64,000 nt of DNA from Dyadobacter sp. CECT 9275. GTDB lineage: Bacteria; Bacteroidota; Bacteroidia; Cytophagales; Spirosomataceae. The position numbers were made by a program, and so were the translations under genes. Shown here in pieces: positions 1 through 64,000 of this stretch. Position 1 is the first letter of the stretch; each line of letters begins with the position of its first letter. The notes beneath the pieces are model-generated. The model saw only the letters and a list, made by a program, of their open reading frames with translations. It did not search any database and was not told the origin of the DNA. The stretch covers positions 965,001 through 1,029,000 of the forward strand of contig NZ_CAJRAF010000001.1 in assembly GCF_907164905.1 (NCBI RefSeq), read 5' to 3'.

Positions 1-1
1 C

Positions 2-976
2 TCTAAAACAGCTGGAACCTGGGAAAGAAATGGTTCGACTTATACCCGTGAATGGGTAGTTCCAGCGGGTCTGGCAGTTCATTATGAATTAACTCCACGA
101 TTCGATATTGGTGTTGACTTTGTTTATAACTATGTTAACACTGAAAAAATGGATGCGACTGTTGGCGATCTTACGGATTATAAGTCGCAGCAAGGGTTAT
201 GGACATTTGCCAAAGGAGATTCCAAAAACGATGGATGGGGTTTTGTAGGAGTAGCGCTCACCTATAAATTAGGTAAAAATGCAGTGATGGCTAAAAAGGG
301 TGTCTATGATGCTGGAAGCGGCCGTTATCACCTGCGTTGGGCTGACCCGAAAGCACTGATACCTGTTCCTTACAATCCAACAATGGATGACGCTGATTCT
401 ATTGCGAAGGCTAATATGCCAAAGCCAGTGGATCCACGTTTGTATACTGATACAGATGGTGATGGTGTTGCTGACTTGTTTGACAAAGAGCCTAATACTC
501 CTCTCGGAAGTGTAGTATCTGGTGGTGGTGTAGCGATGGATCTTGATAAAATCATCCGGGATGCAATCAAAAATAACCTGCCGAAAGACGAATGCGAGGC
601 GTTGTTCAGCAACATTGAGTTTGATACTGACAAGTCTATCATTCGTAATGCTTCTAAAGAAACACTGAGCAAGGTAGTTGAACTTTTGAATATGCGTGTA
701 AATTGCCGTATCGTTCTGGTAGGTCATACAGATGCTCGCGCTTCTGATAGTTACAACGTGGCACTATCCCGCCGCAGGGTGGATGCTGCCAAAAGATTCC
801 TGGTAAGAGCGGGTCTTCAGGATCCAAGCAGGATTATCGTTGAGTACTACGGTGAGTTGAGACCAATCGCTGAAAATACAACAGTGGAAGGGTTACAGTC
901 AAACCGTCGGGTGGAAATCAAAATTTTACCACAAAATTCACTTCGTTCGAATTATCCGGCTGGTTTCCAGAGATAA
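2..976 (+). CDS. OmpA-family outer membrane protein, C-terminal part (5' truncated by window)
   Basis: The reading frame is open from base 2, so the start lies outside the window. The first part (for example VVPAGLAVHYELTPRFDIGV) looks like the last strands of an outer-membrane beta-barrel. It is followed by a short Ca-binding thrombospondin-type-3-like stretch (DTDGDGVADLFDKEPNT) and then a typical OmpA C-terminal peptidoglycan-binding domain with the motifs FDTDKSIIRN, LVGHTDARASDSYN and LQSNRRVEIKI. This order of barrel, TSP3 linker and OmpA domain is usual for Bacteroidota OmpA/OprF-like proteins that tie the outer membrane to the cell wall. No other member of its transcription unit is visible. 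The gene ends at a strong bidirectional terminator. The family call is secure; substrate or porin activity cannot be judged. Confidence 0.93.
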   Translation, partial: SKTAGTWERNGSTYTREWVVPAGLAVHYELTPRFDIGVDFVYNYVNTEKMDATVGDLTDYKSQQGLWTFAKGDSKNDGWGFVGVALTYKLGKNAVMAKKGVYDAGSGRYHLRWADPKALIPVPYNPTMDDADSIAKANMPKPVDPRLYTDTDGDGVADLFDKEPNTPLGSVVSGGGVAMDLDKIIRDAIKNNLPKDECEALFSNIEFDTDKSIIRNASKETLSKVVELLNMRVNCRIVLVGHTDARASDSYNVALSRRRVDAAKRFLVRAGLQDPSRIIVEYYGELRPIAENTTVEGLQSNRRVEIKILPQNSLRSNYPAGFQR

Positions 977-985
977 CATAGAATC

Positions 986-1036
986 AATAAAAGTAAAAGG
1001 CTGCTCCGATATCCGGGGCAGCCTTTTACTTTTATT
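986..1036. terminator. Bidirectional rho-independent terminator between OmpA gene and corA
   Basis: A perfect 19-bp inverted repeat (986-1004 and 1018-1036) has a GC-rich core GGCTGC/GCAGCC. The stem can extend a few pairs inward to leave a 5-nt loop. A-rich and T-rich flanks give a U-run on either strand, as expected between convergent genes. Confidence 0.9.
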
Positions 1037-1065
1037 GAAGATTCCAATGACGGGAGATTCTCAAA

Positions 1066-2193
1066 TCAGATCCATTTTTTGGTTTTGAAATATATTACCA
1101 TTCCGGCTGTTACTACAATCATAATACCCCAGACACAAAAGTAGCCATAGGGGTGGTGAAGTTCCGGCATATGATCAAAATTCATCCCGTAAACTCCGAC
1201 TATAAAGGTAAGCGGCATAAATATCGCTGAAAAAATGGTGAGTGTTTTCATGACAGAGTTCATCCTGTTACTAATGGTAGAGAGATGTACATCCGCTAAG
1301 CTCGCCAGTACCTCACGATAAGAGTCCACAGTATCAATGATCTGCATAATATGATCGTAAAGATCCCGGTAGTAGGGAATGGTTTCCCGGCTTACCAACG
1401 GATTCTCTTCTCTGATCAACTGATTAATCATATCTCTGATTGGCCAGACGATACGCCTGAGTAAGGTCAATTCTCTTTTAAGGGCATAGAGGTCGGTAAG
1501 GGATAGTTTATCGATTCCGGCCAGAATGGAATCTTCCAGATGATCCATATTGTCACCCAGTTTTTCCAGAACGATGAAATAATTGTCGACAATGACGTCC
1601 ATCAGTGCGAAGAGCAGATAGTCCGCGCCGTTTTTCCTGGTTTTTCCGACAGAGGCTTCAAGCCTGTTTAGCACAGGTATGAATATATCTTCATTCCTTT
1701 CTTCCTGAAATGAAATCAGGAAATGATCTCCGAGGACAAAACTCACGTGCTCGCTGGCAATATCGATAGCCGTGGTATCAGAATAGTGGAGCATTTTCAT
1801 GGTCAGAAATACATGATGATTATCATACACTTCAAGTTTTGGTTTGTGCTCACTGTTCACTACGTCTTCGAGCAGCAGAGGATGAAGGTTGTATAATTTT
1901 CCAAGTTTTTCTATCAGGCTCGTTTCATGTATTCCGTCAACATCAAGCCAGGTGATCTGGTCGGTTTCAGTGGTAGAAGGAATGCAGTCTGCAAGGGTTT
2001 TCACAGCTTCATTCGCAATGAACTTCTCGTTATACCGGATTTTTCGGATGCGCGTTTTGAGTTCTACCTCAGGACCAACATAGGTGAGTGTCCCCGGCGA
2101 GGTAAGCAGGTTGCCACGTTCATAATGCCGGTGTTTACGGGTAACTTTTTTAAGGTTGCCTGATGTGTTCTGTGAATGATGTCCTGAGCCCAA
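1066..2193 (-). CDS. corA: CorA-type magnesium/cobalt transporter
   Basis: A 375-residue protein with the CorA layout: a long acidic and helical cytoplasmic part, then two C-terminal membrane helices. The signature YGMN selectivity-filter motif sits at residues 335-338, at the end of the first membrane helix (LTIFSAIFMPLTFIVGVYGM), and a short basic tail (KTKKW) follows the second helix. The family forms homopentameric channels for Mg2+ (also Co2+ and Ni2+) in the inner membrane. It lies 6 nt downstream of the universal stress protein gene on the same strand, so the two are probably co-transcribed with corA second. It ends at the terminator shared with the OmpA gene. No Mg-sensing leader is possible in the 6-nt gap. 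Confidence 0.95.
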   Translation of the reverse strand: MGSGHHSQNTSGNLKKVTRKHRHYERGNLLTSPGTLTYVGPEVELKTRIRKIRYNEKFIANEAVKTLADCIPSTTETDQITWLDVDGIHETSLIEKLGKLYNLHPLLLEDVVNSEHKPKLEVYDNHHVFLTMKMLHYSDTTAIDIASEHVSFVLGDHFLISFQEERNEDIFIPVLNRLEASVGKTRKNGADYLLFALMDVIVDNYFIVLEKLGDNMDHLEDSILAGIDKLSLTDLYALKRELTLLRRIVWPIRDMINQLIREENPLVSRETIPYYRDLYDHIMQIIDTVDSYREVLASLADVHLSTISNRMNSVMKTLTIFSAIFMPLTFIVGVYGMNFDHMPELHHPYGYFCVWGIMIVVTAGMVIYFKTKKWI

Positions 2194-2199
2194 GTCTGG

Positions 2200-3051
2200 T
2201 TAGGTTAAATGATACACTAATAAAGGTATGTGCGTGTGCACGATCAGTTTTTTAGTCAGTCCCGGATTGATCAGAAACTCCTCAATGAAGGATCTTTCCC
2301 GTGCGGAAACAACCAGCAGGTCTGCACCGATTTCATCACAATAAGCTTCTATCCCGTCAATTACGTGTAGCGCTTCCCGGCTCACAAACGCGTCATCAGA
2401 AATATTAAATTCAGCCTTTAATTCTGCCATATACTGGTGATCCGGTTGTATGTCCGGTTGGGTACGGCTGTGGACTTTCAGGAATTTAACGCTGGATCCC
2501 AGTTGGCTGGTGAAAGGCAGTAACTCATGGAGGATATTATTCTCCGCATATTCCAGCTGCGTTGCATATACTGTGCTGGCAAATGAGGTTGGCTTGTTTT
2601 GAGGCGGAATAACCAGTACCGGGCAGGAGGCATGCAGGGCAATATCGGTTGCTGAACTTCCAATCAATTTATCGAGAAAACCTCCTTCTCCCGTTCTGCC
2701 CAGGATGATCAGGTCGGGTGTGTGATCGGCATACGCCTGTTTGACCGCCGGTTTGATACCACCCGGATACCAGAGAGCAGTGGACCGGTACCCTTCTGCC
2801 ACCAGTTTGCGTACGTATTCTTCGAGCCGCTCCTGAAATTCCTGTTGTAATTCGTTTGAAAGTGATAAAAGATCCGGAGAGCCAATCCCGGGCAAAACAT
2901 TACCAGTGGTGAGGTTAACATCGGCAATGTAGGGCTCGTACGCGTGTAAAACCAGAAGTTCACTCTGATATTTATCTGCGATGATTTTGGCGGCGGCTAT
3001 CACCTTATCCGCATTTTCGGAAAAGTCTATCGGGATTAGTATTTTTTTCAT
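2200..3051 (-). CDS. Tandem-domain universal stress protein (UspA family)
   Basis: 283 residues made of two Usp domains in tandem. The first (1-150) starts MKKILIPIDFSENAD and carries the complete ATP-binding signature G-2x-G-9x-G-S at residues 118-132, ending in CPVLVIPP. The second (about 155-283) keeps the fold pattern (LLVVSARERSFIEEFL, then IPLLVYHLT) but has lost the glycine motif, so only the first domain is expected to bind nucleotide. It is the first gene of a likely two-gene unit with corA. The upstream divergent region contains a striking palindrome at 3138-3164. The role in stress adaptation is family knowledge; its trigger is unknown. Confidence 0.92.
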   Translation of the reverse strand: MKKILIPIDFSENADKVIAAAKIIADKYQSELLVLHAYEPYIADVNLTTGNVLPGIGSPDLLSLSNELQQEFQERLEEYVRKLVAEGYRSTALWYPGGIKPAVKQAYADHTPDLIILGRTGEGGFLDKLIGSSATDIALHASCPVLVIPPQNKPTSFASTVYATQLEYAENNILHELLPFTSQLGSSVKFLKVHSRTQPDIQPDHQYMAELKAEFNISDDAFVSREALHVIDGIEAYCDEIGADLLVVSARERSFIEEFLINPGLTKKLIVHTHIPLLVYHLT

Positions 3052-3137
3052 AAGTAATGAGATTGATAATTGCTTAAATATACCACCTTGTTAAAATTCC
3101 TTCGTTAAAACAATGTTAACTAATGCGGGAACAATTC

Positions 3138-3164
3138 CTATTTTGCCGGTATTTGGCAAAATAG
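3138..3164. promoter_or_regulatory. 27-bp palindrome in the usp/DAACS divergent intergenic region
   Basis: Perfect 10-bp arms, CTATTTTGCC (3138-3147) and GGCAAAATAG (3155-3164), are separated by 7 nt. The genes on both sides point away from it, so a terminator role is unlikely. A binding site for a dimeric regulator acting on usp-corA, the transporter, or both is the best reading. The regulator is unknown. Confidence 0.5.
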
Positions 3165-3268
3165 ATTTTAGAATATTACTTCGTGAGCGAGGAGGGATGA
3201 AAATTTTAACCTAATATTCTTTTTGCAACAGGTACAAATGACAGCGTTAATCCTATTTTTCATAAGTT

Positions 3269-3276
3269 TACCTTTG
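3269..3276 (+). promoter_or_regulatory. Predicted -7 promoter element of the DAACS transporter
   Basis: TACCTTTG is a full match to the Bacteroidota -7 consensus TAnnTTTG and lies 31 nt before the ATG. No clear TTG (-33) element is found at normal spacing, so strength is uncertain. Confidence 0.45.
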
Positions 3277-3307
3277 CAAATTCTTGTTCCTGTTACAATT
3301 TTAAAAT

Positions 3308-4708
3308 ATGAAGAGCAAAATTACTATTATCAACATCATCCTGGTGACAATAGCGGCCCTGGCTACGGTTTTAAATAACTACAATATTGTGGCGGTTCCC
3401 GATACTCTGCTCATTACATTAAGATGGGCGGCTTTGGCCGGCCTCATTGTTTTTGCAGTCATCAAACGGAACCTTACCACTTCTATATTGATTTCAATGC
3501 TGGTGGGAACGGAAATCGGTTACGATTTTCCGACAATTGGAAAAGAGATTCACTTTTTACGACAGATATTCCTTCAAATGATTAAGACGGTGATTGCACC
3601 GTTGTTATTTGCCACCCTGGTTACCGGTATTGCTGGTCATTCTGATCTGAAACAGGTGGGCAGGATGGGCTGGAAATCATTGCTTTATTTTGAGGTTGTT
3701 ACCACTTTTGCGTTGCTGATCGGGTTGTTTTTTGCCAACTGGTTTAAGCCGGGTGAGGGGATTATCCCTCCTGCTGCCTTGAACGCTACCTTGCCGGAAA
3801 CACATCAGCAGACCTGGCAGGATATTGTTCTCCATTCCTTCCCGGAAAATATTGCCAAATCCATTTACCATGGTGAGGTACTTCAGATTGTTGTTTTCAG
3901 TGTTTTGTTTGGAATAAGCCTGGCATTATTACCCGTAGCTAAAAAGCAGAAAATGGTGGAAGGCATTGAACTGCTGGCCGAGGTTATGTTTAAGTTTACG
4001 AAGATCATTATGCTGTTCGCCCCTATAGGGGTAGGTGCCGCGATTGCCGAAACAGTAGGCCACATGGGGATTGATGTACTGAAAAACCTTGCCCTCCTGC
4101 TGGCTACGCTTTATTGCGCACTGATTGTTTTTGTATTGATTATTTTTGTTCCCATTGCACTTTTTGCAAAAATCCCGATTGTCAAATTTGCCAAAGCTAT
4201 TTTTGAACCTGTATCCATTGCATTCGCAACGACAAGCTCGGAATCCGCACTACCAAAAGCGATGGAAAAAATGGAGAAATTTGGAGTCCCCAGACATATC
4301 GTTTCGTTTGTGATGCCAACGGGATATAGCTTTAATCTGGACGGTTCTACACTTTATCTGGCCTTGGCGGCCGTATTTGTGGCCCAGGCAACGGGCACAG
4401 AAATGACGGTGGGGCACCAGCTTACAATGGTACTTTTGCTTATGCTTACAAGTAAAGGAGTGGCGGGTATTCCACGCGCAACGCTCGTTATCCTGCTGGG
4501 AGCTATTGCCAACTTTGGGATGCCGGAATGGCCGGTTTTGTTAATTATGGGCATTGATGAACTGATGGATATGGCGCGTACCTCTATTAACGTAACGGGT
4601 AACTGCCTGGCTACCGCGGTGGTCGCACGATGGGAAGGGGAGCTTGATGATACCAAAATGCATGCGTCGGATATAGTATTGCCGAAAAAATCACCTGCTG
4701 ATATTTAA
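3308..4708 (+). CDS. Dicarboxylate/amino acid:cation symporter (DAACS, GltP/DctA-like)
   Basis: A 466-residue polytopic membrane protein of the Glt/DAACS family. Recognisable parts are the first re-entrant hairpin serine motif (TTSSESALPKAMEKM), the NLDG-type unwound helix (PTGYSFNLDGSTLYLALAAV), the second hairpin (SKGVAGIPRATLVILLG) and the last-helix substrate/cation motif (MDMARTSINVTGN). The family moves glutamate, aspartate or C4-dicarboxylates inward with Na+ or H+. Two extra hydrophobic segments precede the core, and a short hydrophilic tail ends the protein. Monocistronic with its own predicted promoter. Substrate cannot be told from sequence alone. Confidence 0.92.
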   Translation: MKSKITIINIILVTIAALATVLNNYNIVAVPDTLLITLRWAALAGLIVFAVIKRNLTTSILISMLVGTEIGYDFPTIGKEIHFLRQIFLQMIKTVIAPLLFATLVTGIAGHSDLKQVGRMGWKSLLYFEVVTTFALLIGLFFANWFKPGEGIIPPAALNATLPETHQQTWQDIVLHSFPENIAKSIYHGEVLQIVVFSVLFGISLALLPVAKKQKMVEGIELLAEVMFKFTKIIMLFAPIGVGAAIAETVGHMGIDVLKNLALLLATLYCALIVFVLIIFVPIALFAKIPIVKFAKAIFEPVSIAFATTSSESALPKAMEKMEKFGVPRHIVSFVMPTGYSFNLDGSTLYLALAAVFVAQATGTEMTVGHQLTMVLLLMLTSKGVAGIPRATLVILLGAIANFGMPEWPVLLIMGIDELMDMARTSINVTGNCLATAVVARWEGELDDTKMHASDIVLPKKSPADI

Positions 4709-4783
4709 TACAACGGCGACCAGTCAGATGCTCTCGCAAGGTATACGACTTAACCAATCCTTTCAATTCAATAGACAAGACAT

Positions 4784-5137
4784 ATGTTTGTTTTATACGG
4801 AATCCCCAATTGTAATACAGTAAAGAAGGCCAGAACGTGGCTGGATGAAAGAGGCGTGCAATACACCTTTCATGACTATAAGAAAAAGGGTATTTCTTCG
4901 GATAAGTTAAATGCCTGGTTTCAACAGCTGCCCTGGGAAAGGTTGGTGAACCAGGCGGGAACTACCTGGAAAGCTCTTTCTGATGAGGAAAAAGCCAGCG
5001 TGAAAGACCAGGAAAGTGCTGCGGCGCTTATGCAGAATAAAACTTCAGTAATAAAACGTCCGTTGATAGAAGATACCACTGGAAAGGTGATAACGCTGGG
5101 GTTTTCAGAAAAGGAGTTCGAAGAGGCCTTTGCATAA
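4784..5137 (+). CDS. ArsC/Spx-family protein (YffB-like reductase)
   Basis: A 117-residue thioredoxin-fold protein of the ArsC family. The N-terminal motif GIPNCNTVKKARTWL has one cysteine followed by NT, as in YffB and ArsC, rather than the CxxC of Spx redox switches. The C-terminal KRPLIED segment contains the conserved Arg-Pro of the family. Members use glutathione or another thiol for reduction, and YffB-type proteins are not proven arsenate reductases. No ars genes lie nearby, so an arsenic role is not supported. It follows the DAACS gene after 75 nt and ends at a perfect hairpin terminator. Confidence 0.88.
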   Translation: MFVLYGIPNCNTVKKARTWLDERGVQYTFHDYKKKGISSDKLNAWFQQLPWERLVNQAGTTWKALSDEEKASVKDQESAAALMQNKTSVIKRPLIEDTTGKVITLGFSEKEFEEAFA

Positions 5138-5141
5138 CAGG

Positions 5142-5192
5142 TTACACATTTAAAACAGGTAAAATTTCCTTTCACCTGTTTTAAATGTGTAA
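5142..5192. terminator. Bidirectional terminator between arsC-like gene and 5201-5845
   Basis: A perfect 19-bp inverted repeat (5142-5160 and 5174-5192) with a 13-nt loop lies between two convergent genes. The stem is AT-rich (TTACACATTTAAAACAGGT), and T-runs are modest on both sides. Confidence 0.8.
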
Positions 5193-5200
5193 AAGGCAGC

Positions 5201-5845
5201 TTATTTGGGTAGCCTGCTTTTCACTTCTTCCAAAGCCCTTTGCTTATTCTGTAAGTCCACCAGCGATTTTTCTGCCTCCATTTTGTTCGTTTCCAGCTGT
5301 GCTCGCAGTTCGGTTAACTTCTTTTCCGTGCGTTCTATATCCTTGGCAGTATCGTCGTTTTGCCGTACCAGTTTTTGATGACTTTTTTCTGACGAGGTGA
5401 AAACTTCGTCGGCTATCCTTGCTTCATCATTGATGCTGGCATAATCAGCGAAATTTTTCAGCAGTGATTCGGCACCTTTATAGGAATTGTCGGTGGAGCT
5501 GGTGACCTCATTGCCGTCGACATTCAGTGCGAGGAACACCTGCGACTGATTCTTGACCGGTGACGAAACCACACTGGTGAGCTGGATGGGGTTTCCTGAA
5601 ATGGACGGAATAGCGGCCTTCTCTATAGTTGCCGTTCCGCGGCGGCCTTTTACCTTTCCGAATTTTCCCAGATACTTTTCCCAGTAGTTGCTTAGATATT
5701 TTTCTGGGATACTCTGATTGAGCACTAGGCCGGAATATTCCTTTTTGTCAATTGTCTGTTTGCCTGGGTAGATGGTCTGTGTGTGGCCGGACAGTGCCGC
5801 AAGTACAAAGAGTACCACCGCAGCCGGAGCAAGTCTGGTTTTCAT
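5201..5845 (-). CDS. Hypothetical exported coiled-coil protein
   Basis: I do not recognise this 214-residue protein. It begins with a clear signal peptide (MKTRLAPAAVVLFVLAALSG, then HTQTIYPG). The middle (about 30-140) has an alternating pattern compatible with a small beta-rich domain. Residues 150-214 are strongly helical with heptad-like spacing (ERTEKKLTELRAQLE and later KQRALEEVKSRLPK), indicating a coiled coil. It probably acts in the periplasm or at the cell envelope, perhaps as an oligomer. It is 33 nt downstream of the methyltransferase gene on the same strand and may be co-transcribed with it. No catalytic motif is visible. Confidence 0.75.
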   Translation of the reverse strand: MKTRLAPAAVVLFVLAALSGHTQTIYPGKQTIDKKEYSGLVLNQSIPEKYLSNYWEKYLGKFGKVKGRRGTATIEKAAIPSISGNPIQLTSVVSSPVKNQSQVFLALNVDGNEVTSSTDNSYKGAESLLKNFADYASINDEARIADEVFTSSEKSHQKLVRQNDDTAKDIERTEKKLTELRAQLETNKMEAEKSLVDLQNKQRALEEVKSRLPK

Positions 5846-5878
5846 AATTTCTGATAATTTGTAGTTTCCTTCTGATAA

Positions 5879-7114
5879 TCAATGTGTTTCAAAGCTTATC
5901 TTTCTGGTAACGATTACCACTCTTTTCAGACTCGTTAACGTTGTTGCAAAGAGGTAGAAATCACCACCTTCCTTTAGACGCCATTTTTTTCGAAGGTCAT
6001 GAACTGTACCTGGAAAATTTCGGATCGTGAGATTGGCTTTGTCGCCACCGATGTATTTTGTGATTTCCCTGATGTCCGGTTTACAGACAGCAAGAATTTC
6101 AAATACTCTTCCGGGGAAATTAGGGACGCAGTTTTCAGAAGTATACAGATGGCTGCTGGCAGCCAGTTTATTCAGATTAAAATGAGTGGCGGTGAGTCTG
6201 TAGAAGCCCGCTTTCAGAACAGCCGCATGGGGCTCATACAAAAAGCTGAGAGGGTCGGAGAAACAGGGGAGTGCCTGTTGTTCAGATGCGGCGGAAAAGT
6301 CCATGGCTGCCAGGGTATCGCCTCTGGAATCCAGTACTCTGACTTTTCTTAAAAAATCCGGTTGGTTGTTTTCCTGGTCCAGAACAAACAGCAATTCCTT
6401 GCATTCGTTACCCAGGCCAATGATGTGTACTTCTTTTACACCTTTCAGTTCTTTCACGGCAAGGTCAATATCCAGTAACGGTGAAGTTTTGATCAGAATA
6501 TTACTGGCAGCTGCGTACAATGTTTTCAGGCTGGCGGCGATATCCGGTGTACAGTCCGAAAGCAGAACCACCTTTTCCTGCTGGGTGCCTCTGCGTGCAG
6601 GGTCAGCAAAAATCCAGTCCGATTTTAACTCTTTTTGATGGATGTAATCAATGGAGTCCGCCGTGTGCACGCTTATATTGCTGGCTTTAAGAACTTCAAA
6701 ATTATAAGCGGCGCAGCGGCTTACTTCTTCGTTTCTCTCAAAATATAAAGTTTTGTTAAAACTTCGGCTCAGGTAATAGCTATCTATCCCCATCCCGCCC
6801 GTAATATCCATCAAGGTACGGCCCTGGATCATCCCGGATTTATATTTTGCTGTTGCTTCTGACGATGACTGTTCGATGGACAGGGGTGGTGGGAAAATCA
6901 GAACGGGATTGTCATACCATTCGGGAAGTTTTTTTTGAGCTTTCTGCCGGGAGAGTATCTGTGCTCCCAGTTTTTTGATGTCAAAATTTTTGTAAATGGA
7001 ACTTCTCAGGATAAGCTGGTTCACATCATCCTGAATATGCTGTCTGATGAATTCAATTTCGTCCGAAGTGAAGGGTTCAACGGGGAGCGGCTCTGGCTGT
7101 TCGGATTTTTGCAT
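5879..7114 (-). CDS. Class I SAM-dependent methyltransferase with THUMP-like domain (PG1098-like)
   Basis: 411 residues matching the Bacteroidota PG1098-type family: an N-terminal ferredoxin-like/helical region (1-95), a Rossmann methyltransferase core with motif I DITGGMG at 103-109 (SAM binding), and the acidic post-I strand YFERNEE. In place of the usual NPPY there is ADPARR at 170-175. A C-terminal THUMP-like region (about 330-411) includes TKYIGGDKANLTIRNFPGT and ends in a beta-rich tail. The THUMP-like part suggests an RNA substrate, but the methylated base is not known to me. The start is the first ATG after an upstream region with stops; the divergent acs promoter region lies 176 bp away. 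Confidence 0.85.
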   Translation of the reverse strand: MQKSEQPEPLPVEPFTSDEIEFIRQHIQDDVNQLILRSSIYKNFDIKKLGAQILSRQKAQKKLPEWYDNPVLIFPPPLSIEQSSSEATAKYKSGMIQGRTLMDITGGMGIDSYYLSRSFNKTLYFERNEEVSRCAAYNFEVLKASNISVHTADSIDYIHQKELKSDWIFADPARRGTQQEKVVLLSDCTPDIAASLKTLYAAASNILIKTSPLLDIDLAVKELKGVKEVHIIGLGNECKELLFVLDQENNQPDFLRKVRVLDSRGDTLAAMDFSAASEQQALPCFSDPLSFLYEPHAAVLKAGFYRLTATHFNLNKLAASSHLYTSENCVPNFPGRVFEILAVCKPDIREITKYIGGDKANLTIRNFPGTVHDLRKKWRLKEGGDFYLFATTLTSLKRVVIVTRKISFETH

Positions 7115-7290
7115 TTTACCGGGCTTGTACCATGTGGTGTTGGCGCCTCAAACATAAGGCAAATACTTTTCAATTTAACCAATACCTGACTTTTTAGATT
7201 AATTCTAGTATTATTTAAGTAGGACTAACCAAATGAAAATTATAAATTGGCGGCCAAAAGCCTATTTCCCTAAGTTAACCTTTATTTATT

Positions 7291-9180
7291 ATGAGAATTA
7301 AGACCTTTGAAGAGTATCAGGTCGCCTACAATCAAAGTGTAGAAGATCCCGAAGGTTTTTGGGCAGAGATTGCTCAGCAATTTAAATGGCGCAAACCATG
7401 GAAGAAAGTATTGAGCTGGGATTTCAGGGAAGCCAATACAAAGTGGTTTGAAGGTGGTGAAATGAATATCACGGAGAATGCGTTGGACCGGCATCTGGAA
7501 GAAAGAGGTGATCAGGTGGCACTGATTTGGGAACCCAATGATCCTGAAGATGACGCGGTGAAAATAACGTATCGGATGCTTCATGACCAGGTCTGCAGAT
7601 TTGCCAATGTGCTTAAAAAACATGGAGTAAAAAAGGGAGACAGAGTCTGTATATATCTGCCGATGGTTCCTGAACTTTCCGTTGCCGTGCTGGCATGTGC
7701 GCGTATCGGAGCCATCCACTCGGTTGTTTTCGGAGGGTTTTCTGCGAAGTCTATTGCAGACAGGATTAATGATGCACAGTGTACGATGGTGATCACTTCG
7801 GATGGGGCGTTCCGCGGACCTAAGGTGATACCTATGAAAGAAACCGTGGATAATGCGCTTGAGCTTTGTTCCAGTGTAAAGAATGTGATCGTGATGACCC
7901 GGACCAGAACCCCAGTTTCTATGCTGAAAGGACGGGATATGTGGTGGGAAGATGAGGTGAAACTTGTTGATTCTGTGTGTCCTGCTGAGCCAATGGATTC
8001 GGAAGATACCTTGTTCATCCTTTATACTTCCGGATCAACCGGCAAGCCTAAAGGGGTGGTGCATACTTGTGGCGGTTATATGATTTTTGCGACCTATACC
8101 TTCACCAACGTTTTCCAGTACGAACCCGGAGAAATTCATTTCTGTACGGCTGACATTGGCTGGATCACGGGGCACAGTTACATTGTGTACGGGCCGTTGT
8201 GTTCCGGAGCAACTTCGGTTATTTTTGAAGGAGTACCTACGTATCCCGATGCCAGCCGTTTCTGGCAGATCGTGGCCAAGCACAAGGTGAATATTCTTTA
8301 TACGGCTCCGACGGCAATCCGCTCCCTGATGAGTTTCGGGTTACATTTTGTAAAAGATCATGATCTGTCGTCTCTTACAAAACTGGGTTCTGTAGGTGAG
8401 CCTATTAATGAAGAAGCATGGCATTGGTTTAAACAGCATATCGGAGCCAATCAGTGCCCGCTCGTGGATACCTGGTGGCAAACGGAGACGGGAGGTATTA
8501 TGATTTCGCCTCTGGCGGGGATAACACCTGAAAAGCCTACTTACGCCACACTGCCATTGCCGGGTATTCAACCGGTACTTGTGGATGAAACAGGTAATCT
8601 GATCGAAGGCAATGACGTAAGCGGTAATCTTTGTATCAAATTTCCATGGCCTGGAATTATTCGGACTACCTACGGAGACCACGAACGCTGCAAGCAGACT
8701 TATTTTTCTACATATCCGGGTATGTATTTTACGGGGGATGGCTGTCTGCGTGATGAGGATGGTTATTACCGGATCACAGGTCGTGTCGATGACGTTTTGA
8801 ATGTATCGGGGCACAGGATTGGGACGGCAGAAGTGGAGAACGCCATCAATATGCACCTTGGTGTGGTGGAGTCCGCAGTGGTAGGTTATCCGCACGAGAT
8901 CAAAGGGCAGGGAATTTATGCCTATGTAATTTCCGACAACCGGCCGGCAGATCCGGAAATGTTCAGAAAAGATATCTCAGCTACGGTTTCGCGGATTATC
9001 GGACCCATTGCAAAACCTGATAAAATTCAGTTTGTGAGCGGTTTGCCAAAAACACGTTCCGGCAAAATCATGAGACGAATCCTGCGTAAGATATCGGAAG
9101 GTGAAATGGATAGCCTGGGAGATGTCTCTACCTTGCTTGATCCGGGAGTGGTGGATGATATCAAAAGAGGAGCATTGTAA
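7291..9180 (+). CDS. acs: Acetyl-CoA synthetase (AMP-forming)
   Basis: 629 residues, close to the usual 640-650 of Acs. Diagnostic motifs are the AMP-binding P-loop [15 protein letters not shown], the acetate-pocket and A5 region [18 protein letters not shown], the hinge [20 protein letters not shown] and the C-terminal [11 protein letters not shown]. The last holds the catalytic lysine Lys592 that is acetylated in the regulated members of the family. It converts acetate, ATP and CoA to acetyl-CoA in the cytoplasm for acetate assimilation. Neither a pat-type acetyltransferase nor a cobB deacetylase is nearby. The gene stands alone, facing a strong terminator. Confidence 0.97.
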
Positions 9181-9193
9181 TATCCCATAAATG

Positions 9194-9237
9194 AAAAGCC
9201 GCGGCGAAATTGAGTTTTCAATTCCGACGCGGCTTTT
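9194..9237. terminator. Hairpin terminator downstream of acs
   Basis: A 20-bp stem with two mismatches (9194-9213 and 9218-9237) has a GC-rich base AAAAGCCGCG/CGCGGCTTTT and a 4-nt loop. The T-run after the right arm serves acs; the A-run on the left serves minus-strand transcripts. Confidence 0.85.
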
Positions 9238-9251
9238 ACTATACTGATAGA

Positions 9252-9401
9252 TTATATTTTTACTGCTTTGCCTGCTGCACATCCGCACCCCTTGGCGCAT
9301 CCCCCGCTTTTGGTTTTACTGACTGCCTTGTATGCTCTCCACCCGGCATAGCTGACCGCAGCCATAAACAGCAGTAAAACGATGATTTGTTGTGCGACCA
9401 T
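9252..9401 (-). CDS. Small Cys-rich single-pass membrane protein (FeoB-associated type)
   Basis: A 49-residue peptide read directly from the minus strand. It has one N-terminal membrane helix (MVAQQIIVLLLFMAAVSYAG), a basic stretch (WRAYKAVSKTK), a cysteine cluster GGCAKGCGCAAGKA with three Cys, and then VKI and TAA. This matches the small FeoB-associated Cys-rich membrane proteins, usually encoded next to the ferrous-iron transporter FeoB. No feoA or feoB is in the window, so this copy is an orphan. An in-frame ATG five codons upstream (9414-9416) is also possible and would place the start 2 nt after the YfiT-like stop. Co-transcription with the YfiT-like gene is likely, since the gap is only 17 nt. 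Confidence 0.72.
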   Translation of the reverse strand: MVAQQIIVLLLFMAAVSYAGWRAYKAVSKTKSGGCAKGCGCAAGKAVKI

Positions 9402-9418
9402 GCCCAGTAAACACATTG

Positions 9419-9970
9419 TTACGACCAATTGTTCCTGGCTGCCAGCTGAAATGCATGCTGATAATGATGCTCGCTGTGCCAGGCATAATGGGCCACTACC
9501 TCATCCAATCTTACTGTCTTTTGGCTTCCAGGATGAAAATAGGTTCTGGCCAGATCGTTTTCATCCAAAGAATTCATAAGCAGCACCCACCGCAAATGCA
9601 CGTACCTGATGAGCTGTAAAGACAGTTCCACGGGTGCTGTTTGAGCATCCGGAAGTTCAGCCCAGAGGCCTTCTTCATAGGGCTTTATGGTGGGATTGTC
9701 CTCCGTCAGCGCCAGGCGAAACCGGGTATATGCATTGATATGGCTGTCCGCAACATGATGTACCAGTTGTCTGACGGTCCAGCCGCCAGGGCGGTAAGCC
9801 ATATTCAGTTTGTCTGAATCCCAGCTACCCAGCAGATTAATAAACTTCGAAGGTAAGGCGCTGATGATCTGAATATTACTTTTAACCTCAGCGGCTGAGT
9901 AACTGCTCTGTGGCTCGAACCGTCCGATCGGGTATTTTAATTGTTCCAGCTCCATATTTTGTGATTCCAA
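9419..9970 (-). CDS. YfiT/DinB-family metal-dependent (bacillithiol-type) transferase
   Basis: A 183-residue four-helix DinB-fold protein of the YfiT subgroup. Family hallmarks are YRPGGWTVRQLVHHVADSH (residues 59-77), AYTRFRLALTEDNPTIKPYEE and AHYAWHSEHH. The expected metal-binding triad is formed by a His at 71/72 plus His161/165 or 165/169. YfiT homologues bind Ni2+ or Zn2+, and Bacillus members are annotated as bacillithiol S-transferases; many Bacteroidota make bacillithiol, so the role is plausible but inferred. A tiny Cys-rich membrane protein follows within 20 nt. Confidence 0.88.
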   Translation of the reverse strand: MESQNMELEQLKYPIGRFEPQSSYSAAEVKSNIQIISALPSKFINLLGSWDSDKLNMAYRPGGWTVRQLVHHVADSHINAYTRFRLALTEDNPTIKPYEEGLWAELPDAQTAPVELSLQLIRYVHLRWVLLMNSLDENDLARTYFHPGSQKTVRLDEVVAHYAWHSEHHYQHAFQLAARNNWS

Positions 9971-10038
9971 AATCCAGCTCTATTAAAATCTGAAAGATAT
10001 GTATTTTTATAAAATTTCCCAGTATTGTGCAGTATTTG

Positions 10039-10830
10039 TCAGAAATTATCTCTTATCGTGGTCATCAGTTCGGCATGGGCTCCGGACGCCGCAATGATAT
10101 CTCCTCCAAAAAGATAATTATCCCCGCCGTTAAAATCAGTCACAATTCCCCCGGCTTCTTTGATCAGCAGAACCCCTGCCGCCATATCCCAGGAATTGAG
10201 ATTATATTCGTAGAACCCATCGAACCTTCCAGCCGCCACATAGGCCAGATCCACGGCGGCAGCGCCCATACGCCTGATCCCGTGCGTTTTTTGCATGAGC
10301 AGTTCAAGAATATACATATACCTTTTCTGCTTTTCAAACTTGTAATAAGGGAAGCCGGTTGCGATAAGTCCCTCCTGCAGGGAAGTTACACCTGATACGC
10401 TTAGTCTGTTGCCGTTACACCAGGCTCCTCCGCCTTTCCAGCCCGAAAACATTTCGTCCAGACTGGGCTGGTGAATTACGCCGATCAGTAATTCTTTCCC
10501 CCGGGCCAATCCAACGCTTACACAATAGGCAGGAATGCCATGGATGAAGTTGGTGGTACCATCCAATGGATCAATAATCCAGTTGAGTGCAGTGGGGTCG
10601 GGCTCCTTCCCGGTAGTACCTTCTTCTGTAATAAAACTCGCTTCCGGCAGTATTTTACTGAGACCAGCCACCAGCAGTTTTTCTGTTTCTTTATCTACAT
10701 ACGAAACCAGGTTGTTCAGGTCCTTGTATTCTATTTTATCACGTGAAAACAATGCTGCCTCTTGTTGAATAAATGCGGACGCCTGCCTCACTAATTCTAC
10801 GGTTTGTTGGGTTAGTAATTCCAGATTCAT
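10039..10830 (-). CDS. Inositol monophosphatase family protein (SuhB/CysQ-like)
   Basis: 263 residues with the full Mg-dependent phosphatase signature: FITEE (Glu69/Glu70), then IIDPLDGTTNF with Asp87, Asp90 and Thr92, and the C-terminal WDMAAGVLLIKEAGG motif. The family hydrolyses inositol phosphate, 3'-phosphoadenosine 5'-phosphate or similar sugar phosphates; FIHGIP after the DGTTN motif resembles SuhB/IMPase more than CysQ. Its ATG overlaps the stop of the upstream DUF4105 gene (ATGA), so the pair is translationally coupled. Confidence 0.92.
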   Translation of the reverse strand: MNLELLTQQTVELVRQASAFIQQEAALFSRDKIEYKDLNNLVSYVDKETEKLLVAGLSKILPEASFITEEGTTGKEPDPTALNWIIDPLDGTTNFIHGIPAYCVSVGLARGKELLIGVIHQPSLDEMFSGWKGGGAWCNGNRLSVSGVTSLQEGLIATGFPYYKFEKQKRYMYILELLMQKTHGIRRMGAAAVDLAYVAAGRFDGFYEYNLNSWDMAAGVLLIKEAGGIVTDFNGGDNYLFGGDIIAASGAHAELMTTIRDNF

Positions 10831-12080
10831 GCCACTTGGGATCCCGTTCCGGGGATTTTTGATAATGAATTATTTATGTAATAAACCCGTGCCGCAAGTA
10901 TTAACAGAATCGGTATCACCACCAGATTATGTTTGGCAAGGTTTCCTGTTGCGCAAAGTAAGAGAAATCCATATAAAATCAAGAAATATTGAAACCAAGC
11001 CGGTTTTTTACTTTTTGATAAAAATAATATCACCGGCATCCAGAGTGGAAAGGCCCAAAGGACATCGTAGTTGTTGGCAGTAACCCCGTGGTTGGTTGCA
11101 AACCAAAGTAGTATGAGTATCCAGCCTGCCAGACCCACGATGGAAAACAGTATTTTATCCACTGCAAAATTGACTTTCTCCTTTTTGATCTGCCAATAGG
11201 TGAAAGCAAGAATCAAAACAGCCAGCGTCCAGAACACTACTTTAGGGGTGAAAATGATCTCCTGAATAACAGGGCTGGCTTCGTAAATGACGGAGTCGGA
11301 GCTTACCAGCGGAAGTGTTTGGTTCCCTGACCTTACCTTGGCGGCGGCGAATGCGGCGCGGAGGTTATCCGGCAAAAAAGTGGCCTGTTCCGGAGTGGCA
11401 ATTTCATCGGATGGGGTACCTATTGCAAGGTCCATAGCGAAATCTGCCCAGGGGTTCTGTTTATAAGCATACTTGTCGATCCACTGCCTGAAACTTAATT
11501 TTTCACCGGTATATCCCGTGTATATCAGACTGTCTCCACATGCTGCGCGCAAGGCGGTGGTCATTCTTGTGGCACAGTTGTCATAGAAAAATTTATACTG
11601 ATATTGCCGGTTCTGTGGCAGGTAATTATTTTCAAGAAACTGGTACAATCTATCTTTTTGAGGGGCAGAAAGATTCAATAATTGTGCCGAAATGGAGCGG
11701 TTCTCTTCCCGGTAAAATTCCTCCTGCAGATAGAAAGGGGAAACAGATAAGGTGTAGGGAAGCGTCCCGCGTAGAAATTTCAAATAAAAATTTGATTCAA
11801 AACTGCTGAAGGTACCATAGTTATAAGCCCGGTCCACACCTGTCCGGGGATCCGAAATCCAGAGTATACTATGCCCGAAGCCGGAATATAACTCCTGACC
11901 GGGCCCAACGGTAACCAGACTTACACGGGCTTCGGGACTGAGTTGCTGGGCGTGCGAATTTTGTTTCAGTCCCAAAAATAAGAGCAGATAGGTAAAGCAA
12001 ACCAGTGGATTGAATCCTGGCAGATATGTTCTTCGAATGGAAAGAATTGAAGGTTGTTCAGGCATTTGAGGGTTTTTCAT
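10827..12080 (-). CDS. DUF4105 (Lnb N-terminal periplasmic domain) membrane protein
   Basis: 417 residues. A signal-anchor-like segment (PLVCFTYLLLFLGL, about 25-38) is followed by a periplasmic domain of the DUF4105/Lnb_N family with the conserved GPGQELYSGFGHSILWISDP and FFYDNCATRMTTALR patterns. The His of GFGHS and the Cys of DNCATR are candidate active-site residues of a papain-like fold. The C-terminal half (about 280-410) holds four to five membrane helices. In some Gram-positives the related Lnb remodels lipoprotein acylation; whether the Bacteroidota proteins do so is unknown, so no function is assigned. The upstream rsmI gene ends 1 nt before it, indicating one operon. Confidence 0.82.
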   Translation of the reverse strand: MKNPQMPEQPSILSIRRTYLPGFNPLVCFTYLLLFLGLKQNSHAQQLSPEARVSLVTVGPGQELYSGFGHSILWISDPRTGVDRAYNYGTFSSFESNFYLKFLRGTLPYTLSVSPFYLQEEFYREENRSISAQLLNLSAPQKDRLYQFLENNYLPQNRQYQYKFFYDNCATRMTTALRAACGDSLIYTGYTGEKLSFRQWIDKYAYKQNPWADFAMDLAIGTPSDEIATPEQATFLPDNLRAAFAAAKVRSGNQTLPLVSSDSVIYEASPVIQEIIFTPKVVFWTLAVLILAFTYWQIKKEKVNFAVDKILFSIVGLAGWILILLWFATNHGVTANNYDVLWAFPLWMPVILFLSKSKKPAWFQYFLILYGFLLLCATGNLAKHNLVVIPILLILAARVYYINNSLSKIPGTGSQVA

Positions 12081-12081
12081 A

Positions 12082-12774
12082 TCAGTCTTCAGAGGATTTT
12101 TTCAGATTGGGCTTACCACTGAGTATTATCACTATTTCTCCTTTAACGGTTTTTGAAGCATAAAATTCGGAAACTTCCTGTAAAGTACCCCGGGTGTTTT
12201 CCTCAAATATTTTACTCAATTCCCGCGAAACACATACCTGCCTGTCGGCTCCGAAGTATTCCGAAAACTGCTGCAGCGCTTTCACCAGCCGATGAGGGGA
12301 CTCGTAAAAAATCATGGTTCTTTCTTCCTCCGCCAGATTTTGCAGCCGGGTTTGTCTTCCTTTTTTATGCGGAAGGAAGCCTTCAAAGGTAAAGCGGTCG
12401 CTGGGCAAACCGGAGTTTACCAAAGCCGGGACAAATGCGGTAGGGCCGGGGAGGCATTCAACCGTAATTCCTTCCTTGATACATTCGCGAACCAGCAAAA
12501 AGCCAGGGTCCGAAACGGCAGGAGTACCCGCGTCGGACACCAGCGCCATGGTTTCTCCTTTTTTAATGCGTTCTACCACACGAGCTACCGTTTGGTGCTC
12601 ATTGTGAATATGATAGCTGAGCATCGGCTTGCTGATCCCGAGATGTTTCAATAAATTCCCCGATGTGCGCGTATCTTCCGCCAGTACCACATCGGCTGTT
12701 TTCAGTACGTTAATAGCACGAAGGGTAATGTCTTCAAGGTTACCGATGGGGGTAGGAACAATGTAAAGCTTCAT
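12082..12774 (-). CDS. rsmI: 16S rRNA (cytidine1402-2'-O)-methyltransferase
   Basis: A 230-residue tetrapyrrole-methylase-fold protein with typical RsmI motifs: the start KLYIVPTPIGNLEDITLRA, AEDTRTSGNLLKHLGI, LVSDAGTPAVSDPG and FEGFLPHKKGRQ, then YESPHR. RsmI with SAM methylates C1402 in the decoding centre of 16S rRNA. The length is somewhat short of the 280 residues common in proteobacteria because the C-terminal extension is missing, as is usual in Bacteroidota. It heads a minus-strand unit with the DUF4105 and inositol phosphatase genes. Confidence 0.95.
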   Translation of the reverse strand: MKLYIVPTPIGNLEDITLRAINVLKTADVVLAEDTRTSGNLLKHLGISKPMLSYHIHNEHQTVARVVERIKKGETMALVSDAGTPAVSDPGFLLVRECIKEGITVECLPGPTAFVPALVNSGLPSDRFTFEGFLPHKKGRQTRLQNLAEEERTMIFYESPHRLVKALQQFSEYFGADRQVCVSRELSKIFEENTRGTLQEVSEFYASKTVKGEIVIILSGKPNLKKSSED

Positions 12775-12855
12775 TCAGGTATACTAACTTGGGTAAACAA
12801 TTGTGATCAAAAGTTTACGGATGATGAACGGGTGGATAAGACATAAGTGACCTCT

Positions 12856-13098
12856 TTACCGATATTTTTCGGCAATTGTGTCAATGGCGCTGGCGAGCTT
12901 TTTATCTTTATCCGATACCTTATCTCCTGCGTCATGCGTGGTCAGTTCAAAAGTTACCTGGTTATAAACATTAGACCACCAGGGGTGATGATCCATCTCG
13001 TCCACTGTTTTTGCAACTTCTGACATAAATAAAAATGCTTCTTTAAAATCCCGGAACCGGAAATTCTTTTTCAGTTTGTCATCTTCTTCCTTCCACAT
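12856..13098 (-). CDS. 4a-hydroxytetrahydrobiopterin dehydratase (PCD/DCoH)
   Basis: An 80-residue protein that fits the whole PCD fold: FRDFKEAFLFMSEVAKTVDEMDHHP contains the active-site E-x-x-H-H-P (His37, His38), followed by WWSNVYNQVTFELTTHDAG (His55) and ends DKKLASAIDTIAEKY. The family dehydrates 4a-carbinolamine pterin during recycling for aromatic amino acid hydroxylases. The N-terminus is short compared with the 95-110 residues of many homologues, lacking the leading LT-x-E-E helix. No hydroxylase is in the window. Confidence 0.9.
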   Translation of the reverse strand: MWKEEDDKLKKNFRFRDFKEAFLFMSEVAKTVDEMDHHPWWSNVYNQVTFELTTHDAGDKVSDKDKKLASAIDTIAEKYR

Positions 13099-13297
13099 AG
13101 CATTTAATTTTATGATTAACAGAACCGGTTAAAAGTCAATTTACTTATAATCAGAACGATATATTTGAAGGGCGAAGATTTCTCTCTTTGTCCGACATCG
13201 TTCAGAAAATACCCGGTCGTCTTATTTAAACGAATATACAAGTATCTGTTCTGTTTTTAAATTTATAGGGAAAATAGCCCGGACGGCATGGATCAAG

Positions 13298-13305
13298 TAT
13301 ATTTG
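13298..13305 (+). promoter_or_regulatory. Predicted -7 element upstream of osmC-thyA
   Basis: TATATTTG matches TAnnTTTG and lies 84 nt before the OsmC start. A second identical octamer occurs at 13160-13167. Neither has a clear TTG at normal spacing, and the region is AT-rich, so chance matches are possible. Confidence 0.3.
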
Positions 13306-13389
13306 AACTTTATAAAGAATATGTTCATTATTAGGATATCCTTGGAGGTTTAACCGCCCGGATTAATATTAACAGTAAGTAATTTTGAG

Positions 13390-13818
13390 ATGAAAATTGA
13401 AATGGTTCGCGTGGATGACGGCTTTCACTTTGAAGGCACCGGTTCATCAGAAGTAAAAGTTCACACCGACGGCTCGCCCGAAATAGGTGGAAAAAATGCC
13501 GGTGTAAGACCGATGGAATTGCTGTTGATGGGATTAGCAAGCTGTAGTGCCATAGACGTGGTGCTGGTTTTGAAAAAACAACGTCAGGATATTACCGATT
13601 TCAGAATTGTTGCTGAAGGTGAAAGAGTACAGGAAGAAAATACGCAGCGCAAACCTTTTCGTAACATACACCTCACTTTCAAATTTGCAGGCAATGCGCT
13701 GGACGAAAATAAGATCAACAGGGCCATAGCACTTTCGATGGAAAAGTATTGTTCGGCAACCGCCCAGCTGGAAGCGCTTGCAACCATCACGCATAGTGTG
13801 GAGATCGCTACGGTTTAA
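13390..13818 (+). CDS. OsmC-family peroxiredoxin-like protein
   Basis: 142 residues with the OsmC/Ohr fold. The two redox cysteines are present: Cys52 in LLMGLASCSAIDV and Cys121 in SMEKYCSATAQL, the spacing expected for OsmC-type thiol peroxidases that reduce organic hydroperoxides. The preceding GKNAGVRPMELLL is the usual GPNP-like substrate-loop region. It lies 24 nt before thyA on the same strand, so the two may share a transcript, although no functional link is evident. Confidence 0.93.
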   Translation: MKIEMVRVDDGFHFEGTGSSEVKVHTDGSPEIGGKNAGVRPMELLLMGLASCSAIDVVLVLKKQRQDITDFRIVAEGERVQEENTQRKPFRNIHLTFKFAGNALDENKINRAIALSMEKYCSATAQLEALATITHSVEIATV

Positions 13819-13842
13819 AAACTTTCAATCAGGCAGATATCA

Positions 13843-14664
13843 ATGCAACAATATCACGATTTGCTTCGCCATATTCTGAATAATGGTGTTAAAAAGACAG
13901 ACCGAACGGGGACGGGTACCATCAGTGTATTCGGTTACCAGATGCGGTTTAACCTGAAGGACGGTTTCCCGCTGGTTACTACAAAAAAAGTACATACCAA
14001 ATCGATCATCCATGAGTTGCTCTGGTTTTTGAAAGGAGATACCAACATTGCCTATCTCAAAGAAAACGGCGTGTCGATATGGGATGAGTGGGCTGATGAA
14101 AACGGAGACCTGGGGCCGGTTTACGGCAAGCAGTGGCGCAGCTGGGAAGGTATCGACGGGAAGTCTGTGGATCAGCTGCAGACGGTGTTACACCAGCTGA
14201 AAACCACGCCTGATTCGCGCCGTATAATCGTTTCCGCCTGGAATCCCTCGGAATTGCCATTGATGAAGTTGCACCCTTGCCACGCCCTTTTTCAGTTTTA
14301 TGTGGCACCCCCGGATACGGCCGCAGGGGAGACCCGCGGGAAACTTTCCTGCCAGCTCTACCAGCGCAGTGCGGATGTTTTTTTGGGTGTGCCGTTTAAC
14401 ATTGCCAGTTATGCCCTGCTCACGATGATGATAGCCCAGGAATGTGAACTGGACCTTGGGGACTTCATCTGGACAGGAGGTGATACGCATATCTATCTTA
14501 ACCATCTCGATCAGGTGGAGTTGCAGCTGAGCAGGGAGCCAAGGCCTCTTCCGGTAATGAAAATAAACGAGGCGGTAAAAAGTATCTTCGACTTTAAATT
14601 TGAGGATTTTGAATTGGTAAATTATAACCCATGGCCTGGAATTAAGGCGCCGGTGGCAGTTTAG
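13843..14664 (+). CDS. thyA: Thymidylate synthase
   Basis: 273 residues, practically the length of E. coli ThyA (264). It has the folate/nucleotide-binding start [19 protein letters not shown], the catalytic Cys146 in [12 protein letters not shown] (the same number as in E. coli), and the dUMP-binding motif [20 protein letters not shown]. It methylates dUMP to dTMP using methylene-THF. A short insertion ([12 protein letters not shown]) follows the catalytic loop. The usual folA partner is not downstream; a TRIC-type channel gene follows after 32 nt. Confidence 0.97.
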
Positions 14665-14696
14665 TATTACAAAAAGGCTTTCTGCCTGACTATCCT

Positions 14697-15305
14697 ATGA
14701 GTATCCAGTATGTGCTCGAAATAATCGGTACCTTCTCTTTTGCTATATCAGGTGCCCTTGCGGTGAGAGACCAGAAACACCAGGACTGGTTTAGTGCTAC
14801 TTTTACGGCTTTTATATCCTCCATAGGAGGAGGAACGCTCCGCGATATTTTGCTCGATAGTTATCCGCTGGTGTGGGTAAGGGATATTGCGATTATTTAT
14901 GCGATTGTTGCGGGAGTTATAACCACTTTTGTTTTCTACAGATATCTGATCAGGCTCAGGAAAACACTTTTCTTTTTCGATACCTGGGGAATTGCGCTTT
15001 TTACCATTGTAGGTACCGAAAAGGCTCTGCATCTGGGTGTACGGCCTGAAATAGCTGCTATTATGGGCGTTTTTTCTGCTGTGATGGGAGGGGTGATCCG
15101 GGATGTGATGACCAATGAAATCCCTATCATTTACCGGAAGGAAGTATATGCTACGGCCTGTCTGGCCGGTGCTTGCTGTTATCTTCTGCTGGATAAGGTG
15201 GGTGTTGAAAGAAATACCGCTTTTATAGCGGCTTCACTTGTGATTATAGTTCTGCGCATTTTGGCGGTACGCTATCAGTGGAGTGTTCCCAGGTTTTTTA
15301 GATAA
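14697..15305 (+). CDS. TRIC-family cation channel (YadS/UPF0126)
   Basis: A 202-residue, seven-helix membrane protein of two homologous halves, each with its glycine-rich pore motif: SSIGGGTLRDILLD in the first and AVMGGVIRDVMTNEIP in the second. Bacterial TRIC proteins form homotrimeric K+-permeable channels; the in vivo role is poorly known. It is close behind thyA and ends at a hairpin terminator that begins at its stop codon. Confidence 0.92.
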   Translation: MSIQYVLEIIGTFSFAISGALAVRDQKHQDWFSATFTAFISSIGGGTLRDILLDSYPLVWVRDIAIIYAIVAGVITTFVFYRYLIRLRKTLFFFDTWGIALFTIVGTEKALHLGVRPEIAAIMGVFSAVMGGVIRDVMTNEIPIIYRKEVYATACLAGACCYLLLDKVGVERNTAFIAASLVIIVLRILAVRYQWSVPRFFR

Positions 15306-15344
15306 AAGCGAGCGGGTTGTTTTAACATCTCCCGCCCGCTTTTA
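15303..15344. terminator. Bidirectional terminator between TRIC and DUF2911 genes
   Basis: A 14-bp stem with one mismatch (15303-15316 and 15331-15344), with core GCGGG/CCCGC and a 14-nt loop. A-rich and T-rich ends give U-runs in both directions. The left arm includes the stop codon TAA of the TRIC gene. Confidence 0.82.
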
Positions 15345-15348
15345 GTCT

Positions 15349-16254
15349 CTATTTCTTTTTCTTTCCTTTTGCTCCCGACACTGCCGGTTTGTCCGACGCT
15401 ATTTTTGCCTGAAACTCGGCAATCCCTTTTTCAATCTGCCCTTTAAAAAAGCTGTAAGAGGCTTCTCCTGAAGAGGCTCCCAACGCAAGCGCTCTTTGCG
15501 CTACCGGCAAGGCTTCTGCATTTTTGCCAAGTTTACCCAATATCTGTGCTTTCAGCCACAAGTTAGAAAACGACTCTTTCAGGCCGATCGCTTTGTCGAC
15601 CAGTGCAAGGGCTTGTGGCAAGTCCTTGCCTTTTGAAGCCAAATAACCCGCTGTACTTTGTAATACGGCTACATCCTCAGGTTTTTCAGCTACTGCTTTA
15701 TTCAGGGCGGTTAGGGTCAGGTCCTGGGTGTTGACAAGCAACGGAACCGAAACAGAAACCGAAGACCATGAAAGGATGAAATTGGCGGTACTATCAGTAA
15801 TATTTGAAAAACGGATATCGAACGTTTCGTTAAATTCCGCAGACTGAGGAGCCACTGAAATCCTGGCCACGTCATCTGCCTGTTTGTAAGTCTCAGTTCC
15901 CTGCGTATAATTTTTATTTAAAATTACAGTCCAGGCTCCTCCGGATGGAATAGATAAAAGTGCATATTTGCCGGCAGGAACGGTGCGCCCTCCAAAAATG
16001 AACTCGGTACTGGATTCAAAAGTGGTAGGCATATTGGCTCCTGTACGCCATAATTGATTATAGGGAGCGAGCAAGGAGTTGTCGCCGAAAACGGTTCTTC
16101 CTTTAAGACTGGGACGGGAATATTTTACAGTGAAATCGGTTACGCCGACGGTCTGCATAATACTGGCACCCGGGCTTAGCTGAGGCGTACGCTGTGCGAT
16201 GGAGGTTACGGCTAGTCCGGTTATCAAAGCAATGGAAAACAGGTATTTTTTCAT
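15349..16254 (-). CDS. DUF2911 exported protein with helical-repeat tail
   Basis: 301 residues. A signal peptide (MKKYLFSIALITGLAVTSIAQ) precedes a DUF2911 domain of about 150 residues with hallmark stretches RTPQLSPGASIMQTVG, YSRPSLKGRTVFG, YNQLWRTGANMPTTFE and VPAGKYALLSIP. The C-terminal third (about 190-290) is alanine-rich and helical with TPR-like repeats, and the protein ends in a lysine tail (AKGKKKK). DUF2911 is abundant in Bacteroidota and has no proven function. Export to the periplasm is clear from the signal peptide. The gene appears monocistronic. Confidence 0.87.
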   Translation of the reverse strand: MKKYLFSIALITGLAVTSIAQRTPQLSPGASIMQTVGVTDFTVKYSRPSLKGRTVFGDNSLLAPYNQLWRTGANMPTTFESSTEFIFGGRTVPAGKYALLSIPSGGAWTVILNKNYTQGTETYKQADDVARISVAPQSAEFNETFDIRFSNITDSTANFILSWSSVSVSVPLLVNTQDLTLTALNKAVAEKPEDVAVLQSTAGYLASKGKDLPQALALVDKAIGLKESFSNLWLKAQILGKLGKNAEALPVAQRALALGASSGEASYSFFKGQIEKGIAEFQAKIASDKPAVSGAKGKKKK

Positions 16255-16328
16255 TTTGTGAAGTAATGAATTTGGGTTGTGTATTTAAACAGCAGTGAAA
16301 TTAGAATGAAAATGTCAGATAGCCTACA

Positions 16329-16865
16329 ATGAATAGAAACAGTTTGATTTCGATGCTCCTGGCGTACACGCCGACGGAAGGAGAGGAAGCGCGGATGTAT
16401 GATGATACACTAGACTTTATTGTCAATCATGAATCCTGTTTCGAGCGGACACTTGCGGTGGGTCACGTTACGGCCTCGGGGTGGGTCGTCTCTCCCGGGC
16501 GCGACAAGGCACTATTGATGCATCACCGCAAGCTGGACCGCTGGTTTCAGCCCGGAGGGCATTGTGATGGAGACGCCGATGTAATGAGGGTGGCCGAAAA
16601 GGAAGTGAGGGAAGAAACGGGCCTGCTTTTTTTTAAGCTGGTCCGTCCCGCTGTCTTTGACTTGGATGTACATCAGATTCCTGCTAACCCGAAAGATCAG
16701 GCACATTACCATTACGATATCCGTTTTCTTTTCGAGGCCGATCCGGATGCATTGCTGGCCGTTAACGGCGAGGCTAAATCACTGGAATGGATTGCGCTGG
16801 ATCAGATTGCCGGCTACAATAATTCTGAATCCATTATGAGGATGGTGAGGAAAAGCAGTTTGTAG
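16329..16865 (+). CDS. NUDIX hydrolase
   Basis: 178 residues with a NUDIX box, GGHCDGDADVMRVAEKEVREE followed by TGL. The metal-binding helix KEVREETGL is intact; the first conserved Glu of the box is replaced by Ala, as in the GGHxDGD subgroup. An N-terminal helical extension (about 45 residues) precedes the fold. The family cleaves nucleoside diphosphates linked to another moiety; the substrate is unknown. It stands alone between two minus-strand genes. Confidence 0.88.
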   Translation: MNRNSLISMLLAYTPTEGEEARMYDDTLDFIVNHESCFERTLAVGHVTASGWVVSPGRDKALLMHHRKLDRWFQPGGHCDGDADVMRVAEKEVREETGLLFFKLVRPAVFDLDVHQIPANPKDQAHYHYDIRFLFEADPDALLAVNGEAKSLEWIALDQIAGYNNSESIMRMVRKSSL

Positions 16866-16918
16866 TTTTGGTTGAATAGGGCAATGATGAGGCAGTGGGC
16901 GGTTTGCTGTTTAGACGT

Positions 16919-18586
16919 TTATTTTTTTACAAACCGGACCACGCGTATTGCTTTCCCGATACCAACTTCCAAAAGATAGAGTCCGCTGCCGGTTGCTGGT
17001 GTGCTAATGGTAGTTTCTTCTGTAAGGATCCCCTCGGACACGGACACCATAGTACCCGCTTGATCCCTTACTCTGAATGTTGCTCTTCTGCCTGTTAAAG
17101 TAACGGGTACTTTCAGTATGATGTTACCGGAAACCGGATTGGGAGCAATTATCATGGAGCCCAGAAGGTCTGGTTCGGTTCCGAGTAGAGTATAATCTTT
17201 TTGTATAACTTCTTCGGCGGCTACAATGCCTGGCACACCATAACCCAGAAAGAAATCCGGTTTAGGGGCTTGGTTTCCTGATTTTTTGAGGACATCAATA
17301 ATCTGTCCTGCGTTTAGCGACGGATGGGCCTGCCAGAGAATGGCGGCCAGGCCAGCTATCTGAGGCGAAGCAAAGGAAGTGCCGCTTGCTGTAGATGCCG
17401 ATCCGGTACCCAAATTATTGCCGACCACCGTTCCGGCTCCAACGGCAGCAACATCAGGTTTGATCAATCCGACGGCATTGGGACCTATGGAACTGAGAGG
17501 AGCATAACTTTTATCATAATTGCAAGCTCCCACAGTTAATACCGAATCTACATCTGCCGGTGCAGTGATATATCTCCATTGATTATTGCCTTCATTTCCG
17601 GCGGCATTTACCACCAATATCCCTGCGCGACAGGCAAACTTCGCTGCTCTTGAAATGATGGTGGTTTTACCATCCATGTCCTGATAGGTATGGTTGTAGG
17701 CAGGTGTATTAAATTCGTTTTCAAATTCAAAATATCCCAGCGACGTGTTGATGACATCAACCCCCAGGCTATCGGCCCTTTCTGCGGCGATAAGCCAGGT
17801 TACTTCTTCGTAAGGGGTTTCGGTAGCGTTGTTTTCGGTGCGGTACAGCACATAGGCCGCTTTGTAAGAAACACCCACCAAACTGCCTGGCTGATAGGCT
17901 GCCATGGTGGAAAGTACTGCGTTGCCGTGCCAGTGGTCGTCATAAACATCATTGTTTCTGGCAATAAAGTCATACGTCTCAATGACCCTTTTCTCATCAT
18001 ATAAATGTTTGAGATACCCAAGCTCGTTGCTACGATTAAAACCAGCATCGAATACCCCTATGAGCATGCCTTCTCCATGAAATCCCTTTTTGTGCAGTAC
18101 ATCTGCACCGAGCATCACCAGTTGGTTACGCATGGCGCCATAATCCAGGTCTTCGGTCGTTCCGAACTTGTTTGCGGAAGCCTTTATCCGGCCTACTCCA
18201 AGCGCATTGGCAGACGAAACAGGATTATTAAGCTCGGTGCTTTTATAAAAGGAAAGTTTTTTAATGCTCTCCAGCTGTGTATCGGATGCTTCAACGACGA
18301 CGCCGTTAAACCAGCGTGAGGAGTAAATAACCTTTCCGCCCGTCTGATTCACAGCGGCAATGTAAGACGGGTTCACGGGCAGGTCATTAACCGTGACGGA
18401 TATATTCTGTTTGGTACGCCTTAAAACGGCTCTTTCTGATAAAAATTCCAATGGTTTGGAAACTGAAAACGGCGTATTTGCTTTGTCTTTAAACAAGACA
18501 AAATAACGTGGATGTGCCTGGGCATAAATACCGGGGCTTTTCAGAATGAAAATTGAAATAGAGAAAAGTAAAACGTATTTTTTCAT
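16919..18586 (-). CDS. Subtilisin-like S8 serine protease with T9SS type A sorting domain
   Basis: 555 residues. A signal peptide (1-22, ending YAQ) and an I9-like propeptide region are followed by the S8 catalytic domain with Asp180 (IGVFDAGFN), His220 (HWHGNAVLS), oxyanion Asn331 (NAAGNEGN) and Ser404 (SGTSFASPQIAGLAAI). The final 75 residues form a T9SS C-terminal domain: IIAPNPVSGNIILKVP, a beta-sandwich, and the end VRVVRFVKK. The enzyme should therefore cross the inner membrane by Sec and the outer membrane by the type IX system, then be secreted or anchored. Its start overlaps the stop of the upstream lipoprotein gene by 4 nt (ATGA), indicating coupling. Confidence 0.94.
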   Translation of the reverse strand: MKKYVLLFSISIFILKSPGIYAQAHPRYFVLFKDKANTPFSVSKPLEFLSERAVLRRTKQNISVTVNDLPVNPSYIAAVNQTGGKVIYSSRWFNGVVVEASDTQLESIKKLSFYKSTELNNPVSSANALGVGRIKASANKFGTTEDLDYGAMRNQLVMLGADVLHKKGFHGEGMLIGVFDAGFNRSNELGYLKHLYDEKRVIETYDFIARNNDVYDDHWHGNAVLSTMAAYQPGSLVGVSYKAAYVLYRTENNATETPYEEVTWLIAAERADSLGVDVINTSLGYFEFENEFNTPAYNHTYQDMDGKTTIISRAAKFACRAGILVVNAAGNEGNNQWRYITAPADVDSVLTVGACNYDKSYAPLSSIGPNAVGLIKPDVAAVGAGTVVGNNLGTGSASTASGTSFASPQIAGLAAILWQAHPSLNAGQIIDVLKKSGNQAPKPDFFLGYGVPGIVAAEEVIQKDYTLLGTEPDLLGSMIIAPNPVSGNIILKVPVTLTGRRATFRVRDQAGTMVSVSEGILTEETTISTPATGSGLYLLEVGIGKAIRVVRFVKK

Positions 18587-19263
18587 TTTCCGTAACTTTT
18601 AAGTGTGCTTATTTCTTCCCAACCCGAATTGATAATCCCTTTTCCTACGCAGTCCGGGGTATTGCAATATTGAACAAATGTCCTTTCTCTTCGGATCAGC
18701 CCAATTCCTTTGGCGAATACCTCCACATATCTGCGTTTAGATACTAATGTTGAATCGTTCTGCCTTACAATGGTAACCGTTTCGGGAAAATTTTCCTTTA
18801 TCGTATGATACGCAATTCCAACGCCCGTGGTTTCAAAAAAACGTTCTCCTTTTGAATTATATTGGTTTCCATCCCAGACATTATGATCTGCAAGCGGAAA
18901 TATCATCCTCACAATAATATCACCGTTTTCGTGTCCTAAAATCTCATCCGTAGTTTTCCATATTGTAGCAATGGAATCCGTATTCCATTGCTGGGCTTTT
19001 TGAGTTGCGAATTCAACTTTGTAAATGATCTGGCCGGTTACATCTTTGAAGGAATCGCCAATCATTTCGCGCTGAAGATACTGAATTGATTGCGGATCCT
19101 GTCCGATGGCATATATTTTTTTGGTGACATCAAATTCACCATATATTCCCGACTGAATTGGGAAGTACTCATAGCCAATCTGTGGAGCAGGGACTTTATT
19201 GGAAGTACAGCCTAACCCTAAAATAACGATTCCTGTAAATAAAATGGGTATAATCAATTTCAT
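18583..19263 (-). CDS. Hypothetical lipoprotein coupled to the S8 protease
   Basis: 226 residues with a lipoprotein signal: MKLIIPILFTGIVILGLG then Cys19 (lipobox LGLG-C). The mature part is beta-rich with no motif I recognise; phrases such as PLADHNVWDGNQYNSKGE resemble small Bacteroidota envelope lipoproteins of unknown role. Translational coupling (ATGA overlap) to the T9SS-exported protease suggests the two act together, perhaps as a surface partner or protector of the enzyme. That link is inference. Confidence 0.75.
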   Translation of the reverse strand: MKLIIPILFTGIVILGLGCTSNKVPAPQIGYEYFPIQSGIYGEFDVTKKIYAIGQDPQSIQYLQREMIGDSFKDVTGQIIYKVEFATQKAQQWNTDSIATIWKTTDEILGHENGDIIVRMIFPLADHNVWDGNQYNSKGERFFETTGVGIAYHTIKENFPETVTIVRQNDSTLVSKRRYVEVFAKGIGLIRRERTFVQYCNTPDCVGKGIINSGWEEISTLKSYGK

Positions 19264-19316
19264 AAACAGTCGGGCTTTTGCAGGTTAAAAATAATACCGG
19301 ATAATATTTAAAACGA

Positions 19317-20906
19317 TCAGGCCAGCTCCCCTATTTCTTTCTTTTTACCTCCGAGATAAGGAGATTTCAGCAGGGTCTCGATACTGGTAAAGGGGACTGC
19401 GGTTTTCTGGTATCCGTAACTGTCCGCAAGGCACTGCGTTTTATTATCTCCCAAGGAAATGTCGATATCGTTCATCGTAAACTGCGAGGGATGCTCGTAA
19501 CCGGCAGCATTCGTAATCTCGACAATTTCTTTTGAAAGTGTTTTTACATAATTATGAAAACGTTCACTTTTTAACGTCGGGTCAATACCGGCTTCCAGCC
19601 ATTTGTTGTTTGTCGCAATTCCTGTGGGGCAGCGGTTGGTATGGCATGATTGGGCCTGTATGCAGCCGATAGCCAGCATGGCCTCCCGGGCTACATTAAT
19701 GATATCCGCTCCCATGGCAAAAGCCATAATGGCCTGGTCGGGCAGGCCTAATTTCCCGGAGGCTATAAAAGTAATTTTGTCGCTAAGATTTCGCTTCTGA
19801 AATATTTTATAAACTGTGGTAAAGGCATGTACCAGTGGCAGGGCAACGTGGTCTGCAAAGGAAGGTGGCGCTGCACCGGTACCGCCCTCTCCTCCATCTA
19901 TTGTTATGAAATCGGGCCCGGTTCCGGATTCTGCCATAAGGTCCGCGAGTTCTTCCCACATATCGGTTTTGCCAACCGCCGATTTAATACCCACTGGTAA
20001 GCCAGTAGCTTCTGCCATTTTTTCGATAAAAGTGATCATCCCCTTCACGTCCGAAAAGGCGCTGTGATAGGGAGGCGACACCACGTCTTTCCCCATCGGA
20101 ACGTGGCGTATGGCTGCAATTTCAGCTGTGATTTTGCTGGCCGGCAATACGCCTCCTTTTCCTGGTTTGGCGCCCTGTGAAAGTTTAAGTTCGATCATCC
20201 TTACAAAAGGATTTTCTTCGCACATCCTGACGAGCTTTTCCATTACAAAATTTCCGTCGTCATCTCTCACACCGAAATAGGAAGTTCCCATGTTGAAAAC
20301 CACATCCGCCCCGAATTTGTGGTAAGGCGAAAGCCCCCCTTCTCCGGTATTGTGATAATTACCAAACAGAAAAGATCCTTTATTTAACGATTCGATTGCC
20401 CGGGCCGAGAGAGAACCAAAGCTCATAGCACTCACATTCACCACGGAGCGAGGCTGAAAAGGCCGTTTCCGATGATGGTATGCACCAATGACCTTGGCGG
20501 AGGGGATGGTGTAATGCTCGGCACTGTTTCCGTTAACCGCATGATGGGGGTGTGTGGCTGGAAGCCTGAATGGTAGCATGGCGGGTTTTATAAAAACATA
20601 ACCAGCCTGCTGAATATCCTGGTCTGTCCCAAAACCCTGGTAGTTATTTTCCTTTTTGGAAGAAGCATATATCCATGAACGCTGTCTGCGGTTGAAAGGA
20701 AGTTCTTCGCGATTGTTGGCAACAATATACTGCCTGAGTTCGGGACCTATCATTTCGATCATATATCTGAAATGTCCTACGATCGGGAAGTTGTGCAGAA
20801 TCGTATGTTTCCTTTGTAAAATATCACGCAGGGCGATGAGTGCAAGCAAGAGTACCACGATGTACACCCATACAGGTATATAGGAAAGAATGGTAATCAA
20901 AATCAT
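19317..20906 (-). CDS. FMN-binding glutamate-synthase-like protein, membrane anchored
   Basis: 529 residues. An N-terminal membrane helix (ILSYIPVWVYIVVLLLALIA, residues 6-25) precedes a GltS-type FMN barrel with NVSAMSFGSLSARAIESLN, KLSQGAKPGKGGVLP and the FMN phosphate loop TIDGGEGGTGAAP. A cysteine motif, CIQAQSCHTNRCPTG, is the position of the 3Fe-4S ligands in glutamate synthase. The amidotransferase and C-terminal beta-helix domains are absent, so it is a stand-alone synthase-domain homologue; the electron donor and true reaction are unknown. The gap to aroA upstream is about 140 bp, so co-transcription is uncertain. Confidence 0.88.
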   Translation of the reverse strand: MILITILSYIPVWVYIVVLLLALIALRDILQRKHTILHNFPIVGHFRYMIEMIGPELRQYIVANNREELPFNRRQRSWIYASSKKENNYQGFGTDQDIQQAGYVFIKPAMLPFRLPATHPHHAVNGNSAEHYTIPSAKVIGAYHHRKRPFQPRSVVNVSAMSFGSLSARAIESLNKGSFLFGNYHNTGEGGLSPYHKFGADVVFNMGTSYFGVRDDDGNFVMEKLVRMCEENPFVRMIELKLSQGAKPGKGGVLPASKITAEIAAIRHVPMGKDVVSPPYHSAFSDVKGMITFIEKMAEATGLPVGIKSAVGKTDMWEELADLMAESGTGPDFITIDGGEGGTGAAPPSFADHVALPLVHAFTTVYKIFQKRNLSDKITFIASGKLGLPDQAIMAFAMGADIINVAREAMLAIGCIQAQSCHTNRCPTGIATNNKWLEAGIDPTLKSERFHNYVKTLSKEIVEITNAAGYEHPSQFTMNDIDISLGDNKTQCLADSYGYQKTAVPFTSIETLLKSPYLGGKKKEIGELA

Positions 20907-21044
20907 AGTTCCTTTTTTATGTTGACGACGTGTACTTAGAAATTCCCAGGATCATTACAAATTTTTCGTGATAAGGCACAGAACGTTATGTAATTACAAA
21001 TCCTGTTGCCTAGTACATACCATACTGGCCTATTCCTGTTTAAA

Positions 21045-22286
21045 TCATCCTTCACTCACCTCTTCCCAGGAGGTAACCTTGGCCAGGTCGTTCCAGTAAC
21101 CTGGGTATGACTTCACCACCACTCCGGGTTCTTCAATAGTGATCGGATAAATCATTCCAACCGGGGCAAATGCCATAGCCATCCGGTGGTCATCATAGGT
21201 ATGAATGGAAGGGATGGCGTCCGGCCTTTCCGCAACTTTTCTAACCTGGTAAAGATGATTCGTTTCAATTTCCACGAGCTCAGCTCCCAGTTTTTTCAGT
21301 TCCTGCTGCAAGGCAAAAATCCTGTCGGTTTCTTTGATCTTAAGACTTTCCACACCTGTCATCGACAGAGGGATATCTTTTAATGCGCAGCATACGGCAA
21401 CGGTCTGCGCAAGGTCGGGACAATCGGTAAAGTCCCAGCTCAGGGAAGTTTGTGGAGATATCTTTTTGAGTTTTACACCTCTTTCCGTAAATGTACTTTC
21501 AACGCCAAGCACAGCCATGATTTCAGCGATGGCGCTGTCTCCTTGCAGGGAATCCTCCTTTAAGCCAAGTAGTTCCACTTCGGCGTCATCCGCCAGGGCC
21601 ACAATGCTATACCAGTAGCTTGCCCCTGACCAGTCGGATTCTATGGCATAGGGCTTGGGCTGATACTGGTGCGGAGGAATATGAAGTGTATTGGTTTCCC
21701 AGGATGCTTCATAGGTAATTCCGAAGTAGGCCATTTGTTTCAGTGTCATTTCAATATAGGGTCGCGAACCCACCTCGCCTTCCAGCTTAATGGTTATTCC
21801 CGATGGGAGAGCAGGGGCAATCAGCAAAAGGGCCGAGATGTACTGGCTGCTCACATTTCCCTTGATACTCACCTCATTTTTGCCCGAGTAATTGAAACCA
21901 CTTAATTTTAAGGGCGGGTATCCCTCATTTTTTTCGTAGGTAATATCAGCGCCCAGGATACGCAGCGCATCCACCAGGATACCAATCGGTCGCTCGCACA
22001 TGCGAGGCGTGCCGGTCATTATTTTGTTCTGGCCGGTTACAGCAAAATACGCTGTTAAAAACCGCATGGTTGTTCCTGCGTCAATCACATCGGCGATGGT
22101 ATCCTCTGAATGCAGCAAACGAAGCATTGTTTGGGAATCTCTGGCTTCAGATACATTCGAAAGTTCACTTTGGAAGCCGGTCAGTGCATTAATGATCAAT
22201 GCCCGGTTACATTCACTTTTTGAAGCTGCGAGTTTGATTTCGGCACGAACAGGGTTTTGGGGCGGATGTACAAGAATGGATTTCAC
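21045..22286 (-). CDS. aroA: 3-phosphoshikimate 1-carboxyvinyltransferase (EPSP synthase)
   Basis: 413 residues, slightly shorter than E. coli AroA (427). Substrate-binding motifs: LAASKSECNRALIINAL (N-terminal Lys), DAGTTMRFLTAYFA (PEP site), GSRPYIEMTL, ESDWSGASYW and TDRIFALQQELKKLGAE, then YDDHRMAMAFAP. It catalyses the sixth step of the shikimate pathway. The glyphosate-site motif DAGTTMRFL differs from the plant-type NAGTAMR, as in many class II enzymes, but tolerance cannot be deduced. No other aro genes are in the window. Confidence 0.96.
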   Translation of the reverse strand: MKSILVHPPQNPVRAEIKLAASKSECNRALIINALTGFQSELSNVSEARDSQTMLRLLHSEDTIADVIDAGTTMRFLTAYFAVTGQNKIMTGTPRMCERPIGILVDALRILGADITYEKNEGYPPLKLSGFNYSGKNEVSIKGNVSSQYISALLLIAPALPSGITIKLEGEVGSRPYIEMTLKQMAYFGITYEASWETNTLHIPPHQYQPKPYAIESDWSGASYWYSIVALADDAEVELLGLKEDSLQGDSAIAEIMAVLGVESTFTERGVKLKKISPQTSLSWDFTDCPDLAQTVAVCCALKDIPLSMTGVESLKIKETDRIFALQQELKKLGAELVEIETNHLYQVRKVAERPDAIPSIHTYDDHRMAMAFAPVGMIYPITIEEPGVVVKSYPGYWNDLAKVTSWEEVSEG

Positions 22287-22353
22287 TGTAATAAATTCGT
22301 AATCTTTAAAATAAATAAATTGGGAGATCTGCGTTGGGGTTCAGGAGCTCCGG

Positions 22354-22968
22354 TTAATAAGTTTCCAAAACCTTGAGTTTATTTTTCCCGTTAATTTTGA
22401 GAGAAGAGAATGATAGTTTGTAACAGATGAAGCCGGCAGCTATAAACGCTCCTCCAACCGCAATGGAAGAAGCGTCGGTGGTGAATCTTTTGTTATCAAT
22501 ACCACGGTTGAAAAAATCTGCACCTATATAAATCAGTCCCGCCAGAGGCAGTAACGGCGCAGCTTGTGTAACAAAAGGGATTCTTCTGGATACTTTCAGA
22601 AGCCTTACCTCTTTTAGTGGTATTTCCTGATATTCGGTTCTGCCTACGGCATCATTAACCGTGACGATTGTAAAGGAGGAATCGGTGACGGAGGCAATGG
22701 TTTCATTAAAACGGATGGTTTCGTTTTTCATCCTGAACTTGATCTGATCACCAGGAAAAAACCGGTATCGGTGGAAACCTCCTATCGTAGGTGACGCATC
22801 TAATACAAGGTATTTCTGGCCTGGCTGCGAAATGATACGGTTGGCATTGCTATTTTTTTGAAAGAGTTCTTCGCTGGAAAGCGCCTTGGTTCGGTCGTAA
22901 TGATCCTGGGCCAGAAGCGGGGATACCCTGAGAAGAAATAGGGTGGCAATTATCAGTACTTGTTTCAT
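22354..22968 (-). CDS. Hypothetical exported/membrane protein
   Basis: I do not recognise this 204-residue protein. It has a signal peptide (MKQVLIIATLFLLRVSPLLA, cleavage near Q21). A soluble part of about 110 residues has a small beta-barrel-like pattern (GDQIKFRMKNETIRF, ATVTDSSFTIV-type alternation). Two hydrophobic helices follow (AAPLLPLAGLIYIGADFF and ASSIAVGGAFIAAGFICYKL), and the tail is basic. A similar layout occurs in uncharacterised Bacteroidota envelope proteins. It has its own predicted promoter 18-50 nt upstream and lies 67 nt before aroA in the same direction, so it may be read with aroA. Confidence 0.7.
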   Translation of the reverse strand: MKQVLIIATLFLLRVSPLLAQDHYDRTKALSSEELFQKNSNANRIISQPGQKYLVLDASPTIGGFHRYRFFPGDQIKFRMKNETIRFNETIASVTDSSFTIVTVNDAVGRTEYQEIPLKEVRLLKVSRRIPFVTQAAPLLPLAGLIYIGADFFNRGIDNKRFTTDASSIAVGGAFIAAGFICYKLSFSSLKINGKNKLKVLETY

Positions 22969-22985
22969 ATCGGAAAAGAATACGT

Positions 22986-23019
22986 CAAAGATAGGGAATC
23001 ATTCTTTAAACGGGCACAA
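22986..23019 (-). promoter_or_regulatory. Predicted promoter of 22354-22968
   Basis: On the minus strand, TATCTTTG (22986-22993) matches the TAnnTTTG -7 box, with a TTG (23017-23019) 23 nt upstream. The box ends 18 nt before the ATG, giving a very short leader. Confidence 0.45.
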
Positions 23020-23231
23020 CTGATGTATTGTTGCTCCTTTTACTCTCTTCGTACGGATTCCCCGGGAAAGCCATTTTTCTCTTTTTTCCGCTGCTCACCG
23101 TTTCTGTCCCGATTCGGTGATATAGTGGCAGTGGTTAGCCCTCTGTTAAGCTTTATTGTAGGTGTAAATTGCTGTAAATCTGAGTCTTATTTTGTTTTGT
23201 AACTATTGTCTGCCCACTGGCTGTCCGGTAA
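23020..23231. other. Non-coding gap, nothing recognised
   Basis: Part of the 354-bp gap between two minus-strand genes. An 80-codon plus-strand frame (22960-23202) spans it but reads backwards through the predicted promoter, is rich in Ser, Phe and Cys and resembles no family I know. I see no RNA gene or repeat here. Confidence 0.5.
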
Positions 23232-23279
23232 AAAAATAAAGATCCGCTCTGAAGGAAACCGGAGCGGATCTTTATTTTT
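23232..23279 (-). terminator. Terminator of the AT-hook protein gene
   Basis: A perfect 18-bp inverted repeat (23232-23249 and 23262-23279), core GATCCGCTC/GAGCGGATC with A/T-run flanks and a 12-nt loop, 43 nt downstream of the minus-strand gene at 23323. It could also stop plus-strand readthrough. Confidence 0.88.
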
Positions 23280-23322
23280 AATAATTTTCTAATGAAATCG
23301 TTTATGCTGCCGATCAAATATT

Positions 23323-23796
23323 TCAGGCGTTTTCAACAGCTGTTTTTGGCTTACGGCCACGTGGTTTGCCGGTATATGCGGGCTTTACAATAGAATCACT
23401 TAAATCAAGCTCGTATCCGTTTACACCATCCTCATAATCAAATGTGGATATTGTAAATGTGTATTTATTGTCGGCGAAATCAATTCCTCCTTTTTTAAGT
23501 ATTATTGCTAATGGAATCACGTAACCTCTTCCGCTGCGGATTAATTCAAAAACTCCGCCTTCGTCCGATGAAGTGGGTATCAGGTATAGCGATTTTAGTT
23601 TTCTTTTACCTTCCTGGCTGCCAATTTTAAATTTGGTGGTTTCAGGATCCAGGCCGAGCTGTTCAAGGGTTTTTAACGGAAGAACCAATTTCCCTGTGCC
23701 GGAAATATAGCCTGTTGGCTTCGGTTGTTCTGCTACCTTTTCTGTTTTTTCACTGTTCTCTTCAGGAGAGAAAAATCTGATGGCTTTAATTTTCAT
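23323..23796 (-). CDS. Putative DNA-binding protein with C-terminal AT-hook
   Basis: A 157-residue protein of no family I can name. The C-terminus contains GKPRGRKPK (residues 143-151), a textbook AT-hook that binds the minor groove of AT-rich DNA. The N-terminal part begins MKIKAIRFFSPEEN. A middle segment, YISGTGKLVLPLKTLEQLGL (30-49), resembles the swapped-hairpin beginnings of AbrB/SpoVT-type domains, though this is only a resemblance. It is expressed alone, with a full promoter and a strong terminator, next to the most AT-rich gap of the window. A nucleoid-associated or regulatory role is the natural inference. Confidence 0.72.
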   Translation of the reverse strand: MKIKAIRFFSPEENSEKTEKVAEQPKPTGYISGTGKLVLPLKTLEQLGLDPETTKFKIGSQEGKRKLKSLYLIPTSSDEGGVFELIRSGRGYVIPLAIILKKGGIDFADNKYTFTISTFDYEDGVNGYELDLSDSIVKPAYTGKPRGRKPKTAVENA

Positions 23797-23831
23797 AAAA
23801 TATTAATGGGTTTTGATTGGGTTGCTTTTGA

Positions 23832-23859
23832 CAAACTTACGAAATAATTATTGATTCAA
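23832..23859 (-). promoter_or_regulatory. Predicted promoter of the AT-hook protein gene
   Basis: Minus-strand TAAGTTTG (23832-23839) fits the TAnnTTTG -7 box. A TTG (23857-23859) lies 17 nt upstream of it. The box is 36 nt before the ATG. Confidence 0.5.
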
Positions 23860-24423
23860 TAAAATAGAATTAGGATTTTAATATCTGCGCATATTAAAAA
23901 ACTGTAAATCACTATATTTTAATATTTTAAATTAATGATATTTTAATTAGTTCAAACAAATAAGGAATACTTTTCGCGTAGCTATATTGCTCATAAAGTA
24001 GCATTTGATTCAGTAATCAAAAGAGGAGGTTTCCTGTTTTATTTTACCAATTATAATATCTATTTATGTTCCTCCACGGTTAATTATAATATATTATCAG
24101 AATATCTCTCACGGGTTTAATGGGGAATTAAAGATGTACATCGTTAAATGATCCTCGTTCTGTTGGAAGCATAATTTAATCGAGCAAACCGCAGGGAAGC
24201 AAAAAGGAAAAGTTATGAATGTTTATAATAGTTGTTAATTGGTTACATATTTTTTACTGCCGGTAATTATTCGGGATACGTAAAATAATGGTGGGAATAT
24301 TATTTAAGCCAGAGGGCATAACAATCCCTGGCCCTGACTAATAACGTCGAGCCATTACATTTGAAGGTGGTTAAATCCGAAATGGGGAAATGCAGGTTTG
24401 GGACGATTGAGTGAGCTTCTTTT
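23860..24423. other. AT-rich intergenic region without recognisable gene
   Basis: This is the bulk of a 627-bp gap. It is very AT-rich around 23880-23960, with long A/T-only stretches around ATATTTTAATATTTTAAATT. A short perfect hairpin, TTTGATT-CAGT-AATCAAA, lies at 24004-24021. I find no convincing coding frame, tRNA or known RNA family. The A/T-only runs would suit AT-hook or nucleoid protein binding. Confidence 0.55.
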
Positions 24424-25059
24424 TTAGTCTTCCTTTTGATTTTCTTCTGGAACTTCCTCTCTGGATACTTTCATAGAAACTCCGCCGGAAACCAGCATTT
24501 TCATGATGTCCGTAGAAAGAGCATCTATCGGAGTAACATTGTCTTTGGGAACAATGTATAATTCGCCGGAAAGCGCGTAGGAGAATGGCATATAAACCGC
24601 CACATGATCTGCAATGTGAAGCTGGCTGAGATCCGACTGGGTTATGAATCCTATCTTTTTGATTCCCGTATCTTTATACATGGTCACCAAAACCGGCTGG
24701 TTGAATTTCTTTTTGTCACCAACAAAAGCAAGGATCAGGTCTTTGATGGAATAGTAGATCAGGCTGACCAGCGGGATGCGGCGCATGATACTTTCTGTAA
24801 ATCTGAAAAAAGATTGCGGAACAATGGTGGAGAAGAAAAACCCCAGCAAAATAATCCCTCCCAGGATGATCAGTACCCCGAGGCCGGGAAGGTAAACTGT
24901 CTGCTGATCTGATATGGGAATATTGATCGGAATAATATTGTCCAGAAACTCAATGGCACTCCAGATAATCAGTAGGGTAACATACAATGGTGCCACCAGC
25001 ACAAGCCCTCTGATGAAGTAACTGAGCAGCCTTTTTAGAAATCTGTTTCTGAGTTCCAT
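24424..25059 (-). CDS. DUF502 family membrane protein
   Basis: 211 residues with two membrane helices (LLSYFIRGLVLVAPLYVTLL and VYLPGLGVLIILGGIILLGF, then FF) and the family motifs PLVSLIYYSIKDLI, FNQPVLVTMYKDTGIKKIGFITQ and VAVYMPFSYALSGELYIVPKD. DUF502 proteins are widespread and conserved but have no established activity. The tail is acidic (EEVPEENQKED). It stands alone, with 248 bp to the divergent dehydrogenase gene. Confidence 0.88.
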   Translation of the reverse strand: MELRNRFLKRLLSYFIRGLVLVAPLYVTLLIIWSAIEFLDNIIPINIPISDQQTVYLPGLGVLIILGGIILLGFFFSTIVPQSFFRFTESIMRRIPLVSLIYYSIKDLILAFVGDKKKFNQPVLVTMYKDTGIKKIGFITQSDLSQLHIADHVAVYMPFSYALSGELYIVPKDNVTPIDALSTDIMKMLVSGGVSMKVSREEVPEENQKED

Positions 25060-25307
25060 TACTGATAGTGTGAAACTGGTATTGTTAAATTAATGCTGAG
25101 TAAACTTACGTATATGCTACGGATTTTTAACGGATTTGGTTCATAAATTGTGCAATAGATAAGAGTCTTTTTATAACAAATCGCATATCCTTTCCGTCAG
25201 ATATTGTAAGCTGAGAATTGAATACGGATATTTGCACTTCTTCCGGTGCTGAATATAATTTAAAATGTAACCGGAGATAATCAATCAAAGGGAATTACTG
25301 ACCATAT

Positions 25308-26387
25308 ATGTACCAGGCCGGATATTTAAAGGAATTTACAGAAAGTGTTTTTTTAGCCATCGGATGTAATCCGGCGGATGCCGAGTTGGCCGCCAGGGTT
25401 TTGATCAGTGCCGACTTGCGCGGGGTGGATTCTCATGGGATAGCGAGGCTGGCCGGGTATGTGAGGTTATACGATAACGGAAGGCTTAATCCGAACCCGG
25501 ATATTAAAATTGTGTACGAGACACCAAGTACGGCCGTGGTGGACGGAGATAAGGGCCTGGGCCTGGTGGTAGCACCCAAGGCCATGGAAATAGCGATGGA
25601 AAAGGCCGAAAAGGTGGGCTCCGGCTGGGTTTCGGTCCGTAACTCCAACCATTTTGGAATTGCGGGCTATCATGCGATGCTGGCTCTGCAGAAAGATATG
25701 ATCGGGTGGACGATGACGAACGCCGCCCCACTGGTAACCCCCACTTTTTCACTTGATAAAATGTTGGGTACTAATCCTATTGCCGTAGCTGTTCCTGCCA
25801 GTGAAGAGCCTCCGTTTGTGGCGGACTTTGCCTCTACGGCAGTGGCTTACGGGAAATTTGAAATACTTCAGCGAAAAGGATTGCCAGCGCCATTGGGGTG
25901 GGCCCAGGACGCGGATGGAAATGTAACAACGGATTCTAATACGGTTAAAAGCGGCGGTGGTTTGCTGCCGCTGGGCTCAGACCGGGAGCATGGCAGTCAT
26001 AAAGGATACGGGCTCGGGGCAATTGTAGATATCTTTTCCGGGGTTTTATCCGGTGCTAATTTCGGGCCCTGGGTACCTCCGTTTGCAACTGCGGGCTTTA
26101 TGTCGGCACAGGAAGGTGTGGGGCTGGGTACCGGGCATTTTCTTGGAGCTATGCGGGTGGATGGCTTCAGGCCCGCGGCAGATTTTAAAAGTGATATGGA
26201 TAAATGGATCAGGGCTTTCCGAGGGGCACGTGCGGTGGAAGGACAGCAAGTACTTATTCCGGGTGATCCTGAACGGGAAATGGAAGAGATAAGATCAAAA
26301 GAGGGAATTGACTTACTTCAGCCCGTTGTTTTGTCGCTCAATGAGCTTGCGAAACGTTTCGGTATTGCCTTTAAACCAGAACTTTAA
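25308..26387 (+). CDS. Malate/L-lactate/ureidoglycolate dehydrogenase family oxidoreductase
   Basis: 359 residues of the Ldh-2 (not Rossmann) family. Motifs are the N-terminal RGVDSHGIARLAGYV, the catalytic-His motif SNHFGIAGYHAMLAL, GTNPIAVAVPA, FVADFASTAVAYGK and HKGYGLGAIVDIFSGVLSG. These enzymes reduce or oxidise 2-hydroxy acids with NAD(P); malate, lactate, ureidoglycolate and sulfolactate are all known substrates, and context here does not decide. It precedes mltG by 86 nt on the same strand. Confidence 0.92.
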   Translation: MYQAGYLKEFTESVFLAIGCNPADAELAARVLISADLRGVDSHGIARLAGYVRLYDNGRLNPNPDIKIVYETPSTAVVDGDKGLGLVVAPKAMEIAMEKAEKVGSGWVSVRNSNHFGIAGYHAMLALQKDMIGWTMTNAAPLVTPTFSLDKMLGTNPIAVAVPASEEPPFVADFASTAVAYGKFEILQRKGLPAPLGWAQDADGNVTTDSNTVKSGGGLLPLGSDREHGSHKGYGLGAIVDIFSGVLSGANFGPWVPPFATAGFMSAQEGVGLGTGHFLGAMRVDGFRPAADFKSDMDKWIRAFRGARAVEGQQVLIPGDPEREMEEIRSKEGIDLLQPVVLSLNELAKRFGIAFKPEL

Positions 26388-26473
26388 AGTAGGAAAACGG
26401 ATAGATCCGGTATATAAAATTAAGATAGATAGTAATATACAGCAACTGGCTGGGAAACAAAAAACAGATTTTC

Positions 26474-27511
26474 ATGTCTCGAAATTTCAAAATAGGAGTG
26501 TTTATCACCCTGGCGATCCTCACAACAACATTTACCTTTTATTTCTGGCAAATTTTCAAAACGCCTAATATCCAGGTGGACAAGCAAACAAGCTTTGCCT
26601 TGCTGATTCCCGAGGGAGGTACCTACGAACAAGTTTTGGATTCTCTCAATAAACATGATGTCATTACGGATCAGATATCTTTCCGGTTTCTGGCCAAGTT
26701 TCTCAAATATCCCGAGAAAGTGAAGGCCGGGCGTTACGTATTGAAGCCAAATACGAGCAACTACAATGCGATCAAAAAGCTGGTATCTGGAAGTCAGGAT
26801 GCGGTAAAACTTACCTTTAATAACATCAGGCTGAAGGATGACCTGATCAGGAGAATCGGAAATAAATTTGAGTTTGGAGAAGATGCATTCCGTAAAGCAC
26901 TAAACGATCCGGAGGTTTGCAGAAAATATGGCCTCGATACTTTAACCATCGTATCCATGTTTTTGCCAAATACCTATGAGGTTTTCTGGACCACCGGAAC
27001 AGAAAAATTCCTGGACCGCATGCACAGCGAATACAAAAAGTACTGGAATGAACAACGTCTGGCCAAAGCTGCGGCCATTGGGCTGACGCCCGTGCAAGTC
27101 TCCGTTCTGGCGAGTATTGTGGAAGAAGAACAGGCCAGAAAGGTGGATGAAAGGCCAAAAGTAGCCGGCCTGTATATCAATCGCCTGCATGCCGGCATGC
27201 CATTACAGGCTGATCCGACCATAAAATTTGCATTACAGGATTTTGCCATAAAAAGGATACTGAACGATCAGCTCAGGATCAGCTCACCTTATAATACTTA
27301 TGTGAACACGGGTTTGCCTCCTGGCCCTATTCGGGTGGCCGACTTCAAATCGCTGGATGCAGTTTTAGATTACGAAAAGCATGATTACATCTATATGTGT
27401 GCCAAGGCAGATCTGTCTGGATATCATGCATTTGCTACCAATTATGCGGATCATCTGAATAATGCCAGAATGTACCAGGCTGAGCTGAACCGTCTGAAAA
27501 TCATGAAATAG
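26474..27511 (+). CDS. mltG: Endolytic murein transglycosylase MltG
   Basis: 345 residues with one N-terminal membrane anchor (KIGVFITLAILTTTFTFYFW), a LysM-like region (LLIPEGGTYEQVLDSLNK, then AGRYVLKP) and the YceG catalytic domain with the active-site Glu217 in VLASIVEEEQARK, followed by RPKVAGLYINRLHAGMPLQA and SPYNTYVNTGLPPGPI. MltG cleaves nascent glycan strands in the inner membrane and so sets chain length. Thioesterase and YihY genes follow within 40 nt, suggesting one unit. Confidence 0.96.
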   Translation: MSRNFKIGVFITLAILTTTFTFYFWQIFKTPNIQVDKQTSFALLIPEGGTYEQVLDSLNKHDVITDQISFRFLAKFLKYPEKVKAGRYVLKPNTSNYNAIKKLVSGSQDAVKLTFNNIRLKDDLIRRIGNKFEFGEDAFRKALNDPEVCRKYGLDTLTIVSMFLPNTYEVFWTTGTEKFLDRMHSEYKKYWNEQRLAKAAAIGLTPVQVSVLASIVEEEQARKVDERPKVAGLYINRLHAGMPLQADPTIKFALQDFAIKRILNDQLRISSPYNTYVNTGLPPGPIRVADFKSLDAVLDYEKHDYIYMCAKADLSGYHAFATNYADHLNNARMYQAELNRLKIMK

Positions 27512-27550
27512 CCTGCGCCTTAGGGTTCCAGAAGGCAGTTAAAAATCTGA

Positions 27551-27970
27551 ATGAACATGTTTACATATGAAGTAAAGGGGATCAGGGTTCGTTATGCAGA
27601 TACCGATCAGATGGGTTATGTGTATTACGGGAACTATGCCCGTTATTATGAAATTGGAAGGGTAGAGGCACTCCGAAGCCTGGGTTATCATTACAAAGCT
27701 ATGGAGGACGAAGGTGTCATGATGCCGGTTTATGAAAACCGATCCAAATATCTCAAACCGGCTCGTTATGATGACGAACTGACGATTAAGGTCACTATTC
27801 CGAAGCTTCCCTCGGCCCGAGTTGTTTTTCAGTATGAGATCAGTAATCAGGAAGGCGTTCTACTGAATTCAGGGGAAACCACACTGGTGTTTCAGCGCCG
27901 CGACAACGGGAAACTTTGTTTTGCTCCGGAGCCATTACTGGAAAAACTAAGGTCCTACTATCACCAATAA
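27551..27970 (+). CDS. YbgC/4HBT-family acyl-CoA thioesterase
   Basis: A 139-residue hot-dog-fold protein. The signature VRYADTDQMGYVYYGNYARYY holds the catalytic Asp-x-Met-Gly pattern of the 4-hydroxybenzoyl-CoA thioesterase class; a LKPARYDDELTIKV strand and a C-terminal FQYEIS strand complete the fold. The family hydrolyses short- to medium-chain acyl-CoA. It sits between mltG (40 nt) and yihY (8 nt). YbgC-type enzymes in other phyla accompany envelope genes, so an envelope-lipid link is plausible but not shown. Confidence 0.92.
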   Translation: MNMFTYEVKGIRVRYADTDQMGYVYYGNYARYYEIGRVEALRSLGYHYKAMEDEGVMMPVYENRSKYLKPARYDDELTIKVTIPKLPSARVVFQYEISNQEGVLLNSGETTLVFQRRDNGKLCFAPEPLLEKLRSYYHQ

Positions 27971-27978
27971 TTCCCGTT

Positions 27979-28902
27979 ATGGTTGAAAACCTTTTGAAAA
28001 GCCGCCAGGTCAGGCAATTTATCCAATGGCTGAAACAAACCAGTTTTTTAAGAGGAACCGTATCCCTTTATGACATTCTGATCAACATTGTAAGGAGCAA
28101 CAGAAAATTTGATATTGACCAGCGGGCATCGGCCGTGGCTTACAATTTCACGCTGGCGTCTTTTCCTGCCGTCATTTTCTTGTTTACCCTTATCCCGTAC
28201 ATACCGGTTGCCGATCTGGATAAGCAGATTATGGAATTGTTGCGGGATATCATTCCTCAGGGTATTTACAAAGAGGTGAATCATACCATACTGGATATTG
28301 TCAGCAGGCCCCGCAAGGGTATTCTTTCGCTGGGTTTTATTTTTGCGATGATTGCTTCCACCAATGGGATGATGTCCCTAATGAAATCATTTGATATGAT
28401 ATTCGGAGAAAGGACGGGACGCGGATTTTTGAAAACCAGGGCGGTAGCCACCATGCTGACGTTACTTCTGGTCGCAGTAATTTTTGTTTCCGTAATTTTG
28501 CTGGTGGTCGGCGATGCTGTCATGAGCTTCGTCAGTAACTGGAGCATCATTAAAGACAGCACACTGATCGTCATCCTGAATGTTTCGAGATATGCGGTCA
28601 GTTTTGGAGCGATGATGCTGGCAATTTCACTCATTTATCGTTTCGCTCCTACCAATGGACGGGATTTTTCCTTTGTGAACGCAGGGGCCATGGTTGCTAC
28701 CATTCTCATACTTGTTTCAACTTTTGGTTTTTCTTTTTACCTGTCCAATTTCAGTTCCTATAATAAATTGTACGGTTCCATAGGCACGCTGATAGCGCTG
28801 ATGATCTGGCTTTATTTGTTGGCCTTTCTGCTCATATTGGGCTTTGAGATCAATGCCAGCATCTCCACGGAGAAAAATAAGGTCAGAAAGGCGGCTCATT
28901 AA
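27979..28902 (+). CDS. YihY/BrkB-family inner membrane protein
   Basis: 307 residues from the ATG at 27979, chosen because it follows the thioesterase stop by 8 nt; an earlier start would overlap that gene. The sequence has about six membrane helices and the family motif DQRASAVAYNFTLASFPAVIF, then IPQGIYKEV, and YGSIGTLIALMIWLYLLAFL. The family was once annotated as ribonuclease BN in error; a transport or envelope role is assumed. It ends the mltG-thioesterase-yihY group. Confidence 0.9.
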   Translation: MVENLLKSRQVRQFIQWLKQTSFLRGTVSLYDILINIVRSNRKFDIDQRASAVAYNFTLASFPAVIFLFTLIPYIPVADLDKQIMELLRDIIPQGIYKEVNHTILDIVSRPRKGILSLGFIFAMIASTNGMMSLMKSFDMIFGERTGRGFLKTRAVATMLTLLLVAVIFVSVILLVVGDAVMSFVSNWSIIKDSTLIVILNVSRYAVSFGAMMLAISLIYRFAPTNGRDFSFVNAGAMVATILILVSTFGFSFYLSNFSSYNKLYGSIGTLIALMIWLYLLAFLLILGFEINASISTEKNKVRKAAH

Positions 28903-28947
28903 AGTACCGTATAATAAATTGGATGATACAACTGGATAGGTGTTCTC

Positions 28948-28990
28948 TAAATTTGTGACTACAGGTGTAGAACTTCGTATAAAAGATACG
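28948..28990 (+). promoter_or_regulatory. Predicted -7 element and leader palindromes of the GT2 gene
   Basis: TAAATTTG (28948-28955) matches the -7 consensus. Two perfect short palindromes follow in the leader: CTACA-GG-TGTAG (28959-28970) and CGTAT-AAAAG-ATACG (28976-28990). The element overlaps the extreme 5' end of the long open frame and so argues for the ATG at 29030 as the start. Confidence 0.42.
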
Positions 28991-29029
28991 TCGTCAAATT
29001 GGCGCAACTGTGTTAACAGAGAACGAAAA

Positions 29030-30043
29030 ATGAGTGAAGGAAGGCCCCTGGTCACCGTGATTCTGACAACCTATAATCAGGCTGAATTTGTAGGAGAAAC
29101 ACTGCTGTCCGTTATAGGTCAGTCATATCCCCATATACAGCTGATCATTATCGACAATGCAAGCCAGGATGGTACAGTGGCTAAAATAGAAGCCTTTTTG
29201 GAAGAGCATCCGGTAGCAGGTTTTACCCGGAATTCGTCCAACGCGGGTTTGTGCAAGGCGTTTAACACGGGCCTCGCATCCGCAGAGGGCAAATATGTCA
29301 TAGATTTGTCAGGGGACGATATCATGCTTCCGGACCGTATTGAAAAACAGGTTGCGGCCTTTGAGAAACTGCCTGATCACTTCGTGGTTGTTTTTTCCAA
29401 CGCGCGCTATCTAAGTGCTGCCGGGGAGGTACTCCATCATCATTATCAGACAGGAAAGGACGGGAAAGCCGTCGGTTTTGTGCCTCAAGGGGATGTTTAT
29501 AAACAGGTACTTGAGAAATATTTCATCTGCACCCCCACCATGATGATGCGCACGCACATTCTCAGACAGATTGGCGGATATGACGAGACACTCAGTTTTG
29601 AGGATTTTGATTTCTGGGTGCGTACCTCGGTTAAATATTATTATCACTATGTTGATGAGGTACTGACCTACAAGCGGATCACGCCAAATTCACTGGGAAC
29701 GCAGGTGATCTGCAAGGGCAGCGGAATACTTGATTCCTGTTATACCGTTTGTAATAAAGCCTACGATCTCAACCGTGACCAGGAGGAATTTGACCTTTTG
29801 GCGCACCGGATCCGGTCGTTCATCCGAAAGTGCTGGTACGCTCAGGAATTTGAACTCGCAATAAAATTCAGGAGACTGCTCAACTACATTGAAAATCCTG
29901 GTTTACAAACCGAACTGATCGTTTTTTTGTGCAGGCTGCATATACCGATCAATGGCCTGTATCGTTTTTATCTGAGAAACATTCAAAAAACAGGACATTC
30001 CCGAAAGGATTTGGCGTTTAGGTTTGTTAGTACAGAAAGTTAA
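29030..30043 (+). CDS. Family 2 glycosyltransferase
   Basis: 337 residues from ATG 29030; a GTG 90 nt upstream also keeps the frame open but would lie inside the predicted promoter. The GT-A core is clear: [56 protein letters not shown] and [18 protein letters not shown] (DxD-type metal site). The acceptor part includes [19 protein letters not shown]. It should transfer a sugar from a nucleotide donor to a surface polysaccharide or glycolipid; the substrate is unknown. No other glycan genes cluster here apart from the WbqC homologue 0.8 kb downstream. Confidence 0.92.
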
Positions 30044-30050
30044 ATTTCTA

Positions 30051-30677
30051 ATGTCAGCTGAATTTATCAGAATTTACCCGGAAAATCCGGACGAAAGAAG
30101 GCTTAGGCAGGTTGTAGAATGCCTGAAAGACGGAGGCCTGGTCATTTATCCCACCGATACGGTTTATGGCCTTGGCTGCGATATTTACAATACCCGGGCC
30201 GTTGAAAAAATTGCCAGGATCAAAGGAATAAAACCTCAGAAAAACGACTTCTCTTTCATTTGCTACGATCTCAGCCACATTGCCGATTACGCACGTGTGA
30301 GCAACAGTGCTTTTAAGGTGATGAAAAAGGTGCTTCCAGGACCCTATACCTTCATTCTGGACGCAACCAACAATGTTCCGAAACTGTTAAATACCAATAA
30401 AAAAACAGTCGGTATCCGGGTCCCGGATAATAATATTCCCAGGCTTATAGTCAAGCAGTTAGGCAACCCGATCGTAACAACTTCCATTAAAGACGATGAT
30501 GAGGTTATCGAATATTCTACGGATCCGGAACTGATCTACGAAAAATTTCAACACCAGGTAGATATTGTCATTGACGGAGGGTACGGAGGGAATATCGGCT
30601 CAACAATTGTGCTTGCCAATTCGGACGAATTTGAGATCATCCGGGAGGGACTGGGTGATACAAGTGTTTTTCTCTGA
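30051..30677 (+). CDS. YciO/TsaC-family threonylcarbamoyl-AMP synthase-like protein
   Basis: 208 residues from ATG 30051, 7 nt after the GT2 stop. The YrdC fold is evident: [52 protein letters not shown] and [12 protein letters not shown]. The opening ([20 protein letters not shown]) and [14 protein letters not shown] match the YciO subgroup best. TsaC/Sua5 make the threonylcarbamoyl-AMP used for tRNA t6A. The basic KxR surface motif of true TsaC is altered ([12 protein letters not shown]), so biosynthetic activity is probable but not certain. Confidence 0.9.
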
Positions 30678-30747
30678 TACTTAAATTGTAATGATCGGAG
30701 TTGCGATTGCATTTAACTATTGAGGCTAAATAATTGTTATTAATTTT

Positions 30748-30778
30748 TTGATAATATCATAACCCTTCGCCATATTTG
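30748..30778 (+). promoter_or_regulatory. Predicted promoter of the WbqC homologue
   Basis: TTG (30748-30750, end of a TTTTTTG run), 20 nt, then CATATTTG (30771-30778), one base off TAnnTTTG. Its position implies that translation starts downstream at GTG 30821. Confidence 0.4.
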
Positions 30779-30820
30779 ATAGTGACGGATACAATCAATG
30801 ATACCGACAGGCTGAAAGAA

Positions 30821-31435
30821 GTGCAGATTGAGCTGCAGTATCTTCCCTGCCTGGAATACTTTGCCTGCCTCTTAAATTTTGACAGGATCTGGATAGATAC
30901 GGAGGAGAGGTATATAAAGCAGACATACCGCAACCGGTGTAATGTACTGACTACGAATAAAATTGATACCCTAACTGTGCCTGTGATCAAGTATCAGCAG
31001 GGGGCACTGACCAAAGATATTAAAATTGACTACGGGCAGGATTGGGTGAGAAGGCACTGGGGATGTTTACAGTCGGCATACGGGCGATCTCCTTTTTTTG
31101 AATACTACTCAACGGAATTTGAAGCTGTATATGCCAGAAAACCGGCATATCTCGTGGACCTTAATTATGATTTATTGACAATTTGTCTTAGATTGGTAGG
31201 GGTAAAGAAAGAGATAAGGTACAAAATGTCAGGTGCGGAAATCAGTCCAATCGCTATTAAAAACGAAATTTCGGCCATAAACAATAAAAAAACAGGTGCT
31301 GGATACAAATACTATGTGCCAAAACCTTATTATCAGACCTTCGGGAACGATTTTGTGGAGAATCTCAGCATCGTTGATTTGATATTTAATACCGGGCCTG
31401 AATCGCGGCTTATATTATTAGAATCTCTGAAATGA
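30821..31435 (+). CDS. WbqC family protein
   Basis: About 204 residues of the WbqC family: the opening VQIELQYLPCLEYFACLLN, the conserved YIKQTYRNRCNVLTTNKI, LTVPVI, HWGCLQSAYGRSPFFEYY and NTGPESRLIL. WbqC-like proteins occur in O-antigen loci and are thought to be peptide or amino-acid-transferring enzymes, though the activity is not firmly established. The frame has no ATG near its start. GTG 30821 gives the family's usual beginning and lies after the predicted promoter; GTG 30782 or TTG 30776 are alternatives. ClpC follows 73 nt later. Confidence 0.85.
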   Translation: MQIELQYLPCLEYFACLLNFDRIWIDTEERYIKQTYRNRCNVLTTNKIDTLTVPVIKYQQGALTKDIKIDYGQDWVRRHWGCLQSAYGRSPFFEYYSTEFEAVYARKPAYLVDLNYDLLTICLRLVGVKKEIRYKMSGAEISPIAIKNEISAINNKKTGAGYKYYVPKPYYQTFGNDFVENLSIVDLIFNTGPESRLILLESLK

Positions 31436-31508
31436 CAATCATGCTATTTTGAACAAACAGAGCCAAACTAGCGTTAAGCATATTAAGACACATTTTTTAT
31501 TGCTGCAC

Positions 31509-34049
31509 ATGGAAGCAAAATTTTCGAATAGAGTGAAAGAAGTAATTTCCCTTAGCCGGGAAGAAGCTTTACGGCTTGGGCATGATTACATAGGTGCCGA
31601 ACACTTGTTATTAGGAATGATACGTGAGGGCGATGGAATTGCAATAGGTTTGTTGAAGAAACTGGGTGTTTCATTGGACGACGTACGGCAGACCATAGAG
31701 CAGGCTACCAAAGGAGCTGCTACCAATAATGTTAAAAATCTTCAGAATATTCCTCTCACACGCCAGTCGGAGAAAGTTTTGAAAATTACATACCTGGAAG
31801 CAAAAATATTCAAAAGCCCTCTGATAGGAACGGAGCATTTGCTGCTGTCCATTCTTCGTGATGAAGATAACGTAGGTACCCAAATCTTACATAAGTTTAA
31901 TGTTAACTACGAAGTCATTAAAGAGATGTTAGAATATCAATCATCAGGAACCCGGCCTAATATGGGCCCGGAAACGGAAGACGGAGATGATGAAGCCAGA
32001 GGCGGAATGTTTGGAGGAGGAAGTGGTTCTTCATCAGGAAAAGAATCTAAAGGTGCGGAAAAATCTCGTACCCCGGTTTTAGATAATTTTGGACGTGATT
32101 TGACCAAGATGGCGGAAGTCGGTAAACTTGATCCGATTGTTGGCCGCGAAAAGGAAATCGAACGTGTTGCGCAGATATTAAGCCGCAGGAAGAAAAATAA
32201 CCCGATTTTGATCGGTGAGCCAGGGGTAGGTAAGACGGCAATTGCTGAAGGTCTTGCCTTGCGAATTGTTCAGAAAAAGGTATCCCGTGTCCTTTTTGGA
32301 AAACGGGTTGTTACACTTGACCTTGCTTCACTGGTAGCCGGTACCAAATACCGAGGTCAGTTTGAAGAACGTATGAAAGCAGTCATGAACGAGCTGGAAA
32401 AATCTCCGGATGTTATCCTTTTCATTGACGAGCTGCATACGATTGTAGGTGCAGGTGGTGCTTCGGGTTCCCTTGACGCTTCCAATATGTTCAAGCCGGC
32501 TTTGTCACGCGGAGAAATCCAGTGTATAGGTGCCACCACGTTGGATGAGTATCGCCAGTATATCGAAAAAGACGGTGCATTGGCACGTCGTTTCCAGATG
32601 GTTATGGTAGATGCTACTTCTATTGAAGAAACCGTTCAGATCCTTAACAATATCAAGGATAAGTACGAAGATCATCACCACGTTAACTATACACCGGAGG
32701 CATTGAGTTCGGCGGTAAAACTGTCGGAACGTTACATTACGGATCGCTTCCTTCCCGACAAGGCTATTGATGTGATGGATGAAGTAGGTGCCCGCGTGCA
32801 CATCAGCAACATCACGGTGCCAGAGGATATTCTCATGCTGGAGGAGCAGATTGAGAATATCAAACAGGAGAAAAACCGCGTTGTTAAAAGCCAGAAATAT
32901 GAAGAGGCAGCGCAACTCCGGGATCGTGAAAAGAAATTGATCGATCAGTTGGAACGCGCTAAAATTGCATGGGAGGAAGAAACCAAGCAAAAACGATATA
33001 CGGTTACAGAACAGAATGTTGCCGAGGTCGTAGCGATGATGACGGGCATTCCCGTTACCAATGTTTCTCTTGACGAGGGCAAGAAGCTACTGAATATGGC
33101 CGATGAGCTCAAAAGCAGGGTGATAGGCCAGAATCCGCCGATTGAGAAACTGGTGAAGGCGATTCAAAGAACAAGGGTTGGGTTAAAGGATCCTAAAAAG
33201 CCGATAGGTTCATTCATATTCCTGGGACCTACTGGTGTGGGTAAAACCGAACTGGCAAAAGTACTTGCTACCTATCTTTTTGATAAGGACGATGCCCTTG
33301 TCAGAATTGATATGAGTGAATACATGGAGAAATTCAGTGTGTCAAGGCTGGTGGGGGCTCCTCCGGGATATGTAGGATACGAAGAAGGAGGTCAGCTGAC
33401 CGAAAAGATCCGCAGAAAGCCTTACAGTGTCGTTCTACTGGATGAGATCGAAAAAGCGCACCCGGATGTATTCAATATCCTGTTACAAGTCCTTGACGAC
33501 GGTATATTGACAGATGGTTTAGGCCGTCGAGTGGATTTTCGGAATACCATCATCATCATGACTTCCAATATTGGAGCGCGTGATTTGAAAGATTTTGGAA
33601 CCGGCATAGGTTTCTCAACAAGAGCCAAAGCCGACAATCAGGATGAAATCATGAAAGGTACCATCCAAAGTGCCCTTCGGAAAGCATTCTCACCTGAATT
33701 TTTGAACCGCCTGGATGATGTGATCGTGTTCAATTCTCTGCAGAGAGAAGATCTTCACCAAATCATTGATATCTCATTGGGCAAGTTGTTCAGCAGAGTG
33801 AAAGGCTTGGGTTACGATATCGAACTGACGATTGCGGCGAAGGACTTTCTGTCAGAGAAAGGATATGATCCCCAATACGGCGCCCGTCCTCTGAACAGAG
33901 CCATCCAGAAATATCTTGAAGATCCCGTAGCAGAAGAAATTCTGAAGGGTGATCTGAGAGAAGGAGATGTGCTGGTGGCTGATCATCAGGAAAAGGGAGA
34001 GGAACTTGTCATCTCAGTGCGTAAAAAGGAGGAAGAGCTGGCGAATTAG
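31509..34049 (+). CDS. clpC: ATP-dependent Clp protease ATPase subunit ClpC
   Basis: 846 residues from ATG 31509 ([20 protein letters not shown]), the usual ClpC start; a TTG 60 nt upstream is an unlikely alternative. Domains: Clp-N double repeat (1-150), a glycine/serine-rich linker near 155-180 ([15 protein letters not shown]), AAA-1 with GEPGVGKT, a UVR-type middle segment [20 protein letters not shown] characteristic of ClpC, and AAA-2 with GPTGVGKTE and the C-terminal lid. ClpC unfolds substrates and feeds ClpP; the M-domain implies adaptor control. It ends at a hairpin terminator. No CIRCE or CtsR-like box is visible upstream. Confidence 0.97.
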
Positions 34050-34077
34050 TCAGACTATAAATAAATAAGCATTAAAG

Positions 34078-34108
34078 GGCAAACTTCGTAAGAGGTTTGT
34101 CTTTTTTT
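34078..34108 (+). terminator. clpC terminator
   Basis: A 9-bp stem (34078-34086 and 34093-34101, including two GU pairs) with a 6-nt loop is followed by seven T. It lies 28 nt after the clpC stop. Confidence 0.82.
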
Positions 34109-34213
34109 GTTGTAGTATTTATCGGTGGGATTCTACGGCAGTCTGTTACTCTGAAATCCATTGTTCGTCTAAGGGGGGTATTATATTTTACACTCACTTA
34201 TAATCTCTGGATC

Positions 34214-34906
34214 ATGCCGGTCAATATTCTCAATCAGGTAAAAAACTATCTCAGCTCTTCGGTTATTGATGAAATTTCATTATTTCTAAATGAAAAACCG
34301 GCTAATGTTCAACTGGCCTTTGATAAGATATTCCCGGCCCTGTTGGGCGGAGTCTTGAAAAAATCATCGGATACCTCTGGCGCGGAACAAATACAGAAAG
34401 TACTTCACAATCAGGACGAGTCGGTCTGGCTTAATAACCTTGCTGCCGTTTTGAAAGACTCGGTGGAATTCAAACGCTTTATGTCATTGGGTTCTCAGTT
34501 TGTACCTATGCTCATTGGTCGGAAAAGCAATGGTGTTATCCGTACCGTTGCTGCCATGTGCGGTATCAGAAAATCATCAGCGGTATCATTGCTAAGTCTG
34601 GGAGCCTCCGTACTTCTGGGCGTTTTAGGCAAGAATTACAAGACAAGAGGGATGGAACTTGCAGGGCTTATAGGGTTAGTAATGAGCCAGAGGAATTTTG
34701 TACTGGCGGGGTTATCTGAGGGGTTGGGCCATGTTATGAAATTTACCAGCCTGGGAGATTTTAAGGGGTCGCAGCGGGAAACATACCGGAGTGGTGTGGC
34801 GTATTATCCCAGCCATAGTTCTTCCAAAATGTTAGTCTGGGTACTGGGTGCCTTTCTAGTGGTAAGTATGATCTTATTTTTGCAAACCTGTGGAAATCGC
34901 TTCTAA
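34214..34906 (+). CDS. DUF937-like membrane-anchored protein
   Basis: 230 residues from ATG 34214. Earlier in-frame starts fall inside the clpC terminator and are rejected. The N-terminal half has the DUF937 pattern (VIDEISLFLNEKPANVQLAF, then FPALLGGVLKK). A basic stretch follows, then glycine/leucine-rich segments (SAVSLLSLGASVLLGVLGKN) and a final membrane helix (SKMLVWVLGAFLVVSMILFL) near the C-terminus. The family is of unknown function. It appears to form its own transcription unit. Confidence 0.78.
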   Translation: MPVNILNQVKNYLSSSVIDEISLFLNEKPANVQLAFDKIFPALLGGVLKKSSDTSGAEQIQKVLHNQDESVWLNNLAAVLKDSVEFKRFMSLGSQFVPMLIGRKSNGVIRTVAAMCGIRKSSAVSLLSLGASVLLGVLGKNYKTRGMELAGLIGLVMSQRNFVLAGLSEGLGHVMKFTSLGDFKGSQRETYRSGVAYYPSHSSSKMLVWVLGAFLVVSMILFLQTCGNRF

Positions 34907-34995
34907 CCCCGAACTATACGGTTTTGGCTGGATCCTGATAAATTAATATAATGATTTGCGCTATATTTAGGAAAGATTTAACAATTTTAAGAGTT

Positions 34996-35003
34996 TATAC
35001 TTG
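34996..35003 (+). promoter_or_regulatory. Possible -7 element of the esterase gene
   Basis: TATACTTG, one base off TAnnTTTG, lies 36 nt before the ATG at 35040. No TTG is found at normal spacing. Confidence 0.3.
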
Positions 35004-35039
35004 CAAAATCTGTTCAACTATTCAACCAAAACCGGTCCT

Positions 35040-36713
35040 ATGAGATTTCGTTTATTTGTTATTTTCCTGATGATATCTCACAATTCTTTTGTTTCCGTGG
35101 CTCAGAAACTCTCAGCAGGTCCGCAGGTACTGACGTTCCATTCAGATTCCGACGATACCGAACAGCCCTATGGCCTATATATTCCGCAAAATTATGATGC
35201 TTCTAAAAAATACCCGCTGGTAGTAATGTTGCACGGGGCCGGGTCCAATCACAGGCTGGCATTAAGAAGGATTTTTGGCAAAAGTAATGTAGGAGATGAA
35301 ACGGATGTGGAAGCTTCGCGTTATTTCCCTAAGTGGGATGATGTCGATTACGTGGTTGTGACACCCTATGCCCGCGGTACAGCCGGATACCAGGGTATTC
35401 CTGAACAAGATGTATATGACGTCCTGGCCGATGCCCGCAGGCGGTTTAATATTGACGAAAACAGGATTTACCTCACCGGGTTATCCATGGGAGGCGGAGG
35501 GACACTTTGGATAGGCCTCACCCGGCCAGACATTTGGGCGGCGATTGCTCCTGTTTGCCCGGCACCCCCTCCCGGAACCTTTGGACTTGCCGCCAACTCC
35601 TTAAATTTTCCGGTTCATTTTTTTCATGGCGATGCGGATCCAACGGTTCCGGTGGAAGGAACAAGAAAATGGGTGTCTCATTTGCAGGATATCGGCGTAG
35701 AGGTGAGTTACAAAGAGTTTGTAGATGTAAAGCATGATAGCTGGGTTAGTGCGTATGACGCTGGCTTTATATTCGAATGGTTTAAGCCGGTTGTGAGGAA
35801 TCCTTTTCCCGACAAGGTTAATTTTGTAAGTAACAGATACAAGTATAACAAAGCCTATTGGGTGACCTTTGACCGTTTAAGCCAGGATAAGTATGCTGAA
35901 ATAGAAGCGAAGTTTGAGGGACCCAATCGGCTCACGATCTCGACAAAGGACCTGGACGGTTTTACACTCAGGTTAAAGGGGCATCCAAAATTTATTGACG
36001 GGAAGTCTGTGGAGCTTAAACTGGATGGTACCGCGCTGATTTCCGCAGGCGACAGTCTTATCTCGTTTTCAAGAACGGCAAAAGGCTGGTCACTAAAAAG
36101 TAGAGATGTCAGAAATACGGGATTGCAGAAAGAAAAGGGTGCCGAGGGACCCATATTTGACGCCTTCTCTTCCCGCCATATCTATGTCTACGGTACGGCG
36201 GATAATCCTGACGAAACCGAACGCAAAGCCCGGATAGCCATTGCCAACCAAGCGGCCAACTGGTCGTATTACCGTGGGGACTTTCTGGGGCGTGTGATGT
36301 TTTTTCCACGGGTTCTGGCTGACAAAGATTTAAGGCCAAGTGATCTGGAGGAATCCAATCTGATTCTTTTTGGAACAAAAGAAACCAATAGTGTCATTGC
36401 CAGGCATGCTGCTGTTTTACCCATACATTTGAATAGTTCAGCCAAGGACTACGGGCTTTTTTTTATTTTCCCGTCGAATGGCCGTTATCTGGTCATTAGT
36501 TCGGGCTTGCCCTGGTGGATGGGCGCAAAGGATTTGGGCCATCCTTTTGTGCCGGTTAATCATCGAAAACTAGCGGAATTGAAAGATTTTATTCTATTCA
36601 AAGAATCTCCTGAACAGATTGTAAGTGATGGATATTTTAACTCAAACTGGAAATTGCCTGATCACTCAAGGGAGGCTATGCAGCAGTCCGGTATCATAAC
36701 CGTGGCGAAGTAA
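35040..36713 (+). CDS. Exported alpha/beta-hydrolase (esterase/peptidase type) with unassigned C-terminal half
   Basis: 557 residues from ATG 35040 with a signal peptide (MRFRLFVIFLMISHNSFVSV, then AQ). Residues about 30-250 form an alpha/beta-hydrolase: YPLVVMLHGAGSN (oxyanion), the nucleophile elbow LTGLSMGGGGTLWIG with the catalytic Ser, acid Asp in FFHGDADPTVPVEG and His in VDVKHDSWVS. The layout is like PHB-depolymerase or carboxylesterase-type secreted enzymes. The remaining 300 residues look beta-rich, with a segment (ERKARIAIANQAANWSYYRG) I cannot assign. It precedes a Tat-like exported sugar isomerase by 26 nt, suggesting a small catabolic pair. The substrate is unknown. Confidence 0.83.
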   Translation: MRFRLFVIFLMISHNSFVSVAQKLSAGPQVLTFHSDSDDTEQPYGLYIPQNYDASKKYPLVVMLHGAGSNHRLALRRIFGKSNVGDETDVEASRYFPKWDDVDYVVVTPYARGTAGYQGIPEQDVYDVLADARRRFNIDENRIYLTGLSMGGGGTLWIGLTRPDIWAAIAPVCPAPPPGTFGLAANSLNFPVHFFHGDADPTVPVEGTRKWVSHLQDIGVEVSYKEFVDVKHDSWVSAYDAGFIFEWFKPVVRNPFPDKVNFVSNRYKYNKAYWVTFDRLSQDKYAEIEAKFEGPNRLTISTKDLDGFTLRLKGHPKFIDGKSVELKLDGTALISAGDSLISFSRTAKGWSLKSRDVRNTGLQKEKGAEGPIFDAFSSRHIYVYGTADNPDETERKARIAIANQAANWSYYRGDFLGRVMFFPRVLADKDLRPSDLEESNLILFGTKETNSVIARHAAVLPIHLNSSAKDYGLFFIFPSNGRYLVISSGLPWWMGAKDLGHPFVPVNHRKLAELKDFILFKESPEQIVSDGYFNSNWKLPDHSREAMQQSGIITVAK

Positions 36714-36739
36714 TCAACTCATTTAAACCGAACCAATGA

Positions 36740-37627
36740 ATGAAAAACATCGATCAAATATCCCGCAAATCGTTTATTAAAGCGAGTGTTGCGGCACTGG
36801 CCATGCCTTTCGTTTCAAAGCTTAATATGGAGACAAAAGCGGCCTCGAAGATAGGCTTGCAGTTGTATACGCTGCGTGACGACATTGCGAAAGATATGGA
36901 AGGCACACTTAGAAAAGTAGCAGCCATAGGTTATAAAGAGATAGAACTTTATGGTTACTCCGACGGTAAGTTTTTTGGTAAAAGGGCCAAGGAACTAAGA
37001 AGTTTTCTTAAAAGTATTGGTCTCAACCCTATTAGCGGGCATTATGGCGCAGGTGTTGAAAATAGGAAGGCTATAGGAACTTTAAGTAATAGCTGGCAGC
37101 AGGCCGTGGATGATGCCGCAGAACTTGGACAGAAATATGTGAACTGCGCATATCTTACACCCAAAGAAAGAACATTGGATGGATATAAAAGTTATGTAGA
37201 GCTATTCAATAGGGCAGGTGAGGTAGCTAAAAAAGCGGGACTTCAGTTCGGGTATCATAATCACGATTTTGAATTCATGAATTTGGAAGGAATCGTGCCT
37301 TACGATATTATAGCCGGGCAAACGGACCCGAGCCTGGTGAAACTGGAACTCGATCTTTACTGGGTGGTGAAGGCGGGGATTAATCCTGTGGACTTGTTTA
37401 GGAAGTATCCGGGGCGTTTCCCGCTGTGGCATGTGAAAGATATGGAAAAAGGCCCTGAAAAATCCTATGCAGAAGTTGGAACAGGAAGTATCGATTTTGG
37501 TAAGATATTCGCGGAACGTAAGCTATCAGGTATGACACATTTTTTTGTAGAGCAGGATGTTGCAAAAATACCTGCTCTACAGGCAATTCAGATCAGTTAC
37601 GACAACCTGATAAAGATGAAGGTGTAA
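36740..37627 (+). CDS. Exported sugar phosphate isomerase/epimerase-type TIM-barrel protein
   Basis: 295 residues. The start SRKSFIKASVAALAMPFVSK is Tat-like (SRKxFIK in place of SRRxFLK), common in Bacteroidota xylose-isomerase-like proteins. The AP-endonuclease-2/TIM barrel shows the metal-site motifs IGLQLYTLRDD, EIELYGY, FGYHNHDFEF (His), VKLELDLYWVVKAG, LWHVKDME and EVGTGSIDFG. Such proteins isomerise or epimerise sugars or inositols; the substrate is unknown. It is probably co-transcribed with the preceding esterase. Confidence 0.87.
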   Translation: MKNIDQISRKSFIKASVAALAMPFVSKLNMETKAASKIGLQLYTLRDDIAKDMEGTLRKVAAIGYKEIELYGYSDGKFFGKRAKELRSFLKSIGLNPISGHYGAGVENRKAIGTLSNSWQQAVDDAAELGQKYVNCAYLTPKERTLDGYKSYVELFNRAGEVAKKAGLQFGYHNHDFEFMNLEGIVPYDIIAGQTDPSLVKLELDLYWVVKAGINPVDLFRKYPGRFPLWHVKDMEKGPEKSYAEVGTGSIDFGKIFAERKLSGMTHFFVEQDVAKIPALQAIQISYDNLIKMKV

Positions 37628-37661
37628 CCCGTATGAAAATATTATTGACTGCTAAAACGAA

Positions 37662-37690
37662 AAGACCCGGTCGCATAGCTGCCGGGTCTT
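37662..37690. terminator. Terminator shared by the isomerase gene and the atp operon
   Basis: AAGACCCGG (37662-37670) and CCGGGTCTT (37682-37690) form a perfect 9-bp GC-rich stem with an 11-nt loop. It ends the atp operon on the minus strand 23 nt after atpH. Confidence 0.8.
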
Positions 37691-37712
37691 CTACATTATG
37701 CAGATAAAAAAA

Positions 37713-38249
37713 TTATTTCACTAACTGAAGCTTTAGCTCATTGAGGCGGCTTCTGAGGGATGCATCCACCTGGCGATCATTCACACGGAGCAAATACCCG
37801 CCGATCAGGCTTTCATCCAGTTTTTCTTCCAGTTCCACGGTTTTGCCTGTTGCAGACGCAACGATATCCGTGAACTGTTTTCTGAGTTCTTCATTAAGCG
37901 GAGTGGTTGTAGTCACAGTCGCTTTCTGAATACCCTGAAGATTATTATAAGCAATCAGAAACTCGTCTGCTATTGAATCCAGTATCGCCTCTCTGTTCTT
38001 TTTGGTGATAATGGTAAAAATTGCATAGGTCACCGGGTTCACTCTGGCTTCGAAAATAGATTTAAGGATACCCAATTTTTTTTCGTGACGAACCACCGGG
38101 CTTTTCAGGGCCAGCATCAAACCACGATTGTTATCGACCGTATCTTTAAATAATTTCATATCTTCATACACCGCCTCAAGAACATTCTGTTCCCTGGCAA
38201 GCTCTATGAGCGACTTGGCATATCTGGAAGCAACAATACTTACTGACAT
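37713..38249 (-). CDS. atpH: ATP synthase F1 subunit delta
   Basis: 178 residues of the OSCP/delta family: IVASRYAKSLIELAREQNVL at the N-terminus, FINIITKKNREAILDSI-like central helix (here FTIITKKNREAILDSIADEF), and the C-terminal VELEEKLDESLIGGYLLRVN, then DRQVDASLRSRLNELK. It links F1 to the peripheral stalk. It is the last gene of this operon: a terminator and a convergent gene follow, so atpA and atpG are not adjacent as they are in most bacteria. Confidence 0.95.
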   Translation of the reverse strand: MSVSIVASRYAKSLIELAREQNVLEAVYEDMKLFKDTVDNNRGLMLALKSPVVRHEKKLGILKSIFEARVNPVTYAIFTIITKKNREAILDSIADEFLIAYNNLQGIQKATVTTTTPLNEELRKQFTDIVASATGKTVELEEKLDESLIGGYLLRVNDRQVDASLRSRLNELKLQLVK

Positions 38250-38282
38250 CTTAAATCAATTTTAGTAACTGTAAGGAAAGAA

Positions 38283-38777
38283 TTAATTCAAACGGGCTGC
38301 GGAAGCTAAATCTGCAACCAGTTTTTCCTGAGCTTCTTTGTCTTTCAATTCCCTTTTCAGCACCTTTTCAGCAATTTCAATAGACAAAACAGCTACTTCG
38401 TTACGTATTTTGGCAACGGCAACCTGCTGTTCGTTACGGATTGTTTCACGAGCGCTGTCGATTATTTTCTGAGCCTCAGCGGCTGCTTTGTTTTTCGACT
38501 CGGCAATGGTACGATCAGCGGCATCTTTAGCATCTCTCAGGATACTGTCACGAACTGCATTTGCTTCAGCAATAAGTTTCTCGTTGTCTGATTTAAGCTG
38601 AGCCATTTCTGCCCTTGTTCTTTCGGCAAGATCTAACGCACCCTGTATTTCATTTTCCCGCGCTTTCAAACCACTGATAATTGGTTTCCAGGCAAACTTG
38701 GCAAGGATGAAAACGACGAGTAAAAATACTACCAGCATCCAGAAAATAAGACCTGGGTTCGGAGTAAGCAATGACAT
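38283..38777 (-). CDS. atpF: ATP synthase F0 subunit b
   Basis: 164 residues: an N-terminal membrane helix (PGLIFWMLVVFLLVVFILAK) followed by a long charged helix rich in Ala, Glu and Lys (SDNEKLIAEANAVRD and ESKNKAAAEAQKIIDSARE), the dimeric stalk of F0F1. The spacing to atpH is 33 nt. The gap to atpE upstream is unusually long (180 nt) and contains hairpins. Confidence 0.95.
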   Translation of the reverse strand: MSLLTPNPGLIFWMLVVFLLVVFILAKFAWKPIISGLKARENEIQGALDLAERTRAEMAQLKSDNEKLIAEANAVRDSILRDAKDAADRTIAESKNKAAAEAQKIIDSARETIRNEQQVAVAKIRNEVAVLSIEIAEKVLKRELKDKEAQEKLVADLASAARLN

Positions 38778-38858
38778 ATAGTTAGATGAGTTTTAAGGTT
38801 TTAAATTTTTTATAGCGAAGATAAGATTTACTTCCGCGATGCTCTTTTTTTATTAAAA

Positions 38859-38885
38859 TCCGTGAAAGCCTAATGCTTTCACGGG
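38859..38885 (-). other. Intercistronic hairpin between atpE and atpF
   Basis: CCGTGAAAGC (38860-38869) pairs perfectly with GCTTTCACGG (38875-38884), with a 5-nt loop and one flanking GU pair. Two smaller stems lie between it and atpE: CTGAC-CTAAT-GTCAG and ACGGG-N7-CCCGT. On the atp strand it is followed by ATTTTAAT, not a full U-run, so partial termination or mRNA protection is more likely than full termination. Confidence 0.55.
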
Positions 38886-38957
38886 AGTTTTTTTGCCAAA
38901 CCCCTGACCTAATGTCAGCGGAATATAGCTTCTACGGGGATTAAACCCGTGATACCA

Positions 38958-40363
<1,406 letters not shown>

Positions 40364-40387
40364 AAATGCTTGAAATACTATGCTTTG

Positions 40388-40747
40388 TCAATCGCGGCGC
40401 AAGTTACAATACAAACCATATATTTCAAAGCCAGTGTAAAATAAATAGAGTGCAAAAAAGTTGATAACGAATATAAATGAGTCAGTTAGCCCGTTATATA
40501 AAAATAACGCAATAAAAATTATACTGAGAATTAGCCTTCCTACAATTGTTGTAAGATAAAAACTGACAAATTTTTTGCTGTTATCACGCAGGCCGTATTC
40601 CATCAGCCGGTGAATGAGAAATGAGACACCGAGGAAAAATGCCAGAATGTACCATATCTGATAATGTATCCAGGCTGGGTTGAAAAAGTGTTGTACTAAA
40701 AATAATACAATTCCGATTGAAATTGTGGCGTACACGGTTCGCAACAT
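40388..40747 (-). CDS. AtpI-like four-helix membrane protein of the atp operon
   Basis: 119 residues from ATG 40747, 16 nt after the atpZ stop. Four membrane helices (TVYATISIGIVLFLVQHFF, YQIWYILAFFLGVSFLIHRL, YLTTIVGRLILSIIFIALFL, FIFVINFFALYLFYTGFEIY). This is the position and shape of AtpI, the assembly factor for the c-ring, but direct similarity is weak, so the name is positional inference. Confidence 0.78.
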   Translation of the reverse strand: MLRTVYATISIGIVLFLVQHFFNPAWIHYQIWYILAFFLGVSFLIHRLMEYGLRDNSKKFVSFYLTTIVGRLILSIIFIALFLYNGLTDSFIFVINFFALYLFYTGFEIYGLYCNLRRD

Positions 40748-40763
40748 ATAATCTTTTGTAAAA

Positions 40764-40997
40764 TTAGACTTTGGGCATGTTTCTGATAAGTAAATACAGG
40801 GAAGCCCCAATAGAGGCAAGCGAAAGTACAAGCGTCCAGACCGGTGTCCCGTTTTGCTGCCATAGGTCTATCCGATAGCCGGCATAAGTGAAAACGAGGA
40901 TGGTACCCAGCATTTGCATGGCCATTCCCGAATATTTCAGAATATTGGATGAGCGTTTCGGAAAGCCATCCGGGTTGTTGCTGCGGGGTTCCTTCAT
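40764..40997 (-). CDS. atpZ: AtpZ/AtpI family protein
   Basis: 77 residues with two helices (MAMQMLGTILVFTYAGYRID and WTLVLSLASIGASLYLLIRN) and the AtpZ hallmark GYRIDLW after the first helix. It opens the atp operon. AtpZ and AtpI together are proposed to form a Mg2+/Ca2+ channel or to help c-ring assembly. Divergent to porW/sprE, with 127 bp between. Confidence 0.85.
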   Translation of the reverse strand: MKEPRSNNPDGFPKRSSNILKYSGMAMQMLGTILVFTYAGYRIDLWQQNGTPVWTLVLSLASIGASLYLLIRNMPKV

Positions 40998-41031
40998 GTG
41001 CGTCTTTCGAAAATATAGGTAAAGTTGCGTC

Positions 41032-41039
41032 TATTTTTG
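41032..41039 (+). promoter_or_regulatory. Possible -7 element of porW/sprE
   Basis: TATTTTTG matches TAnnTTTG, 85 nt before the GTG start. There is no TTG at standard distance, so it is a weak candidate. Confidence 0.3.
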
Positions 41040-41124
41040 TAAATGGCGTTATCTTCGATACGTATTTGAAAAAAATACCGTTTTAGGGATACCCGGCGAA
41101 AAATCAAATTTAAAATCCCCGTCA

Positions 41125-43335
41125 GTGATCAGTCGAAGCCTATCATATTTTCTGTCTGTAATTTACGTCCTCTTAATTACCTGTTGTTTTAGTGCTTGTT
41201 CACAATACAGCAGCAGGCCCGGCGCAGTTACCTTTCATAACGTATCGTCGCGGTACAACGCTTATTTTATAGCAGAGCAGGATTTGAACGAGGCTGAGTT
41301 CACGATGAAAAAAGCTTACCGTGAGGATTACAACCAACTGGTACCGATCCTGTATCCAATGGACTCTGTCCTTTCACAATCGGTAAAACCCCAGCTCCTT
41401 GATGCCATTAAAAAGGCGTCCATCGTGGCAGAAAAACATCAGAATAGCAAATGGCTGGACAACAGTTACATCATTTTAGGGAAATCGAGGCTTTATCTGG
41501 GAGAATGGGCGGATGGTCTGGAGGCACTTCGTTATGTGTACGCCAACGGCAAGGATGAGAGTGATAAAAATGATGCACTTATTTTGTTAATGCGTGCCTA
41601 TATCATTAAAAAGGATTTTTCGAATGCCCTGGGTGTAGCCGAGTACCTGAGTGGGCAGGCCATGAAAAAGGCTTCTATCAAAAACTTTTACCTTACCAAA
41701 GCCTATCTGCACCAGCAAAATGGAGAGTACCTCACCTCCGTTGCTATTCTGGAAGAGACTTTCCCGCTTCTGGAGAAATCGCCGGAAACAGCCCGGATTC
41801 ATTTTGCGGCTGCGCAGATGTATGACAAAATGGGGCAATATGCTTTGGCCAACAAACATTATAAGAGTGTGAGCCGGAACAAACCCGGATATGACCTTGG
41901 GTTTTATTCATCCATGAATTCTCTTCAGAACCGTGTTTTTTTAAATCCCAAAACAGATCTTTCTTCCATTGGCTTCAATAAAATGCTTCGGGATCGTAAG
42001 AATGAAGACCTGAAAGACAGGATTTATTTTACTATGGGGCTGCTGGCCGAACACAGGAAGGAAATACCTAAGGCATTGGATTACTTGCAAAAGGCGGTTG
42101 CATCCGGCGGGAAAAATCAAGTCCAAAAGGCCTATACGTATCTTCAGCTGGCCCGTATTAATTACGAATCCCTCGAAAGGTTTGACCTCTCAAAAGCTTA
42201 TTACGATAGTGCGCTGACTGTACTTCCGAGTGAAGTTCCTGAGTACCGGTTAGTTTCGGATAGAAAGAAAGCATTAGATGCCTTTGTAACACAGTTTAAC
42301 ATTGTGTACGCTGAGGACAGCCTTCAGAAACTGGCGCAGTTGAATCCGGCTGCTCTGGATAACCGGATTGATCAGATCATAGAAGAGAAAGAGAGAGCCC
42401 GGATTGAGCAGGAAAAAAAAGCAAAGGCTGATCTGGCCAAAGCGAAGAACACCGGTTCACCGATCGCTTTGGCTCCGTCGGGACCTATTGGTATCGGAAA
42501 TGAACGGCGGTGGGAGCTTTACGATGCTGCTCTTGTGAATCAGGGTAAGATTGAGTTCCGCCGGACCTGGGGGAACCGGGTTCTTGAAGATAACTGGAGA
42601 AGAAGTACTAAACAGGCTCAGGTAATTGCTGCTAATAACCCTGTAGCTGTTGATTCGGTTGCTAAAAGCGAGCCTGTTGAAGAAGTAATGACCAAAGGCA
42701 GCCCGGCGTGGATGGCTTTGCATGAAACTTTAAAGAAAAATATCCCGCTCACCGAAGCGCAGCTGCTCGATTCCCGGAAAAGAAAAGAAGATGCGCTGTA
42801 TAATCTTGGTAAAATTTACAGGTTTGACCTCAAGGAACCTGTGCCCTCGGTAGCAACTTTCAAGCGGTTGTTAAATGAATTTCCGAATACTCAGTATAAA
42901 GATGAAATTTACTATCTTCTATACCTTACACTGGAAGATACCTCTCCTGATAAGCTAACGTGGCGTTCCAAACTGCTCAATGAGTTCCCCAATTCGACAT
43001 ACGCCCGGCTGGTCAGTGATAAAGCTGCGGAGAGCAGAGAAGCGGCCGGGGCCAATAACCCGCTGAAGGCCTACGAGGATGCTTATATGCTTTATTCAAA
43101 AGGGGAATTTAACAAGGCACTGGAAGATGTTGAGAAAAATTTACCGGCATACAAAGGAAGTATCATGGAAGACAAATTTGCCCTTCTGAGAGTTTTTATG
43201 ATAGGTAAAGTACGCGGTAAGGAAGCTTATACCCAGGCTATTGGAGAGTTTATCCGGCTTTACCCGAATAGTATATACTTGCCACGCCTCAAGGAAATGC
43301 AGGAACTCGGCACATTATCGGCCGGAAAGAGATAA
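41125..43335 (+). CDS. porW: T9SS periplasmic lipoprotein PorW/SprE-like, TPR protein
   Basis: 736 residues from a GTG start giving a lipoprotein signal: SYFLSVIYVLLITCCFSA then Cys25. The mature start (FHNVSSRYNAYFIAEQDLNE, then YREDYNQLVPILYP) is the characteristic opening of PorW/SprE, the TPR-rich lipoproteins needed for type IX secretion and gliding. TPR-like repeats fill 80-380, a low-complexity charged region (EEKERARIEQEKKAKADLAK) lies near 425-445, and further TPRs fill 550-730. The T9SS-CTD subtilase in this window shows that such a system operates here. Gene name by family resemblance; 736 residues is shorter than Flavobacterium SprE. Confidence 0.82.
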   Translation: MISRSLSYFLSVIYVLLITCCFSACSQYSSRPGAVTFHNVSSRYNAYFIAEQDLNEAEFTMKKAYREDYNQLVPILYPMDSVLSQSVKPQLLDAIKKASIVAEKHQNSKWLDNSYIILGKSRLYLGEWADGLEALRYVYANGKDESDKNDALILLMRAYIIKKDFSNALGVAEYLSGQAMKKASIKNFYLTKAYLHQQNGEYLTSVAILEETFPLLEKSPETARIHFAAAQMYDKMGQYALANKHYKSVSRNKPGYDLGFYSSMNSLQNRVFLNPKTDLSSIGFNKMLRDRKNEDLKDRIYFTMGLLAEHRKEIPKALDYLQKAVASGGKNQVQKAYTYLQLARINYESLERFDLSKAYYDSALTVLPSEVPEYRLVSDRKKALDAFVTQFNIVYAEDSLQKLAQLNPAALDNRIDQIIEEKERARIEQEKKAKADLAKAKNTGSPIALAPSGPIGIGNERRWELYDAALVNQGKIEFRRTWGNRVLEDNWRRSTKQAQVIAANNPVAVDSVAKSEPVEEVMTKGSPAWMALHETLKKNIPLTEAQLLDSRKRKEDALYNLGKIYRFDLKEPVPSVATFKRLLNEFPNTQYKDEIYYLLYLTLEDTSPDKLTWRSKLLNEFPNSTYARLVSDKAAESREAAGANNPLKAYEDAYMLYSKGEFNKALEDVEKNLPAYKGSIMEDKFALLRVFMIGKVRGKEAYTQAIGEFIRLYPNSIYLPRLKEMQELGTLSAGKR

Positions 43336-43385
43336 TGCCTGTAAATTGTATTTTTGTTTTTTAATTTAGAAAAGTCGCCCCACAT

Positions 43386-45683
43386 ATGTTTGAATTGCAA
43401 CCAGGAAAATACCGTCGCAGTATTCTCCGATTATGGCGGTTTGCCGGAATCGGACTGGGATTGATTATTTTATATCTGATAGCTGTAAGCTATAATTTCC
43501 TGTGGCTTTTCGGCGGAATGCCGGACCTGAAAACACTGGAGAATCCTAAAAGTGAGCTTGCTTCCGAGCTAATATCTGAAGATGGTAAATCTCTGGGTAA
43601 ATACTTTTTCGAAAACCGTACACCTATTGATATTGGGCAGGTCTCTCCCAACCTGATTGAAGCGCTTGTAGCCACTGAGGATGCCCGTTTTGTAAATCAT
43701 TCGGGAATAGATGCCAGAAGCTTGCTGCGGGTTGTAAAGGGTCTGATTTCTGCAAATTCCAGTTCAGGAGGTGGTAGCACACTTACGCAGCAGGTTGCCA
43801 AAAACCTCTTCAATACCCGTTCTGAGGAATATGAAGGACTTTTGGGTAAAATTCCGCTGGTCCGGATCGTGATCGCGAAAACAAAGGAATGGATGCTTGC
43901 TGTGATATTGGAACGGAAATATACCAAGCAGGAGATCATGCAGATGTATCTGAACACGGTATCTTTTGGGAACAATACTTATGGCATCAAAGTAGCGGCT
44001 AAAACCTATTTCAACCGGGAAGCATCCGATCTCACGGTCAATGAGGCTGCCCTGCTTGTGGGGATGCTGCAGAACCCTACCTTGTACAATCCGCTCAGAT
44101 TTCCGACCAACGCACTTAACCGCAGAAATACTGTATTGGCCCAAATGGTTAAATACGAATATCTGCCGGAAGACAAATTCGAAGATTATAAGTCAAAACC
44201 GCTGGGCCTTAATTTTACGGTGGATAGCCATAATACGGGGTTGGCGCCCTATTTCCGTGAGTCGATGCGGGGGTATCTCAAAAGCTGGGTGAAATTATAT
44301 AATGAGGAGCATGGCCGAAACTTTGACCTCTACACCAGCGGACTCAGAATTTACACTACCATTGACTCTCGTATGCAACAGTATCAGGAAGAGGCTGTTA
44401 CGCAGCACATGAAGGAACAGCAACGCCTTTTTGACGAGCATTGGAAAGGGAGAAACCCTTGGGTTTTTGACAATGGGAAAGAAATGCCTGGTTTTATTGA
44501 CAGGGCGGTCAGAAGCTCCGCGCATTTTATTGCTCTCAAAAACGAGGTAGGAGAAGAAGAAGCATGGAAAGTAATGAGAAGGCCTTATCAGATGAAGGTT
44601 TTTTCCTGGGATGGAGAAAAAACGGTTACCATGAGCCCCATAGATTCCATCAAGTACTATAAAAGATTGTTGCGGATCGGTATGATGTCAATGGATCCCC
44701 GCAATGGGCGTGTGAAGGCGTGGGTAGGTGGTATTAATTTTAAATACCTTAAATATGATCACGTTAAACAAGGAAAGAGACAGCCCGGATCAACATTCAA
44801 GCCTTTTGTTTACCTTTCAGCGCTGGACAAAAACTTTCTTACTCCCTGTGATCATTTAACCGATGCGCCTGTTTATTTCGGGCCGGAGGAAGGCGCTTAT
44901 GGTGGATGGACGCCGAAAAACTCTAATAACAAATACTCCTATCAGAGCTTATCATTGAGACAGGCTTTGGGGAAATCTGTAAATACCATCAGTGCTCAGA
45001 TCATGAAAATGGTTAAACCGAAGGCCGTTGTGGAGTATGCGCACAAGCTTGGTATTACTACTCCGTTAAAAGAGGTTCCATCACTTTGCCTCGGTATCAG
45101 TGAAGTTTCGGTGTATGATATGGTGGGAGCATACTGCTCGTTTGCAAATGGGGGGCATCGTGCTGAACCCATGACCATACTGAAGATCGAAGATAGGGAT
45201 GGTAATCTTTTGCAGGAGTTTTATCCAAAGCAGAACCAGGAGATCAGTGCCAATATGGCGTATGACATGCTGTATCTGATGCGAGGTGCCGTGGAAGACC
45301 CGGGTGGTACTGCGGGCAGGTTGAGGCAGTATGGCGTGACGGAGGGAAATGAAATTGCTGCGAAAACTGGTACTACTTCCAATTATTCGGATGGATGGTT
45401 TATGGGAATGACGCAAAACCTGGTGTCGGGAGTTTGGGTGGGAGGTGAAGACCGGAGCATACACTTTCGTACCATGGCGCTGGGGCAGGGGGGGCGTATC
45501 GCTATGCCTGCCTGGGGGCTTTTCATGCAAAAGGTTTATAATGACCCGACACTTCAGCAATATCGCAAAGGACCGTTTAACAAACCTGAAAATTATATCC
45601 GCGACTGCGGCAAGGTTCAGTCGGACAGCACAGATACTTACATACCTCCTTCCCGTTCCGATGACGAGGGGGTTTTATTTTAA
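43386..45683 (+). CDS. Bifunctional penicillin-binding protein 1 (GT51 + transpeptidase)
   Basis: 765 residues. N-terminal membrane anchor (GIGLGLIILYLIAVSYNFLW). GT51 glycosyltransferase with catalytic Glu98 (ATEDARFVNHSGID) and SGGGSTLTQQVAKNLF at 127-142. Transpeptidase with Ser469-x-x-Lys472 (QPGSTFKPF), SVNT and KTGT at 660-663. It polymerises and cross-links peptidoglycan in the periplasm and is a class A PBP (PBP1a type). It follows porW/sprE by 50 nt on the same strand and precedes glycerate kinase. Confidence 0.95.
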   Translation: MFELQPGKYRRSILRLWRFAGIGLGLIILYLIAVSYNFLWLFGGMPDLKTLENPKSELASELISEDGKSLGKYFFENRTPIDIGQVSPNLIEALVATEDARFVNHSGIDARSLLRVVKGLISANSSSGGGSTLTQQVAKNLFNTRSEEYEGLLGKIPLVRIVIAKTKEWMLAVILERKYTKQEIMQMYLNTVSFGNNTYGIKVAAKTYFNREASDLTVNEAALLVGMLQNPTLYNPLRFPTNALNRRNTVLAQMVKYEYLPEDKFEDYKSKPLGLNFTVDSHNTGLAPYFRESMRGYLKSWVKLYNEEHGRNFDLYTSGLRIYTTIDSRMQQYQEEAVTQHMKEQQRLFDEHWKGRNPWVFDNGKEMPGFIDRAVRSSAHFIALKNEVGEEEAWKVMRRPYQMKVFSWDGEKTVTMSPIDSIKYYKRLLRIGMMSMDPRNGRVKAWVGGINFKYLKYDHVKQGKRQPGSTFKPFVYLSALDKNFLTPCDHLTDAPVYFGPEEGAYGGWTPKNSNNKYSYQSLSLRQALGKSVNTISAQIMKMVKPKAVVEYAHKLGITTPLKEVPSLCLGISEVSVYDMVGAYCSFANGGHRAEPMTILKIEDRDGNLLQEFYPKQNQEISANMAYDMLYLMRGAVEDPGGTAGRLRQYGVTEGNEIAAKTGTTSNYSDGWFMGMTQNLVSGVWVGGEDRSIHFRTMALGQGGRIAMPAWGLFMQKVYNDPTLQQYRKGPFNKPENYIRDCGKVQSDSTDTYIPPSRSDDEGVLF

Positions 45684-45709
45684 TACAAAATCAGTTACCC
45701 AACTCACAG

Positions 45710-46849
45710 GTGAACTTACTTATTGCTCCAGATAAATTTAGAGGATCCCTGGATGCCGCTGAAGTCATAGAGGCGGCATCCGAAGGTGCTTTAGCTGCTT
45801 TGCCTTCCATACGTATTTCTTCCGTGCCATTGGCCGATGGTGGCGAGGGTACGATGGAGATACTGACCCAACAGGCTCAGGGGGAATACGTTTCGGTTGG
45901 AGTGCAGGATCCGTTGGGGCGGGCAATTGTGGCCAGTTATGGTTTTTCTGCCATTACGGAAACCGCATTTATCGAAATGGCGGCTGCATCTGGTCTCAGT
46001 CTGCTTCGCAAAAGTGAGCAGGATCCTATGCGTACGAGCACTTTTGGTACAGGCCAGCTTATTCTGGATGCATTGGATAAAAAGGCTAAAAAGATTTTAT
46101 TGGGAATAGGAGGCAGCGCTACTACGGACGGGGGGATAGGAATGGCGGCCGCCTTGGGTTATCAATTCCTGGATGAAAACGGGCAGATACTTGACCCTGT
46201 AGGAGCTGCTTTGAATAAGATAAAAAAATTTGATACTACGCAGGTTGACAGGAGAATTTTCGATACATCCTTTGTAATAGCGTGCGACGTTACCAATCCG
46301 TTATATGGCAAGAGCGGCGCAGCTTTTGTATATGGGCCGCAGAAAGGAGCTGGCCCGGAAACGGTTGTTGTTCTGGATAACGGGCTGATAAATCTTGCGG
46401 AAGTGGCCTGTACAACCTTCGGGAACGACGTGAGTAATTTCCCGGGAGCAGGAGCAGCCGGAGGTTTGGGAGCAGGATGTATGTGGTTTCTGAGGGGTGT
46501 TTTAAGAGAAGGGGTCGGGATAGTGATGGAACAATGTGATATGGCCACTCTGATACAACAGGCAGACCTGGTCATAACCGGGGAAGGGAAGGTGGATGAA
46601 CAAACCCTTCAGGGAAAAGTAGTGAAAGGCCTCGCTGCTTTGTGCCAGCAGCATGAAGTCCCGCTTGCGGTACTTTGCGGTACCCTGTTGATATCCCCCG
46701 AGCAAGCCCGAGATGCCGGGATCACCTATGCATTATCAGTTATTAACCGACCAATGGACCTTGACACCGCGCAAAATGAAGCCCATGCGCTGGTAAGGGA
46801 CGCAACTTTTCATTTGGTTAGTTTGTTTTCTACTATCAGTGGAAAATAA
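45710..46849 (+). CDS. Glycerate kinase (GarK family)
   Basis: 379 residues from a GTG at 45710 (VNLLIAPDKFRGSLDAAEVI). Motifs: PLADGGEGTMEILT, GTGQLILDALDKKAKKILLG, GIGGSATTDGGIGMAAALGY and the late VITGEGKVDEQTLQGKV with GEG-K-D active-site residues. It phosphorylates D-glycerate, to 2- or 3-phosphoglycerate depending on subtype; this family usually makes 2-phosphoglycerate. No glyoxylate pathway genes are nearby. Confidence 0.93.
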   Translation: MNLLIAPDKFRGSLDAAEVIEAASEGALAALPSIRISSVPLADGGEGTMEILTQQAQGEYVSVGVQDPLGRAIVASYGFSAITETAFIEMAAASGLSLLRKSEQDPMRTSTFGTGQLILDALDKKAKKILLGIGGSATTDGGIGMAAALGYQFLDENGQILDPVGAALNKIKKFDTTQVDRRIFDTSFVIACDVTNPLYGKSGAAFVYGPQKGAGPETVVVLDNGLINLAEVACTTFGNDVSNFPGAGAAGGLGAGCMWFLRGVLREGVGIVMEQCDMATLIQQADLVITGEGKVDEQTLQGKVVKGLAALCQQHEVPLAVLCGTLLISPEQARDAGITYALSVINRPMDLDTAQNEAHALVRDATFHLVSLFSTISGK

Positions 46850-46940
46850 AAGGATTGTGAAACAGGTATCTAATTCGCGCGGCAAAACGCTCGGCAATCT
46901 ATTATTTCTTCCCGGTCAATCATTCTGAAAAATTAAGAAA

Positions 46941-48749
46941 GTGCCTGAATTTAATTATAAAGATGAGTTAGTAAAAATTCCTCTTGATCCGGGGGTTTAC
47001 CGATATTTTGATGAAAAGGGAGAGGTCATATATGTTGGTAAGGCAAAAAGTCTAAGAAACAGAGTTTCCAGTTATTTCCTGAAATCCAATCAGCACGACC
47101 GTAAGACAAAGCGTTTGGTAAGCCAGATCAACCGTATCGAATATACAATCGTACTGAGTGAGTGGGATGCGCTGTTATTGGAGAACCAGCTTATTAAACA
47201 GCTTCAGCCCAAATTCAATATTCTTCTTAAGGATGATAAGACCTATCCCTTCATCTGCATTACCGATGAACTTTTCCCGCAGGTATATGTAACGCGCAAT
47301 CTGGACAGGAAGAAGGGGACCTATTATGGCCCGTTTGCCAATCTGAGGTCGATGCACACCTTGCTGGATATGTTCAAAGCCTTGTATACTATCCGGTCGT
47401 GCCAGTTGCCTCTTACAAAGCCAAATATCGAAGCAGGGAAGTTTAAGGTATGTCTGGAATACCATATCGGCAATTGTAAGGGCCCTTGCGAGGGCCTTCA
47501 GTCGGCAGAGGATTACAATGTGGAAATTGATCTGGTACATCATATCCTCAAAGGAAATTTGTCTTTTCCACAACAGTACTTTAAAGATAAAATGCTGAAG
47601 GCTGCGGAAGAAATGGCTTTTGAACAGGCGCATTCCTGGAAAACGAAGATTGAGCATCTGTCTAATTTTCAAAGCAAAGCAACGGTTATTAATCCCCGCA
47701 TCGGTAATGTGGATGTGCTGACGATCGTGTCGGATGAGGAGTCGGCTTATCTCAACTTCATGAAAATTAAAGAGGGGTATATGATCGCCACACAAACTTT
47801 TGAGGTTAAGAAAAAACTGGATGAAAGCGATACCGAAATCCTGACGATGATGATCGTTGAAATGAGGGAAACCTATGGAAATGATGCCAAAGAACTGATT
47901 TCCAATCTTAAGCCTGATCTGGACATGAAGCTGGATATTGTAGTGCCGCAGATTGGTGATAAAAAGAAACTTCTGGATATGTCCATGAAAAATGTGATGC
48001 ATTTCAGGCGTGAAAAGGCGGAGCGCAGAGAAGTAGAGGCATCAGCAACTTCATCGAAGAAAGACAGGATTTTGATCCGGCTAAAATCAGACCTCCAGCT
48101 TAAGACCCTGCCCAGGCACATCGAGTGTTTTGATAACTCCAACATTCAGGGTACCAACCCCGTGGCGGCTATGGTTTGTTTCAAAGATGGAAAACCGTCC
48201 AAAAAGGACTATCGCCATTTTAATATCAAAACCGTTATTGGACCCAATGACTTTGCCTCTATGAATGAGGTGGTGGGGCGGAGATACCTCCGGATGATAG
48301 CGGAAAATCAGCCATTGCCGGATCTTATTGTTGTGGATGGAGGCAAGGGGCAGCTTGGTGCCGCCTGTGACGCGCTGAAAGACCTTGGCCTTTACGGACA
48401 GGTACCTATTATAGGTATTGCCAAGAGGCTGGAAGAAATCTATTTCCCGGAAGATTCTCTACCGCTCTATATTGACAAAAAGTCTGAATCCCTGAAGCTT
48501 ATCCAGCAGATACGGGATGAAGCCCACCGTTTTGGTATTACTTTTCACCGGGATAAAAGGAGCAAAAGCAGCCTGATCAGCGAACTTGAAGGGGTCGAAG
48601 GGATTGGCAAAATTACCGCAACCAAATTACTGAAGTACTTTGGCTCTGTGAAGGCAATACGTGAAAGTTCGGTAGAGAAACTCACGGAAGTGGTGGGCGC
48701 TGCAATGGCGGCTAAACTGCGTGCATATTTTGACACAATGGCAAACTAG
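46941..48749 (+). CDS. uvrC: Excinuclease ABC subunit C
   Basis: 602 residues from a GTG start. N-terminal GIY-YIG nuclease (GVYRYFDEKGEVIYVGKAKS), a Cys-containing region with CLEYHIGNCKGPC, a degenerate UVR segment, an RNase-H-like 5' nuclease domain (HIECFDNSNIQGTNPVAAMV, VVDGGKGQLGAA) and C-terminal helix-hairpin-helix pairs (LEGVEGIGKITATKLLKYFG). It makes both incisions in nucleotide excision repair with UvrB. Its TAG stop overlaps the stop of the convergent flavoprotein gene in one CTAG. Confidence 0.97.
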   Translation: MPEFNYKDELVKIPLDPGVYRYFDEKGEVIYVGKAKSLRNRVSSYFLKSNQHDRKTKRLVSQINRIEYTIVLSEWDALLLENQLIKQLQPKFNILLKDDKTYPFICITDELFPQVYVTRNLDRKKGTYYGPFANLRSMHTLLDMFKALYTIRSCQLPLTKPNIEAGKFKVCLEYHIGNCKGPCEGLQSAEDYNVEIDLVHHILKGNLSFPQQYFKDKMLKAAEEMAFEQAHSWKTKIEHLSNFQSKATVINPRIGNVDVLTIVSDEESAYLNFMKIKEGYMIATQTFEVKKKLDESDTEILTMMIVEMRETYGNDAKELISNLKPDLDMKLDIVVPQIGDKKKLLDMSMKNVMHFRREKAERREVEASATSSKKDRILIRLKSDLQLKTLPRHIECFDNSNIQGTNPVAAMVCFKDGKPSKKDYRHFNIKTVIGPNDFASMNEVVGRRYLRMIAENQPLPDLIVVDGGKGQLGAACDALKDLGLYGQVPIIGIAKRLEEIYFPEDSLPLYIDKKSESLKLIQQIRDEAHRFGITFHRDKRSKSSLISELEGVEGIGKITATKLLKYFGSVKAIRESSVEKLTEVVGAAMAAKLRAYFDTMAN

Positions 48750-49978
48750 GGATTTTTGCCTATGTTTTTTCCGGCTACAAATCCGGTTGTCCAGGCATTC
48801 TGAAAATTAAAACCTCCTGTTATACCGTCTACATCCAGTACTTCTCCTGCGAAAAACAGGCCTGGGACAACTTTGCTTTCCAAGGTTTGAGGGTCAATAT
48901 CATCAAGAGCAATACCTCCGCATGTCACGAATTCTTCCTTAAAGGTAGTCTTGCCCTTTACTTCAAACAGACTATTCGTCAGTAACTCAACCAGCCGGTT
49001 CAGAGCCTTGGTACTGGCATCCACCCATCGGAGTGTTTCAGTTATCCCGGATTTTTCAACAAATTCTTTCCACAGTCTTGCTGGAATACCGAATCTGGCA
49101 TGGGAGGCAATCTGTTGCTTAGGAGTCTGAATTTTTTCGTTGAGTAAATAATCCCTTACCTTTTGTTCGTTAAGGTCTGGCAGCCAGTTGATGCGGCATG
49201 TAAAGTGATACTGCTTTTCGGCCAGATATCTTGCCCCCCAGGACGAAAGCTTTAAAACCGCTGGTCCGCTGAAACCCCAGTGTGTGATCAGCAACGGGCC
49301 ACGCCATTCCAGCTTTGTGCCCGAAATTCTCACCAGGCAATCCGTTATGGAAACACCGGCAAGATGTGGCAGGCCGTTTTCGGGAACATTAAAAGTGAAT
49401 AAGGAAGGGAGAGGTGCTATGATTTTATGACGATGCTCGCTCAGCCAGTCGAACCCCGTGATCCGGGGATAACCGCCACATGCGACCAGAATTTTCTGCG
49501 CCTCGATCATTTCACCGGAATCCGTTTTGATCAGGAAACTGGATAGCCCATTCACAGGAGAAAGGGAAAAAGAATCAACTCCAGTACTGGTTCGGACTTC
49601 AATACCGGCTTTCTTCGCTTCCCGAAGCAGGCATTCTATGATGGTATGAGAGGAATCTGTAACCGGGAACATACGCCCGTCTGGCTCGGTTTTGAGTTTT
49701 ACCCCTCGCTGTTCGTACCATTTTACCGTGTCTGATGCGTCAAACTGGGTAAATAGTTTTCGTAAGAGTTTTTCCCCACGGGGATAATTTTTGACAAAAA
49801 AACGCATGTCAGACGGATCGTACGTGACGTTACAGCGGCCGCCTCCGGAAATACGGACTTTATTAAGTACCGATCGGTTTTTTTCAAGAATTGTAATTTT
49901 GACATTCGGGTATGTCTCAGCTGTAGTAATTGCTGCCATAAAGCCCGCGGCCCCCCCGCCAATGATTACAATATGCAT
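48746..49978 (-). CDS. BaiN/HI0933-type NAD(P)/FAD-dependent oxidoreductase
   Basis: 410 residues. FAD dinucleotide motif IVIIGGGAAGFMAAITTAE, then ISGGGRCNVTYDP typical of the HI0933/BaiN group, and a C-terminal GLFFAGEVLDVDGITGGFNF, then QNAWTTGFVAG. Proteins of this group are annotated as flavoproteins of unclear substrate; BaiN from gut Clostridia acts on bile-acid intermediates, but that is not expected here. Its stop overlaps that of uvrC, so no terminator fits between them. Confidence 0.9.
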   Translation of the reverse strand: MHIVIIGGGAAGFMAAITTAETYPNVKITILEKNRSVLNKVRISGGGRCNVTYDPSDMRFFVKNYPRGEKLLRKLFTQFDASDTVKWYEQRGVKLKTEPDGRMFPVTDSSHTIIECLLREAKKAGIEVRTSTGVDSFSLSPVNGLSSFLIKTDSGEMIEAQKILVACGGYPRITGFDWLSEHRHKIIAPLPSLFTFNVPENGLPHLAGVSITDCLVRISGTKLEWRGPLLITHWGFSGPAVLKLSSWGARYLAEKQYHFTCRINWLPDLNEQKVRDYLLNEKIQTPKQQIASHARFGIPARLWKEFVEKSGITETLRWVDASTKALNRLVELLTNSLFEVKGKTTFKEEFVTCGGIALDDIDPQTLESKVVPGLFFAGEVLDVDGITGGFNFQNAWTTGFVAGKNIGKNP

Positions 49979-50197
49979 AGTCTGAATCTGAGGATAATTT
50001 TACAAAAATGATCACTTAGGCAGGATAACTGCAAATTGTTTTTACATCTTCCTCAGATAATGGTCATTTTCCTTTTCGATCAGCAAAAAATTTCGAGCGC
50101 TGAGCCTTTGTTGATTTTTGGTAATTGTGCTTTTACTCAAGCATTTGAAGGAAGAAGCCGCAAGTAATGCAAGGAGAGGCCGGATCGGGTAATAAAG

Positions 50198-50231
50198 TTT
50201 GAAATGGAGTGACGATTATTTTTTAACTTTG
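50198..50231 (+). promoter_or_regulatory. Predicted promoter of the PqqD-B2-kinase-nucleotidyltransferase operon
   Basis: TTTG (50198-50201), 22 nt, TAACTTTG (50224-50231). This is a full Bacteroidota -33/-7 pair, placed 34 nt before the PqqD start. It marks the beginning of the four-gene unit. Confidence 0.62.
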
Positions 50232-50265
50232 TACCTCACTCGAAACGCACTAAAAGAATTTCATT

Positions 50266-50532
50266 ATGAAGTACCAGCTTACATCGCAACAAATTGCATC
50301 CAAGGTTGCCGGAGAAACAGTTATACTCAACTACGCTAAAGGTTCCTATTATGGTTTGGATGAAGTTGGTGTTTTGGTCTGGGATAATCTGGAAAGAGGC
50401 CCTCAGACTTTGGATTCGCTCTGCGAGGCGGTTACCGCAGAATATGAAATTGATGGCGATACCTGCCGAAACGATGTAGCGCTGCTGTTAAAGGAGTTGG
50501 TGGAAGAGAGCCTTGTAAAAGAAACTGAATAG
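50266..50532 (+). CDS. PqqD family protein (RiPP recognition element, lasso B1-like)
   Basis: 88 residues with the PqqD winged-helix fold: YQLTSQQIASKVAGETVILN, then YAKGSYYGLDEVGVLVWDNL (the conserved YYxLNxxGxxxW-type motif), LCEAVTAEYEI and VALLLKELVEESLV. Stand-alone PqqD proteins bind the leader of a precursor peptide and present it to a partner enzyme. It heads a tightly packed operon with a B2-type protease, which is the B1/B2 arrangement of lasso-peptide clusters. Confidence 0.9.
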   Translation: MKYQLTSQQIASKVAGETVILNYAKGSYYGLDEVGVLVWDNLERGPQTLDSLCEAVTAEYEIDGDTCRNDVALLLKELVEESLVKETE

Positions 50533-50536
50533 CTCT

Positions 50537-50977
50537 TTGGGAAAGTTATCTAGGTACTGGAATCGGTGGGTAGCACTGTCAGTTTTTGGGAAGCTTACGT
50601 TTCTGAAAGCAGTAGCTGTTTTACTTGTTGTCAAAACAGGCCTGACGTTTTTACCTTTCGGGACGTTCAGAAAGATATTTGCCTGGTTTTCCAGGCCTTC
50701 GGGGATCTCCGGGTATTCAGACGCGCAGATAGATGAGGTGGTGTGGAGCGTGAAAACTGCTGCGAATTTGTTGCCGGTAACTTTACTTTGCCTGCCGCGT
50801 GCACTGGCTGCAAAATACCTGTTGAAAAACGAGGCCTCGTTAACGTTACAGATCGGGGTGGAAATCAATAGTCAAAAAGCTTTCGAGGCGCATGCCTGGG
50901 TTGAAAAAAATGGGCTGATCATCATAGGTGACTGGCCCGAATCCGTATCATATCATCGCCTCTGGGCTTGGGAATGA
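50537..50977 (+). CDS. Lasso-peptide B2-type transglutaminase-fold protease
   Basis: 146 residues. A hydrophobic N-terminal helix region (20-40) precedes the B2 domain with an intact triad: Cys85 in LLCLPRALAAKYLL, His119 in FEAHAWVEKNG and Asp132 in IIIGDW. These are the residues used by McjB-type leader peptidases. The frame starts at TTG 50537, 4 nt after the PqqD stop; there is no ATG, and a stop at 50516 limits alternatives (CTG 50525 is the only other). It overlaps the next gene by ATGA. Confidence 0.88.
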   Translation: MGKLSRYWNRWVALSVFGKLTFLKAVAVLLVVKTGLTFLPFGTFRKIFAWFSRPSGISGYSDAQIDEVVWSVKTAANLLPVTLLCLPRALAAKYLLKNEASLTLQIGVEINSQKAFEAHAWVEKNGLIIIGDWPESVSYHRLWAWE

Positions 50978-51900
50978 TACTCGTCCAAAACATTCAGATG
51001 TATTTTTATAGAGCTTTCGGACTAAACATACACGCACAAATAGAATTACCGGAATTATCTCCTTCGGATAACTTGGCGCCGGTTGATCTCATGATTGAAA
51101 TCGGGCAGGTCATTTTGCCCAAAACCAGGAAAACCAGGATATACAGAAGAGGGATCCGGGCTGATTTTGGTTCTGACGACCAACAAAATATTTTTTTACA
51201 CTGGGAGGGAGTCGCCGACTATCAGGCTATTGACGGACACAAACTATTGATAGCCCCAGCCACAGAAGACAAAAATTTACTCAGTCTTTTTACCGTTAGC
51301 GAAGCGCTGGGGCTGATCCTGTTTCAGAGAGGCTTGTTTTTACTTCATGCAAGTGCTGTAAAGGTAGGGGACAGGGCTTGGTGTTTTATGGGTAACCCTG
51401 GGGCTGGGAAATCAACAACCGCCGCGGCATTCCTGAAAAGCGGGCATCGATTACTAAGCGATGATCTTACGGCCATTACGTTTGATAAGGACGGACAGGC
51501 TTTTATAGTTCCGGCTTATCCTCAGTTAAAAATTTGGGACAATACCGTTTCTGGATTAAACTATGATCCTAAAACTCTGGAACCGGTAAGTGAAGGTGTC
51601 AACAAGTATTCCTTTCAGCCCAGAACGCATTTTTCGCATGAACCTGTCAGGCTTGGGCATATAATCTTTTTGCATAAGGCCAAAAACAAGCCTGCAAAAG
51701 AAGAGTTGGGCCCAGCGAAGGTACCAATAGAGTTGTTAAAGAATTTTCCATTACCTGCTGGAATTCTAAAGGGAAATCTATTGAAGAATCACTTCTTGCA
51801 AAGCTTCCAGTGTGCCCGGTCGGCGAGGCTCTGGAGCAAAAGAAGGCCGAAATCATTTGACGATCTGGAGTCATGGGCCAAGTCTCCTGATACCTTCTAG
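50974..51900 (+). CDS. HprK-like serine kinase of the RiPP-type operon
   Basis: 308 residues from ATG 50974, which overlaps the B2 stop (ATGA); a TTG two codons earlier is less likely. Residues 110-170 show the HPr-kinase nucleotide site: Walker A GNPGAGKSTT (140-149), LHASAV before it (125-130) and LLSDD (160-164). The N-terminal 110 residues are a separate beta-rich region, and the C-terminal helical part lacks the HPr-binding signature of true HprK. In characterised lasso clusters related kinases phosphorylate the precursor peptide C-terminus; that role here is inference. Confidence 0.87.
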   Translation: MILVQNIQMYFYRAFGLNIHAQIELPELSPSDNLAPVDLMIEIGQVILPKTRKTRIYRRGIRADFGSDDQQNIFLHWEGVADYQAIDGHKLLIAPATEDKNLLSLFTVSEALGLILFQRGLFLLHASAVKVGDRAWCFMGNPGAGKSTTAAAFLKSGHRLLSDDLTAITFDKDGQAFIVPAYPQLKIWDNTVSGLNYDPKTLEPVSEGVNKYSFQPRTHFSHEPVRLGHIIFLHKAKNKPAKEELGPAKVPIELLKNFPLPAGILKGNLLKNHFLQSFQCARSARLWSKRRPKSFDDLESWAKSPDTF

Positions 51901-51903
51901 GCA

Positions 51904-53016
51904 ATGGCAAAGGATAAAGCGCTCTCCCGTGAACTAGCTTTTCTGACAGCCGTATGTCTGGATATCCCTCCAGACCCGGACAGGTACCCGGCAGATATGA
52001 ACCGGTTGAAAAAAATGGCACGCTGGCACGGTCTCCGGCCTCTGGTGCTGGACTACATCATCCGGCATAAAATTGATATTCCCTTTATTGAGGAGCTCAA
52101 AGCGGATTGCCGGGATACTGCATTTTTCAATCTCATTATGGTCAGGGAACTGACTTCCTTGCAGGAGCTCATGTCCAGGAAAGGGGTAGATTGTTACGCT
52201 TACAAAGGTAGCTTCTGGTCCGACTGGCTTTATGACGATATTTCCCTACGCGAGTACGGCGACATCGATTTACTCGTACCGGAAAAGTCGGTGATGGATT
52301 GTCTGCGCAGCATCACGCTAGAGGCAGGCTATAAACCTGATGATTACCGTACGTATCTTCTTGATAGGCAAAATACCAGAAACGCTTTTTTTAGAACGGA
52401 TTACCATATCCCGATGATAAAGGCACAAGGGGAGTATCCTATTACGCTGGAAGTTCACTGGCGCAATGCATACCCCCGTTTGTCTTTTGAGTTCCCATCC
52501 TCTGAATGGCGGAGATACTCAAAAAGTTACCGGATAAGGGATTCGGTTATCAGAGGCTTTACCAATGAATACCAGTTGCTCCTCCTGCTTGTCCATCATT
52601 CAGGAAAAGAAGAGTGGGAAAAACTAAAATATATTGCAGATTTTGCAAGGTATATGAAAAAGTATGGGGCGGATACAGATTGGCCGCTTGTTTTCGAACT
52701 GGCAAAGCGAAAGGGGATTTACTGGCTTCTTCAATCCGGATTTGAAATATTGCAAGCGCTTGGGCTGGAATGGCGGGCAGAGTGGCCAGCCATAGACCAG
52801 AGAGGAGCGTGGGAGCTGCCTGGTAAATTGGTTGATCATTGGGAGGCTATGCCTCCTCAAAAAGCAAATTCAACCTGGGCATACTTTAAAAATGGGATCC
52901 GTTCACGTGATGGGTTTTACCACAGGCGAAAAGTACTTCAGGCGCATCTGAAATACTTCTCGGAATGGTCATTGTTGTGGCAAAAAACAAAATGGTATGG
53001 CAAAAACGGGGCTTAA
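51904..53016 (+). CDS. Nucleotidyltransferase family protein (NTP_transf_5) of the RiPP-type operon
   Basis: 370 residues. The nucleotidyltransferase core holds YAYKGSFWSDWLYDDISLRE and the metal motif YGDIDLLVPEKS with Asp120 and Asp122. It is followed by an all-helical C-terminal half (NEYQLLLLLVHHSGKEEW). This family is a recurrent companion of PqqD/B2/HprK-like genes. It lies 3 nt after the kinase stop. The last 4 bases overlap the convergent epimerase gene, so the operon ends here without room for a cyclase. Confidence 0.87.
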   Translation: MAKDKALSRELAFLTAVCLDIPPDPDRYPADMNRLKKMARWHGLRPLVLDYIIRHKIDIPFIEELKADCRDTAFFNLIMVRELTSLQELMSRKGVDCYAYKGSFWSDWLYDDISLREYGDIDLLVPEKSVMDCLRSITLEAGYKPDDYRTYLLDRQNTRNAFFRTDYHIPMIKAQGEYPITLEVHWRNAYPRLSFEFPSSEWRRYSKSYRIRDSVIRGFTNEYQLLLLLVHHSGKEEWEKLKYIADFARYMKKYGADTDWPLVFELAKRKGIYWLLQSGFEILQALGLEWRAEWPAIDQRGAWELPGKLVDHWEAMPPQKANSTWAYFKNGIRSRDGFYHRRKVLQAHLKYFSEWSLLWQKTKWYGKNGA

Positions 53017-53975
53017 CGTAATTGCACGCGGATGGTTCCCGTTATGGCTTGTCCCGGCCCCAATATATTGAGTCCTTGTGAGTTGTTGAAGGAATCCACA
53101 TTTCCAGTCAGCGCTTCAATGGCTACACAATCTCTAGCTGGCGGTGTGTAAACAACCAGAAAGTTAAATTTTCCCTCGCCTGTTTCCTGTTCAATGTGCA
53201 GGGTAACATCCTGATTATCTGACCTTAGTTCCGTTGTTGCTATTTGCTGGTTGCTTTTTACAACAAAACAATTATCAAGTACTTTCCGGAAAAGCGGTGT
53301 GGATCCCTGAAATGGGTAGGCTGATGTTCCCGTTGGAATCTGATTATCATCAAAATCCACGATGGTATCCGACGGAATATTGATTTTCCAGGCATCGGCA
53401 TCTTCGTTTCCGAGCTCAAAATACGGATGCCACCCAAACATAACCGGACATGGCTGTGCTCCGGCATTCATGGCTTCATAGGTTAGGGAGAATGTGCCCT
53501 CTGTACTGAGGCTGTACAGTACAGAAAACTGAACATTAAAAGGATATCCCTCGGGTTGGTCAAGATGATAGCTTAGTTTAATAGCGGCACCTTCGGAGGA
53601 AATAGACTGTTCGGTCAGTTGAAACTGATTTTTTCTGACAAGCCCGTGAATGGCATTTTTATTTCCCGTTTCATTTTTTGCCAACTGATATTCTTTTCCA
53701 AGAAATTTATATTTACCGTCGGGGATACGGCTTGCAAAGGGGAATAAGAGTTCGCTGGCGCTTTGTGTATCATCTTTCAGGGACTGTGGCGTAGGGGGTG
53801 TTTTAAGCAGTGAAAACAAGGTAACTCCTTTTCGTAAAGATAGCTGCCTCACAATGCCTCCCAGTTCGGGAACCACCACAAACCTGTTGCCCGTGGAAGG
53901 TTGCTGGATCACATATTCAGTTAAATCTCCAAACTGTTGTCTGAGAATTTCAAAAGCCATATTGCTGTTTTTCAT
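53013..53975 (-). CDS. Aldose 1-epimerase family protein
   Basis: 320 residues (or 315 if the second ATG at 53960 is used). The galactose-mutarotase-like fold has catalytic His in NAIHGLVRKNQF, His in PVMFGWHPYFEL and the base Glu in CVAIEALTGNVDSFNN. It interconverts alpha and beta anomers of hexoses. LLFPFASRIPDGKYKFLGKE matches the D-hexose-6-phosphate epimerase-like subgroup moderately. It appears monocistronic. Confidence 0.9.
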   Translation of the reverse strand: MKNSNMAFEILRQQFGDLTEYVIQQPSTGNRFVVVPELGGIVRQLSLRKGVTLFSLLKTPPTPQSLKDDTQSASELLFPFASRIPDGKYKFLGKEYQLAKNETGNKNAIHGLVRKNQFQLTEQSISSEGAAIKLSYHLDQPEGYPFNVQFSVLYSLSTEGTFSLTYEAMNAGAQPCPVMFGWHPYFELGNEDADAWKINIPSDTIVDFDDNQIPTGTSAYPFQGSTPLFRKVLDNCFVVKSNQQIATTELRSDNQDVTLHIEQETGEGKFNFLVVYTPPARDCVAIEALTGNVDSFNNSQGLNILGPGQAITGTIRVQLR

Positions 53976-54002
53976 TAAAAGATGATACGAAAAGTAAAAA
54001 TA

Positions 54003-54030
54003 AAACCGGACAGAATGAACTGTCCGGTTT
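54003..54030 (-). terminator. ftsH terminator
   Basis: A perfect 11-bp stem AAACCGGACAG (54003-54013) and CTGTCCGGTTT (54020-54030) with a 6-nt loop is followed on the minus strand by TTTTATTTTT. It lies 23 nt after the ftsH stop and just upstream of the epimerase start. Confidence 0.88.
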
Positions 54031-54052
54031 CAAAAGATATTATTCCGGTTCC

Positions 54053-56107
54053 TTATGAAGGAGAAACGTCTTTGCTTTCAGCCACCATTTCTTCATCCTT
54101 TACCTCATTCTCGTGCTCTTTCACAACTTCTTCATGAATGGCTGCTTCTTCATTGGAACGCCTGTTGATATAAGCCTGATAGCTTGTTTCCCGTTCGTGG
54201 GGGCGTTTTCCAATTAATTTTTCCAGGTCACTTTGGAACAGGATTTCTTTTTCAAGTAATTCTTTCGCAAGTATTTCCAGTGATTCTCTTTTCTCGAACA
54301 ACAGTTTTTTTACAAACTGGTATGCCTCATCGATCAGCTTACGTACTTCTTCGTCAATCGCCTGTGAAGTTGATTCAGAATAGGGTTTGGTAAAAGAATA
54401 ATCGCTTTGCTTTGAGTCATAGTAAGATACATTCCCAATCCTGTCGTTCATTCCGTACATGGTAACCATGCTATACGCCACTTTGGTAACGCGTTCAAGG
54501 TCACTCAATGCACCAGTGGATATCTTTCCGAAAACCACGTCTTCCGCGGCACGTCCTCCCAGCGTCATACACATTTCGTCAAAAAGCTGTTCAGTTCTGT
54601 ACAGATACTGTTCTCTTGGAAGATACTGCGCATATCCTAATGCCGCAACACCACGGGGAACAATGGATACCTTCACCAAGGGATCAGCGTGTTCAAGGAA
54701 CCATCCTGCCACCGCATGACCGGCTTCATGGTATGCCACAATTTCTTTTTCTTCCGGAGAGATCAGTTTATTTTTCTTTTCCAGACCGCCTATTACACGG
54801 TCCATTGCATCCTGGAAATCCTGCATGGTAACTTCCTCTCGATCCCGGCGAGCTGCAATAAGGGCTGCTTCGTTACATACGTTGGCAATCTCCGCTCCGG
54901 CAAAACCCGGTGTCTGTGATGAAAGCTTCTGAATATTAACGTCAGAAGAAAGCTTCAGCGGTTTTAAATGCACTTTGAAAATTGCTTCTCGGCCAATAAC
55001 ATCCGGTTTGTCGACTGATATCTGGCGGTCAAAACGCCCGGGACGTAATAGTGCGGGATCGAGTACATCAGGACGGTTGGTAGCTGCAACAATGATAATA
55101 CCTGAATCTGTTGCAAAACCATCCATTTCGACCAAAAGTGAGTTCAGCGTATTTTCACGTTCGTCGTTTGAGCCTGGCATGGCACCTCGTCCGCGTGAGC
55201 GCCCAACGGCGTCAATCTCATCAATAAAGATAATACAGGGTGCTTTTTCTTTTGCCTGTTTGAAAAGGTCCCGGACACGTGCCGCACCCACCCCTACAAA
55301 CATCTCTACAAAATCCGAACCTGAAAGAGAAAAGAAAGGTACCCCTGCCTCACCAGCTACGGCTTTTGCCAGAAGCGTTTTACCTGTTCCCGGAGGGCCA
55401 ACCAGCAAAGCACCTTTTGGAATTTTGGCGCCTAGTTTTTTGAACTTATCGGGGCTTTGAAGATACTCGACAATTTCCTTGATTTCCTCTTTTGCCTCGT
55501 CAAGGCCAGCTACATCGTTAAAAGTAATTTTTACTTTGTTTTCAGCGTCAAATAACGTAGCCCTTGAACGGCCAATGTTGAAGATCTGTCCGCCCGGGCC
55601 TACTCCGCCTGACATACGTCCCAGAATGAAATACATCACAAGGATCATGACAATGAAAAATCCCCAGGTTCCCAGAAAACTGGTCCAGTCGTTGCGGGTA
55701 TCTACAACAAATGTTACTTTGTCGTCATCCGGCACACCTTCCTGCATTTTATCAAGATCTTTCTTGAAAGTTTCTGCCGAGGTTACCTGAAACTGGTAAT
55801 GTGAGGGGGATTCGCCGCCGAAATAATTATTTTCTTTTGAAATTACTTTGTATTTATCAAGTTTCAGGGCTTCGGGTTTCAGTGTTACTTCGACCGTTTT
55901 GTCATTTACAATCGTTACCCTTTCCACTTCTTTTTCGGAAACCATTTTCTCGAATCTTTTTTGAGTAGTTTCGCGGACAGTTGAGGTTCGGTTCAGGTAA
56001 GTTATCCCTAATATCGTGGCTATAAGGGCAGCTATAATCCAACCCTGATAGCCCTTTTGCGGACTTTTTGGGTTTAATGGCCCTCGTTTGTTATCGTTTT
56101 CAGACAT
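54053..56107 (-). CDS. ftsH: ATP-dependent zinc metalloprotease FtsH
   Basis: 684 residues from ATG 56107 ([20 protein letters not shown]); an earlier ATG 36 nt upstream is less likely. Two membrane helices ([17 protein letters not shown] and [18 protein letters not shown]) flank the periplasmic domain. The AAA module has Walker A GPPGTGKT and Walker [12 protein letters not shown], and the SRH runs [20 protein letters not shown]. The zinc site HEAGH lies in [20 protein letters not shown]. An acidic C-terminal tail is present. It degrades membrane and short-lived cytosolic proteins. rsfS lies upstream on the same strand. Confidence 0.97.
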
Positions 56108-56181
56108 TCTTATGAAAAAATTAAGAGGAAATTTAATAAACAACGTTACGCAGCGGGCTAATGTTCACCTGCTGCGATGAT

Positions 56182-56565
56182 TTATGCCATGGAGTCTTCC
56201 AGGTATGTCACTTCGGCATCGCCCCAGAGTTCTTCAAGGTCATAGTGTTTGCGGCGTTCTTTATTAAAAATGTGCGCTACTACGTCCACATAGTCAATCA
56301 GTATCCATTCGCCATTTGCTTTGCCTTCTTTTTGCCAGGGTTCAGTTTTTGAATATTTATATACTTCATCTTCAACCGAATTAGCCAAAGCGTCTATTTG
56401 TGTGTCGGAATTACCCGAACATATTACAAAAAAATCGGTAATTGAATTTTTGACCTTGCGCAGGTCCATAATCGTTATATCAGATCCTTTTTTTTCTGCC
56501 ATTCCCTTTGCCACCAGCTCGGAGAGTTCTTTTGAAGATAGTTCTTTATTTTTGCGTTCTTTCAT
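56182..56565 (-). CDS. rsfS: Ribosome silencing factor RsfS
   Basis: 127 residues from ATG 56565; an earlier start 42 nt upstream is unlikely. RsfS/DUF143 motifs: KKGSDITIMDLRKV, NSITDFFVICSGNSDTQIDA, WILIDYVDVVAHIF and FNKERRKHYDLEELWGDAE. It binds ribosomal protein L14 and blocks 50S-30S joining under starvation. It precedes ftsH (75 nt) and diverges from birA with 47 bp between. Confidence 0.96.
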   Translation of the reverse strand: MKERKNKELSSKELSELVAKGMAEKKGSDITIMDLRKVKNSITDFFVICSGNSDTQIDALANSVEDEVYKYSKTEPWQKEGKANGEWILIDYVDVVAHIFNKERRKHYDLEELWGDAEVTYLEDSMA

Positions 56566-56612
56566 GCGTAGTTGATTCCCATTTCTATAAACCCTAAAGT
56601 AAAGCAAAAAAA

Positions 56613-57377
56613 TTGTACAACTCTATACAGGATACGGTAATTATTGGTAAAAAAGTGATATATCTGCCAAGTTGTCATTCAACAAACGACATAGCGGCTG
56701 AATTAGTACGCGGCGGAATGTTTAGTGAAGGCACGGTTGTCATTACTGACGAGCAAACAAAAGGCCGGGGGCAAAGAGGTTCGGTATGGTTGTCTCCGCC
56801 GGGTGAAAATCTTACTTTTTCTTTAATAATCACTCCGGAGCAAGTTCTTATAGCCGAGCAGTTTGTCATCAGCCAGGCGGTTGCGCTTGGGGTAAGTTCT
56901 TACCTCAAAGCAAGGGGACTGGATGCCAAAATCAAATGGCCTAACGATATTTATATAGGCCAAAAGAAGGTTTGTGGTACGCTGATAGAAAATTCTATTC
57001 AGGGGAACAGTATCGTGTCTTCGGTCATTGGCATTGGTGTTAATATTAACCAGCGAAATTTTGGGGATATGAGGATAACCTCAATAGGGCAATGTCTGGA
57101 TAGACAATTATCTCTGAAAGAGGAATTTGGTGAGCTGGTCAGGCACCTGGACAGAGTTTATGTAAGGCTCAGATCCGGCGACTTTGACAGTATCCGTTCG
57201 GAATATCTCAGTCACTTATTCGGATACCGGGAAAAGCGGTACTTCCGTCTCCAAGCCGGAATTGTAGAAGGTACTCTTACCGGAATTACTGCCATGGGCA
57301 GGTTGTGCCTGCTGGTAGATGGGGAGACGGAAATACGCGAAATGGATATCAAGGAAATAGAGTGGATATGGGATTAA
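56613..57377 (+). CDS. birA: Biotin--[acetyl-CoA-carboxylase] ligase
   Basis: 254 residues from a TTG start (no ATG in the first 35 codons). Class I BirA without a helix-turn-helix domain. Biotin/ATP site KGRGQRGSVWLSPPGENLTF, catalytic Lys region KWPNDIYIGQKKVCGTLIE, and a small C-terminal SH3-like domain. It attaches biotin to carboxylase carrier proteins. As it lacks a DNA-binding domain it should not regulate bio genes. The 3' end overlaps the convergent TMEM220-like gene by 4 nt. Confidence 0.93.
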   Translation: MYNSIQDTVIIGKKVIYLPSCHSTNDIAAELVRGGMFSEGTVVITDEQTKGRGQRGSVWLSPPGENLTFSLIITPEQVLIAEQFVISQAVALGVSSYLKARGLDAKIKWPNDIYIGQKKVCGTLIENSIQGNSIVSSVIGIGVNINQRNFGDMRITSIGQCLDRQLSLKEEFGELVRHLDRVYVRLRSGDFDSIRSEYLSHLFGYREKRYFRLQAGIVEGTLTGITAMGRLCLLVDGETEIREMDIKEIEWIWD

Positions 57378-57703
57378 CCCCATTTGCCAAGCACCGCCAT
57401 TACAACTGCACAAATTCCCAGTCCCAGTGATTCTCTTGCCAGTTCTATATTGAGGCTGCGCATCTGAGCTTCACCAAAAAATATTCCTTCAAAAGCAGGG
57501 GGCCATTGTAGAATTGCGGCTACCAGATATCCGGCTGTCATGCTGTAAAAAACCCAGCTGGGCCACAGTTCTCTGATGCTCATATAGCAGGCAAGTGCCG
57601 CTATGCTGTAAGTGAAGATCCAGATCCCGGAATCGGGGTCGTTGAACTGGAAATAGGAGAAAAGGACGAATATTAGTCCAAATACAATCTTAAATAGCTT
57701 CAT
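57374..57703 (-). CDS. TMEM220-like small membrane protein
   Basis: 109 residues with four membrane helices. The opening LFKIVFGLIFVLFSYFQFND, with the NDPD motif just after the first helix (FQFNDPDSGIWI), is typical of the TMEM220 family. Function unknown. It lies between the birA end and the polymerase cassette. Confidence 0.82.
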   Translation of the reverse strand: MKLFKIVFGLIFVLFSYFQFNDPDSGIWIFTYSIAALACYMSIRELWPSWVFYSMTAGYLVAAILQWPPAFEGIFFGEAQMRSLNIELARESLGLGICAVVMAVLGKWG

Positions 57704-57840
57704 TTTACAGGGGCTTATGGGTTATTAGATCAGATAGTACTACCCAAAGTAAAAGAATTTTATCAGAAGGAAATATAATGTATGACGAATATCATGTGAA
57801 TTGTATTTTACAGATGGTCATATTTTTTCGTGCTAAGCGC

Positions 57841-60801
57841 TCATCTGGAAACCATGTCCAGCCTGTCCATTGAGGTGACCTCAATGGATAAAAACCCAAA
57901 CTCATTTACAACAGTTCCTTTAATGCGGTAGAGGCCACGGCCGGAAAATTTATACCGCACAGCAACCGGCGGAAAATGAACGGTGTCAAGAAACTGGCCT
58001 TCTATATCAATAAAAGTGCCAAATTGCATGGTTTCTCCTTTTGATGTGCGCGTGTTCTTCACGGTTATCATGTACCCATATACTACTACTGGCTGGTCAA
58101 TGTACAGATGAAGGTTACTGGCTACGGTACTGGAGGGTATAGGATATTTTGAAAGTTCAAACGGGCTGCAAAGTGGAAATCCCAGGAGTTCGATCTGATC
58201 ATAGGCGTCGTCCACAGGCGAAGTGTGGAAGACCGGCAGCTCAAAGTCTTTTACTTCTGTGTGGAATAACCGTTTCTGGGGTGCCTTCATCGTTTTGTTG
58301 AGCCAGAAGTGGGCTTTCCAGAGCAAAGTTTTTTTATCAATACCGGTAAACCTGAATGCATCGATCCGGATCAGAATGGTGAGCTGCTCAATCGATATGG
58401 CAACACGGTCCAGGAAGTTATTCAGTGACGTGAATTCACCTTCCTGCTGACGAGCCGCTAGAATTTTAGCAATGGTTTTTTCTTCGATCTCGTTTAGGAA
58501 CTGCATTCCCAGATAAATGTCTTTTCCTTTAATAATCGTCTGGGCCTCGCTGTGGTTGATGCAGGGCGCGAAAATATTTCCTCCCAGCATTCTGGCCTCA
58601 TGTACGTATAACTCAGGGGCGTAAAAACCTCCACCGTTATTCAGAACCGCAACCATGTACTCCAGCGGGTAATAGGCTTTTAAGAAAAGAGTCTGGTAAC
58701 TTTCAATGGCATAGGAAGCTGAATGCCCCTTGGCGAAAGCATACCCTGCAAAGCTGGCTATCTGGTTCCAGATAGCCAGTGCCGTTTTTTTTTCGTATCC
58801 CCTGCTTGCACAGTTTATGAAATACTTGGCTTTGACCTGCTCGAACTCGTCGCGGCCACGGAATTTTCCGCTCATTCCGCGCCTGATCACATCTGCTTCT
58901 CCCAATGTTAGTCCGGCAAAATAATGGGCGACTTTAATGACGTCTTCCTGATATACCATAATGCCATAGGTTTCCCGCATCAGTTTCAGCAGAATCGGAT
59001 GGGCGTCTTTCATTCTTTCAGGATTCTGATGCCGTAATATATATTCGCGCATCATACCGCTTTTGGCTACGCCGGGCCTGATGATGGAGCTTGCAGCAAC
59101 CAGGCCCAGGTAGTTGTCCACTTCCAGTTTTTTGAGCAGCATACGCATGGCAGGTGATTCCACATAAAAGCAGCCAATACACTGCGCTTGTTTAATGAGC
59201 TCATTGATCTTGTGGTCGGCCTTGAATTTTTTTACATCGTCAATATCAATCGCGGGCTCATCCGGCCTGTTGTACCGGATGATTTCCAGCGTCTCCTTTA
59301 TTTTTGCCAAACCCCTCTGGCCCAGTATATCATATTTGTTAAGACCTACATCTTCCGCAATAACCATATCAAATTGAGTGGTAGGGAAACCTTTCGGAGG
59401 GAGATCCGTCGCTGTGAAGTAATTGATGGGCCGTTCGGAAATGAGGATACCGCCGGCATGAATGCTGAGATGATTGGGCTGGTTATTTTCCTGTAAATAC
59501 CCGGCATATTTGATCACCAGACCTGATAACTGGTCCAGCTTCTTTGGGTCATACTTCCCGTCACTCAGCGCATCAATTTCGTAAGCAGGCAAGCCAAATA
59601 CCTTACCCAGCTCCCTCACTGCCGCACTGTGCTGGAATGTACTATAAGTAGCCAGAAGAGCTACCTGGCCGTTTGTGCCAAATTTGTCAAAAATATACCT
59701 GGTAACATCTTCCCTGTCCCGCCAGGAGAAATCAATATCAAAATCCGGCGGGTTTTTCCGGTGCAGATTCATGAACCGTTCGAAATACAGATCGAGTTCT
59801 ATGGGGTCAACATTGGTGATATTCAGCAGATAGGCCACAATACTGTTTGCGCCGCTTCCTCGCCCCACATAGTAGTACCCTTGCCGGCGTGCGTACTCTA
59901 CAATGTCGTGGTTGACGAGAAAAAAAGGGATATAGTTTTGTTTTTCGATCAGGTCAAGTTCCGTTCCGATCCTGTCGAAAACCGCATCAGTAACCGCATC
60001 GCCATAACGCCGCCCGATACCCTGGTAACTCAGCTGCCGGATGCGGTCGTAGTCTTCTTTCTTACTTTTGGTGAACACCTGCAGATTCTGGTGCTGTCTG
60101 TCATCCCCAAAGCTGAAATGAATATTACATTCATCTGTGAGCTTATTAGTATTTGAGAGTATAGTACCGAAGTTTTTAAAATGATTTTCCAGTATTTCCT
60201 GCGGTAGTATCTGTTCTGTTTCTTCCGCCGTGTCAAAAGTGCTTAACTTACTGAGCATTGTATTTTCATCAACAGCCCTCAATAACCGGTGGGTATTAAA
60301 GTCTTTCTTATTACGAAAACTCACTGGCTGCATGATAACAAGTTTGTCTTCCATTTTGGCTAGAGGGGAAAAGCGGGCTCTGCTAAGGTCCTTTACCGAG
60401 ATACCTATGTACTCATCAGGGCGGAACCCGGTTTTGCGGGTTGCCGCTAATTTCTCGATAGGGTAAATAAAAATGACGTTTTCAAGGAAAGGAGCCTGGT
60501 CCGGGAAGTCTGTTTTTTCGTGCAGATGTTTTGATAAGTATGCATTTAATGCCTGAAACCCCATATTGTTCTTTGCCAGGCCTACGTATTGCTGCCGGAT
60601 GCCATTACGAAAATCGATGCCAACAATGGGCTTTACCCCATATTTAGAAGAAGTTCTTATAAAATTCAGGCAGCCGGATGTATTGTTGATGTCCGTCAGG
60701 GCCGCGCAGTTGTATCCGTTTTGCATGCTGAGCTGGAGCAGTTGCTCCTCCGGGATCATTCCGTAGCGGAGGCTGAAATATGAGTGGCAGTTGAGTAACA
60801 T
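57841..60801 (-). CDS. Short DnaE-type DNA polymerase III alpha subunit (error-prone-type)
   Basis: 986 residues versus about 1160 for replicative DnaE. PHP domain (1-200) starts LLNCHSYFSLRYGMIPEEQL; the canonical first metal His (HxH) is Asn4 here, so the PHP site looks incomplete. Palm: GRGSGANSIVAYLLNITNVD (313-332) and PPDFDIDFSWRDRED with catalytic Asp355 and Asp357; the third Asp is in KYDILGQRGLAKI. Fingers: FVESPAMRMLLKKLEV and GIMVYQEDVIKVAHYFAG. An OB fold near 910-975 ends the protein; the tau-binding C-terminal domain is absent. It follows the Y-family polymerase by 95 nt, the DnaE2/ImuC pattern. Confidence 0.9.
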   Translation of the reverse strand: MLLNCHSYFSLRYGMIPEEQLLQLSMQNGYNCAALTDINNTSGCLNFIRTSSKYGVKPIVGIDFRNGIRQQYVGLAKNNMGFQALNAYLSKHLHEKTDFPDQAPFLENVIFIYPIEKLAATRKTGFRPDEYIGISVKDLSRARFSPLAKMEDKLVIMQPVSFRNKKDFNTHRLLRAVDENTMLSKLSTFDTAEETEQILPQEILENHFKNFGTILSNTNKLTDECNIHFSFGDDRQHQNLQVFTKSKKEDYDRIRQLSYQGIGRRYGDAVTDAVFDRIGTELDLIEKQNYIPFFLVNHDIVEYARRQGYYYVGRGSGANSIVAYLLNITNVDPIELDLYFERFMNLHRKNPPDFDIDFSWRDREDVTRYIFDKFGTNGQVALLATYSTFQHSAAVRELGKVFGLPAYEIDALSDGKYDPKKLDQLSGLVIKYAGYLQENNQPNHLSIHAGGILISERPINYFTATDLPPKGFPTTQFDMVIAEDVGLNKYDILGQRGLAKIKETLEIIRYNRPDEPAIDIDDVKKFKADHKINELIKQAQCIGCFYVESPAMRMLLKKLEVDNYLGLVAASSIIRPGVAKSGMMREYILRHQNPERMKDAHPILLKLMRETYGIMVYQEDVIKVAHYFAGLTLGEADVIRRGMSGKFRGRDEFEQVKAKYFINCASRGYEKKTALAIWNQIASFAGYAFAKGHSASYAIESYQTLFLKAYYPLEYMVAVLNNGGGFYAPELYVHEARMLGGNIFAPCINHSEAQTIIKGKDIYLGMQFLNEIEEKTIAKILAARQQEGEFTSLNNFLDRVAISIEQLTILIRIDAFRFTGIDKKTLLWKAHFWLNKTMKAPQKRLFHTEVKDFELPVFHTSPVDDAYDQIELLGFPLCSPFELSKYPIPSSTVASNLHLYIDQPVVVYGYMITVKNTRTSKGETMQFGTFIDIEGQFLDTVHFPPVAVRYKFSGRGLYRIKGTVVNEFGFLSIEVTSMDRLDMVSR

Positions 60802-60896
60802 GATGTTCTGGAATATAAACCTTATAATTACTTTGACATTAGGCTAAACTCAAGTAGGCATAATTATACCCTCGGCAGTTTTGGAAAAATAAGGTA

Positions 60897-62126
60897 TTAA
60901 GCATTCCGGTGCGCGGGAATAATCGGAGGTTCTCCGTTAAAGGGGTTTCCCATACTTGCTATATTGGGAATTCCCAAAGTGGTACCCCAGCTCAGAATGG
61001 AATTTCCACGCTTGTCTGTCCCGTAACGGTTCCGGATATAATCCATCGCCTGATAGAGGTTCAGCCTTTCTTCCGAGTCGTCGAACAGATTGATCTGGTA
61101 ATTGCCGGTAACCAGGTCGCTGAAATTTACCCCCACAAGCCTCACCATCATCCGGCGGTTGTAAAGCTGGTCGAAGAGCCGTTCAACCTGAGGGATCAGG
61201 ATGTGATCGGCAGAGGTGTAAGGTATTTTTAATTGGCGGGAAAAAGTATTAAAATCGGAATAACGGATCTTGACAGAGATGCAGGATGTCAGCTTGTTCC
61301 CTGTCCTGAGCTGGTAAGCCAGGTTTTCGGCCATTGCCCTGATCATTTCACGCATGCGGTGCACGTCGCCAGTGTCCTTTCCAAACGTCCGTTCGTTGGA
61401 GATAGACTTGCGCTCATGAAAAGGGATAATGGGGGAGTCGTCTCTGCCGTTCGCTTTGTTCCATAGCACAATACCATTTTTGCCTAAAACCTTGCCCATC
61501 ATCTCCATGGGCATGTCCTGGATGGTCTTCACATACTTTATTCCCAGGTTATAAAGCAGCTGGCTGGTTTTGTCACCCACCATCGGTATTTTCTGGACGG
61601 GCATAGGAGCCAGGAAAGCTTTTTCTTCGCCTTGTATGATCCTTTTTTCGTTGTCTGGTTTTGCTTCCCCGGTAGCCACCTTTGAAACCAGCTTGTTGAC
61701 AGACAGGCCATAGGAAATAGGCAATCCGGTCTCGCGCTTGATGCGCTGCCGGAGCTCGGAAGCCATGAGCTGACAATTGAAAAACTTATCCATGCCTGAT
61801 AAATCGGCATAAAATTCGTCAATGCTTGCTTTTTCAAAAACAGGCACACTTTCCCGGATAATCTCGGTAACATTCTTTGATTCCTTGGAATAGACACCCG
61901 CTTCCCCGCGTATCACAACGGCCTCGGGGCAAAGGTTACGCGCCATTTTCATAGGCATACCCGAATGAACCCCGTAACCTCGGGTTTCATAGCTGCAGGC
62001 TGCCACTACACCACGGTCACCTACGCCGCCAACCAGAACGGGCTTCCCGTTAAGAAGAGGGTTATTCTTTCGCTCAACTGATACAAAAAAGGTGTCCAGG
62101 TCAAAATGCAATATGGTTCTGTCCAT
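60897..62126 (-). CDS. Y-family DNA polymerase (DinB/UmuC type)
   Basis: 409 residues with the complete Y-family catalytic centre: ILHFDLDTFFVSVE (Asp9), then SYETRGYGVHSGMP, and ASIDEFYADLS (Asp103, Glu104). Helix-hairpin-helix thumb (PMVGDKTSQLLYNLGI) and little finger follow. A beta-clamp-binding motif QINLF lies at 344-348, with a 60-residue tail after it instead of ending the protein. Because the active site is intact, it differs from the inactive ImuB of Proteobacteria. It heads the minus-strand cassette with DnaE and starts 161 bp from a LexA-like repressor gene. The promoter is overlapped by operators. Confidence 0.93.
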   Translation of the reverse strand: MDRTILHFDLDTFFVSVERKNNPLLNGKPVLVGGVGDRGVVAACSYETRGYGVHSGMPMKMARNLCPEAVVIRGEAGVYSKESKNVTEIIRESVPVFEKASIDEFYADLSGMDKFFNCQLMASELRQRIKRETGLPISYGLSVNKLVSKVATGEAKPDNEKRIIQGEEKAFLAPMPVQKIPMVGDKTSQLLYNLGIKYVKTIQDMPMEMMGKVLGKNGIVLWNKANGRDDSPIIPFHERKSISNERTFGKDTGDVHRMREMIRAMAENLAYQLRTGNKLTSCISVKIRYSDFNTFSRQLKIPYTSADHILIPQVERLFDQLYNRRMMVRLVGVNFSDLVTGNYQINLFDDSEERLNLYQAMDYIRNRYGTDKRGNSILSWGTTLGIPNIASMGNPFNGEPPIIPAHRNA

Positions 62127-62130
62127 GGCG

Positions 62131-62206
62131 ATTTGGAATTTTTACAAATTTATGGATTTATTCCAAATGTATGGAGAATATCCATGAGTTGCCAAGGATT
62201 TATTCC
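62131..62206. promoter_or_regulatory. Operator array GGA-N5-TCC between polymerase cassette and LexA-like gene
   Basis: Three full GGA-N5-TCC palindromes at 62154-62164, 62173-62183 and 62196-62206, plus a degenerate one at 62135-62145 (GGA-N5-TAC). Spacings between left ends are 19, 19 and 23 bp. The sites at 62154 and 62196 are an identical 14-nt direct repeat (GGATTTATTCCAAA) 42 bp apart. The middle site extends to ATGGA-N5-TCCAT. A wider inverted pair ATTTGGAAT (62131-62139) / ATTCCAAAT (62160-62168) is also present. Best reading: the binding sites of the neighbouring S24 repressor. Confidence 0.75.
62164..62195 (-). promoter_or_regulatory. Predicted promoter of the Y-polymerase/DnaE operon
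   Basis: Minus-strand TACATTTG (62164-62171) fits the -7 box, with TTG (62193-62195) 21 nt upstream. It overlaps the operators at 62154 and 62173 and abuts the one at 62196, so a bound repressor would occlude it. Confidence 0.65.
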
Positions 62207-62216
62207 AAAAAAAATG

Positions 62217-62224
62217 TAGGTTTG
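62217..62224 (+). promoter_or_regulatory. Predicted -7 element of the LexA-like gene
   Basis: TAGGTTTG matches TAnnTTTG, 63 nt before the ATG. A TTG at 62189-62191 lies 25 nt upstream (slightly long). The operator at 62196-62206 falls between the two, which suggests autorepression. Confidence 0.5.
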
Positions 62225-62287
62225 TTGTATTGAAGAATTTGGCACAGATTATTTTCTATAATTGATGACCAGTTAAACTCATCGTAT

Positions 62288-63049
62288 ATGCCGATCGAAG
62301 CAGAATTCAAGCGTTTCAAACAAATCAGAGAGGAGCTAAATTTCACGCAGTCCGCTTTTGCTGAGCAGATTGGAGCAGGCGTTACAACAGCTGACATAGA
62401 ACGAGGGCGTACCAGAATACCCGGGCAGGTGGTGAAGGAACTTTTAAAGCAGTACAATATCAATCCGCTGTGGCTGTTCGGAGAGAGTGAGCAGAAATAT
62501 CTGAATCCAGGGAAAGTATCGACAGGGCCTAGCGTTATTACGATTGACAACACCGGCAAAGAGAATATTGTGCTGGTAAGTGCCAAGGCGGCGGCCGGAT
62601 ACCCGCATAATATCGGCGATGCCCGGTGGTTTGAATCTCTCCCCGCGTTTACGATCCCGTTACCGGAATACCGGAATGCATCCTTCAGAGGATTTCAGGT
62701 GGATGGTGATAGTATGATGCCTGTATTACATTCGGGGGAATGGATTGTGAGCAGGGCCGTTGACGACTGGGAGAACCTCAGTGCCAAGCGTATGTATGTG
62801 ATTATCACTGCGGATAGTATTTTGGTTAAAAAAATAAGAAAGGACAAAGGAAGTACCTACATAAATCTTATTTCAATTAACCCGGAATATGATCCTATCC
62901 GTCTGGATCGCAGTGAGATCCGCGAATTATGGCAGGTGAACAGTAAGATTACTTTTGATCTGGAAGCCGACATGCAGGATGTATCCTTGCAAAACATACA
63001 TCAGCAAATGAAGGAATTAAAAGAGGAAGTGCGGAAATTGGCGAGATAA
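62288..63049 (+). CDS. LexA/CI-like self-cleaving repressor (XRE HTH + S24 peptidase)
   Basis: 253 residues. N-terminal HTH_3-type domain (RFKQIREELNFTQSAFAEQI, then GAGVTTADIERGRTRIPG) with a following helix and WLFGE. C-terminal S24 peptidase: cleavage site Ala103-Gly104 (SAKAAAGYPHN), nucleophile Ser142 (VDGDSMMPVLHSGEW) and general base Lys181 (ADSILVKKIRKD). The tail ends in a helical segment (HQQMKELKEEVRKLAR). By family, RecA filaments on damaged DNA should trigger cleavage and derepression. It diverges from the Y-polymerase gene over an array of palindromes. Phage origin is possible, but no other phage gene is present. Confidence 0.92.
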   Translation: MPIEAEFKRFKQIREELNFTQSAFAEQIGAGVTTADIERGRTRIPGQVVKELLKQYNINPLWLFGESEQKYLNPGKVSTGPSVITIDNTGKENIVLVSAKAAAGYPHNIGDARWFESLPAFTIPLPEYRNASFRGFQVDGDSMMPVLHSGEWIVSRAVDDWENLSAKRMYVIITADSILVKKIRKDKGSTYINLISINPEYDPIRLDRSEIRELWQVNSKITFDLEADMQDVSLQNIHQQMKELKEEVRKLAR

Positions 63050-63071
63050 GAGAAAGAAAGCGGATTTTTCC

Positions 63072-63611
63072 TTAGGCATAGGGATTCTGTTTGCCTGCGA
63101 TGAGCTTGGATTTCAGCTCCTGCAGCTCCTCCCATTTTCCAAACCTGGCCAGGCTGGCCTGCGTAGGCCACGAGCTCGGGTCCTGTATCTGGAAGCGCGG
63201 TCCCGCATTTTTCAGTATGGAGGTTATCCGGATGGGTGAAGTATCCGCAAGTTTGGTATAGGTATAAATCCCCTCCTTGTTAAGGAGTTCTTCTATTTTT
63301 GGACCAATTCCTTCTATTACTTTCAGGTCATCCGATTTGATATCTACCGGTTCGGGCTTTGGGTACACTGTTTTGGCTACATGGCCCACTGCCGGAGGCC
63401 TTACCGTAGTGGCAGGAAGCTTGATATGTAACTCCTTACAGGCTTTCAGCTCTTCCCTTTTGGAAGTAATTTCCTCTTTAATTCTTCTGATTTTTATAAA
63501 CAGCACAAGCCTCGAAAGCAGATATCCTGCTACGGATACCAGGATAAGAACAGCGGCTATTTCAATTATAGCGACCCATTGTGGTGGCAGGCTGGTTTGA
63601 AAAAGTGCCAT
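63072..63611 (-). CDS. Membrane-anchored helix-hairpin-helix protein
   Basis: 179 residues. A single membrane helix (WVAIIEIAAVLILVSVAGYL, 12-31), a coiled-coil-like basic helix (IKIRRIKEEITSKREELKA), a proline-rich linker and a C-terminal domain starting DDLKVIEGIGPKIEELLNKE, followed by SWPTQASLARFGKWEELQEL. This is the HhH-type unit often fused to respiratory or ribosomal proteins and also found alone in Bacteroidota; its ligand is uncertain. The LexA-like gene converges on it from the left, 22 nt away. A homologous gene precedes it on the same strand (41-bp gap). Confidence 0.78.
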   Translation of the reverse strand: MALFQTSLPPQWVAIIEIAAVLILVSVAGYLLSRLVLFIKIRRIKEEITSKREELKACKELHIKLPATTVRPPAVGHVAKTVYPKPEPVDIKSDDLKVIEGIGPKIEELLNKEGIYTYTKLADTSPIRITSILKNAGPRFQIQDPSSWPTQASLARFGKWEELQELKSKLIAGKQNPYA

Positions 63612-63652
63612 AATTTAGATGAGTTATGAGGGTGATAGCAAGCAAAATTAAG

Positions 63653-64000
63653 TCAGGATTTTATATTTTTAAGGAGTTCTTCCTGTAATTCGCGGAGATC
63701 GTCCCACTTATTAGCGGCGGCAAGTCCTGCCTGCTGCTGCCACATGACTATATCCCTTATTTGATAATTTTCATTCCATTTGGAAAGTTCCTGTTTCAAA
63801 CGCAGCGGCTGAAAGTGGTGCAGCTGCCGGTAGGTATAAATACCGGTTTGGTTCAATTGCTGCTGATGCTCTTCCTGTATACCGTTTATTTTTGTGAGGT
63901 CATCTTTTTCAATCGGCAGATGAGGTTCCGCAGGCAGGGGCTCACTGCTCGTTTCGCCTGTATCTCTGAGCATGTCGTTCTGGAACTTGGACCTTATATT
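63653..64000 (-). CDS. Second helix-hairpin-helix-type protein, 5' part missing (window edge)
   Basis: The frame stays open to the last base, so the N-terminus lies outside the window; an internal ATG at 63973 is a possible start giving 106 residues. The visible part repeats the domain of its neighbour: EKDDLTKINGIQEEHQQQLN, then QTGIYTYRQLHHF, IRDIVMWQQQAGLAAANKWD, then DLRELQEELLKNIKS. The GIG of the hairpin is changed to GIQ, so nucleic-acid contact may be lost. Probably a paralogue of 63072-63611 in the same operon. Confidence 0.72.
   Translation of the reverse strand, partial: NIRSKFQNDMLRDTGETSSEPLPAEPHLPIEKDDLTKINGIQEEHQQQLNQTGIYTYRQLHHFQPLRLKQELSKWNENYQIRDIVMWQQQAGLAAANKWDDLRELQEELLKNIKS

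Follow-up and report, generated by a model that had tools for sequence, protein, structure and literature searches.

What do the GGA-N5-TCC palindromes do that crowd the short gap between a repressor gene and a divergent polymerase gene in Dyadobacter sp. CECT 9275? The window (that is, the whole stretch of 64,000 nucleotides analysed) comes from a genome of 7.2 Mb with five named relatives at 72–75% identity, which are Dyadobacter (Spirosomataceae, Cytophagales), a genus formerly filed in Cytophagaceae. A first-pass annotation of the window had described three exact dyads and a one-base variant, an identical direct repeat, a polymerase promoter of the form TTG-N21-TACATTTG on the minus strand and an overlap of the dyads with both divergent promoters. 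All of this is confirmed at the following positions:

57841..60801, minus strand: DnaE-like polymerase III alpha, 986 aa (Pfam DNA_pol3_alpha, finger, HHH_6 and PHP)
60897..62126, minus strand: Y-family polymerase (DinB-like), 409 aa (Pfam IMS and IMS_C; NCBIfam DNA polymerase IV)
62127..62287: the 161-bp gap, which holds O1 to O4
62135..62145: O4, imperfect operator GGAATTTTTAC (TAC for TCC), 19 bp from O1
62145..62152, minus strand: possible second polymerase -7 box TAAATTTG, just downstream of O1
62154..62164: O1, operator GGATTTATTCC, abutting the polymerase -7 box; GGA and TCC invariant in 48/48 genomes
62164..62171, minus strand: polymerase -7 box TACATTTG, part of TTG-N21-TACATTTG
62173..62183: O2, operator GGAGAATATCC, between the -33 and -7 elements of the polymerase promoter and separated from the -7 box by 1 nt
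62196..62206: O3, operator GGATTTATTCC, which precedes the -7 box of the repressor gene and lies at the polymerase promoter's upstream edge
62217..62224, plus strand: repressor-gene -7 box TAGGTTTG, downstream of O3
62288..63049, plus strand: S24 repressor with a CI-type HTH, 253 aa (Pfam HTH_3 and Peptidase_S24; tree, residues and fold)

From start to start, O4, O1, O2 and O3 follow one another at 19, 19 and 23 bp, 72 bp in total, and the 14-nt repeat GGATTTATTCCAAA is exact at 62154 and 62196. O1 and O2 thus flank the polymerase -7 box and O3 lies upstream of that of the repressor gene. A second TAnnTTTG after O1 may provide the polymerase genes with two overlapping starts. The Y-polymerase scores above the cut-off of one NCBIfam DNA polymerase IV model (PRK02406), and the DnaE-like gene is the next one on its strand in the window.

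The GGA-N5-TCC motif by itself is not rare in the window. An expectation of one match in 4 kb by chance, as first proposed, understates its frequency, since the 64 kb contain 26 matches, about one per 2.5 kb, and 100 dinucleotide shuffles of the window gave a mean of 17.0 (sd 4.2, largest 26). Three dyads within 161 bp at the shuffle density have a probability of about 1.3e-5, before look-elsewhere correction. The clustering is not due to chance, in agreement with the first-pass annotation, and the decisive test is conservation.

Conservation in related cassettes was the test that the annotation itself had set. Exact O1, O2 and O3, together with the divergent Y-polymerase, are kept in all 48 Dyadobacter genomes, with 19 bp from O1 to O2; from O2 to O3 it is 22 bp in 32 genomes and 23 bp in the other 16. 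Across these genomes the dyad columns of O1 and O2 are invariant and the five spacer bases of O2 reach only 0.36–0.88 bits; the flanks of the region carry 0.06–0.63 bits on the polymerase side and 0.34–0.75 bits beyond O2. The O1–O2 interval with the -7 box is also conserved (0.90–2.00 bits). TAnnTTTG stands 1 nt after O2 in 46/48 genomes on the polymerase side and downstream of O3 in 48/48, at a distance of 9–11 nt in 45 of them, and the polymerase TTG (-33) showed no visible conservation in the 9 of 48 alignment rows viewed. The imperfect O4 is fixed too: its GGA half is intact and exactly 19 bp from O1 in every genome, and its second half reads TAC in 45, TGC in two, TTC in one and TCC in none. 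Because O4 is nearly invariant with most of its spacer included, its conservation suggests a use besides repressor binding, for example in translation of the polymerase mRNA. The operator array is therefore real and conserved, and by its sequence it looks like an array for the adjacent S24 repressor, as had been proposed.

Is this a new kind of operator? The first-pass annotation was aware of no SOS box of this type for the phylum and suggested a new LexA-like operator. Neither part stands, because GGA-N5-TCC was published in 2021 by Sanchez-Osuna et al. (PMC8565304) as the SOS box of a non-canonical LexA of Bacteroidetes; the array is of this published kind. According to that work, the box lies upstream of dinB, often with dnaE; its binding by an S24/CI-type regulator was demonstrated by EMSA and site mutagenesis, and mitomycin C induces predicted targets of the regulator. 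The locus studied here shares with this GGA group the operator, the CI-type HTH plus S24 domain, the Ala-Gly bond, the Ser-Lys dyad, a dinB-dnaE target, operators at the regulator's own gene and several sites per promoter (PMC8565304). It differs in its host, a member of the Cytophagales (Spirosomataceae), since the published group is found mainly in Flavobacteriaceae and the Cytophagaceae homologs were left unassigned owing to their divergence (PMC8565304). "Dyadobacter" and "sRNA" are absent from the main text of that paper. In our literature search the GGA-N5-TCC phrase occurred in no other paper, no paper joined Dyadobacter with "SOS response", and Dyadobacter and LexA appeared together, in the text covered, in a single dust-microbiome paper.

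Membership in the GGA group can be assessed from the protein. HTH_3 (30.4 bits) and Peptidase_S24 (42.6 bits) both score above the curated Pfam cut-offs, HTH_19 is also listed, and the LexA winged-helix domain PF01726 is absent from the repressor in a Pfam scan at E<=0.001. The structure model (mean pLDDT 66.5, which is modest) has an all-helical N-domain, whose fold match is P22 c2 (E 0.029), and a C-domain resembling LexA and lambda CI. An additional helix at the C-terminus is a trait of the GGA group; the model places a helix at 234–252, though with a mean pLDDT of about 45–53. The repressor is thus like canonical LexA in the fold of its S24 C-terminal domain, and presumably in RecA-triggered self-cleavage, and unlike it in having another operator and no LexA winged-helix domain by Pfam. 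Close homologs (E<=1e-30) were found in 49 of the 222 genomes of the family, 48 from Dyadobacter and one from another genus, which makes 2 of the family's 36 genera.

From a longer list of places, 29 new loci entered the analysis automatically and 20 more by choice. Outside Dyadobacter we read 52 homolog loci, plus both paralogs of the own genome. Twelve of the 52 are at 47–53% identity (the two named ones are Flavobacteriaceae), one (L089) belongs to the window's family and 39 are more distant. A W-flanked GGA-N5-TCC lies within 260 bp in 12/12 of the close loci and in 0/39 of the distant ones, of which 19 carry CTAA-N5-TTAG and 20 neither box; L089 carries a pair of GGA-N5-TCC sites at a distance of 19 bp, with no W flanks. 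No CTAA-N5-TTAG was found within 260 bp upstream of the window's repressor (L001) and seven other Dyadobacter rows. In a tree of 62 rows, eight of them Dyadobacter, all GGA-labelled rows fall on one side of a branch with support 100/99, present in 100% of 200 bootstrap trees, and Dyadobacter is sister to the Flavobacteriaceae-type rows. Save for conservative changes, Dyadobacter has the same HTH residues 33–44 as the 13 other GGA-type rows; six CTAA-side rows, both own paralogs included, differ from them at most of these positions. A103-G104, S142 and K181 are invariant in every row compared: the 48 from Dyadobacter, the 13 others of GGA type and the six on the CTAA side. Since the alignments do not include the published reference proteins WP_075324850.1 and WP_025606010.1, group membership rests on operator-labelled relatives. 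Judged by the features testable in silico, namely its operators, its place in the tree and the residues of its HTH and cleavage site, the repressor is a GGA-group non-canonical LexA. A Cytophagales genus hence joins the GGA group, near the part of the tree whose Cytophagaceae homologs had been left unassigned (PMC8565304). The non-canonical LexA with the CTAA-N5-TTAG operator has the same domain layout and controls error-prone polymerases among others (PMC8565304); the window's repressor is set apart from it by its operator, its HTH residues and the opposite side of the tree. Several Flavobacteriaceae-type loci have something other than a polymerase as divergent neighbour, which is, we assume, a COG4277-like radical-SAM gene.

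Taken together, the array is very likely the SOS operator region of a non-canonical LexA of the GGA-N5-TCC type, with binding, cleavage and induction deduced from sequence. In this model, dimers of the 62288–63049 protein would fill O1 to O3 and, weakly, O4. Dimers at O1 and O2 would cover the polymerase -7 box from both sides and a dimer at O3 the repressor promoter, so that dinB-dnaE and the repressor gene itself would be off. Upon DNA damage, RecA filaments would promote cleavage at A103-G104 by the S142/K181 dyad, which would free both divergent promoters, and autoregulation would then reset the system. In many Dyadobacter species the same repressor would also control a small RNA and a microprotein specific to the genus, through promoters built as operator, 18–19 bp from start to start, operator, 1–2 nt, TAnnTTTG. 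The recA gene of this genome, which has no GGA-N5-TCC box in the upstream stretch fetched, would lie outside its control.

Does the repressor have a regulon at all? It might instead be private to one polymerase cassette and control only itself and dinB-dnaE, as in the minimal systems of HdiR or UmuDAb (PMC8565304). The recA gene without an upstream box would fit this, and so would the distribution of strict WTGGAWNNNWTCCAW sites in the own genome. There are 27 of them, against 10 for the reversed pattern, and predicted ORFs contain 22; for two of the 22 (L166, L173) these are solely ORFs shorter than 90 aa. One of the other five is O1. The remaining four, however, form two pairs outside ORFs, and each pair precedes a 59-aa ORF, the two own-genome copies of the microprotein:

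L163:3056-3232, plus strand: microprotein copy behind two GGA-N5-TCC operators
L156:2825-3001, minus strand: microprotein copy behind two GGA-N5-TCC operators

Moreover, the arrangement TGGAN5TCC-N6..12-GGAN5TCC-N0..3-TAnnTTTG is found in 48/48 Dyadobacter genomes, its reversed control in 0/48, and it recurs at 23 places besides the repressor/polymerase and microprotein loci, all of which were retrieved. Both observations speak against a repressor without further targets, which we regard as improbable, even though 17 of the 48 genomes have neither the microprotein nor the RNA described below. Apart from these paired sites, L166:2867 and 3008 are single GGA-N5-TCC sites that do not have the two-operator/-7 layout; the ORF 82 and 223 bp downstream of them is, we presume, GyrB-like.

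The first candidate output of the SOS operator system is the microprotein of about 48–72 aa, with 31 loci in 28/48 Dyadobacter genomes (29 loci outside the own genome). With the number of first-look candidates scored per genome capped, relatives occur in 0/174 other genomes of the family and 0/391 sampled genomes of the phylum, and the database names that give an organism for them are all Dyadobacter. Two operators precede 30 of the 31 loci, the exception being L223 with one site; at 29 of these 30 the operators are 18–19 bp apart and TAnnTTTG follows 1–2 nt later, L237 having been seen separately. An alignment (A1) of 27 of the 31 loci, with L191, L198, L235 and L237 left out for an unclear start or an in-frame stop, gave a pN/pS of about 0.25 by a crude count over the 27 sequences, and pN was below pS in 95/95 pairs of at least 60% identity. 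This supports the view that the microprotein is coding and under purifying selection. Its predicted fold is beta-beta-beta-alpha (mean pLDDT 74.8, about 87 for residues 1–40), with no Pfam family and no significant fold match. At 20 of 30 loci the same gene lies upstream, and the copy of it that was tested is a BrxC-type bacilliredoxin. A partner ORF of about 127–135 aa overlaps four of the microprotein copies. At six places (L324, L326, L332, L333, L339 and L341), all in genomes without a detected microprotein, the operators are kept beside the bacilliredoxin gene (6/6) and the microprotein ORF is degenerate or gone. These operator-only places look like decayed copies of the microprotein locus.

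The second candidate output is an RNA. At 16 of the 23 additional places (among loci L319–L340) the promoter is followed by a core like AAATTGGGTTTTA(G/A)GGTTGTATA and then by a hairpin, and a seventeenth locus lies in the own genome:

L164, about 2858-2970, minus strand: RNA candidate upstream of tmRNA (L164 2233-2604, minus strand)

The candidate is thus present in at least 17 of the 48 genomes, a lower bound because the search pattern, which needs a T ahead of the first GGA, did not hit the own-genome locus. As the loci were found via promoter patterns, their promoters are present by construction, and the independent evidence comes from core and hairpin. The strict core pattern is matched by 11 of the 17 loci and the other six carry variants. 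Loci whose hairpins differ do not agree in the ORFs that can be drawn, and L164, L328 and L329 lack the core's ATG. The hairpin stems vary yet pair: 97.7% of cells are paired, and in 9 of the 13 pairs both partners have changed. Covariation is 0.638, compared with 0.285 (sd 0.029) for shuffled and at most 0.278 for slid alignments, figures that are favoured by taking the structure from one row and by the relatedness of the rows; the number of pair types is a less telling measure here. All four RNAs tested fold better than their shuffles (z -2.9 to -3.9). Nine of the 17 loci share one neighbourhood, three another and two another. No Rfam family matches the candidate, and a target search for it was negative. 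In our reading it is a small RNA that ends in an intrinsic terminator.

Microprotein or RNA was detected in 31 of the 48 genomes, both in 14 and neither in 17. We favour, with modest confidence, an SOS response whose recurrent outputs, besides the polymerases, would be a genus-specific beta-beta-beta-alpha microprotein of checkpoint type and a small RNA that acts in trans and consists of the core AAATTGGGTTTTARGGTTGTATAATG and a terminator, both of them under a two-operator/-7 promoter; the 17 genomes with neither output slightly lower the odds of this reading. YneA, SidA and SosA, which are SOS-induced small division inhibitors, and an SOS-linked sRNA of Klebsiella (PMC10907235) are likewise short products under SOS-type control, a likeness by description only. 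Unlike them, the Dyadobacter microprotein and RNA have no Pfam or Rfam family or significant fold match.

The locus extends the published system by its place in Dyadobacter, by an O4 that is imperfect and fixed, by the strictness of the promoter code and by the two candidate outputs, with regulation itself deduced. Because the promoter grammar (dyad, 18–19 bp, dyad, 1–2 nt, TAnnTTTG) is strict, targets can be read from sequence alone, and it yields two candidate outputs of the DNA-damage response, the microprotein and the small RNA. We did not find an earlier description of either as a target: neither appears in the passages of PMC8565304 that were covered, and among the papers listed in our search there was no SOS-linked small RNA of Bacteroidota. 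If the reading is true, Bacteroidota would possess a small RNA under SOS control and a microprotein of checkpoint type. The same layout was seen once elsewhere, at L335:2057-2910 (G082), where two operators and a -7 box stand 24 nt before a MYG1_exonuc-family gene, in one genome only.

Might another protein bind the dyads? The own genome encodes two HTH plus S24-like paralogs (G000:C2 and C4, the S24-like domain being below the Pfam cut-off), one of them beside ImuA/ImuB-like genes. Nevertheless, both paralogs are on the CTAA side of the tree, yet without a CTAA box, their HTH residues 33–44 are mostly different, and the stretch that separates the C2 paralog from its neighbour contains no GGA-N5-TCC, which makes binding by such a factor very unlikely. 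Hardly credible is a prophage-type repressor lying by chance beside the polymerases, with the dyads as phage operators: the CI-type HTH and a match to PHROG phrog_4 (transcriptional repressor; E 1.5e-23) point that way, but the cassette has the same divergent polymerase in 48/48 genomes of the genus and four neighbour proteins have no phage family in Pfam (two polymerases, one protein without a match and one with a weak DUF4332).

Beyond the repressor, the window encodes neighbouring short proteins at 63072-63611 and 63653-64000 (minus strand) whose C-terminal parts are similar by eye; the weak DUF4332 match of one of them is 21.2 bits, below the cut-off. A second mutagenesis cassette of the own genome, at L188:3-3826, is divergent from an S24-like paralog and comprises a Y-family ORF, the start of a DnaE-like ORF and also, we assume, an ImuA-like ORF; the gap between paralog and cassette contains neither GGA-N5-TCC nor CTAA-N5-TTAG. 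Another HTH/S24-like paralog lies at L187:2912-3745, beside what we take to be a MerR-like gene and a phytoene-desaturase-like gene.
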